34,197 nt of DNA, from the NCBI GenBank assembly GCA_947627205.1, contig CANQVE010000026.1, positions 1 to 34,197 of the forward strand. Direction: 5' to 3'. This DNA comes from an uncultured Clostridia bacterium. Lineage in GTDB: Bacteria > Bacillota > Clostridia > Oscillospirales > Ruminococcaceae. The position numbers were made by a program, and so were the translations under genes. Shown in pieces: positions 1 through 34,197 of the stretch (positions are counted from its first letter, which is position 1; the number at the start of each line of letters is the position of its first letter). The notes under the pieces are model-generated. The model searched no databases. It had not been told where the DNA came from and saw only the letters and a program-made list of their open reading frames with translations.

Positions 1-2
1 GG

Positions 3-77
3 GTGTGACAACTTTATTATAACAGATCTCAACCACTTTTTCTATACCTTTTGTCTCACATCTATTGTAACATAACA
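3..77. repeat. 75-bp repeat, left copy (inverted relative to 34123-34197)
   Basis: Positions 3-77 are the exact reverse complement of 34123-34197. Identity stops abruptly at the inner edges (77/78 and 34122/34123), while the outer edges coincide with the ends of the window, so the true repeat may be longer. No ORF is seen within it. It lies just upstream of the rlmB promoter here and of the ilvA promoter at the other end. The simplest reading is a dispersed chromosomal repeat, or the end of an insertion sequence, at which the assembly stopped. Confidence 0.9.
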
Positions 78-106
78 AAATTTATCAGCATATTGTGTTT
101 TTGTTA

Positions 107-135
107 TTGAAAAATTTTTTTATTTGTGCTATAAT
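107..135 (+). promoter_or_regulatory. SigA-type promoter of rlmB
   Basis: The -35 element TTGAAA (107-112) and -10 element TATAAT (130-135) are separated by 17 bp, with an extended TGC just before the -10. Transcription would start near 142. This makes the upstream ATG at 141 unusable and supports the ATG at 177 as the rlmB start. Confidence 0.85.
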
Positions 136-176
136 GAATAATGTATTGTTATGGCTTTCTTTATTTGAGGAAAAAT

Positions 177-911
177 ATGGAAAATAATTCTGAAAATCAG
201 ATCATCTTCGGGCGAAACGCCGTTATGGAAGCACTTCGCTCCGAAAAGGAGATCAACACGGTCTATATACAAAAGGATCTTAAGATCGAGGGGATAGCCT
301 CTCTTGCAAAAGAGCGCGGTGCTGTAGTAAAAATTGTCGGCGCGGAAAAGATAGCTTCTCTTTCGGGAACGCAGAAAAACGGCGGCGTTTGCGCGGAATT
401 GTCTGCGGCGGAATATGCGGAGCTTTCGGATATCCTTGAGGTATCGAAGATAAAAGGAAAGCCTCCTTTTATCGTTATCGCGGACGAGATAGCCGATCCT
501 CATAATCTCGGAGCAATTATCCGAACGGCAGAGGCAGCGGGAGCCGACGGCGTTATTATCCCGAAAAGGCGGAGCGTCGGTCTTAACGCAACGGTGTTCA
601 AGACCTCGGCGGGCGCGGCGGCGTGGATAAAGGTCGCAAGGGTAACAAACCTTGTTGAAACGATAAAGACGCTGAAGAAAAACAATATATGGGTATACGG
701 TATGGAAGCCGACGGAGAGCCTTATGAAAAGGTCGATTTTTCGGGAGGAGCGGCAATTGTCGTCGGCTCTGAGGGCGCGGGGCTTTCAAGGCTGGTGAGA
801 GAAAACTGCGACAGGACGGTTTCACTGCCGATGAACGGAAAAGTAAATTCTCTGAATGCTTCGGTCTCGGCGGGGATACTTATGTACGAAATAATCAAAT
901 ACAGAAAATAA
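177..911 (+). CDS. rlmB: 23S rRNA 2'-O-ribose methyltransferase of the TrmH/SpoU family, RlmB-like
   Basis: A 244-residue SPOUT-class methyltransferase. In this family the enzyme transfers a methyl group from S-adenosylmethionine to the 2'-hydroxyl of a guanosine in the 23S rRNA peptidyl-transferase region. The N-terminal substrate-binding domain opens with FGRNAVMEAL. The C-terminal trefoil-knot domain shows the three SpoU motifs: NLGAIIRTAEAAGADG, VVGSEGAGLS and LNASVSAGILMYE. The start is placed at the ATG at 177 because GAGG (167-170) stands 6 bp upstream and the promoter would begin transcripts near 142. The longer frame from 141 would add 12 residues foreign to the family. The next gene begins 19 bp downstream, probably in one transcript. 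The family is clear, but the exact target nucleotide is inferred from homologues, and a tRNA-modifying TrmH paralogue is not fully excluded. Confidence 0.9.
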   Translation: MENNSENQIIFGRNAVMEALRSEKEINTVYIQKDLKIEGIASLAKERGAVVKIVGAEKIASLSGTQKNGGVCAELSAAEYAELSDILEVSKIKGKPPFIVIADEIADPHNLGAIIRTAEAAGADGVIIPKRRSVGLNATVFKTSAGAAAWIKVARVTNLVETIKTLKKNNIWVYGMEADGEPYEKVDFSGGAAIVVGSEGAGLSRLVRENCDRTVSLPMNGKVNSLNASVSAGILMYEIIKYRK

Positions 912-930
912 TCCAAAGGGAAGTGTTTTT

Positions 931-3729
931 ATGGCAAAAAAGAATTATGATATCGACAATATTCTGAAAGAAGTTGACAACCTGCGGCTGGACGAGTCTG
1001 ACGAAAATTCGGACAAAGACAAAAAAAGCCTTGCGGGATCGCAGAAGAAATCGGGGACAAAGGCTGATAAAAAGCCCGATTTCAGCGTTACACAGGTTAT
1101 AGATCAATATTCCGACAAGAAGAAAGGAGCCGCCGCAAAGCAGTCGTCCGACGGCATAAAGGGAATGACCGAAGAAGCGGAAAGCGATAAAAGAAAACGC
1201 CTTTTTGACGATGAGCCGCGCGGAAAGAAAAAAACCGACGATAAGATATTTCTTGACGGCGGAGACAAAAAGTATTCGGAAAAAGGATCAAAACAGACGT
1301 CCGACAGCGATGAATTCGTTTTCCATACAAAAGAAGATCTCGTTACCACAGATGAAATGAAAAAGCGCAAACAACAGCGCATTGACCAGATAAACGAAGC
1401 TCTTCTTAAGGCTGACATAGAAGCAAAAAGCGACGATGATATGCTGGATCTTATGAATCCTGCAGAAAAGCGCGAGAAAGTTGCGGATATGCTGAGAGCA
1501 GGCGACGAAAAAATTGACAAAAGTGACAAAAGCGATACGGTTTCAATTTCGGATAAAGATCTTAAAAACGCTGCAAAAGAAGAATATGTTATCGAATATA
1601 AGCCCCATGTAAAAGAAACCGATACTCCCGACGAGATACTTGGCGCTTCGGCAAAACAACAGCCGAGCCGCGGAGAAATGCACATAGGCGAATCCATAAC
1701 CGATGCGCTCGATAAAAAGATCGCTGTTGAGAGCGAACAGGAACACGCCGACGATATAAACGGCGAAGTAGAAAACGTATCGGACGACAGCGAAGACGTA
1801 GAAAAAATGCGCGAGGCAAATGATCTTGCACAAAAGCGCAAGCGCAGGATAGCGAATTTTATCCTCGAAGATCCGAGCGAGGAAGAGGATGAATTCAAGC
1901 CGACAAATGATATTCCCAAAGAGAACGAAGAAGAAGATGATGATGATGATGACGCGCCGATCGACCTCGACGACGAAAACGTTATTCGCGAACGTCTGAA
2001 CCGCTCGTCAAAGGGACTGTTCTGGAGGCTCGTCATAACGGGCGTTCTGTTTGCCGCGACGCTTTTCATAAGCATAGTGAACACTGCGAACGTTCAGGAA
2101 CTTGGAGTGCTTGGGGGCGTTATAAGCCTGCGTTCTTCAACCGAAAACTATCTTTATTGTATGCTGACGATAGGCGTTTTATCATTCGGCTCGTGTTCTT
2201 CGGTAATTGCAAACGGATTTTCAAAGTTGTTTAAGAAGCGTCCCGACGGCGATACGCTGTGTGCGGCGGCGCATACGGCGGCGATCGCCGCAATGATACC
2301 GTATCTTTTCAGGATAGATTATACCCAGCTTTCAAGGTCGCATGTCTATCTTGTGGTATCGCTCGCTTTGCTCTGCTTTAACACGCTTTCAAAACTGATA
2401 ACGGTAAAGACCGCACAGAAGAATTTTGAATTCGTTTCGGCTGAGGGTGCTAAATATTTCGCGGACTTCTGCGAAAAAGGAAGCGCCGAACAGCTCGCAA
2501 AGGGAGCAGTTCCGGGTGTTCCGATAACGGCGGCTGTCAGAAAGACCGAAATGCTTAAAGATTTCATTATTTCGACATACTGCGAGGACGCTTCGGACAA
2601 AATAGCGGGAAAAGCGTCTATAGTTACCGTTATAGCGGCAATAATCGCGGCAGTAACAGCGTTTTTCACAAACGGGGATATAGAATGGGCGAACAACCTT
2701 TCATGGAGCTTTACGGTGCTTTCGGCGGTGTGCTGTCTGGGAGCGTCGCTGTCATGCTCGTTGACTGTTACAGTTCCGCTCCTGCTTGCTTCTATAAAAG
2801 GTAAAAAGGATAAATTCGCGATACTCGGATATAATGCCGTAGAAAATTTCAGCGAAACAAACTCAGTGCTTGCAGAAGCGTCCGATCTTTTCCCTCCCGC
2901 GAGCGTAGTAATAAACAATATATGCGGCTATGACAAGCCCTCTGCCCGCGGCGAAGGAAAAGTAAATATTGACGAAGCAATTATCCTCGGAGCAAGCCTT
3001 GCTTATGCTTCGGGAAGCATTCTTTCGGACGCGCTGTTCAATATGCTTGACTATAAGAAAGAGCTTTTAAAACCCGTAAGCGGCACGGTCTATGAAAACA
3101 ACCTCGGAGTTATGGGATGGATAGACAGAAGAAGAGTTCTCCTCGGAACGCGCGAACACATGATAGCTCACGAAATATCCGTTCCGAGCGTAAAGAAAGA
3201 GTCCGCGGCTAATACCAAAAATGATAATGTAATTTATCTTGCCGTCGGAGGAGAAGTCTGCCTGCTCTTTTTCGTATCGGTAAAAGCCGACGAAAGCATA
3301 CAGGAAAAGGTAAACAAACTTTCTGAAGAGGGCATAACGCTTCTGGTAAAATCGGTGGACGGAATGATAACCGCTCCTTTTGTAGAAAATATATTCGGTC
3401 TTTACGAGGGTTCTGTAAAGGTCATACCGTTTGACTGCCATGAGGTATTCAATAACTGCACGAAATTTGTATCGAGCGGAAGCGGGGCGCTTTCCGTTGA
3501 CGGAACATTCTCATCTTTTGCAGAGGGTATCTCTGCGGCAAAAGGGTTACGCGCGAAAATTTCGATCGGCTCTATTATACAGATAATTACGGCGGGACTA
3601 GGCATACTGCTTGCAGTAATATTTATGTTCGCAAAGAATTATAGCATGTTCAACGGACTTTGGATATTGCTGTACGGAGTGATTAGCGCGGCGATAACGA
3701 TAGGCGTTCCGTTTATAAAGCGGTTATGA
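931..3729 (+). CDS. Large membrane protein, P-type-ATPase-like with degenerate catalytic site
   Basis: A 932-residue protein. Residues 1 to about 360 are highly charged, low in complexity and probably cytoplasmic, with an Asp/Glu run near 331-345. A hydrophobic segment starts near residue 363 and further membrane segments follow. From about residue 610 the order of motifs follows a heavy-metal P-type ATPase. A CxL...P-type M4 segment (SCSLTVTVPLLL) is followed by a GYNAVENFSETNSV stretch like the GGEALERL region that precedes the phosphorylation site, then by an N-domain-like RRRVLLGTREHM and an IYLAVGGEV strand. In my hand alignment the invariant DKTGT is replaced by EASDL, with Glu649 at the phosphorylatable Asp. 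No TGD or GDGxND motif is visible. It is therefore probably a pseudo-ATPase with a structural or sensory role. Its stop overlaps the tadA start (ATGA). Confidence 0.6.
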   Translation: MAKKNYDIDNILKEVDNLRLDESDENSDKDKKSLAGSQKKSGTKADKKPDFSVTQVIDQYSDKKKGAAAKQSSDGIKGMTEEAESDKRKRLFDDEPRGKKKTDDKIFLDGGDKKYSEKGSKQTSDSDEFVFHTKEDLVTTDEMKKRKQQRIDQINEALLKADIEAKSDDDMLDLMNPAEKREKVADMLRAGDEKIDKSDKSDTVSISDKDLKNAAKEEYVIEYKPHVKETDTPDEILGASAKQQPSRGEMHIGESITDALDKKIAVESEQEHADDINGEVENVSDDSEDVEKMREANDLAQKRKRRIANFILEDPSEEEDEFKPTNDIPKENEEEDDDDDDAPIDLDDENVIRERLNRSSKGLFWRLVITGVLFAATLFISIVNTANVQELGVLGGVISLRSSTENYLYCMLTIGVLSFGSCSSVIANGFSKLFKKRPDGDTLCAAAHTAAIAAMIPYLFRIDYTQLSRSHVYLVVSLALLCFNTLSKLITVKTAQKNFEFVSAEGAKYFADFCEKGSAEQLAKGAVPGVPITAAVRKTEMLKDFIISTYCEDASDKIAGKASIVTVIAAIIAAVTAFFTNGDIEWANNLSWSFTVLSAVCCLGASLSCSLTVTVPLLLASIKGKKDKFAILGYNAVENFSETNSVLAEASDLFPPASVVINNICGYDKPSARGEGKVNIDEAIILGASLAYASGSILSDALFNMLDYKKELLKPVSGTVYENNLGVMGWIDRRRVLLGTREHMIAHEISVPSVKKESAANTKNDNVIYLAVGGEVCLLFFVSVKADESIQEKVNKLSEEGITLLVKSVDGMITAPFVENIFGLYEGSVKVIPFDCHEVFNNCTKFVSSGSGALSVDGTFSSFAEGISAAKGLRAKISIGSIIQIITAGLGILLAVIFMFAKNYSMFNGLWILLYGVISAAITIGVPFIKRL

Positions 3730-4184
3730 TGCTGACTGACGAGGAATACATGGAAAAAGCGCTTGCGCTGGCAAAAAAGGCTTTTGAAATGGGAGAGATA
3801 CCCGTCGGCGCGATAGTTGTAAACAAAGACGGAGAAATAATCGCTGAAGCCTATAACGAGCGCGAAATGCTTATTTCTCCCACTGCTCATGCGGAGATAC
3901 TCGCCATCGAGCGCGCCGCGAAAGCTCTTAAAAGCAGACGGCTTTCGGACTGTACTCTTTATGTAACGCTCGAACCGTGTCCTATGTGCGCGGGGGCGGT
4001 AATAAACGCCTGTTTAAAGCGCCTTGTTTACGGAGCGTTTGACGAGAAAAACGGCGCCTGCGCTTCGGTAGTGGCATTGTTTGACGAAAAATTTACACAC
4101 ATTCCGCGCGTAAGAAGCAGAGTTCTCGAAGAAAAATGCGGAAAAATACTCTCGGATTTTTTCGGGGATTTGCGCGGGCAATAG
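3726..4184 (+). CDS. tadA: tRNA-specific adenosine deaminase TadA
   Basis: A 152-residue zinc-dependent deaminase that converts the wobble adenosine of tRNA-Arg(ACG) to inosine in the cytoplasm. The zinc-binding HAE motif (in TAHAEILAI) and the PCPMCAGA motif supply the His, the catalytic Glu and the two Cys ligands. Length and motif spacing are typical of TadA. The start overlaps the upstream stop as ATGATG. Either the ATG at 3726 or the one at 3729 could be used, and both are consistent with translational coupling. The 68 bp after the stop contain no recognisable gene. Confidence 0.95.
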   Translation: MMLTDEEYMEKALALAKKAFEMGEIPVGAIVVNKDGEIIAEAYNEREMLISPTAHAEILAIERAAKALKSRRLSDCTLYVTLEPCPMCAGAVINACLKRLVYGAFDEKNGACASVVALFDEKFTHIPRVRSRVLEEKCGKILSDFFGDLRGQ

Positions 4185-4252
4185 AAAACAGGTCATTCGG
4201 AAAGACGCATATTTTTCCGATAATCTAAAATCAGATCGGGGAAAACATCAGA

Positions 4253-5701
4253 ATGGGAGAAAAGCCTAATTCACAGAACAGATACCGTACTCTCGCGGGC
4301 AATATCATAATATTGGGCATAGGACAGTTCAGCTCCAAGCTCCTTGTGTATGTAATGCTGAAATTCTACACAAGTATGCTCGGACCGGCGGGCTATGGCG
4401 ATATGACAAACCTCATAAATGCGGGTGCGCTTCTCATCTCGGTTTTCTCGCTGTCCATCGCAGAGGGCGTATTGCGTTTCGGTCTTGAAAAGAACAACAA
4501 CGGTGGTATGGTGTTTTCTATCGGGATAAATGTTGCGGTGTGCGGGTGCGTTGTATTTGCCGCGTTTGTGCCGCTGGTAGGGCTTATCCCGATGCTTAAA
4601 GGCTATGAATGGATGCTGTTCATCTACGTCCTGGCGGGCGCGGTCAAAGAAGTGTGCGGAATATATGTCAGGGCAAGAGTTTCCGTAAAGCTGTTTGCGG
4701 TAGACGGCATACTGACTACCGTTTCAATGATAGTATTCAACCTTGTTCTGCTCGGAATTTTCGGGCTGGGAATAAACGGTTATATCTGGTCGGTCGTTCT
4801 GAGCAATCTGGCTTCGGTCATTTTCCTCAACATAACGGCAAAACTCTACAAGCGCTATAGACCTGTAGGAAACGACAAAACGCTTTATGTTTCAATGCTC
4901 CGATACAGCATACCGCTTATGCCGACGACGATAATGTGGTGGATAATAAATATGTCGGACGGATTTATGGTCACTTCTTTTATCGGGAGCGACGCAAACG
5001 GTATTTACGGGTTTGCCTATAAATTTCCGAACCTCGCGGCTGTAGTAGTAGGCATTTTTGCGCAGGCATGGCATATGTCTGCCATAACCGAAAGGAACTC
5101 GCGCACCGTTTCAAACTTCTACTCGAATATTTTCAGTATGATGCAGACGGTCGTTTTTATCGCCTGCGCGGGGATAATGCTGATATTAAGACCTGTCATT
5201 ATGCCGTTTTTCGGAACGGAAGAATTCGCTCCTGCATATTTATATGTTCCGACGCTGTTAGGCGCGGTAATTTTCCAGTGCTTCAACAACTTTTTGTCAA
5301 GCATATACGAGGCTTCGAGAAAAACTACCCATGCGCTCATTTCTTCGGCGATAGGCGCGGGAGCTAATATAATTTTAAACCTCCTGCTTATTCCGACTAT
5401 GGGAATAATGGGCGCGGCTGTCGCGACGTTTATGAGCTATCTTATCGTATTTATCTACAGGGTTATAGATACAAAGAAGTTACTTTACATGACGATATAC
5501 TGGCTGAAAATCATTGTAAATATCCTGCTTCTTACGGGCATGGCGTGTTCGATAATGTTTTTAGAGTTCGGTCTGCTGCAGAATGTTATAAATGCGCTCG
5601 TTTTCATTATTATAGTTGCGCTGAACTTTAAGACCTGCATTCAGGCGGTTAGGTTGGTTTTAAACAAGAAAAAGGAAAAGAAAGATGAAACAGTTTCTTG
5701 A
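4253..5701 (+). CDS. Polysaccharide/lipid-linked oligosaccharide flippase (MOP superfamily, Wzx/RfbX-like)
   Basis: A 482-residue integral membrane protein with about 12-14 hydrophobic helices spread over its whole length, starting with NIIILGIGQFSSKLLVYVML. The N-terminus (GPAGYGDMTNLINAGALLIS) and the central SIPLMPTTIMWWIINMSDGF stretch resemble polysaccharide biosynthesis proteins of the MATE-like MOP superfamily. These move undecaprenyl-linked sugars across the membrane. The substrate cannot be told from sequence, and no glycosyltransferase cluster lies nearby. The ribosome binding site is modest: GGGG at 4238-4241, 11 bp from the ATG. The 3' end overlaps rimM by 17 bp, so the two are co-transcribed. 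A lipid II flippase role (MurJ-like) is a less likely alternative. Confidence 0.8.
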   Translation: MGEKPNSQNRYRTLAGNIIILGIGQFSSKLLVYVMLKFYTSMLGPAGYGDMTNLINAGALLISVFSLSIAEGVLRFGLEKNNNGGMVFSIGINVAVCGCVVFAAFVPLVGLIPMLKGYEWMLFIYVLAGAVKEVCGIYVRARVSVKLFAVDGILTTVSMIVFNLVLLGIFGLGINGYIWSVVLSNLASVIFLNITAKLYKRYRPVGNDKTLYVSMLRYSIPLMPTTIMWWIINMSDGFMVTSFIGSDANGIYGFAYKFPNLAAVVVGIFAQAWHMSAITERNSRTVSNFYSNIFSMMQTVVFIACAGIMLILRPVIMPFFGTEEFAPAYLYVPTLLGAVIFQCFNNFLSSIYEASRKTTHALISSAIGAGANIILNLLLIPTMGIMGAAVATFMSYLIVFIYRVIDTKKLLYMTIYWLKIIVNILLLTGMACSIMFLEFGLLQNVINALVFIIIVALNFKTCIQAVRLVLNKKKEKKDETVS

Positions 5702-6194
5702 AATTGCAAAAATAGTTGCCGCTCACGGTATCCGCGGAGAGGTCAAGTGTCAGTATTACTGCGACGCTCCCGAAATTCTCTGCGAGTTTGAAACGCTTTA
5801 TCTGAACAAAGGAAAAACGCCCGTTACGATAACACGCGCTTATGTACACAAAAATGTGGTGATAATAAAGCTCGACGGCGTTGATACTATAGAAGAAGCG
5901 CAAAAGTATATCGGGAAAATGCTTTATATGGACAGAAACGACGTAGAACTTCCAGAGGACGTTTATTTCATACAGGATATCATAGGGCTTACGGTAAAAA
6001 ACGCCGAGACGGGCGAGGTCTACGGGAAAATATCGGACGTTTACCAAAACGGTGCTACTGACGTTTATTCGATAAAGAAAGAAAACGGAAAGGAGCTTAT
6101 GTTTCCGTATATAGACGACGTCGTTAAAAAAATTGACATTGAAGCGGGAGAAATTCTGATAATCCCGCTTGAGGGGCTGTTTGATGAGGATTGA
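5685..6194 (+). CDS. rimM: Ribosome maturation factor RimM
   Basis: A 169-residue 16S rRNA processing factor that binds ribosomal protein uS19 and helps mature the 30S head. The N-terminal RimM domain begins with LEIAKIVAAHGIRGEVKC, the family hallmark. The C-terminal PRC-barrel holds YFIQDIIGLTVK and ELMFPYIDDVVKKID. AAGGAAAAG lies just upstream of the ATG, inside the preceding flippase gene. The trmD start overlaps its 3' end, the normal rimM-trmD arrangement in bacteria. Here, however, trmD is followed by era and not by rplS. Confidence 0.95.
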   Translation: MKQFLEIAKIVAAHGIRGEVKCQYYCDAPEILCEFETLYLNKGKTPVTITRAYVHKNVVIIKLDGVDTIEEAQKYIGKMLYMDRNDVELPEDVYFIQDIIGLTVKNAETGEVYGKISDVYQNGATDVYSIKKENGKELMFPYIDDVVKKIDIEAGEILIIPLEGLFDED

Positions 6195-7146
6195 TATAGC
6201 GACGCTGTTTCCCGATATGTGCGAAAGGGTGTTCGGCGAAAGCATTGTCGGGCGCGGCATTAAAAACGGGTATCTCGAAGTTTATGCGCACAATATCAGA
6301 GATTATACGAACGACAAGCATAAAAACGTTGACGACAAGCCCTTTGGCGGCGGCACGGGAATGGTAATGCAGGCTCAGCCTGTTTATGACTGCATAAAAG
6401 CAATAGCGGCGCTGCACAAGACACCTCCCCGCATAATTTATCTCTCTCCGCAGGGAAAGACGCTGACGCAGGCTAAAATATGCGAGCTTGCAAAAGAAAG
6501 CGGGCTTATTCTTCTTTGCGGGCATTATGAGGGAATAGACGAGAGAGTTATAGAAGAACTTAATGCCGAGGAAATTTCGATAGGAGATTATGTGCTTACG
6601 GGCGGAGAATTGCCCGCGCTTGTGCTTACTGACGCAATAGCACGTTTACAGCCCGGGGTGCTTCCCAACGAGGACGCCTACAGCATAGAGAGCCACTATG
6701 ACGGGCTTCTTGAATATCCGCAATATTCGCGCCCCGAGATATGGAAAGAACGGAAAGTTCCCGAAATATTGCTTTCGGGAGATCATAAACAGGTCGTTGA
6801 ATGGCAGAGGAAAATGTCGCTCGAAAACACCAGAAAAAAGCGCCCCGACTTATACGGGGCGTATATCCAAAAAGCTCTTGAGAGTTTTATTTGCGGTATG
6901 AAAACGGCGTGCGGCATTCCCGATGACATATCATTTTCAACCGTTTCCCTGCCCGAAGAAATGTTAAAACGGGTAAAGCGAGGAAAGCTGAGAATGCTCG
7001 ATATTGATAAGGAAAAGGGAGAATACGTTATTCTGACGGATGAGCAGGAATTACCTAAATTTACGGTAATAATAACCGAAAAACTTTTGAACGGCGTAAA
7101 ATTCAGGCTCTTATACAAACCTAAAAAGGAAGAAACAAATGACTAA
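6184..7146 (+). CDS. trmD: tRNA (guanine-N1-)-methyltransferase TrmD with a C-terminal extension
   Basis: A 320-residue SPOUT enzyme that makes m1G37 in tRNAs to prevent frameshifting. Family motifs are clear: MRIDIATLFPDM at the start, FGGGTGMVMQ, LLCGHYEGIDERV and the knot motif GDYVLTGGELPALVL. The ATG at 6184 is chosen because MRIDIATLFP is the canonical N-terminus; a TTG at 6169 would add five residues. TrmD normally ends soon after the KRPDLYG stretch (here about residues 219-225). This protein continues for about 90 further residues with ILTDEQELPKFTVIITEKLL, an extension I do not recognise. It overlaps rimM by 11 bp and era by 8 bp. Confidence 0.93.
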   Translation: MRIDIATLFPDMCERVFGESIVGRGIKNGYLEVYAHNIRDYTNDKHKNVDDKPFGGGTGMVMQAQPVYDCIKAIAALHKTPPRIIYLSPQGKTLTQAKICELAKESGLILLCGHYEGIDERVIEELNAEEISIGDYVLTGGELPALVLTDAIARLQPGVLPNEDAYSIESHYDGLLEYPQYSRPEIWKERKVPEILLSGDHKQVVEWQRKMSLENTRKKRPDLYGAYIQKALESFICGMKTACGIPDDISFSTVSLPEEMLKRVKRGKLRMLDIDKEKGEYVILTDEQELPKFTVIITEKLLNGVKFRLLYKPKKEETND

Positions 7147-8041
7147 AAACGTTTTTATAGCAATAACAGGCAGACCGAATGCGGGAAAAAGTTCGCTTAC
7201 AAATCTGCTTGTGGGAGAAAAGATATCCATAGTGAGCGAAAAACCGCAGACAACGCGAAACCGTATAAACGGCGTTCTTACAAAGGGAGATACGCAGTTT
7301 GTGTTTATTGATACTCCCGGGTTTTTAAAGCCGCGGACAAAACTTGCCGAACACATGGTAAAAGCCGTCAGGACAAGCGTAGATGATGTTGATGTTGCAA
7401 TTCTTATGGCGGACGCTACTAAAAAACTTTCCGCAGTAGAACAAGAACTCGCGCGGTCGTTTGCTTCTCATAACACAAAGGTCATACTGCTTCTGAACAA
7501 AATTGACCTTGTAAAATCAAAAGAGGAGCTTCTGCCGCTCCTCGACGAATACAGCAAGCTCTACAGCTTTGAGGAAATAATTCCGATAAGCGTTAAAAAG
7601 CGGATAAACACCGAGCTTATTATGCCCCTGCTCGAAAAATATGCAGTTGAGGGAGAGCATTTCTTCCCCGACGACATCGCCACAGACCGCACGGAAAGGT
7701 TTTTATGCAGTGAGCTTATACGCGAAAAGCTCCTTTGGACGATGCAGCAGGAGATCCCCCACGGGACGGCTGTAGACATAGAGAGCTTTTCTTCCCGCAC
7801 AAATAAAAACAACGCCGAAGTCATAGATATCGGCGCGGTAATAATATGCGAAAAACAATCCCACAAGGGAATGATTATCGGAAAAGGCGGAGAACGTCTG
7901 AAACAGATAGGTTCTCTTGCGAGAAAAGATATTGAAGATATGCTCGACGCAAAGGTCAATCTTCAGATCTTTGTAAAAGTAAAGGAAAACTGGCGCGACA
8001 ACGAGCGCTTTATAACCGACAACAAGATAGCCGACGACTAG
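7139..8041 (+). CDS. era: GTPase Era
   Basis: A 300-residue essential GTPase that binds the 3' end of 16S rRNA during 30S assembly. The G domain shows G1 GRPNAGKSS, G3 DTPG and G4 NKID. The C-terminal type II KH domain shows the GxxG loop (IIGKGGERLKQIG), which binds the rRNA tail. Length is typical. The start lies within the end of trmD. The final bases overlap the 3' end of the convergent XRE gene by 4 bp. Confidence 0.96.
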   Translation: MTKNVFIAITGRPNAGKSSLTNLLVGEKISIVSEKPQTTRNRINGVLTKGDTQFVFIDTPGFLKPRTKLAEHMVKAVRTSVDDVDVAILMADATKKLSAVEQELARSFASHNTKVILLLNKIDLVKSKEELLPLLDEYSKLYSFEEIIPISVKKRINTELIMPLLEKYAVEGEHFFPDDIATDRTERFLCSELIREKLLWTMQQEIPHGTAVDIESFSSRTNKNNAEVIDIGAVIICEKQSHKGMIIGKGGERLKQIGSLARKDIEDMLDAKVNLQIFVKVKENWRDNERFITDNKIADD

Positions 8042-8700
8042 AGCTTTTTAAGTTCCTTTTCGACATTTGTAACGACCGAAAACAGCGCGGTGCTTTGCTT
8101 TGGATATTCGCGCTCTATACGGGAGTTTGTTATTTTTTCATCGGCTGTTCCCTCTTTTTCGGCGGTCTTTGCCGCAACGTCTTCGAGGCTAAGCTCTGCA
8201 AGCGTTATTCCCGAAAGGCTCTCACGCGGAACGGAAAACAGGTTTTCGTCGTTTTCCCCGCCCGCGCTGTAGACCATTCTGAATGCACGGTAGACTGCCG
8301 TCAGCATATAGTTTCCGACCGACCTTGCGAGCTTTTGGTTATTGGTTTTCATAAGCAGTGAAAACACGACTTCTAATGCGTTTGTGATCAGCTTTTTTCT
8401 GAGCATTATCCCCGCGGAAGAAGTATTTACAACGGCGTTTTCATTTACTGCACTTTCTTCAAGCTCGGCTTCTTTAACGACTGCGCCGTTTCGAGAATTG
8501 CTTCTTCCGAGCAGATAATCTACGGAAACGTTATAGAAATCCGCTGCCTGTATCAGAAAATCAAGACCGCATTCGCGCTTTCCGTTTTCATAATGCGACA
8601 AAAGCGCCTGGGCAACGCCGAGTTGGTCTGCGGCCTCTTTTTGTCTTAATCCGCGTTCTTTTCTAAGCAGTTTTAAAATTCTCGGAAAATCTTTATTCAT
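8038..8700 (-). CDS. XRE-family transcriptional regulator
   Basis: A 220-residue protein with an N-terminal helix-turn-helix of the XRE/Cro type at residues about 7-65 (RKERGLRQKEAADQLGVAQALLSHYENGKR). It ends in the common FYNVSVDYLLGRS tail of such domains. The remaining 150 residues are unrecognised. They contain a hydrophobic-amphipathic stretch (LITNALEVVFSLLMKTNNQK) that could mediate dimerisation. It is convergent with era and divergent from the histidine phosphatase gene, with GGAGAG upstream of its ATG and its own consensus promoter. Targets are unknown; autoregulation is plausible for the family but no operator is evident. Confidence 0.85.
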   Translation of the reverse strand: MNKDFPRILKLLRKERGLRQKEAADQLGVAQALLSHYENGKRECGLDFLIQAADFYNVSVDYLLGRSNSRNGAVVKEAELEESAVNENAVVNTSSAGIMLRKKLITNALEVVFSLLMKTNNQKLARSVGNYMLTAVYRAFRMVYSAGGENDENLFSVPRESLSGITLAELSLEDVAAKTAEKEGTADEKITNSRIEREYPKQSTALFSVVTNVEKELKKL

Positions 8701-8744
8701 CTTTTTTATCTCTCCAAATTTTCCACATAATATTCACAAAGTAT

Positions 8745-8773
8745 ATTATATTACATTTATTCTTAGATGTAAA
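8745..8773 (-). promoter_or_regulatory. SigA-type promoter of the XRE regulator
   Basis: On the minus strand, -35 TTTACA (8773-8768) and -10 TATAAT (8750-8745) are 17 bp apart. They lie about 45 bp upstream of the ATG at 8700. Confidence 0.75.
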
Positions 8774-8848
8774 GCGTCATATTTAACAAAATTTCGACAT
8801 TTGCATAGGATATAATTCCTAATTATACAACATATAGGAGTGTAGAAA

Positions 8849-9478
8849 ATGAGAAACTACTATTTGTACCTTATCCGTCACGGTATCACACAAGGAAATC
8901 TCGACGGGAAATACATCGGTCAAACCGACCTTTCGCTGTGTCCCGAGGGGAAAAAAATGATCGAAAATTTCTGCGCCTGCGAGCTTTATCCCGAAGTTGA
9001 AAAAGTGTATTCCTCACCGCTCGCGAGGTGTCTGGAAACTGCCGAAATAATTTATCCCGACCAAAAACTTATGATCATAGACGAGCTTTGCGAAATGAAT
9101 TTCGGGGATTTTGAGGGAAAGACTTCCGAACAGCTCGCCGACCTGCGCGAATATAAAGACTGGCTCAAAGGCGGAGTGGATTCCGCACCGCCGAACGGAG
9201 AGAAATACAGCGAGTTTATGCTTCGCTGTATAAACGGTCTTGACAGCGTTTTCAGCGACATGATGAAGAACGACCTGCAATACGGCGCGGTAGTAACTCA
9301 TGCGGGAGTTATCACAAATCTTCTGTGCGGCTACGGACTTCCGAAAGGAAAGCCCGCGGACTATATGTGCGCGCCGGGAGAGGGGTTTGAAATATCGCTC
9401 ACGCCGTTTTTATGGCAGAAAGGTCCTACGTTTGAAATAACGAATAAGCTGACATTAACGGGAAATATAAATCCGTAA
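8849..9478 (+). CDS. Histidine phosphatase family protein (phosphoglycerate mutase-like)
   Basis: A 209-residue cytoplasmic phosphohydrolase of the histidine phosphatase superfamily. The phospho-accepting RHG triad is at residues 10-12 (YLIRHGITQGN) and the second catalytic His is His151 (VVTHAGVITN). SSPLARCLETAEII is the usual conserved segment. The substrate could be a phosphosugar or a cobalamin-pathway phosphate, and context gives no clue. AGGAG precedes the ATG by 8 bp. A -10-like TATAAT at 8811-8816 has no good -35. It is convergent with feoB across a shared terminator hairpin. Confidence 0.88.
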   Translation: MRNYYLYLIRHGITQGNLDGKYIGQTDLSLCPEGKKMIENFCACELYPEVEKVYSSPLARCLETAEIIYPDQKLMIIDELCEMNFGDFEGKTSEQLADLREYKDWLKGGVDSAPPNGEKYSEFMLRCINGLDSVFSDMMKNDLQYGAVVTHAGVITNLLCGYGLPKGKPADYMCAPGEGFEISLTPFLWQKGPTFEITNKLTLTGNINP

Positions 9479-9489
9479 AACTGCCGATA

Positions 9490-9519
9490 AAGCCCCGTGT
9501 GCATTTGCATACGGGGCTT
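9490..9519. terminator. Terminator hairpin between the histidine phosphatase gene and feoB
   Basis: AAGCCCCGTGTGCA (9490-9503) pairs with TGCATACGGGGCTT (9506-9519) across a TT loop, with a single G-T wobble. No long T tract follows on the plus strand; on the minus strand the stem is followed by TTTATC. The hairpin could end transcription from both converging genes. Confidence 0.7.
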
Positions 9520-9576
9520 GCAGTCTGTATATAAAGCCTTTTTCTCCGAACATCAAAAATCTTTATTTCCAAAACA

Positions 9577-9618
9577 ACCTTTGATTTCTTACCTCTTACA
9601 TCTTATTTCTAACCTCTA
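9577..9618. repeat. Degenerate 7-bp tandem repeat, six copies
   Basis: Reading the plus strand from 9577 gives ACCTTTG, ATTTCTT, ACCTCTT, ACATCTT, ATTTCTA and ACCTCTA. These are six consecutive heptamers with consensus AYYTCTT. The last copy contains the feoB stop codon (minus-strand TAG, 9616-9618), so the array runs directly off the end of the gene. Confidence 0.7.
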
Positions 9619-11667
9619 GAAGCAGGCGTTTATAAGGAAACACAATATACAGCCTATTACAAAAGGTATCAGAAATCCGAGAACTGCCCATTTCCAGCTG
9701 CCCGTTTCTTTTTTTATCGTAAGGAGCGTTGTTGAACACGGGAAATGAAACAGCGTGAATACTATAACGCACACCGCCGTTATTGCCGTCCATCCGTTCG
9801 CGGAAAATATCCCGAAAAGCTGTTCCGTTGAAATTTCCGATATAACGCCGCTCTGCTCATAGATCATTACTATAAGCGGGATTACAATTTCGTTTGCGGG
9901 AATACCGAGCAAAAACGCCGTTATTATTGCGCCGTCCATTCCCAAAAGTTTTCCGAATGGCTCGAAAAAGTTTGTGATGTACGAGAGCAATGTTCCTCCG
10001 CCTATGCTCACATTTGCTAAAAGCCATATAACCGCGCCCGCGGGAGCGGCAATTGCCGCGGCTCTGCCGAGCACAAATACCGTTCGGTCAAGGCATGAAC
10101 GTATCAGTATCTTTGTAAGCTGTGGTTTTCTAAAAGGAGGAAGTTCCAGAGTAAACGACGAGGGTTCTCCGCGAAGCAGAGTTTTTGCGAGAATTTTAGA
10201 CGCGGCAAACGTCATGAAAATACCGAGCAGAATTGTAAAAGTGAATATCAGAGCGGACAAAAGGCTTGATAAAAGGTTTTTGTCTTCCGCGCTGTTTACG
10301 AAAAACGCCGAGATGAGCGCTAATATCATCGGGAAACGTCCGTTGCATGGGACAAGTGAATTTGTGAGTATCGCTATAAGGCGCTCGCGTCGGCTGTCTA
10401 TTATTCTCGCGCCCGTAACTCCCGCGGCATTACAGCCGAAGCCCATACACATACAAAGTGCTTGTTTTCCGCAGGCACTGCATTTATGAAACGGTTTGTC
10501 GAGATTATACGCTATACGGGGAAGATAACCGAGGTCTTCGAGCAAAGTGAACAGCGGAAAAAATATCGCCATAGGCGGGAGCATTACGGATACCACCCAC
10601 GCAAGCACTCTGTATGCCCCGTCCACGATTATTCCCGAAAGCCATTCGGGAACTTTCAGCGCCGAGAAAAGCTCACCGAGCCTGTCGCCGAGAAAGAACA
10701 GCGCCTTTCCGAGATATTCCGACGGATAATTCGCGCCGACTATGGTTATCCAGAAAACCAGAAGAAGCAGAAGAAACATTATCGGAAAGCCGAGCGCTCT
10801 GCTTGTAAGTATCCTGTCGAGTTTTGATATTTCGCGCTCGGGCATTTTTACGGCGTCCTTGCAAATGTCGCTTGCATCCTTAAATATACAGCCGACTATT
10901 TTGTCCTGTAGTATATCTAAGTTTATACCGTCTTTTGAAAGATGCGCTCTCGACTGTTCAACTGCGCTGCAGACATCGGCGTTTTTTAAAATGTCACTGT
11001 TTATATCGGAAGTCAGCGTTCCGTCAACAAGCCTCAGTGCCGTCCATTTTGCGGGAACGCCGAGCGATAAACTCTGTTCTTCAATTGCCTTTGCGGTAAT
11101 ATCGGCGGCTTCTTCTATAGGCTTTATGTAATCAAGTTTTCGGACATTTTCGGGAGCGGGAGAAGAACAAAGCTCGTCTAGCCTGTCGGTCAGAAGTTTA
11201 AGAGTACGCTTTTTATGAGCGGTTATCCCCACGACGGGAACTCCCAATCGCTTTTCGAGAAGCTCTATATCTATTTTAATTCCCGCCCGCTTTGCCTCGT
11301 CGAGCATATTTATACATACAAGCGTTTTCGGGCATATCTCCATTATCTGCAAAACAAGATTAAGCCCGCGCTCCAGACAAGTCGCGTCGCATACAACTAC
11401 CGCCGCGTCCGCTCCGCCGAAGCATATAAAATCACGCGCGGCTTCTTCTTCGGCGGAATGTGCAATAAGAGAATAAGTGCCGGGAATATCCACAAGTTTA
11501 TATCTGAAAGCCTCGGTCTTAAAAAAGCCGCTCGCTGTTTCAACGGTCTTTCCCGCCCAATTTCCCGTGTGCTGGTGTAAACCCGTGAGGGCATTAAAAA
11601 CCGTACTTTTGCCGACATTCGGATTTCCCGCGAGAGCAACGGTCTTGTCAAAAGAACTGTTGTTCAA
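9616..11667 (-). CDS. feoB: Ferrous iron transporter FeoB
   Basis: A 683-residue inner-membrane Fe(II) importer with a cytoplasmic G domain. G1 is GNPNVGKST (residues 14-22). The switch region contains HTGNWAGKTVE, G3 is DIPGTYS and G4 is NMLD. A helical guanine-dissociation spacer follows. The membrane part has the two Gate motifs, with characteristic FTLLEDLGYLPRIAY and GFGCNAAGVTGARII. Length matches Gram-positive FeoB. feoA lies 13 bp upstream in the same operon, and no feoC is seen. No classical Fur box was identified with confidence upstream. Confidence 0.97.
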   Translation of the reverse strand: MNNSSFDKTVALAGNPNVGKSTVFNALTGLHQHTGNWAGKTVETASGFFKTEAFRYKLVDIPGTYSLIAHSAEEEAARDFICFGGADAAVVVCDATCLERGLNLVLQIMEICPKTLVCINMLDEAKRAGIKIDIELLEKRLGVPVVGITAHKKRTLKLLTDRLDELCSSPAPENVRKLDYIKPIEEAADITAKAIEEQSLSLGVPAKWTALRLVDGTLTSDINSDILKNADVCSAVEQSRAHLSKDGINLDILQDKIVGCIFKDASDICKDAVKMPEREISKLDRILTSRALGFPIMFLLLLLVFWITIVGANYPSEYLGKALFFLGDRLGELFSALKVPEWLSGIIVDGAYRVLAWVVSVMLPPMAIFFPLFTLLEDLGYLPRIAYNLDKPFHKCSACGKQALCMCMGFGCNAAGVTGARIIDSRRERLIAILTNSLVPCNGRFPMILALISAFFVNSAEDKNLLSSLLSALIFTFTILLGIFMTFAASKILAKTLLRGEPSSFTLELPPFRKPQLTKILIRSCLDRTVFVLGRAAAIAAPAGAVIWLLANVSIGGGTLLSYITNFFEPFGKLLGMDGAIITAFLLGIPANEIVIPLIVMIYEQSGVISEISTEQLFGIFSANGWTAITAVCVIVFTLFHFPCSTTLLTIKKETGSWKWAVLGFLIPFVIGCILCFLINACF

Positions 11668-11680
11668 TTTATGCCACCCC

Positions 11681-11914
11681 CTATATTTCCGTTACGATTA
11701 TTCCGCCGCTGTCGCAGTTTCTTATCGCTATTACTGCGCCGCAGATAATATATGCGCTCGGATCGCCGAGGGGACTTCTGCCTATGCACTTTATGACCGC
11801 TCCCTCTACTACACCTATATCCGAAAGCCTCCGTCTTAATGCTCCGTGCGATGTCAGCTTTTTTACAACGGCGCTCTTACCTACTTTAAGACAACTGAGC
11901 GGAATTTCCAACAT
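11681..11914 (-). CDS. feoA: Ferrous iron transport accessory protein FeoA
   Basis: A 77-residue SH3-like protein that partners FeoB. It shows the typical SCLKVGKSAVVKKL start, RRRLSDIGVVEGAVI centre and AIRNCDSGG end. The ATG at 11914 is chosen because AGGGTG lies 5-10 bp before it. An in-frame GTG at 11932 would overlap that ribosome binding site. feoB follows after 13 bp. Confidence 0.93.
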   Translation of the reverse strand: MLEIPLSCLKVGKSAVVKKLTSHGALRRRLSDIGVVEGAVIKCIGRSPLGDPSAYIICGAVIAIRNCDSGGIIVTEI

Positions 11915-12159
11915 AAAATCACCCTTTTTCACTGTTAGTATTACATAATATGCTTTATGAAAAATAACGTGAGGAGAGTTTAAACAGTTATATCAATAAA
12001 TGATTTTTGAAAGTTAAAAACAAAAATCCTGCAAATTTTTGATGATTTTAGAAATAATTTGCCTTATTAAGAATTTTTCGGAAATATAAAATTCATAAAT
12101 TTTGTGAAAAAGTGACAATAAAAAAATTATATGTTATCTTTATTTGTTTGAATTTGCTG
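11915..12159. other. AT-rich intergenic region between divergent feoAB and glnN
   Basis: This region holds the feoA leader and an AT-rich stretch with no ORF, RNA gene or clear operator that I can name. Minus-strand -10-like sequences (TATTAT around 11950) are present without a good -35, so the feoAB promoter cannot be placed. The right part joins the glnN promoter. Confidence 0.5.
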
Positions 12160-12188
12160 TAGACAAACGAAAGCAAATGAGTTATAAT
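12160..12188 (+). promoter_or_regulatory. SigA-type promoter of glnN with an overlapping inverted repeat
   Basis: TAGACA (12160-12165) and TATAAT (12183-12188) are 17 bp apart. A perfect 7-bp inverted repeat, ATTTGCT (12152-12158) and AGCAAAT (12172-12178), straddles the -35 element and is a candidate operator. It does not match the GlnR consensus TGTNAN7TNACA. Confidence 0.8.
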
Positions 12189-12202
12189 AATAGCGTAACA
12201 AA

Positions 12203-12253
12203 GAAACGACGGCGTTTCGAGAGCGGGTTTTCCGCGTCTTGACGCCGTTTTTT
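12203..12253 (+). promoter_or_regulatory. glnN leader attenuator: mutually exclusive hairpin and intrinsic terminator
   Basis: Just after the predicted transcription start, GAAACG (12203-12208) can pair with CGTTTC (12213-12218) around the loop ACGG. Alternatively ACGGCGT (12209-12215) can pair with ACGCCGT (12242-12248). That second stem encloses an inner stem (12219-12226 with 12232-12240) and is followed by six T residues (12248-12253), which makes an intrinsic terminator. The two folds share 12209-12215 and cannot coexist. This is the layout of a transcription attenuator, 37 bp before the glnN ATG. The loops do not clearly match the ANTAR two-hexaloop target. Confidence 0.65.
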
Positions 12254-12290
12254 CGTATTTAAAAGTAATATTATCAGGAGGAACGGGACT

Positions 12291-14381
12291 ATGGAAAATT
12301 TTAATGTAGTAGAGCAATTCGGCATTGATGTGTTCAATGAAGAAACAATGCGCCAGCGCCTGCCGAAAAATGTTTTCAAGACGCTGAAGAAAACAATTGC
12401 CGAGGGAAAAGAGCTTGACAGTTCAATTGCGGACATTGTTGCAAACGCAATGAAAGACTGGGCTATAGAAAAAGGTGCAACGCACTATACTCACTGGTTC
12501 CAGCCTATGACGGGCATTACAGCAGAAAAGCACGACAGCTTTATTTCGCCCACAAACGATGGCACGGTCATTATGGAGTTTTCGGGCAAAGAGCTTATAA
12601 AGGGCGAGCCCGACGCTTCGAGCTTCCCCTCGGGCGGTATAAGAGCGACGTTTGAAGCGCGCGGATATACGGCTTGGGATCCGACTTCTTATGCGTTTGT
12701 AAAAGGCGGTTCTCTTTACATTCCGACTGCGTTCTATTCATATTCGGGCGAAGCGCTCGACAAGAAAACTCCTCTGCTGCGCTCGATGGACGTTGTTTCG
12801 GACGCGGCGCTGAGAATACTTAAACTTTTCGGAAATACCACCACAAAGCGCGTTGTTGCAACAGTCGGCGCTGAGCAGGAATATTTCCTTATTGACAAAA
12901 AGAATTATGACAAGCGCAAGGACCTTATTTTCACGGGCAGAACGCTTTTCGGCGCTCCCGCTCCAAAAGGTCAGGAGCTTGACGATCACTATTTCGGAGT
13001 AATCAAAGACCGCGTTGCGGACTATATGAAAGACCTTGACGAGCGTCTTTGGAAACTCGGTATCACATCCAAGACCAAGCACAACGAGGTTGCTCCCGCA
13101 CAGCACGAGAACGCGCCGATATTTGCTCCCGCAAACCTTGCGACAGACCAGAACCAGCTCACTATGGAGCTTATGAAAAAGGTCGCTCTTGAACACGGGC
13201 TTGTTTGCCTGCTTCATGAAAAGCCTTTTGCGGGCATAAACGGCTCGGGCAAGCACGACAACTGGAGCTTGTCTACAGATGACGGGCAGAACCTGCTCGA
13301 TCCGGGAAATTCGCCCATGGAAAACGCACAGTTTTTGACGTTCCTGGCGGCTATTATAAAAGCAGTTGACGAATATTCCGACCTTTTGAGAATGTCGGTC
13401 GCTTCTCCCGGAAACGACCACAGACTTGGCGCAAACGAAGCGCCTCCCGCTATCATCTCGATATTCCTCGGCGAAGAGCTTCAGGGCGTTGTAGACGCGC
13501 TTGTTGAGGGCAAGGAATACACCTCTAACGGAAAGCAGATGTTCAATGTCGGAGTTTCTTCGCTTCCCGACTTCCCGAAAGACAGCACGGACAGAAACAG
13601 AACTTCTCCTTTTGCATTCACGGGCAACAAGTTTGAATTCAGAATGGTTGGTTCTAACCTTAATATTGCAGGTCCTAACACTATCCTCAACACTATCGTT
13701 GCAAACTCTCTGACAGAATTTGCAGATGTGCTTGAGGGCGCAGAGAACTTCAACGAGGCTCTTCACGACCTGCTTGTAAAGACAATAAGCGAGCACAAGA
13801 GAGTTATCTTCAACGGAAACGGCTATGGAAACGAATGGCCTGTAGAAGCTGAAAAGCGCGGACTTCCGAACCTCAAATCAACGGTAGATGCAGTAGCCTG
13901 CGTGACCGCTCCGAAGAACATAGCTTTGTTCAAGAAATTCGGTGTTTACAGCGAAGTTGAGCTTTATTCAAGACAGGAGATCCTTTTCGAGAACTACTCA
14001 AAGGTTATAAATATCGAAGCGCTTACCGCCGCAGATATGGCAAAAACGGAGATACTTCCCGCAGTAATGAAATTTGCTAAGGACGTCTGCGATATTGCCG
14101 CGAGCAAGAAAGCTCTTGGTCTTGAACCTACGGTTGAAACGGAAATGGCAAAGAAAGTAAACGACCTTACCGCGGCGCTCTCCGAAAAGGCTTATGCGCT
14201 TTCCGACGCAGTCGTAAAGGCACAGGCAATAGAGGGCGAAGAAGCGAAAGCGCGCTGCTATCATGACGAAGTATTCAGCACCATGCAGTCGCTGAGAGCC
14301 GTAGCAGATGAGCTTGAGACAATTGTCGGCGAGGAATACTGGCCTTATCCGACATACGACGAGCTTTTGTTCAACGTTTAA
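12291..14381 (+). CDS. glnN: Type III glutamine synthetase GlnN
   Basis: A 696-residue ATP-dependent glutamate-ammonia ligase of the GSIII family, which forms dodecamers and has about 700 residues, unlike the 450 of GSI. Family-typical sequences include [29 protein letters not shown] (metal-binding glutamates) and [14 protein letters not shown]. Others are [13 protein letters not shown] and [18 protein letters not shown]. The C-terminal helical extension is present. AGGAGG is well placed before the ATG at 12291. The gene has its own promoter and an attenuator-like leader, consistent with control by nitrogen supply. A strong terminator follows at 14470. Confidence 0.97.
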
Positions 14382-14389
14382 ACAGATCG

Positions 14390-14443
14390 CAGATCACACC
14401 GTGAGGGCAGTGATTTCTGCTCTCCTCTTTCTTCTGTGGTCTG
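14390..14443 (+). other. Long imperfect stem-loop in the glnN 3' region
   Basis: CAGATCACA (14390-14398) pairs with TGTGGTCTG (14435-14443), and an inner stem GAGGGCAG (14403-14410) pairs with CTGCTCTC (14417-14424). Each stem has one imperfect or wobble pair. There is no T tract, so this is a 3' UTR structure or mRNA-stabilising element and not a terminator by itself. Confidence 0.45.
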
Positions 14444-14469
14444 AAAATAATCCCGCTCCCTTTTCATTT

Positions 14470-14500
14470 GGGCTGTCCTTTCGGACAGCCCTCTTTCTGT
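14470..14500 (+). terminator. Intrinsic terminator of glnN
   Basis: GGGCTGTCC (14470-14478) pairs perfectly with GGACAGCCC (14483-14491) around the loop TTTC, followed by TCTTTCTGT. It ends immediately before the next promoter. Confidence 0.88.
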
Positions 14501-14501
14501 A

Positions 14502-14530
14502 TTGACAATAAATCCATGTTATGGTATAAT
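14502..14530 (+). promoter_or_regulatory. Perfect consensus SigA promoter of the thiN-yfcE-traB operon
   Basis: TTGACA (14502-14507) and TATAAT (14525-14530) are exactly 17 bp apart. Transcription would start near 14537, so the thiamine pyrophosphokinase start must be downstream, at 14591. Confidence 0.9.
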
Positions 14531-14590
14531 CAAATATACAGCGTAATATTTTTATTGACAGTAATATTTACAAAAGGGGTAAAGAATCGT

Positions 14591-15202
14591 ATGAACACCG
14601 ACTGTACCATAATCTGCGGTGCGCCTTGCAGTGCGCTTGATAAAGAGCTTATAAGCGGGTTTGTTATCGCCGCGGACAAGGGGCTTGAATATGCGCTTAA
14701 AGCGGGAATTGTTCCCGACTTATGCGTTGGCGATTTTGACAGCGCAGAGTGTGATGTTCCCGAAAATGTCGAGTGCATAAGGGCTGTTCCCGAAAAGGAC
14801 GACACAGACACGATACTTGCCGCGAATATCGCAATTGAGCGAGGATTTAAAAGACTGCGTTTTTTATGCGCTCTGGGCGGACGGCTCGGGCATACGCTCG
14901 CGAATATTCAAATGCTCTGCGGTCTAAAAAAACGCGGAATTGACGCGGAAATGTACGGCGAACATGAGCGCGTTGAAATTCTCCTAAATGAAATAAAGCG
15001 CTTTAAACGATTTGACGGCTATCTTTCGGTTTTCGCGTATGATAATACGGCTCAGATAACCGAGCGCGGCGTTAAATACAAAACGGAAAACCGCGTTTTC
15101 AAAAATGACTATCCGCTCGGTGTAAGCAATGAAATTACCGAAGAATATGCGGAGATAACGGTTAAAGGCTGTGCAGTAATTGTTGAGGAATACGGAGAAT
15201 AA
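14591..15202 (+). CDS. thiN: Thiamine pyrophosphokinase
   Basis: A 203-residue enzyme that transfers pyrophosphate from ATP to thiamine to give thiamine diphosphate, the active cofactor. Diagnostic features are AADKGLEYAL, VGDFDSAE and EKDDTDTILA in the catalytic domain and LGGRLGHTLANI. A C-terminal beta-sandwich holds TERGVKYKTENRVF and GVSNEI. The ATG at 14591 is used because the longer frame from 14468 crosses a terminator and the promoter. AAGGGG lies about 10 bp upstream. The next gene begins 3 bp after the stop. Confidence 0.93.
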   Translation: MNTDCTIICGAPCSALDKELISGFVIAADKGLEYALKAGIVPDLCVGDFDSAECDVPENVECIRAVPEKDDTDTILAANIAIERGFKRLRFLCALGGRLGHTLANIQMLCGLKKRGIDAEMYGEHERVEILLNEIKRFKRFDGYLSVFAYDNTAQITERGVKYKTENRVFKNDYPLGVSNEITEEYAEITVKGCAVIVEEYGE

Positions 15203-15205
15203 GCC

Positions 15206-15751
15206 ATGAAATTTATGATAGCGTCTGACATTCACGGTTCGGCATTCTGGTGCAATAAAATGCTCGAAGCATATAAAAGCGAAAAAGCGGACAGGCTTTT
15301 GCTGCTCGGAGACTTGCTCTATCACGGACCGAGAAACGACCTGCCGAAAGAATACGCCCCGAAGCTCGTAATTGAAATGCTGAACGGCTTAAAGGACGAG
15401 ATACTCTGCGTAAGAGGAAACTGCGAAGCAGAGGTTGACCAGATGGTGCTTAAATTCCCCGTGCTTGCGGAATATGCGCTGATAAGCGCGGAGGGCGCGG
15501 AAATATTTATGACGCATGGGCATAATTATAACGAGGAGGCCCTGCCTCCGCTTAAACCTAATGATATACTGCTTTGCGGACACACGCACATTCCCGCGTG
15601 CAATATTCACGAAAGCTATGTTTATATGAACCCCGGCTCGGTATCATTGCCTAAAAACGGCAGTGCAAACGGCTATATGACGCTTGAAAGCGGGCGGTTT
15701 TTATGGAAGAATTTTGACGGAGATGTTACAAACAGCTATGAAATGCGGTAA
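15206..15751 (+). CDS. YfcE/MJ0936-family metallophosphodiesterase
   Basis: A 181-residue calcineurin-like phosphoesterase of the YfcE family. The di-metal ligands lie in SDIHGS (residues about 7-12), LLGDLLYHGPRND, RGNCEAEVD, MTHGHN and CGHTHIP. The family end NPGSVSLPKNG is present. Such enzymes hydrolyse phosphodiester bonds in vitro, and the physiological substrate is uncertain. It lies 3 bp after thiN and its stop overlaps the start of the following lipoprotein gene, so all three are one operon. Confidence 0.92.
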   Translation: MKFMIASDIHGSAFWCNKMLEAYKSEKADRLLLLGDLLYHGPRNDLPKEYAPKLVIEMLNGLKDEILCVRGNCEAEVDQMVLKFPVLAEYALISAEGAEIFMTHGHNYNEEALPPLKPNDILLCGHTHIPACNIHESYVYMNPGSVSLPKNGSANGYMTLESGRFLWKNFDGDVTNSYEMR

Positions 15752-16643
15752 GATAATAAAAAAAATCGCGCTTGTTACAGCGGCAATCTTCTGTATTTTT
15801 ACGCTCGGCGGGTGCGAGAGCTTTACCGAACAAAGCGAGCCTCTGACGCCGCCGTTTTTTACAATTCGCAATGATGAAACAGGCGGCGTAGTTTATATGC
15901 TCGGGACAATGCACGTTGCAGAAAACGGCGTTCAATACCCCGAAGAAATTTACGAGGCAATTGACGAATGCGAAACGGTAGCTGTTGAAGTTGATCTTAT
16001 CGCGCTCGACAAAAACCAAGACGCCGTTAATGAAGCAATGACGCTTCTCGAATGCAAAACGGGAACGACAGCCGATATTCTCGGAGAGGACTATGGAAAA
16101 ATAAAAGCGTTCTTTCTTGAAAAAGGGCTTTATAACATGGCTTATGACAGGTATCTCCCGACGGTCTGGAGTTCTATGCTGTCAAACAAAATGGCGTCTG
16201 ACTGCGGATATTATGCCGAAAACGGAACAGACCGCGCGGTAATTCAATATGCAATGAAAAAAAACAAAAACATCTTCGAGTTTGAAAGCATTTATGAGCA
16301 ATATAAAATGAACTCCGAGGAAAGCCCTGCGCTACAGGCATTCGTCCTGAAAGACGCGGCGGAAACGGACTATGATGACCAGCTTTCGGCAATGCGCGAG
16401 CTGTACAAGGCATGGAGCGAGGGAGATATTTCGGCACTCGAAAAAATGCTCGAAAGCGACAGTATCCCCGAAGAATTAAGCGACGATTATGCCGACTATT
16501 ATGCGGCAATGTACACAGACCGCCAGGAGAAAATGGCTGAAAAAATATCCGAATGGCTCGAAAACGGAGAAAAGGTTTTTGTCGCTGTCGGCGCAATGCA
16601 TTTCGCGGCGGCGCCCGATATACTTGATCTATTAGAAGAATAG
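15738..16643 (+). CDS. TraB/GumN family lipoprotein
   Basis: A 301-residue exported protein of the TraB/GumN superfamily, a putative metallopeptidase-like fold. The N-terminus has a lipoprotein signal, IIKKIALVTAAIFCIFTLGGC, with the lipidated Cys at residue 26. The body shows the family motifs LGTMHVAENG, VAVEVDL, GTDRAVIQYAMKKNK and VFVAVGAMHFA, where GxxH residues resemble metal ligands. The ATG at 15738 gives a normal signal peptide. The ATG at 15723 and the longer frame from 15684 are alternatives, since GGAG at 15719-15722 is rather far from 15738. It is translationally coupled to the preceding phosphodiesterase and convergent with the LRR gene. Confidence 0.85.
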   Translation: MKCGKIIKKIALVTAAIFCIFTLGGCESFTEQSEPLTPPFFTIRNDETGGVVYMLGTMHVAENGVQYPEEIYEAIDECETVAVEVDLIALDKNQDAVNEAMTLLECKTGTTADILGEDYGKIKAFFLEKGLYNMAYDRYLPTVWSSMLSNKMASDCGYYAENGTDRAVIQYAMKKNKNIFEFESIYEQYKMNSEESPALQAFVLKDAAETDYDDQLSAMRELYKAWSEGDISALEKMLESDSIPEELSDDYADYYAAMYTDRQEKMAEKISEWLENGEKVFVAVGAMHFAAAPDILDLLEE

Positions 16644-16665
16644 AAAATATTTTCGGCTTAGAGAT

Positions 16666-17757
16666 TTATTTAAACGTAATATTGCACTCAGGCAGTTTAG
16701 TTTTTAAATTGTCAACTGCTTCTTGCCTAACAGGATTTTGCGAAAGTTCGAGCACTGTAAGAGAAACGGCTTTTTCAAACGGCGAAAGGTCGGTTATTTT
16801 ATTTGCGCCTGCTAGTAAATAAGTCAGTTTTCCAAGTTCGGATATAGGCGAAATGTCCGACACGAGGCAGTTGGTTATATCCAGATAACTAAGCTCCGAA
16901 AATCCGCCAAGCGGCGAGAGGTCGGTTATCTGATTTGATTTTAATGTAAGCTCCGTTATTTTTGTAAGGTTTTCAAGCGGCTCTATGCCGCTTATTTTAT
17001 TATAGCCTAGATCCAGCAATGCAAGCTCTGAAAGCTCCGAAAGCGGAGTTATATCGCTTATTTCATTATAACTAAGGCTTAGCTCCGAAAGTTTTTTGAG
17101 ATTTGACAATGGCGAAATGTCGGTTATATTGTTGATATAAATATCGAGAACTTCAAGCTCCGAAAGCCCCGACAAAGGCGAGATATCTGTTATTTCGTTT
17201 GAGTATGCATATAGGTAAGTAAGCCCCGAAAGTTCCGAAAGCGGAGTCAAGTCGCTTATCTCGTTATAGCCGATGTCAAGGTATTCGAGCGCTTTAAGGT
17301 CTTTAAGAGGCGAAAGGTCGGTTATCCTATTGTCGCCAAGGTCAAGAAAGTTTAACAAAGAAAGCTCGGAAAGCGGGCTTATGTCGGTTATCTCACTTCC
17401 CGAAAGGGTAAGCTCTGAAAGCGCGCTCAGCTTTGAAAGCGGAGTTATGTCATTAAGCCTGCACCTGTACAAGGTCAGCGACTTTAGATTTACGAGCTTT
17501 CCGATATTTTCAATATCTTCCGCCGAAAGCTGTTCGCCGTATAAATAAAGCTCGGTTGTGTTTTCGACGTCGTATTCTTTTCCGCATATTTCCGTTTCGG
17601 GCAGAGGATTTCCGAAAGGATCGGTAGTTACGCTTCCCGAAAAGCCCGAAAAAATCGAAGAACTCGGCGTTTCATTTTCACAGCCCGAAATGAGAAGTGC
17701 GGCGACAGAGAGCGCCGTTATAAATTTGACAGTAGTATTTTTGTTCATTTTATTCAT
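16666..17757 (-). CDS. Internalin-like leucine-rich-repeat lipoprotein
   Basis: A 363-residue surface lipoprotein. The signal peptide ends in LLISGC with the lipidated Cys at residue 26, followed by a Ser/Thr-rich linker. Residues 88-351 are twelve 22-residue leucine-rich repeats of the internalin SDS22-like type, with consensus LxxLxxLxLxxNxITDISPLS. The fold is a curved protein-binding solenoid; the ligand is unknown. No Shine-Dalgarno sequence is seen before the ATG at 17757 or the in-frame ATG at 17748. The T tract of a strong terminator ends only 27 bp upstream, so how the gene is expressed is unclear. Confidence 0.9.
   Translation of the reverse strand: MNKMNKNTTVKFITALSVAALLISGCENETPSSSIFSGFSGSVTTDPFGNPLPETEICGKEYDVENTTELYLYGEQLSAEDIENIGKLVNLKSLTLYRCRLNDITPLSKLSALSELTLSGSEITDISPLSELSLLNFLDLGDNRITDLSPLKDLKALEYLDIGYNEISDLTPLSELSGLTYLYAYSNEITDISPLSGLSELEVLDIYINNITDISPLSNLKKLSELSLSYNEISDITPLSELSELALLDLGYNKISGIEPLENLTKITELTLKSNQITDLSPLGGFSELSYLDITNCLVSDISPISELGKLTYLLAGANKITDLSPFEKAVSLTVLELSQNPVRQEAVDNLKTKLPECNITFK
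16705..17496 (-). repeat. Twelve 66-bp tandem repeats encoding the LRR solenoid
   Basis: The coding sequence repeats with a 66-bp period, visible on the plus strand as recurring CCGAAAG...GGCGAAATGTCGGTTAT-like blocks. Several neighbouring units are very similar at DNA level, so copy number may vary by slippage or recombination. Confidence 0.8.
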
Positions 17758-17783
17758 TGATTGGCAGAAGTTCTGCGGTTGAT

Positions 17784-17844
17784 AAAAAAATTCTCTCCGA
17801 CCGCCCGAAGAAAATTTTATCCGGGCGGTCAGGTCTGAGAGAAT
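17784..17844 (-). terminator. Strong intrinsic terminator after the transglutaminase/small-ORF operon
   Basis: On the minus strand ATTCTCTC (17844-17837) and GACCGCCCG (17830-17822) pair with CGGGCGGTC (17807-17799) and GAGAGAAT (17797-17790). A run of seven T residues follows (17790-17784). This ends the operon formed by the isomerase-like gene, proS, the transglutaminase gene and the small ORF. Confidence 0.88.
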
Positions 17845-17858
17845 GGTTTTTATGTGGT

Positions 17859-17975
17859 TTATATACCGTGGTTGCCTGTTACACGGATTTTGAGTGTTAT
17901 GATATCATTAGATTTTTGATACGATATTTTCTTAGCAACAACCGTTCCATAGCCCTGCCAGTGTTTGAGTTTCAT
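17859..17975 (-). CDS. Small ORF, 38 residues, unknown function
   Basis: The ATG at 17975 is preceded by a full AAAGGAGAAA ribosome binding site (17990-17981), which starts exactly at the transglutaminase stop codon. The frame encodes 38 residues beginning MKLKHWQGYGTVVAKK, then ISYQKSNDII, and ending RVTGNHGI. It is basic and predicted to be beta-strand-rich, with no signal peptide or membrane segment. A strong terminator begins 15 bp after the stop, so it is the last gene of the operon. I do not recognise a family with certainty. The excellent ribosome binding site and tight placement argue that it is translated. Confidence 0.6.
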   Translation of the reverse strand: MKLKHWQGYGTVVAKKISYQKSNDIITLKIRVTGNHGI

Positions 17976-17989
17976 GATTGTTTCTCCTT

Positions 17990-19471
17990 TTATCTGTAAA
18001 TCGTATACAAGCAAGCATCGTTTATTTTAGCTTTGTCAAGAGATTGCCATGATACATCGAGTAAATAACTATACGTAACTATTTCTTGCGGTGTGCGAAT
18101 TGTTGTGTCTTCGTTATTACAATCGTAACGCAATATACTTGTTACATCAATTTCAATCCAACGACTGTTTATATAAGCAATGTTCCATGCATGTTTATCA
18201 TTATTGATTACGTTACAGGGTATTCCTTGTTGTCTGAGCATAGTAACAACGATATTACATATATCACGGCAAACGCCAGTTTTGAGATTCCATACGCTGT
18301 ATTTACCCGTGTAATCGTGTTGTCTGGCATCGCGGTCTTTGTTTCCATTGTCTACCATCCAATTATCATATGCAATGTTATTGGCAAGCCATTCAAAAAT
18401 TACATACGCTTTGTGTTCATCTGACCAGCTTTTGTCAGTTATAAGCTGGTCAGAGAGATTAGCCCATTCAGGTGTATCACATTTCCAAATAAGATTGCCA
18501 TTAGAATTATAATTATTCTTGTTTGGATAAGCCAGTATGCTCATATCGAGGCTGTTTTCAGGTGTAATGCCTGATTTAGCGATAAGATTGGACAGTTTTT
18601 CATAGCGATTTTTGTAAGTCGCAGGATTAGATACCATAGCGTTGCATATGTTAGCATAGCCGTCTCTGATACGAACATAGATTGTAGCCGTTTTCGAGTT
18701 CGAAAATTGAATTGCTATGCTATACAACCCGTCGCTGTGCTTGTTAGTTATAAATGTGATATGATTAAACGTAACATCTTCAAGAGATTTTGTTACAGTT
18801 TGCATTGTCGAAATTTTGTCGCAAGACTGTATGATAAGCGTCTTGGGTGTGATTTTGTTCGTGTAATCATAAGGCGTGATGCGAACATCGTTATCAATTA
18901 GCTCTGCATGTATACCATAATCAGCCTCAAGCGGTACGAGAACTTTGTTGTCTTTGATAGAGTAGCCGACAGACATTTTATCTCTGAAATCGTAGAGATA
19001 GGCATCACGTACACGACCATTTATTTTTGCGTCCTTGTATATATAGAACTTATTTTGGTCGTATACAGTGCGTTCGCCTGTAGGAAGATTTTCAACAGAG
19101 GAACTCTGTGTGGGCTGAGACGCAATGCTTGACGAAGTCTGAGATGAAGTCTGTACTGAGCTATGAGATACGCTTGACGAACTGCTTACAGCAGGTTTTG
19201 TCGAAGAGCTTGTAGAAGTTTCGCTTTGGGGTTTGCTCGAAGACGAGTATGACGAAGATATGCTCGACGAGCTTGAGATGCTTGATTCAACTGTTATATC
19301 GTCCGAAGAACTGCTTGAAGACGCAGGAACTTCTTCAGATATATAAGCCGATGATGAATAAGAGCTTTCAGTGTAGTTGGGCGCGGTTTCGTTGTAAACC
19401 GAACAGCCCGCAATAAACGTTGTAGTTAACGCTAATGCAATGATTTTTAATGTTTTCTTTAAATCTCTCAT
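17990..19471 (-). CDS. Ser-rich lipoprotein with a transglutaminase-like cysteine protease domain
   Basis: A 493-residue exported protein. The lipobox FIAGC puts the lipidated Cys at residue 23. Residues about 35-130 are a Ser-rich disordered linker. A middle domain of about 170 residues follows. The C-terminal transglutaminase core carries Cys401 (TGVCRDICN), His427 (KHAWNIAY) and Asp442 (WIEIDVTS), an intact triad. Such domains act as peptidases or cross-linkers at the cell surface; the substrate is unknown. Its ATG overlaps the proS stop as ATGA and so is probably translationally coupled. The coding sequence is visibly more AT-rich than the flanking housekeeping genes, which suggests it was acquired. 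Confidence 0.88.
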   Translation of the reverse strand: MRDLKKTLKIIALALTTTFIAGCSVYNETAPNYTESSYSSSAYISEEVPASSSSSSDDITVESSISSSSSISSSYSSSSKPQSETSTSSSTKPAVSSSSSVSHSSVQTSSQTSSSIASQPTQSSSVENLPTGERTVYDQNKFYIYKDAKINGRVRDAYLYDFRDKMSVGYSIKDNKVLVPLEADYGIHAELIDNDVRITPYDYTNKITPKTLIIQSCDKISTMQTVTKSLEDVTFNHITFITNKHSDGLYSIAIQFSNSKTATIYVRIRDGYANICNAMVSNPATYKNRYEKLSNLIAKSGITPENSLDMSILAYPNKNNYNSNGNLIWKCDTPEWANLSDQLITDKSWSDEHKAYVIFEWLANNIAYDNWMVDNGNKDRDARQHDYTGKYSVWNLKTGVCRDICNIVVTMLRQQGIPCNVINNDKHAWNIAYINSRWIEIDVTSILRYDCNNEDTTIRTPQEIVTYSYLLDVSWQSLDKAKINDACLYTIYR

Positions 19472-21189
19472 TTTTTCATCATTTCCTCAATAAGCTCTTT
19501 CAGGCGGCTTACGGCGGTTTCGGGAGCTAACTTTTCCGAAAGCGATTTGTCGCGGGAAGAAAGCTCGTAAACGCCCTCGTCGAGATTTCTGGGACTTACG
19601 ACAACTCTCAGCGGTACTCCGAGCAGGTCTGCGTCCGAGAACATAACTCCCGCTCTTACGTTTCTGTCGTCGTAGATAACTTCTACTCCCGCGCTTTGCA
19701 GGTCACTGTAGAGCTTGTCGGCGGCTGTCCTTACGCGCTCGTCGTCCGACCTTACCGCGCAGAGATGAACCTGCCAGGGAGCTATAGCCATAGGCCAGAT
19801 AGGTCCGTATTCGTCGTGAGAGCTTTCCGCAACAGAAGCGGCGAGCCTGCCCACGCCTATTCCGTAACAGCCCATTATGGGCGTCTGCTCGTTTCCGTCC
19901 TTGTCGAGATAAGTCATCTTCATGGACTTTGTGTACTTTGTGCCGAGCTGGAAGATGTTTCCGACTTCAATTCCGCGGGAGATGTTTATTGCCTTTTTTC
20001 CGCATTCGGGGCAAATGCCGCCGTCAGCTATCTTCGCGAAATCGTGATATTCGGCATTCGGAACATCGCGCTTCATATCAAGTCCCGTGAGGTGATACTC
20101 GTTTTTATTCGCGCCGCAGGAAAGGTTGTTCGCGTTTTCAAGTGACAAATCGTAAAGCACGGTATATTCTCCGTTTACTTTTAAGTTTACAGGTCCTATA
20201 TATCCCGCGCAAAGTCCGCAGTCGTCCGTAATAACGGCGGGGTGGATATCGCAGCCGAGGAAATTCGTGACCTTGGTTTCGTTTATTTCAAGCTCGCCGC
20301 GAATGAAGATAACTATATAGCTGTCGTCGGAATTTTTCTGATATACGACCGCCTTGCAGCTCTTGTTAAGCGGCATTTTCAAAAACTCGCAGATGTCCTC
20401 TATTGTATGGATTTCGGGAGTATAGACCTCTTTAAGCTCCTCGGAGTTTTCGTCGCGAAGATCTTCTACAATAGACTTTGCCGCCTCGACATTTGCTCTG
20501 TATCCGCATTCTTTGCAGATAGCTATGCTGTCCTCTCCGACGGGCGTAAGAAGCATAAACTCATGCGATACGCTTCCGCCCATCATTCCGCTGTCGGACT
20601 TTACGGAGATGACATTTTTCGCTCCGCAGCGCTCGTATATGCGCTCATAAGCCTTGTGAACGCGCGCATAATACTCCTCTAAGTCCTCCTGAGAGGTATG
20701 GAAAGAATAAGCGTCTTTCATTGTAAACTCGCGCACTCTGATAAGACCGCCGCGCGGACGCGCCTCGTCGCGGAATTTCGTCTGTATCTGGTAGATCATA
20801 AACGGATATTTGGAGTAGGAATTTGCATACTCTCTAACAAGCTGAACGGCTGCTTCTTCGTGCGTCATACCCAGGACCATGGGCTGTTTGTTTCTGTCGG
20901 TAAAGCGCAGAAGCTCGCTCCCTATGCTCGTATATCTGCCTGTTTCCTGCCAGAGAGAAGCAGGCATAACTACGGGGAACATAACTTCCTGTCCGTCTAC
21001 AGCGTCCATTTCCTCGCGGATTATGCGCTCTATCTTGCTCGTTATTCTCTTTAGCGGAGGAAAGCTCGAATATATACCGTTTGCGACATATTTTATGTAC
21101 CCTCCTCTCACCATAAGCGCGTGGCTGTCTATCTGACAGTCGGAGGGGCGTTCTTTAAATCTGTCGCCTATCATCTTATCAAGTTTCAT
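19468..21189 (-). CDS. proS: Prolyl-tRNA synthetase (bacterial type)
   Basis: A 573-residue class II aminoacyl-tRNA synthetase that charges tRNA-Pro. Visible features are the N-terminal SHALMVRGGYIKYVANGIYSS, the motif 2 region QTKFRDEARPRGGLIRVREF and motif 3 in CYGIGVGRL. An inserted YbaK-like editing domain of about 180 residues (LNKSCKAVVYQ...) hydrolyses mischarged Ala-tRNA-Pro, as in bacterial-type enzymes. A C-terminal anticodon-binding domain follows. AAGGAG precedes the ATG. The gene lies 14 bp after the isomerase-like gene and overlaps the transglutaminase gene by 4 bp. Confidence 0.97.
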   Translation of the reverse strand: MKLDKMIGDRFKERPSDCQIDSHALMVRGGYIKYVANGIYSSFPPLKRITSKIERIIREEMDAVDGQEVMFPVVMPASLWQETGRYTSIGSELLRFTDRNKQPMVLGMTHEEAAVQLVREYANSYSKYPFMIYQIQTKFRDEARPRGGLIRVREFTMKDAYSFHTSQEDLEEYYARVHKAYERIYERCGAKNVISVKSDSGMMGGSVSHEFMLLTPVGEDSIAICKECGYRANVEAAKSIVEDLRDENSEELKEVYTPEIHTIEDICEFLKMPLNKSCKAVVYQKNSDDSYIVIFIRGELEINETKVTNFLGCDIHPAVITDDCGLCAGYIGPVNLKVNGEYTVLYDLSLENANNLSCGANKNEYHLTGLDMKRDVPNAEYHDFAKIADGGICPECGKKAINISRGIEVGNIFQLGTKYTKSMKMTYLDKDGNEQTPIMGCYGIGVGRLAASVAESSHDEYGPIWPMAIAPWQVHLCAVRSDDERVRTAADKLYSDLQSAGVEVIYDDRNVRAGVMFSDADLLGVPLRVVVSPRNLDEGVYELSSRDKSLSEKLAPETAVSRLKELIEEMMKK

Positions 21190-21203
21190 TTTTTATCTCC
21201 TTT

Positions 21204-22001
21204 TTATTTTATTTTTTTAACCGTTTCGGCAATTTCACATAACCTGTCCGCAGACGTTTTAAGCTCGGAAAAATCGCCGTAATTTCTCCTGTAAAGCTCA
21301 ACTATAAGATTTCCGTCAAAGCCGTTTGAACAAAGCTCTTTCAAAAGCATTTCAAAATCGTACTTTCCCGCTCCTATTGCTAAACAATCGCGCTCGCCGT
21401 CTGCGTCGCTCATGTGGCAGTGAACTATATTTTCTCCCAGCGCTTTTACATACTCGGCGGGTTCTTCGCGGCTTCTGCGGGCTTGTTTTAGATCGAGGAC
21501 AAACTTCGCCTTTTCGCCAAGTTCCCTTTTCATCATCTTTAAAAACTCTAATCTTCCGCTAAGGCAATAGCTGACGTTTTCCTGCGCTACCGTAACGCCG
21601 TATTCTTTTCCTGCGTCGGACAGCATTTCAAACTGCTTTATATAATGGCTTTCGGTACATTTAGAGCTTGATATTGCGCCGTGAAGCACAAATATTTTCG
21701 CTCCCAGCTTTTTCATGCTTTCAAAAAAGCCCCTGTAAAGCGTCATCATTTCATCAATTCGCCTGTCATAATCGGAAAACAAAAACACGCTTTCCATAGG
21801 AGACGAGAACGGGTGGAAAGACGTTATGCAAACGCCGTATTCTTTTTGCATTTCGTTTATAAGCGAAACGCACGGTTCTTGCCCCTCGCAGGTGCTGTTT
21901 GCAAAAACCTCTATGGTTTTTACGCCCATTTCGCAAAGTGTTCTGAAAGCGTCCTCAATATGCAGCGGATAGAGCGACGCGGTCGAAACACCGATCTTCA
22001 T
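21204..22001 (-). CDS. Sugar phosphate isomerase/epimerase-like TIM-barrel protein
   Basis: A 265-residue protein of the xylose isomerase-like/AP endonuclease family 2 TIM-barrel fold. It runs from MKIGVSTASLYPLHIEDAF through FVLHGAISSS, VTVAQENVSYC, VLDLKQARR, IVHCHMSDADG and LIVELYRRNYGD. Conserved Glu, Asp and His residues on these strands normally bind a divalent metal. The substrate is not predictable from sequence. The ATG at 22001 is chosen since GAGGTG lies 7 bp upstream; an in-frame GTG at 22010 would overlap that site. It is the first gene of the operon that includes proS. Confidence 0.8.
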   Translation of the reverse strand: MKIGVSTASLYPLHIEDAFRTLCEMGVKTIEVFANSTCEGQEPCVSLINEMQKEYGVCITSFHPFSSPMESVFLFSDYDRRIDEMMTLYRGFFESMKKLGAKIFVLHGAISSSKCTESHYIKQFEMLSDAGKEYGVTVAQENVSYCLSGRLEFLKMMKRELGEKAKFVLDLKQARRSREEPAEYVKALGENIVHCHMSDADGERDCLAIGAGKYDFEMLLKELCSNGFDGNLIVELYRRNYGDFSELKTSADRLCEIAETVKKIK

Positions 22002-22027
22002 AAATTTCACCTCACATAACTCTTATC

Positions 22028-22056
22028 ATTATACCACTATTTCCTGTAAATTTCAA
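22028..22056 (-). promoter_or_regulatory. SigA-type promoter of the isomerase-proS operon
   Basis: On the minus strand TTGAAA (22056-22051) and TATAAT (22033-22028) are 17 bp apart, about 27 bp upstream of the ATG at 22001. Confidence 0.85.
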
Positions 22057-22118
22057 TAGAATATTTTATTAAATTATGATTACAATAAAAACACCATAAT
22101 TTCAAAAAGGAGTTTAAT

Positions 22119-22796
22119 ATGGCGATCGTACTTATAAGAGCGGTGGTTCTCTATATCGTTATAACATTTTCTCTAAGGCTTATGGGCAAAAGACAGCTCG
22201 GAGAGCTTCAGCCCTCCGAGCTTGTGGTTACAATTCTTATCTCAAACATTGCGGCTATTCCCGTTGAGGATATAAGCGTTCCCATGATAATGGGCATTGT
22301 GCCTATTCTGACGCTTGTTTGTCTTGATGTCGTCATGTCGGGAGTTATGCTGAAATCAGCTAAGATAAGAAAACTTATGATAGGAAGTCCGCGAATAATC
22401 ATAAGCGAGGGGAAAATTCTCCAGAAAGAAATGAAACGGCTTCGCTATTCGGTAGACGACCTTTCCGAAGCTATGCGAAATCAGCAGATATTCGACATAA
22501 GCGAGATACAGTATGCGATAGTTGAAACAAACGGAAAGATAAATTTTCTTCTGAAAAAAGACTACCAGCCCGCCGAAAAGCAAGATGTAAAAGCGGGCGG
22601 TTCGACAAATGATCCCCCGTCGGTCATAATACGCGACGGTATCCGCGACCGCGACCAGCTTAAAATTATAGCTCTCGGAGAAGACTGGCTCACAAAAATA
22701 CTGAGGGAAAACGGAATAAGCGAAAGCCGTATATTTCTTATGACCGCCGACAAAAACGGGAACTACGACATTGTTGAAAAGGAGAAAGACAAATGA
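22119..22796 (+). CDS. YetF/DUF421 family membrane protein
   Basis: A 225-residue protein. The N-terminal 90 residues hold about three membrane helices (IVLIRAVVLYIVITFSLRLM and following) with the family signature RLMGKRQLGELQPSELVVTI. The C-terminal cytoplasmic YetF domain holds LRYSVDDLSEAMRNQQIFDI and VETNGKINFLLKK. This family is widespread in spore-forming Firmicutes and its molecular role is poorly known. AAGGAG precedes the ATG. The stop overlaps the next ATG (ATGA). Confidence 0.9.
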   Translation: MAIVLIRAVVLYIVITFSLRLMGKRQLGELQPSELVVTILISNIAAIPVEDISVPMIMGIVPILTLVCLDVVMSGVMLKSAKIRKLMIGSPRIIISEGKILQKEMKRLRYSVDDLSEAMRNQQIFDISEIQYAIVETNGKINFLLKKDYQPAEKQDVKAGGSTNDPPSVIIRDGIRDRDQLKIIALGEDWLTKILRENGISESRIFLMTADKNGNYDIVEKEKDK

Positions 22797-23170
22797 AGCG
22801 CATTGTATTAAGCTCTGTAATTTTAGCGGTTATGTTCGTAGGTTGTTTTTATTCGGTAAAGGTAACTTGTGATTTTACCGACATGCTTATAAACCAGATC
22901 CATGAAATTGAAGAAAACTATGAAAAAGGCAACAACGAGCGCGCCGAAAGCGGCGCCGAAAAGCTGAAAGAAGAATGGGAAAAATTCGTCGACCGCTCGA
23001 TACTGATAAACGACCTCGGTCACGCCGTTGAAATAACCTCGTCAATTGCCGAAATACAATCGTTTGCCGAGGACAAGGACGACGAAATTTATGCCTCCTG
23101 CGACAGAGCAAAAGCACAGATAGATATGTTCAGGGATATGCAGGTGCCGTCTATATGGAAAATCTTATAG
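22793..23170 (+). CDS. DUF4363 family protein
   Basis: A 125-residue protein with one N-terminal hydrophobic helix (IVLSSVILAVMFVGCFYSV), which could be a membrane anchor or lipoprotein signal. A soluble helical domain follows, with IHEIEENYEKGNNERAESG and LINDLGHAVEITSSIAE. It matches the DUF4363 pattern, commonly found beside YetF genes in Clostridia, and is translationally coupled to YetF here. The function is unknown. Its 3' end overlaps that of the convergent GH18 3' fragment by 6 bp. Confidence 0.8.
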   Translation: MKRIVLSSVILAVMFVGCFYSVKVTCDFTDMLINQIHEIEENYEKGNNERAESGAEKLKEEWEKFVDRSILINDLGHAVEITSSIAEIQSFAEDKDDEIYASCDRAKAQIDMFRDMQVPSIWKIL

Positions 23171-23601
23171 CTTTGCTACCTCAAATGCATTCAGAGCGAT
23201 AAGCCTGTTCGGAACATAACAGCGGTTTATTGTCCACCAGCTTGCTCCCGCAAGGTCGAACTCATCTACAAGCCCGAGTTTTGCGGTTATGCTTCGCGGA
23301 TCGTCAAACCAGATGACTTTTCTGACGCCGTTGTTGGTATAATAAAAATAAGGCGTCTGCGTTTTTTCATCATAAAGTATCTCGGCGTTATTTGCTATGG
23401 CTATTTCTGTAGCTTCAGTAAAGCCTATGCTCCTTGCGGCAGTACCGCGCATATAAGGGAGCGTCCATTCATAGCCGTAATTCGGCATTCCCATTATTAT
23501 TTTCTGCGAGGGTATTTCACTGACCGCATAGCTTAATACTTTTCTTACTTCTTCTATCGGCTGGACGGACATAGGCGCGCTGTAGGTATATCCCCATTCA
23601 T
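23165..23601 (-). CDS. 3' segment of an interrupted YaaH/SleL-like GH18 gene
   Basis: This encodes the last 144 or so residues of a GH18 spore-type peptidoglycan hydrolase. It reads EWGYTYSAP, then MSVQPIEEVRKVLSYAV, GMPNYGYEWTLPY and finally GASWWTINR, the last conserved strand of the barrel. Conservation begins exactly at the 7-bp core (23595-23601). The first ATG within it is at 23572 but has no ribosome binding site and would start mid-domain, so the piece is not expected to make a functional protein alone. The frame is closed by TGA upstream inside the element. In-frame joining to the 5' segment at 27556 gives a 423-residue enzyme. Confidence 0.92.
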
Positions 23602-23616
23602 CTGTATAAATATGAT
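23595..23616. other. Attachment site, recombinase-proximal junction
   Basis: The core CATTCAT (23595-23601) is shared with 27556-27562. Inside the element it is followed after 2 bp by GTATAA (23604-23609) and ATGAT (23612-23616). These mirror TTATAC and ATCAT at the other junction. To the left lies conserved GH18 coding sequence. Confidence 0.85.
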
Positions 23617-23626
23617 AACAACAAAG

Positions 23627-25192
23627 TCAACTTGTTTCTTTATTCTTTTCGGGTAAACGAGGAAACACTCCTAGGGTAAAGCTGTCTGCTCTGCGGTTTT
23701 TTTCGGCGTTCTTTTCATAGACTATTCTCGCGAAAACGGCTTTCAGAAGTCTGTTCTTACCTTGCGTGTCAATATCGCCGTATATCTTTGTCAGGTGTCC
23801 TACGGCAGGAACAGACCTGTTTTCCGAGCGCTTGTTCATATTTTGAAGCTCCGAACTTTGCAAGGCTGTTTTTTCTTCAAGCTCCGATATGCGTTCACCT
23901 ACTTCTTTAAGACGCTCTTTGAATGTTTTTTCGTCATATATTCCCCGCTCAAAATAGTCGTATATGTTTTCACGCTGTAAACGATATTCGGAAATTTTTG
24001 ACTTCATTTCTAAAACAGTATCTTCAATTTCGCTGTTCAGCCCCGTATGCTCCGAGGCTGTTTTTTGTATGCAGTATCCGCCCATATAGATGTTCAGTAT
24101 TTCAAGCAGCCGTTTTTCCACAAGCTCAAACGGCGAGGAAACACATTTACAGCCTGCGGTATTGCAGGCAATATACGCTCTTTTTCCGCCATCAGCAGAA
24201 CGATAGGTCATCAAATGTCCGCATTTCGCGCAGTATAAAAGCCCTGCCAGAGGATTTCTGAGAGCCGTTTTGTATTTTATCGGAGCATGGCTGTTTTGTG
24301 TGATAATCTCCTGTGCCTTGTAAAATAATTCTTCGGACACTATCGGCTCGTGACGTCCGTTTGAAATAACAGCGTCTTTTGCCGTTTGGCGCGTTTTCTT
24401 TTTCACTCCGTCGGGGGATATTTTCTTTTTTACTTTTCTGTATCCGTATCTTATCTTCCCGATATACACGGGATTTGTAAGAATGTTCCTTATGCCGTAT
24501 GCAGTGGGGCTTGTTCCCTGCGGGAATATACAAAGCTCGCCTAAACGTTTTGCAATGGCTTTAAATCCGAGGCGTTTTCTAATGCCGTTTATTTCCGTTC
24601 CGTATACATACCACTCAAAAACGGCGCGGACAATTTTTGCCTGCTCTTCTATTATTTCAAGAGTAAATCCTTTTTCATTTTCGAGCTTCACTTTTTTATA
24701 GCCAAACGGCGCTATGCTCCCCAGAAACTTTCCCTCTTTTGCAGAAGCCTCGCGTCCCCGTATAAGCCGGCGGTTTGTAGCAGTAAATTCACGCCGAGCC
24801 ATAAACAATCCGAACTCAAAATATTCTTCGTCAAACTCGTTTGTCGGATCATATATTTTTAATGGGGTGATTATCTTTGTTCCCGACGCACCAAACGTTT
24901 GTGCCACAAGACCTTGGTCCATTGTATCGCCTCGCGCAAGACGTTCTATCTCCATTACAAGCACGCCCTCCCAAACTCCCGCGCCGACCTCGGACAAAAG
25001 TTTTTTCATTTGAGGGCGGGCTGAAATTGTCTCACCCGACACTATTTCCTCATAAACCGCGCCGACTGTTATGTTCATCTTTTGCGCAAGCTCCAGCAGA
25101 GCGATCTTATGTCTCAAAAGCGTTTCTCCCCCGCCGTGCGCCTCGGCTTCGATATCTGCGCGGGATTTCCTAAGGTATATTGCACAGAACAT
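23627..25192 (-). CDS. Large serine recombinase (site-specific integrase/excisionase)
   Basis: A 521-residue recombinase. The N-terminal resolvase domain begins AIYLRKSRADIE with nucleophile Ser10 and has ARPQMKKLLSEV and the EIERLARG motif. A recombinase DNA-binding domain follows, with APFGYKKVKL, AIAKRLGE and YGIRNILTNPVYIGKIRYG. Next is a zinc ribbon (CAKCGHL and CNTAGCKC) and a C-terminal coiled coil (about residues 395-465) of the type that controls direction. It is in the same orientation as the interrupted gene. Its stop lies 25 bp from the core, as in SprA and SpoIVCA arrangements. It has its own short upstream region after a terminator, with only a weak SigA-like promoter (TATAAT without a good -35). 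Confidence 0.95.
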   Translation of the reverse strand: MFCAIYLRKSRADIEAEAHGGGETLLRHKIALLELAQKMNITVGAVYEEIVSGETISARPQMKKLLSEVGAGVWEGVLVMEIERLARGDTMDQGLVAQTFGASGTKIITPLKIYDPTNEFDEEYFEFGLFMARREFTATNRRLIRGREASAKEGKFLGSIAPFGYKKVKLENEKGFTLEIIEEQAKIVRAVFEWYVYGTEINGIRKRLGFKAIAKRLGELCIFPQGTSPTAYGIRNILTNPVYIGKIRYGYRKVKKKISPDGVKKKTRQTAKDAVISNGRHEPIVSEELFYKAQEIITQNSHAPIKYKTALRNPLAGLLYCAKCGHLMTYRSADGGKRAYIACNTAGCKCVSSPFELVEKRLLEILNIYMGGYCIQKTASEHTGLNSEIEDTVLEMKSKISEYRLQRENIYDYFERGIYDEKTFKERLKEVGERISELEEKTALQSSELQNMNKRSENRSVPAVGHLTKIYGDIDTQGKNRLLKAVFARIVYEKNAEKNRRADSFTLGVFPRLPEKNKETS

Positions 25193-25243
25193 AATTACAC
25201 CTCGTTTTAAGATAGTGTTAAATTATATTCGGCATACAGCTTG
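25193..25243 (-). promoter_or_regulatory. Short recombinase upstream region
   Basis: This contains GAGGTG 5-10 bp before the recombinase ATG and a -10-like TATAAT. No acceptable -35 lies 16-18 bp away. Since a terminator immediately precedes it, any promoter must sit here. A non-SigA (for example sporulation) promoter is possible, but I cannot identify one with confidence. Confidence 0.4.
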
Positions 25244-25285
25244 TAAAAACACTGCCGCCGTACCCCGAAACGGGCGCGGCGGCGG
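25244..25285 (-). terminator. GC-rich terminator between the OB-fold lipoprotein gene and the recombinase gene
   Basis: CTGCCGCCG (25252-25260) pairs with CGGCGGCGG (25277-25285), with one mismatch and an inner CCCCG/CGGG stem. On the minus strand five T residues follow. On the plus strand TTTT follows, so it may work both ways. Confidence 0.8.
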
Positions 25286-25302
25286 TTTTATGTTAAATTA
25301 CA

Positions 25303-26202
25303 TTATGGGTTGCAAATTTTACAAGGACTGTAGCCTTGTGCTATTGCGCTTTCGCGGCTGTCGACAGTGCCGTAATTTTCGGGCTTTATCTTCTTTACGG
25401 AACTGCAGTCGGGACGGTGGAACTTCTTTGTAGAAATGTTAAGAACGTATGTATCGGAAGTCGGATTCTCCTTAGGGACACTGCTCGAAGCGGGAGCTTT
25501 ATCGGGAACTGAAGAACTGTTCGGCTTTGAGGAGCTTGCGGTTTTTGAAGAACTTGCGGGCTTTGATGAACTTGCGGGCTTTGAAGAGCTTGCAGGAACA
25601 GAAGAGCTTTCAAGAATGGATGAACTTTCGGTAATAGAAGAACTTTCAACTTTTGAAGAACTACTGCTTGTTTCGATGTCTGAAAATTCCGAAGAACTCG
25701 GCTGTTCGGGTTCGCTTTGCTGAGAACTGAATTCACTTTCAGAAAGAATTTCGTTCCTTTCGGGCAATGTTTCGGAAGATACATGGTCAAATGCAATAAG
25801 AGAACAATTTTTCAGGGTGACTAATCCCGAAGAAAAAGAATCGAGCTTTCCGTTTATTATGACAATATCATTCTCATTAACGCCGTCAAGATCATGCAGA
25901 CCACCGAAAATACAAACCACTCTTTCTTTTTTGTCCTGATGACCGAACAAAAATCCGATATTAAAGATGATACTGTTTGAATAAAGGTCGTCTTTCTCTT
26001 GTATAACGCCGAATAAAGTCAAAGATTCACCGCTGTCGTGGAGACTTCCGTCCTGAAACAAGCTGTAAAAATCATAAAGATTATAAATGTTTTCATCTGT
26101 CCAGCTTCCGCTTTGGGGCGTATATTTGGGAGTCGAACCGTCTGTGCACCCGCAGAGCAGGACAACGCAAAGCAAGACCGATAAGAACATCTTCCACTTC
26201 AT
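25303..26202 (-). CDS. Ser-rich lipoprotein: OB-fold domain plus C-terminal Cys/His motif (element cargo)
   Basis: A 299-residue exported protein. The signal peptide ends in LLCGC with the lipidated Cys near residue 19. Residues about 40-155 look like an OB-fold of the tRNA_anti-like class (LTLFGVIQEKDD, VNENDIVIINGKLDSFSSG, VTLKNCSLI). A Ser-rich linker contains six-residue repeats of the SSSKPA type, encoded by an 18-bp tandem repeat near 25515-25680. The C-terminus has FHRPDCSSVKKI and GYSPCKICNP, a His-Cys-CxxC putative metal site also known at the end of secreted nucleases and metallo-beta-lactamase-fold proteins. The ATG at 26202 is preceded by AAGGAG; the longer frame adds a non-signal N-terminus. 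Function unknown. Confidence 0.75.
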   Translation of the reverse strand: MKWKMFLSVLLCVVLLCGCTDGSTPKYTPQSGSWTDENIYNLYDFYSLFQDGSLHDSGESLTLFGVIQEKDDLYSNSIIFNIGFLFGHQDKKERVVCIFGGLHDLDGVNENDIVIINGKLDSFSSGLVTLKNCSLIAFDHVSSETLPERNEILSESEFSSQQSEPEQPSSSEFSDIETSSSSSKVESSSITESSSILESSSVPASSSKPASSSKPASSSKTASSSKPNSSSVPDKAPASSSVPKENPTSDTYVLNISTKKFHRPDCSSVKKIKPENYGTVDSRESAIAQGYSPCKICNP

Positions 26203-26241
26203 TATGTAATTCTCCTTTATTTTTTGTTTTCCGAACAATTT

Positions 26242-26265
26242 TTCAAAGCAGGTAAATGCTTTGAA
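26242..26265. promoter_or_regulatory. Perfect 9-bp inverted repeat between divergent cargo genes (candidate operator)
   Basis: TTCAAAGCA (26242-26250) and TGCTTTGAA (26257-26265) are separated by 6 bp. The repeat is 29 bp upstream of the 68-residue ORF and 40 bp upstream of the lipoprotein ATG. It could be an operator controlling either or both. Confidence 0.5.
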
Positions 26266-26294
26266 CGAATAGAAATAAACCGAGGTGATATAAA

Positions 26295-26501
26295 ATGGCG
26301 CGTACAACTCCGAAAGAAGTCATTGAAACAACTCCGAATATTATAAGGCGGATATATGACGAAAACGGCAGAGAAACAGGTTTTATTGCCGATAATTTTG
26401 CCGTCTGCACAGACGAGGAGACAGAGGATATACTAAAGCAAATAGGAAAACTGTGGGGAAATTCCTGCACGGGCAATGATAAAAAAGATGAGGAGGTTTA
26501 A
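26295..26501 (+). CDS. Small 68-residue protein of unknown function; candidate directionality factor
   Basis: The ATG at 26295 has GAGGTG 8 bp upstream. The product is soluble and acidic at the C-terminus: MARTTPKEVIETTPNIIRRI, then YDENGRETGFI and CTDEETEDILKQIGKLW. I do not recognise a family. It is the only element gene on the plus strand and the only small soluble protein in the element. Recombination directionality factors of large serine recombinases are typically small, unrelated in sequence and encoded nearby, so this is the best candidate by position. Alternatives are a regulator or unrelated cargo. Confidence 0.6.
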   Translation: MARTTPKEVIETTPNIIRRIYDENGRETGFIADNFAVCTDEETEDILKQIGKLWGNSCTGNDKKDEEV

Positions 26502-26512
26502 AACATTCGCTT

Positions 26513-27421
26513 TTATTCAAATGAAACAAGCTCCGCTGTTAAAGTACCGCCGGGACCGTCCCAATATTTATATTTTAAATCTTTTATTTTTATTTTTAAT
26601 CTCGCAAATTCTCCTCTTTCAACTACCCCCGAAAAATCATCAGCCATTTCTTTATAATTTCCGAGCCTTATTTCCGCATAGTCTCCGAGAAACGCTAATT
26701 TGGATTTTTCATCTATCCACCAATTTCCTACAACGTCAAATGCGCCAATAGGAGCAGGAAAATTAGTTGATTTAGCAGGATCTACAAAGAATATAATTTC
26801 GTCCTGATAACTGCCATAAACATCCTCAGGAACACGGTATACTATACCCTCAAGCGTAAGCTCTCCCTCAAATTCTATGTGAGATTGGCTAAAGCCGCCG
26901 TGATAAAGATAAATATCCGCGCTTTTTACGGTCAGACCGTTTTCGAGCTTATCGCCCGCTTTTACTTTGAAAAAACCGTCGGCTTCTTGCGACCAATCAA
27001 AGTCAACGCTGAAGTGCATCGTATCCCAATTTATAATATCAGGATCATCAACTGTATTATAGAAAATCGGCTTTGTATAACGGATATATGAATGTTCAAA
27101 CTTATACATACCATCTTCTACAAGTTCCCCGTCAGTAATATTCAGAACCTCGCCGTTTGGCGCTTTAAAAGAATTTTCATCCGGTTCTTCGGGCGGGTTT
27201 TCAGCAGGAGAACTGCTTTCATCAGCTGAAGAACTTTCCGTTTCAGAAGAACTCTCTGATGTTGAAGAACTATTGTCGGGAGCAGAAGAGCTTGAAGAGC
27301 TTTCAACGGAGCTGGTGTTCATGTCAGAGCTGTTGTTGATATCGGAGCGGTTTTCATCGGTCGTGTCGCAGGCAGAAAGTAAAAGGGCGCTGAGTAAAGA
27401 AACTGCAATAAATTTTTTCAT
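26513..27421 (-). CDS. Ser-rich lipoprotein, paralogue of 29035-30036 (element cargo)
   Basis: A 302-residue exported protein. The signal MKKFIAVSLLSALLLSAC ends in a lipobox with Cys18. A Ser/Glu-rich linker spans about residues 25-85. A beta-rich C-terminal domain follows, with YTKPIFYNTVDDPDIINWD, FKVKAGDKLENGLTV and FEGELTLEGIVYRVPED. The last segments, DYAEIRLGNYKEM and LKIKIKDLKYKYW, line up with the lipoprotein at 29035-30036, which shares the same signal peptide and CDTT(D/E)EN start. Function unknown. AAGGAG precedes the ATG. A promoter module nearly identical to that at 31560-31627 drives it. The gene lies at the element end opposite the recombinase. Confidence 0.8.
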   Translation of the reverse strand: MKKFIAVSLLSALLLSACDTTDENRSDINNSSDMNTSSVESSSSSSAPDNSSSTSESSSETESSSADESSSPAENPPEEPDENSFKAPNGEVLNITDGELVEDGMYKFEHSYIRYTKPIFYNTVDDPDIINWDTMHFSVDFDWSQEADGFFKVKAGDKLENGLTVKSADIYLYHGGFSQSHIEFEGELTLEGIVYRVPEDVYGSYQDEIIFFVDPAKSTNFPAPIGAFDVVGNWWIDEKSKLAFLGDYAEIRLGNYKEMADDFSGVVERGEFARLKIKIKDLKYKYWDGPGGTLTAELVSFE

Positions 27422-27460
27422 AGTGTAACACTCCTTATTAAATTTTTTTGGACAGTTTGT

Positions 27461-27528
27461 CCTTATCCAAATTATAGCATAATACTCTATAAAAGTCTAT
27501 ATTTCTTACAAAATTGTAAATATTTTTT
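27461..27528 (-). promoter_or_regulatory. Shared promoter/operator module, copy A
   Basis: Minus-strand -35 TAGACT (27499-27494) and -10 TATAAT (27476-27471) are 17 bp apart with an extended TGC. Immediately upstream is the perfect palindrome TTACAAAATTGTAA (27506-27519). The 68-bp block differs from 31560-31627 at only six positions by my alignment, and the palindrome is identical, so both probably answer to the same regulator. Confidence 0.85.
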
Positions 27529-27541
27529 ATGCTCTTTTTTT

Positions 27542-27562
27542 ATCATGTTATACCGCATTCAT
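27542..27562. other. Attachment site, distal junction
   Basis: The core CATTCAT (27556-27562) is preceded inside the element by ATCAT (27542-27546), TTATAC (27548-27553) and 2 bp. These arms are the inverted counterparts of GTATAA and ATGAT at 23604-23616 and are equidistant from the core. To the right is GH18 coding sequence. Confidence 0.85.
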
Positions 27563-28397
27563 ACGTCATAATCACCACATAGTCGGCATATTGTCCCTGG
27601 ACGGGATAATCGTGAGATTCGTAGAGTATTCCGGGCTGGTCGGCGCGGTATTTGGGCGCTACGGCGGTTATAAGCACATAATTTCCTCTGTGAAGTCTGT
27701 CGGAAAGCTCGCCGAGAAACTCGTTGTATATCTCCTTATCCTCGGGCGCAATGTATTCCATATCAAGATTTACTCCGTAATATCCCTTTCTGTCAAGCTC
27801 GTACATTATAGAATCTATAAGTCGGCGCGTTGAAGAGCTGTCCGAAAGTATCTGCGAAAGCACCTCTGTAGAAAATGTTCCGTCATAAATATTCGTAACT
27901 ACCATAAGCGGCATAACTGCGCTTCTTACGGCGCTGTAAATAAGTTCTTCATCGGGCGGCGAAATAAGCTCTCCGCTCGGCGTCACCGAATATGAAAACG
28001 GGCTTAAAAACGTAAGGAACGGCACTGCGCAATTAAGCGCTGTTTCGGTTATGTTCGGATAAGCATATCCGTTTGTAACGGCAGGTCTTCTTATAACATT
28101 GCCCGAAATGGGGATATTCACCGTTTCTCCTATTCTTAAAGCTATGGGGTTTATATCGGGGTTTGCGTTTAAAAGCTCTTCAAGAGGCACGTTAAACTCC
28201 TGCGCTATAGAATAAAGCGTCTGGTTTTCCTGTACTTTGTACCTCATTATATCCGACATTATCACAAGGCTTTGACCTACGGCAAGCCCGCTGTTGAAGC
28301 GCAGATTGTTGTCAGCAGCTATCCTGCCCGCAGGAATGGCAAACATCTGCGCCAGACCGCTCAAAGTATCTCCGCTTTTTACAGTGTAAATATACAT
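27543..28397 (-). CDS. 5' segment of an interrupted YaaH/SleL-like spore peptidoglycan hydrolase (LysM-LysM-GH18)
   Basis: The frame encodes 284 residues. LysM 1 is at about 3-47 (YTVKSGDTLSGLAQMF) and LysM 2 at about 52-96 (YKVQENQTLYSIAQEF). From about residue 105 a GH18 barrel follows, with the catalytic motif GVNLDMEY (Glu214). It stops abruptly after MTYECGIT at the element junction, leaving the barrel without its last strands. The real sequence ends at Glu280 and the last four codons belong to the element. YaaH/SleL enzymes are N-acetylglucosaminidases of the spore cortex, with about 427-430 residues; excision here would give 423. GGAGGTG precedes the ATG at 28397, and the amidase gene ends 16 bp upstream in the same operon. 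Confidence 0.93.
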   Translation of the reverse strand: MYIYTVKSGDTLSGLAQMFAIPAGRIAADNNLRFNSGLAVGQSLVIMSDIMRYKVQENQTLYSIAQEFNVPLEELLNANPDINPIALRIGETVNIPISGNVIRRPAVTNGYAYPNITETALNCAVPFLTFLSPFSYSVTPSGELISPPDEELIYSAVRSAVMPLMVVTNIYDGTFSTEVLSQILSDSSSTRRLIDSIMYELDRKGYYGVNLDMEYIAPEDKEIYNEFLGELSDRLHRGNYVLITAVAPKYRADQPGILYESHDYPVQGQYADYVVIMTYECGIT

Positions 28398-28413
28398 AAA
28401 CAGCACCTCCAAA

Positions 28414-28929
28414 TTAGTTCTCTACGGAAATTTCTTTTCTTGCTCCTATTATGTGTATAGGAAATATATCCGCATAATTATAAGTAGACAATCTCCTGTT
28501 GCGCGAATCGTCCGTATGCGCACAGACAAAAATGTTCTGAGGTATTTTCGGATATAAGACCGACGACACAATGACCGTATGATAAAATCTTCCCTGAGAA
28601 TTTATAAGCTGTATTATATCGCCGCGCTGTATTTCTGACAGTGTGCTTTCTTCGCCGTAAACTCCCGTTCCCCTGTTTGTAAGAAGAAATTCACGGAGAA
28701 AGTTTACTCCCGTCCAGGCGGGCGCTCTGTCGTCGGAGTTTATATAATACCAGCCGTTTTCCTGTGAATAATTCATCGCTCCGCAGCCCGCGTACAAGCA
28801 CTGTGAAATATAATTTGTACAATCTCCGCCGATGTCCGAAAAATCATAAAACCGCGGGTTTCTCGCAAACGCCCAATTCAGCGCATAAATAACCGCGGCA
28901 CGGCGGTCGTAAACCGTTTCTATAAGCAT
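28414..28929 (-). CDS. Putative amidase domain protein (Amidase_6 family)
   Basis: A 171-residue protein similar to the putative amidase domain found in clostridial and bacillar proteins. It begins YDRRAAVIYALNWAFARNPRF, has the catalytic-type Cys in GGDCTNYISQCLYAG, the His in FYHTVIVSS, and CAHTDDSRNR near the end. It is likely a papain-fold cell-wall hydrolase, though no signal peptide is present, as for many mother-cell-made spore proteins. The ATG at 28929 is used because GAGGTG lies 5-10 bp upstream; an in-frame TTG at 28959 is the alternative. The interrupted YaaH-like gene follows after 16 bp. Confidence 0.82.
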   Translation of the reverse strand: MLIETVYDRRAAVIYALNWAFARNPRFYDFSDIGGDCTNYISQCLYAGCGAMNYSQENGWYYINSDDRAPAWTGVNFLREFLLTNRGTGVYGEESTLSEIQRGDIIQLINSQGRFYHTVIVSSVLYPKIPQNIFVCAHTDDSRNRRLSTYNYADIFPIHIIGARKEISVEN

Positions 28930-28981
28930 AAAAATCACCTCTTTCCTCAATTTATGCAAATCGAGAAAAAAGGTGATTTTT
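28930..28981 (-). promoter_or_regulatory. Perfect 11-bp inverted repeat that covers the amidase ribosome binding site
   Basis: On the minus strand AAAAATCACCT (28981-28971) can pair with AGGTGATTTTT (28940-28930), which contains the GAGGTG ribosome binding site and abuts the ATG. The loop is 30 nt. It could hide the ribosome binding site, or act as an AT-rich terminator for the upstream lipoprotein gene, since it ends in five T residues. Confidence 0.5.
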
Positions 28982-29034
28982 TACATAAGACAAATGCGAA
29001 AGTTTACGGCGCGAAGAGGAAAAAGACGGATGTT

Positions 29035-30036
29035 TTATACCACTTCAAAATCAACTATATTTGCATGATAATTAACACGTTCTGTAAACTTGATATTGTT
29101 AATAGTAATTTTGACCTTTGCGCTTGAACCGTCTTTCGGCATTTCGCTGAAATCAATATTTTTATAATCATCTGCACAGCCAAGATACATTTCATACACT
29201 TCACCGAGCGTACAAAAATCTCCGTTTAAGTCGAGACTCAATTCATCTCTGTTAAACAAAACAATAGGGAGCTTTTTAACGCTTTCGGCGTCGGGGACAA
29301 AATTTATATCGTTTGGCAAAACATATACCGCTTCTCCATCGGGAGGAACTATCCTGCACCACCCCGTCAGAGTAAGCTGTCCGTCAAACTCGGCTGTTGA
29401 TGAATAAAAATATCTCGGCAAATATGCCAATGATTCATATCTAAAAGTCGTTTCAGCTTTTTTTAAAGTAAGGTCGCCGAACTTGTCTCCCGCTTTATAC
29501 ATCTTATATTCATGCAAAACAGAGGTATCTACTCCGTTAAATTTATAATTGTCCTTATCGTATATATCGGCGTTATCTATGCTGTTATAGAAAATACCCT
29601 TTGCTTCGGAGAGATATATAAAATTGCATATTACCCCATCCCAGTTTTGCCGGTCAAAGTCTCCGCCGTTATCAATGTCATTAAGCGGCATTTGTTCATA
29701 GTATTCATCAGCATCAGACCATCTAATTGCAACAGCGTCTGTGAAATCAATGGGATAATCATGCAGAAGCTGAAATCTGTCGAGAAGATCCTTGCCTTTA
29801 AACTTTAGCTCGGCAATTATTTCTTCTTGGGTAGGTTCGGTATATTCCGAACTTGAATCTTCGGAGGAACTGTTTTCGGGAGTTGAAGAGCTGTTTTCGG
29901 AAACAGAAGAACTGCTTGAGGAAGATGAAGAGCTTTCAACGGAGCTGTTGTTGATATCGGAGCTGTTTTCCTCGGTCGTGTCACAAGCTGTAAGTAAAAG
30001 AGCGGAGAGCAATAAAATTGAAATTGATTTTTTCAT
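29035..30036 (-). CDS. Ser-rich lipoprotein, paralogue of 26513-27421
   Basis: A 333-residue exported protein with signal MKKSISILLLSALLLTAC (Cys18). A Ser-rich linker spans about residues 25-65. A C-terminal domain matches the element-borne lipoprotein in order and spacing: KGIFYNSIDNADIYD, YKAGDKFGDLTLKKA, FDGQLTLTGWCRIVP and VKITINNIKF. It also has a longer N-terminal helical portion (IIAELKFKGKDLLDRF). Function unknown. It starts 22 bp after the papain-fold protein gene and is thus driven by the promoter at 31570-31598. It is more AT-rich than the housekeeping flanks. Confidence 0.8.
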   Translation of the reverse strand: MKKSISILLLSALLLTACDTTEENSSDINNSSVESSSSSSSSSSVSENSSSTPENSSSEDSSSEYTEPTQEEIIAELKFKGKDLLDRFQLLHDYPIDFTDAVAIRWSDADEYYEQMPLNDIDNGGDFDRQNWDGVICNFIYLSEAKGIFYNSIDNADIYDKDNYKFNGVDTSVLHEYKMYKAGDKFGDLTLKKAETTFRYESLAYLPRYFYSSTAEFDGQLTLTGWCRIVPPDGEAVYVLPNDINFVPDAESVKKLPIVLFNRDELSLDLNGDFCTLGEVYEMYLGCADDYKNIDFSEMPKDGSSAKVKITINNIKFTERVNYHANIVDFEVV

Positions 30037-30058
30037 AGTGGATCACCTCTTAAAATAA

Positions 30059-31462
30059 TCATTCAACATAAAAATACATGACAGGAAATTTATTTACGAA
30101 TTCAGTCCAACTATAAGATACATATGTTACCATACATGTAAGAGAGTAGTTTGCTTGACCAAAAGTTATTCCTGTATCTGACGTATCTATAATTGTAATG
30201 GAATGTCCGTTTTTTGATTGATCTATAATGTTAGAACAACCAACCCTTACATATGTACCTACTGATAAACCTTGTAAATATTTCTGTGCATCGACAGCCG
30301 TTATTTTTTGATTTATAGATTTTCTATAAATACTATTATTTTCACAACTTGATTCATATCTCCCTTTGACGAGATGAAAAGCATAACGAGCAAATCCAGC
30401 ACATTGCCACCCACCATCATACTTTTTACAATTTGAACAGGTACCTGAAGTATGTCTTTCACAAGCCTTACCATTATTTGTAAAATATGATCCATGCGGG
30501 TATTCTGCTTTTAATGCTTCTATAGCCTCTGCGCTTTTGTCTTTGCAAGCAACAGACATCCATAATGTGTCCGAACTTGTAATCAAACTCTCAAATTCTT
30601 CATATGAAATAATGTACAAACATGACTCAAAATCAGGTTTTAATTCTCTTTTGTTATTTGAGTCAATAAGAGTAACTGTTTCCGCATTAAAATCAATGTC
30701 TCTTATAACCATGTACTGTGGCTGAGAAGAGCCGCTGCTTCTATAGCTGAGCTTTTGGGGATTTTCAACTTTTATAATAGGAATAAAGTCTTCTATAAGA
30801 CAATATTCAAGAATATTGAACAGACTTGAATAATTGCTTTTCGTGTCGGTAACTACCTTTGTAACATAATTATAATTATTTCTGCTTGGAACTTTTTTAC
30901 GCATAACTTTTGTTATGTCATTGATATTTGCCGATGTAGAAGTGCCTCGATATAAGTCGCTGACAAGATCGCTCTGCCACTTATTGGTTGTATCGTCACT
31001 TAAGTTACTTTTATATTCATAACCTGTAGCATTGCTCCCCATAAGTGCCATAACAGTGACTGCCGTAGCACAATCGCTGTATTTGCTATCAAATGGAACA
31101 AGCTCTTTAAATAAATATTTGCTCATATATGCATCGTCAGTTTCCATTATAGGAGCAGGAGAGGGTTCAAGCGTATCGCGCAGTGCGTCTTCTATGATCT
31201 GAAAAGCCGCTCTGCCTTCGCTTTCAAATATGCCGATAAATTCCTCATCGGCAGAAACAGTATCAACTATTTTGCTTATAGTATCCTTTTGTTCGGGATA
31301 CATCTCAGAATAGACTTCTTTTATGTCTCCGGCATAATCCGTTATTCCGAGAACTTCCTCGTTCTGACCTTCGCTTGTGTTTTCAGCCTGAGCGGTGCTT
31401 GTTACCAAAAGTGCCACCGCCATAATGCAAGAAAGAATTGTCTTAGGAAACCTTTTTGTCAT
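30059..31462 (-). CDS. Secreted protein with two papain-fold domains (C39-like and CHAP-like)
   Basis: A 467-residue protein with a cleavable signal peptide, TILSCIMAVALLVTSTAQA. The N-terminal half resembles C39-like peptidases, with Cys in YSDCATAVTVMALMGS. At the usual catalytic His position it reads PQYMVIRDID, so Gln may replace His. The C-terminal half resembles CHAP or NlpC-type amidases, with GGWQCAGFARYAF (Cys), LSVGTYVRVG and NGHSITIID (His). A Cys-rich CERHTSGTCSNCKK hairpin lies between them. It is probably a surface or cell-wall-targeted enzyme. The ATG at 31462 follows GGAGG; an in-frame TTG at 31504 with GGAGGTG is a weaker alternative. The gene is distinctly AT-rich, suggesting acquisition. 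Confidence 0.75.
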   Translation of the reverse strand: MTKRFPKTILSCIMAVALLVTSTAQAENTSEGQNEEVLGITDYAGDIKEVYSEMYPEQKDTISKIVDTVSADEEFIGIFESEGRAAFQIIEDALRDTLEPSPAPIMETDDAYMSKYLFKELVPFDSKYSDCATAVTVMALMGSNATGYEYKSNLSDDTTNKWQSDLVSDLYRGTSTSANINDITKVMRKKVPSRNNYNYVTKVVTDTKSNYSSLFNILEYCLIEDFIPIIKVENPQKLSYRSSGSSQPQYMVIRDIDFNAETVTLIDSNNKRELKPDFESCLYIISYEEFESLITSSDTLWMSVACKDKSAEAIEALKAEYPHGSYFTNNGKACERHTSGTCSNCKKYDGGWQCAGFARYAFHLVKGRYESSCENNSIYRKSINQKITAVDAQKYLQGLSVGTYVRVGCSNIIDQSKNGHSITIIDTSDTGITFGQANYSLTCMVTYVSYSWTEFVNKFPVMYFYVE

Positions 31463-31559
31463 AAATAATACCTCCAATGTCTTTATTTTTAAGGGCAGCC
31501 GCAAATCGAAATTTCACCTCCATGTTTCATTTTTTGAGCTTTACAGCCCGATGATCTGT

Positions 31560-31627
31560 CCTTATCCACATTATAGCACAACACTTTATAAATGTCTATA
31601 TTTCTTACAAAATTGTAAACATTTTTT
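31560..31627 (-). promoter_or_regulatory. Shared promoter/operator module, copy B
   Basis: Minus-strand -35 TAGACA (31598-31593) and -10 TATAAT (31575-31570) are 17 bp apart with an extended TGC. The palindrome TTACAAAATTGTAA lies at 31605-31618. It is about 91% identical to 27461-27528 by eye. The leader to the ATG at 31462 is about 100 nt. Confidence 0.85.
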
Positions 31628-31694
31628 TCAACATTCTATTACTTAACCACAAAACAGTTGACAAGACGCAATTAAATCACACAATGTATAATAT

Positions 31695-31723
31695 ATAAAA
31701 ATGCGAGGATTTCCCCTCGCATT
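31695..31723 (-). terminator. Intrinsic terminator of the ilvA-ridA-talC operon
   Basis: On the minus strand AATGCGAGG (31723-31715) pairs with CCTCGCATT (31708-31700) around a 6-nt loop and runs into a T-rich tail. Confidence 0.88.
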
Positions 31724-31751
31724 GATACATAATTGCAGTTTATTGCAAATG

Positions 31752-32396
31752 TTACTTTATATACCCGTCCCAATCCTTTAAAAAGCGCTCAATGCCGTTG
31801 TCAGTGAGGGGGTGTTTAAGCATTTGCAGAAGAACTTTCATAGGAACTGTCGCAATATCACAGCCCATTCGAGCCGCCTGTGTAACGTGAATGGGATTGC
31901 GGATAGAAGCCGCGATTATCTCGGTTTCAATCCCGCAGGCGTTGAAAATATCAACGATCTCTTCTATAAGGCTCATGCCCTCCATGCCGATGTCGTCGAG
32001 CCTGCCAAGAAACGGACTTACGAATGTCGCGCCCGCTCTTGCCGCAAGGAGCGCCTGCGCCGCAGAAAATACAAGCGTTACGTTGGTCTTTATGCCGAGC
32101 GCGGTGAGCTGTTTGCAGGCTTTAAGTCCCTCCTCGCACATCGGGAGCTTTATAACGATATTCTTGTTTATCGCCGCAAGGGGCTTTGCTTCTTCGACCA
32201 TCTTGTCAGCTTCGAGCGAAATGACTTCCGCTGAAATAGGTCCGTCAACGATCGACGCTATCTCGGTTACGACCTCTTTGAAATCCCTGCCCTCTTTTGC
32301 GATAAGAGAGGGGTTTGTGGTGACGCCGCAGATAATTCCCATATCGTTTGCGCGTCTTATTTCATCAACATTAGCGGTATCAATAAAAAGTTTCAT
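31752..32396 (-). CDS. Transaldolase/fructose-6-phosphate aldolase-like protein (TalC/FSA family)
   Basis: A 214-residue small transaldolase of the TalC/FSA subfamily, a class I aldolase that forms a Schiff base. It begins [20 protein letters not shown], with [16 protein letters not shown], the Schiff-base Lys in NIVIKLPM and [26 protein letters not shown] and [10 protein letters not shown] complete the family pattern. Length is typical. Whether it is a true transaldolase in the pentose phosphate pathway or an FSA cannot be told. The ATG at 32396 follows AGGAGA. It is the last gene of the operon, 20 bp after ridA. Confidence 0.92.
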
Positions 32397-32416
32397 AATA
32401 TTTCTCCTGTCATTTT

Positions 32417-32788
32417 TTAAACTTCGGCTATTACTTCGACCTCGCAGAGCGCGCCTTTCGGTATCTGCAATCCGCCAACGCACGAACGCGCGGGCTTTTC
32501 GGTGAAATACTCTGCATAAACGGCGTTGAATGCCGCGAAGTCGTTTATGTCCTTTAAATAGCAGTTTGTCTTTACGACCTTTTCGAGCGACGAGCCTGCC
32601 GCTTCGAGAACAGCTTTCAGGTTTTCGCAGACCTGCTTTGCCTGCGCTTCTATACCGCCCTCAACAAGGTTTCCCGTTTTGGGATCAATGGGTATCTGTC
32701 CCGAAGTGTAAACGAGATTTCCCGTGACCTTAGCCTGAACATAAGGTCCGATCGCCGCGGGGGCATTTTCGGTGTGAATGGTTTTCAT
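32417..32788 (-). CDS. ridA: 2-iminobutanoate/2-iminopropanoate deaminase RidA
   Basis: A 123-residue RidA/YjgF protein that hydrolyses the reactive enamines/imines released by threonine and serine dehydratases. Visible are [31 protein letters not shown] and [19 protein letters not shown], including the Arg that binds the substrate carboxylate. It sits 41 bp after ilvA, which makes its substrate. AGGAGG precedes the ATG. Confidence 0.96.
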
Positions 32789-32829
32789 AAAAAGTCCTCC
32801 TTAAATTATTTTTATCTAAGTTTAAGCAT

Positions 32830-34035
32830 TTACTTTATGTAGTCCACAAGTTTATATCCCGCATTGATAAGCGCGTTTCTTATCTCCTCATAATGCTCGG
32901 AGTTGCGTGTTTCAAGCTGGATACGCAGGAAACAGCCGTTGATGTCGGGGTTTTCGTCTGCGCGCTCGTGACGGACTGTCGTTACGTTTCCGCCGAGTTT
33001 TGCGATTATTTCCGAAACTCCGAGGAGCTGTCCGGGCTTGTCCACAAGTTCAATGTTGAGCATTCCCGAGCGTCCGCTCTTTACAAGACCTCTGCGGATA
33101 ACACGGTTTAATATTGTAACGTCAATATTGCCTCCCGAAACCACGCAGACGACTTTTTTGCCCTTTACGGGAACTTTGTTGAACATAACTGCCGCCACGG
33201 AAACCGCTCCCGCGCCCTCGGCGATAAGTTTCTGCTGTTCGATAAGCGCAAGTATTGCTCCCGAAATTTCGTCCTCGGTAACTGTAACAATTTCGTCAAC
33301 ATACTTCTGACAAAGCTCAAATGTGTTCTTTCCCGGCTCTTTTACGGCAATTCCGTCCGCGAGCGTCGCAACGCTGTCGAGGCGCTCGATCTTCTTATCG
33401 TTGATAGAATTGAACATTGAGGGTGCGCCTGCCGCCTGAACGCCGTAGACTTTAATTTTCGGGTTTAACTGTTTTATTGCAAACGCAACTCCCGAAATAA
33501 GACCGCCGCCGCCGATAGGAACGACTACTGCGTCAACATCTGGCATATCGTCGAGTATTTCAAGACCTATAGTGCCCTGTCCCGCAATAACGTTTTCATC
33601 ATCAAACGGGTGAATGAAAGTATAGCCCTTTTCGTCGCGCAGGCTAAGAGCCTTATTATAGGCGTCGTCGTAAACTCCGGGAACAAGGCAAACGTCAGCG
33701 CCGTAGCCCTTTGTTGCCTCGACCTTTGAAATAGGTGCGCCGTCGGGCAGACAGATGAGCGATTTAATTCCCGCCTTTGTTGCCGCCAGCGCAACGCCCT
33801 GCGCGTGGTTTCCCGCAGAACAAGCTATAACGCCCTTTGCGCGTTCTTCGGGGGTGAGCTGAGAAATTTTGTAATAAGCTCCGCGAACCTTAAATGAACC
33901 CGTAACCTGAAGATTTTCGGGCTTTAAATAAACCTCTGCTTCGGGGTTTATTTTCGGGGAATTTATAAGGTCGGTATGGCGGATAACTTCCTTTAAGACG
34001 TGGGAAGCCTTGTATATGCTGTCAAGTGTGAGCAT
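32830..34035 (-). CDS. ilvA: Threonine ammonia-lyase with ACT domain
   Basis: A 401-residue PLP enzyme that deaminates threonine to 2-oxobutanoate via an enamine. The PLP Lys is in GSFKVRGAYYK, the phosphate-binding loop is IGGGGLISG, and SAGNHAQGVA and the VVSGGNIDV end of the catalytic domain are clear. A C-terminal ACT-like domain from about residue 325 (LNIELVDKPGQLLGVSEII) suggests amino acid control. The short architecture fits the TdcB/IlvA group seen in Clostridia, and a biosynthetic or catabolic role cannot be decided here. The ATG at 34035 follows AGGAGAGG; the longer frame from 34071 would overlap the promoter. Confidence 0.95.
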   Translation of the reverse strand: MLTLDSIYKASHVLKEVIRHTDLINSPKINPEAEVYLKPENLQVTGSFKVRGAYYKISQLTPEERAKGVIACSAGNHAQGVALAATKAGIKSLICLPDGAPISKVEATKGYGADVCLVPGVYDDAYNKALSLRDEKGYTFIHPFDDENVIAGQGTIGLEILDDMPDVDAVVVPIGGGGLISGVAFAIKQLNPKIKVYGVQAAGAPSMFNSINDKKIERLDSVATLADGIAVKEPGKNTFELCQKYVDEIVTVTEDEISGAILALIEQQKLIAEGAGAVSVAAVMFNKVPVKGKKVVCVVSGGNIDVTILNRVIRRGLVKSGRSGMLNIELVDKPGQLLGVSEIIAKLGGNVTTVRHERADENPDINGCFLRIQLETRNSEHYEEIRNALINAGYKLVDYIK

Positions 34036-34076
34036 TTTTTCAATTCCTCTCCTAAAATAATTTATTACCAAATTTC

Positions 34077-34105
34077 ATTATACAACGATTGTTTGATTTT
34101 GTCAA
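34077..34105 (-). promoter_or_regulatory. Perfect consensus SigA promoter of ilvA-ridA-talC
   Basis: On the minus strand TTGACA (34105-34100) and TATAAT (34082-34077) are exactly 17 bp apart. Transcription would start about 35 bp before the ATG at 34035. Confidence 0.9.
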
Positions 34106-34122
34106 GCACTAAAAAATATCCG

Positions 34123-34197
34123 TGTTATGTTACAATAGATGTGAGACAAAAGGTATAGAAAAAGTGGTTGAGATCTGTTATAATAAAGTTGTCACAC
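34123..34197. repeat. 75-bp repeat, right copy (inverted relative to 3-77)
   Basis: Exact reverse complement of 3-77, running to the last base of the window. It lies just upstream of the ilvA promoter and contains -10-like TATAAT and TACAAT sequences, but no ORF. Confidence 0.9.

What the first reader, a model, noticed from the sequence alone, without database searches (positions are those of the whole stretch)
23165..28397. A spore peptidoglycan hydrolase gene split by a 3,961-bp serine-recombinase element whose exact excision restores the reading frame
Seen: the 5' part (LysM-LysM-GH18, ending MTYE at 27558) and the 3' part (EWGYTYSAP from 23601) share the core CATTCAT in the same codon phase. 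Joining them across one core gives a continuous 423-codon frame with GAA TGG GGA TAT at the joint, the normal GH18 sequence. Known: YaaH/SleL is about 427-430 residues, and skin (sigK) and SPbeta (spsM) in B. subtilis are excised by large serine recombinases in the mother cell to rebuild sporulation genes. Inference: this is a new, minimal intervening element of the same type in a cortex-lytic or germination gene, with excision probably tied to sporulation.
Basis: partly seen in the sequence, partly recalled or inferred. Interest (0 to 1): 0.93.

Follow-up and report, generated by a model that had tools for sequence, protein, structure and literature searches.

The report
Removable insert in a spore-lysis gene
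A gut bacterium carries a 4-kb removable DNA insert in the middle of a spore-wall enzyme gene; related phages and inserts split the same gene at the same spot in other spore-forming bacteria, so it looks like a domesticated phage remnant that must be cut out before the gene can work.

Summary
Confirmed and extended. The window's LysM-LysM-GH18 (SleL/YaaH-like) gene is split at codons 280/281 (MTYE|WGY) by 3,961 bp between two in-phase ATGAATG cores; joining at one core restores 423 codons. Three sister species carry the same element there. Their detached 3' parts show 0-1 nonsynonymous against 20-29 synonymous differences per pair, so the joined protein is very probably made.

Of 43 genomes in the genus, 17 are split and 24 read through (12 state changes on the gene tree), at three core positions within about 25 bp. 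Ten other Clostridia, three apparently isolates, are split there too. Two elements examined are 45-55 kb prophages; the window's keeps an integrase, a 68-aa candidate directionality factor and two lipoprotein genes.

The integrase clade looks specialised: of the 80 closest species-genome relatives kept, 54 abut this gene, an asparagine synthase or cotJC/cotJB. A contig from one isolate spans the circular (attP) junction of an asparagine-synthase element.

The operon has a sigma-K-like promoter motif in 35 of 35 genomes examined. Excision of the window's own element, and its timing in the mother cell, are inferred, not shown. It is a new, reduced variant of the skin/gin kind.

The parts
28414..28929 (-). 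Amidase_6 gene, first gene of the two-gene operon with the split gene
   Evidence: Pfam PF12671
28930..29000 (-). sigma-K-like promoter motif AC-N15..17-CATANNNT upstream of the operon
   Evidence: motif in 35 of 35 upstream regions of the genus; shuffles mean 0.8, max 4; sequence
27543..28397 (-). 5' part of the LysM-LysM-GH18 (SleL/YaaH-like) gene; host codons 1-280 end at 27558
27556..27562 (-). left core ATGAATG (attL)
23595..27555 (-). intervening element, 3,961 bp counted from core to core
   Evidence: same element in G002 (3,930 bp), G005 (4,185 bp), G007 (3,986 bp)
26513..27421 (-). lipoprotein A, Ser-rich; distant paralogue of the neighbour gene 29035-30036
26295..26501 (+). 68-aa protein, candidate recombination directionality factor; present in all 8 type-I elements
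   Evidence: dN/dS 0.18-0.30
25303..26202 (-). lipoprotein B with Ada-like metal-binding C-terminus
   Evidence: Pfam PF02805; found only in the four sister elements among the loci held
23627..25192 (-). large serine recombinase (integrase), 521 aa
   Evidence: Pfam PF00239, PF07508, PF13408; PHROG 95 integrase 1.2e-92; dN/dS 0.11-0.18
23595..23601 (-). right core ATGAATG (attR)
23165..23599 (-). 3' part of the GH18 gene; host codons 281-423 from 23596, plus stop

Best explanation
A temperate phage integrated, through a large serine integrase, into the codons for the conserved MTYE-WGY motif of a cortex-lytic gene of the SleL/YaaH family. In the ancestor of four sister species the prophage lost its phage genes but kept both att sites, the integrase and a small early gene that is probably its directionality factor. 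During sporulation the integrase cuts the 4-kb element out of the mother-cell chromosome, which is discarded later; this rejoins the gene into 423 codons, while the spore chromosome keeps the element. Shown: the anatomy, frame restoration, purifying selection on the detached half and on the integrase, descent shared with prophages at the same site, and a sequenced circular junction of a related element in another gene. Inferred: that this element itself excises, that the small gene is the RDF, and the mother-cell timing.
For: In-phase cores and open joined frame. In four sister species the detached 3' part has dN/dS 0-0.01 and the recombinase 0.11-0.18, with recombinase dS (0.29-0.45) close to host-gene dS (0.19-0.41). 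The four form one clade next to an intact sister. Elements at the same site in G037 and G011 are prophages. The 68-aa gene is shared by all 8 type-I elements. The integrase clade abuts three gene families in 54 of the 80 relatives kept, with 4 target changes among 69 labelled rows of the tree. A natural contig spans the attP junction of an asparagine-synthase element of the clade. SpoIVA in 41 of 43 genomes; sigma-K-like motif in 35 of 35 upstream regions.
Against: No joined copy in the window's own assembly. The attP inverted repeat of the window's element is weak (13 of 22 pairs, p 0.13; sisters 11-14 of 22) although it is plain in several prophages. No sporulation-type promoter was found in front of the integrase or lipoprotein A. 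Lipoprotein B is more diverged in G007 (dS 0.74-0.80) than the rest of the element, so the cargo has not simply co-diverged. RDF function untested; its model matched no solved fold.
Confidence: 0.8

Rival explanations
1. The gene is restored by excision, but by ordinary low-level or stress-induced excision of a phage-derived element, not by a sporulation-timed switch.
For: Many insertions at this site look like ordinary temperate prophages with scattered occurrence: split/intact needs 12 changes on the gene tree. No sporulation-type promoter found for the integrase. The attP contig of the related element comes from an ordinary genome assembly.
Against: The target gene itself has a sigma-K-like promoter motif. 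The window's element has been kept through the origin of four species without phage genes, which ordinary infection does not explain.
Confidence: 0.12
2. The gene is simply inactivated; the halves are a pseudogene and the element a passive passenger.
For: The 5' ORF ends in a stop three to four codons past the core, and no excised copy is in the assembly.
Against: The detached 3' part has 0-1 nonsynonymous against 20-29 synonymous differences in each of six pairs; split-intact pairs have the same dN/dS range as intact-intact pairs; 15 of 16 joined frames in the genus are open to the natural end.
Confidence: 0.04
3. The two halves are expressed separately and assemble into a working two-piece enzyme without DNA excision.
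For: The 3' part has an in-frame ATG followed by 135 codons.
Against: No ribosome-binding site is visible in front of that ATG (sequence). The eight codons between the core and the ATG keep their amino acids while five of them vary synonymously in the four sisters. In the prophage cases the halves are 45-55 kb apart. The cut lies inside the GH18 domain.
Confidence: 0.04

Closest known systems
gin element in gerE, Bacillus cereus ATCC 10987 (PMC5595907; abstract, introduction and discussion read)
   Same: Element without phage structural genes inside a sporulation gene, serine recombinase plus a directionality factor, short shared core, gene rebuilt.
   Different: gin is 28.6 kb with three recombinase genes; this is 4 kb with one, in another gene, another class of bacteria, and inherited by four species.
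skin elements in sigK of B. subtilis and C. difficile (PMC5025042; passages)
   Same: Large serine recombinase next to one end, constitutive recombinase with separately regulated RDF in C. difficile, gene rebuilt in the mother cell.
   Different: Target is sigK; skin keeps phage genes (PMC5595907 introduction); its timing is shown by experiment, here it is inferred.
SPbeta prophage in spsM, B. subtilis (PMC4191935; passages)
   Same: Prophage in a spore-envelope gene, excised in the mother cell; inverted repeats and a core at the att sites. The G011 and G037 elements correspond to this state.
   Different: SPbeta is an active full phage; the window's element is reduced to four genes. Target gene differs.
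yin element in yabG, Clostridium botulinum (PMC10747680; passages)
   Same: Recombinase and putative small RDF, element in a late spore gene, circular form seen.
   Different: A prophage reported from one strain; not a recurrent site, not reduced.
HE-PICI integrase clade (PMC10111431; abstract start and passages)
   Same: An integrase clade with tropism for one class of genes, called regulated gene integrity.
   Different: Tyrosine integrases in prophage late genes; here serine integrases in spore-related genes.

Membership tests
Sporulation-gene intervening elements (skin/SPbeta/gin kind) | Lies inside a sporulation gene | tested here: met
   SleL/YaaH-like by sequence; sigma-K-like promoter motif. 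Function of this very gene not tested.
Sporulation-gene intervening elements (skin/SPbeta/gin kind) | Direct core repeats in phase; precise excision would restore the frame | tested here: met
Sporulation-gene intervening elements (skin/SPbeta/gin kind) | Encodes its own site-specific recombinase | tested here: met
   open and under purifying selection in four species
Sporulation-gene intervening elements (skin/SPbeta/gin kind) | Encodes a directionality factor | tested here: inconclusive
   68-aa gene co-occurs with the integrase clade with exceptions (G022, G023, G030, partial integrase in G003); no functional test, no fold match
Sporulation-gene intervening elements (skin/SPbeta/gin kind) | Excised circle or joined gene observed | tested here: inconclusive
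   None for this element in its assembly; attP contig for a related element in an asparagine synthase
Sporulation-gene intervening elements (skin/SPbeta/gin kind) | Excision in the mother cell during sporulation | not testable with these tools
   needs cultured sporulating cells
Large serine recombinase family | Resolvase, Recombinase and zinc-ribbon domains | tested here: met
   Ser10 in YLRKS read from the sequence (catalytic role recalled; S10A is inactive in C. difficile CD1231 per PMC5025042)
Large serine recombinase family | attP with inverted repeats around the core | tested here: inconclusive
   p up to 0.002 in 8 of 15 elements tested, 0.03 in 2, not significant in 5 including the window's
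SleL/YaaH cortex-lytic enzymes | Two LysM domains followed by GH18, full-length match to SleL/YaaH | tested here: met
   (intact orthologue of G042)
Prophage | Structural and packaging genes | tested here: not met
   of the four element proteins only the integrase has a strong PHROG match; met for the elements of G037 and G011

The most novel reading that the evidence does not exclude
A clade of phage integrases in Clostridia has specialised on mother-cell sporulation genes (SleL/YaaH-like GH18, cotJC, an asparagine synthase), cutting codons of a conserved motif each time, and took up the GH18 site at least twice independently. Some of these phages decay into tiny obligate excisable inserts that behave like DNA-level introns inherited across speciation, so that spore development in this lineage depends on phage-derived recombination at several genes at once (sigK appears split here as well).
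Probability: 0.55. Interest if true: 0.85.

Novelty: new variant of a known kind. Interest (0 to 1): 0.75.

Why it matters
It shows full prophages and a reduced end-point at one and the same target site, which makes the proposed route from prophage to developmental switch testable by comparison. It gives evolutionary evidence (selection on a detached half-gene) that a programmed rearrangement works in uncultured gut bacteria. It suggests that one integrase clade is tuned to genes that are silent in growth and needed only in a doomed cell, which would explain why such insertions are tolerated. For annotation: many 'truncated' GH18, cotJC and asparagine synthase genes of Clostridia may not be pseudogenes.

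Tried and rejected
sigK family TIGR02846: no genome over the cut-off, which led to the observation that sigK itself looks split. Sporulation-type promoters for integrase and lipoprotein A: motif not found; the region upstream of the 68-aa gene was aligned and read by eye only. Fold search of the 68-aa protein: mean pLDDT 70, best PDB match E 0.9. Excised allele in the window's own assembly: none. Ungapped attP inverted repeat for the window's element: weak. Isolated phages: 25 of 50,697 records hold a relative of the integrase at E 1e-30 or better, all under 60% identity. Literature: searches listed no report that I recognised of an intervening element in sleL/yaaH, cotJC or an asparagine synthase; I saw listings and the passages named in Closest known systems, and most subscription papers are not held. 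Misassembly was considered and rejected: the same insert is in four genomes (three named MAGs and the window's own) and comparable splits are in two complete chromosomes.

Rows dropped or handled before counts: one search used 96 rows. L093-L102 were left out because the same integrases entered as the genome search rows, and L105, L120, L129 as duplicates; 27 rows without a classified target do not enter the count of 4 target changes. L115, L118 and L170 were labelled GH18, not from the flank test; L055 was labelled cotJC by eye. In one search, 26 of 80 flanks stayed unclassified, three of them under 500 nt. One search has 38 copies: G024, G035, G019, G008 and G013 are not in it. One search tested 15 of 16 (G009 was cut by a contig end). 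The promoter control (32 of 368) contains the operon's own gene: without it the control is 11 of 333. For the scans of prophage proteins, 40 of 49 and 52 of 61 listed ORFs were given.
Full report
THE OBSERVATION. On the - strand the window holds an Amidase_6 gene (28929-28414) and directly behind it a LysM-LysM-GH18 gene that stops early (28397-27543); the rest of the GH18 domain lies 4 kb further on (to 23165). Both breaks share ATGAATG in the same codon phase (27562-27556 and 23601-23595), 3,961 bp apart. Joining at one core gives MTYE-WGY and 423 codons without a stop. The insert codes for two lipoproteins, a 68-aa protein on the other strand, and a 521-aa large serine recombinase with Resolvase, Recombinase and zinc-ribbon domains. 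Its nearest NCBIfam model, far below that model's cut-off, is XisF, the recombinase that removes the fdxN element.

THE GENE. An intact orthologue from the same genus (G042) matches PDB 4s3j 'Cortical-lytic enzyme' (2.5e-84) and 4s3k 'Spore germination protein YaaH' (1.8e-78) over nearly its whole length. The SpoIVA ATPase domain is present in 41 of 43 genomes of the genus, the window's among them. In front of the operon the pattern AC-N15..17-CATANNNT is found in 35 of 35 upstream regions examined, against a mean of 0.8 (maximum 4) in 500 shuffles of the set. In upstream regions of ORFs of 150 aa or more in the same loci it is in 32 of 368, or 11 of 333 without the operon's own gene. I read it as a sigma-K-type mother-cell promoter; the consensus is recalled.

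THE GENUS. Of 43 genomes, 16 have the gene in two parts at this motif with both parts seen, one (G019) shows only a 3' part beginning at an att-like site, 24 read through the site (22 full length, 2 cut by contig ends elsewhere), one (G008) is too incomplete and one (G013) has no match. The breaks fall at three core positions within about 25 bp: TATGAATG (8 genomes, the window's type I), TGGGGCTACACATACG (2, type II) and TATACATAC (7 with G019, type III). Joined frames were open in 16 of 16, but G025 runs into a frameshift later in its 3' part, so 15 of 16 are full length. On a tree of 38 copies split/intact needs 12 changes, of which well-supported branches alone force 9; gains and losses cannot be told apart. 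The window's species and three sisters (G002, G005, G007) form one clade (support 100/99) next to the intact G033.

SELECTION. In these four the detached 3' part differs by 20-29 synonymous and 0-1 nonsynonymous changes in each of six pairs (dN/dS 0-0.01). The 5' part has 0.01-0.04, the recombinase 0.11-0.18, the 68-aa gene 0.18-0.30 and the lipoproteins 0.17-0.39. The codons between the core and the first internal ATG also keep their amino acids while five of eight vary synonymously. In other lineages ten split-intact pairs give 0.024-0.119 for this part and seven intact-intact pairs 0.019-0.134; many of these have saturated dS. A detached half-gene without its own start is kept like this only if the joined protein is made. 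Recombinase dS (0.29-0.45) is close to that of the host gene parts (0.19-0.41), so the element has been inherited since before these species parted. Lipoprotein B against G007 (dS 0.74-0.80) is an exception, so some cargo was exchanged or evolves faster.

WHERE THE ELEMENT COMES FROM. In G037 and G011 the same gene is split by 45.5 kb and 55 kb with portal, terminase, head or tail genes: prophages. In the window's element only the recombinase has a strong phage-family match. The 68-aa gene is in all 8 type-I elements: the four mini-elements and those of G001, G009, G011 and G025. Genus-wide, 16 of 43 genomes have it: 13 on the same contig as an integrase of this clade, one (G004) with such an integrase on another contig, and two (G022, G023) without one that I saw. 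Conversely G030, and G003 with a partial integrase, lack it. It is the one gene besides the integrase that the mini-elements share with those larger elements, hence my assignment as directionality factor; nothing functional was tested, and its model (mean pLDDT 70) matched no solved fold. A separate 4.6-kb element of type III in G004 suggests that reduction happened more than once.

BEYOND THE GENUS. Eleven genomes, chosen because a GH18 half lay near a related integrase, were searched whole. In ten both halves were found, and the joined frame is open in 10 of 10, always giving MTYEWGY; in three of them the in-register core is only 5-6 nt. They include the complete chromosomes of Anaerocolumna sp. 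MB42-C2 and AGMB13025, with halves about 50 kb apart, so the split is no MAG artefact.

A SPECIALISED INTEGRASE CLADE. A scan of species genomes with the recombinase found 399 relatives, of which the best 80 were kept. In 54 of these 80 the DNA past the integrase's 3' end codes for part of one of three loci: the GH18 gene (13), an asparagine synthase (16), or cotJC (14) and cotJB on the far side of what I take to be a cotJC stub (11); 26 were unclassified. Pfam agrees on the names for one representative each. Where the flank was printed, asparagine synthase parts begin at EIFGGYPW-like and cotJC parts at E(E)LAHLEM-like residues, so these breaks too are in conserved motifs. On a tree of 96 integrases the target needs only 4 changes among 69 labelled rows. 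The window's type-I group (8 rows, support 100) sits among asparagine-synthase integrases, while types II and III sit with Lachnospiraceae-type GH18 integrases in another group (17 of 19 rows GH18), so the GH18 site was taken up at least twice. Among 80 IMG/VR contigs 22 show one of the three loci, 24 end within 120 nt and 34 show something else. That cotJC and a sporulation asparagine synthetase (asnO) are mother-cell genes in B. subtilis is recalled.

EXCISION IN THE CLADE. Clostridium sp. KNHs205 has an asparagine synthase split by such an element, with the 5' half on one large contig and the 3' half on another. A separate 11,654-bp contig of the same assembly matches the integrase end up to and including the core (99.3% over 7,946 bp) and then continues, from the same core, into the other end of the element (99.9% over 3,740 bp). 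That is the circular (attP) junction. A tandem double insertion could give the same junction; excision is the simpler reading. The inverted repeat expected at an attP has p of 0.002 or less in 8 of 15 elements tested (best G011, 20 of 22 pairs), 0.03 in two, and is not significant in five, the window's among them (13 of 22, p 0.13), where the arms look shifted by one base. No joined copy is in the window's assembly.

WHAT IT IS. By anatomy and selection it is a sporulation-gene intervening element of the skin/SPbeta/gin kind. That kind is described for sigK, spsM, spoVFB, spoVR, gerE, kamA and yabG (PMC5595907 abstract, introduction, discussion; PMC6957869, PMC10747680, PMC5025042, PMC4191935 passages). 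PMC6957869 already argues that small intervening elements are former prophages kept because the gene must be rebuilt. New here, as far as the searches show, are the target gene, the 4-kb form kept through speciation, the repeated use of one short target by several phage lineages, and the integrase clade's preference for three spore-related genes. I call it a new variant of a known kind. Not shown: excision of this element, the RDF, and the mother-cell timing.

Noticed in passing
G000:C2, about 37.3 kb (L216) and 85.2 kb (L217); also L218-L222, L226, L227: sigK itself looks split at the skin-type position. In the window's genome, G005 and G042 the C-terminal half lies about 47-60 kb before the N-terminal half on the same strand, so recombination would put the joined gene on the smaller circle; in G019 and G038 the order is the usual one with a serine recombinase beside the N half.
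   Followed up: partly
L112, L116, L117, L120, L121, L124, L125 and others: cotJC is interrupted by elements of this integrase clade in up to 25 of 80 species genomes looked at, among them Tissierella praeacuta DSM 18095 (L166).
   Followed up: partly
L158 (11,654-bp contig of Clostridium sp. KNHs205): A contig that spans the circular junction of an element sitting in an asparagine synthase gene of the same strain.
   Followed up: yes
L197 (G021), 4100-8666: Behind the 5' half of the split gene in G021 lie tail-sheath and tail-tube type genes with an AAA ATPase; whether they belong to the element is unknown, since the 3' half is on another contig.
   Followed up: no
26513-27421 and 29035-30036: Ser-rich lipoprotein family: the element's lipoprotein A and the gene just upstream of the operon are distant paralogues (31% over 186 aa, 76% over the first 29), and the family has relatives in 38 of 43 genomes of the genus.
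   Followed up: partly
22119-23170: Convergent DUF421 and DUF4363 genes follow the 3' half; the same kind of pair follows it in G017 and G036, marking the host side of the junction.
   Followed up: no
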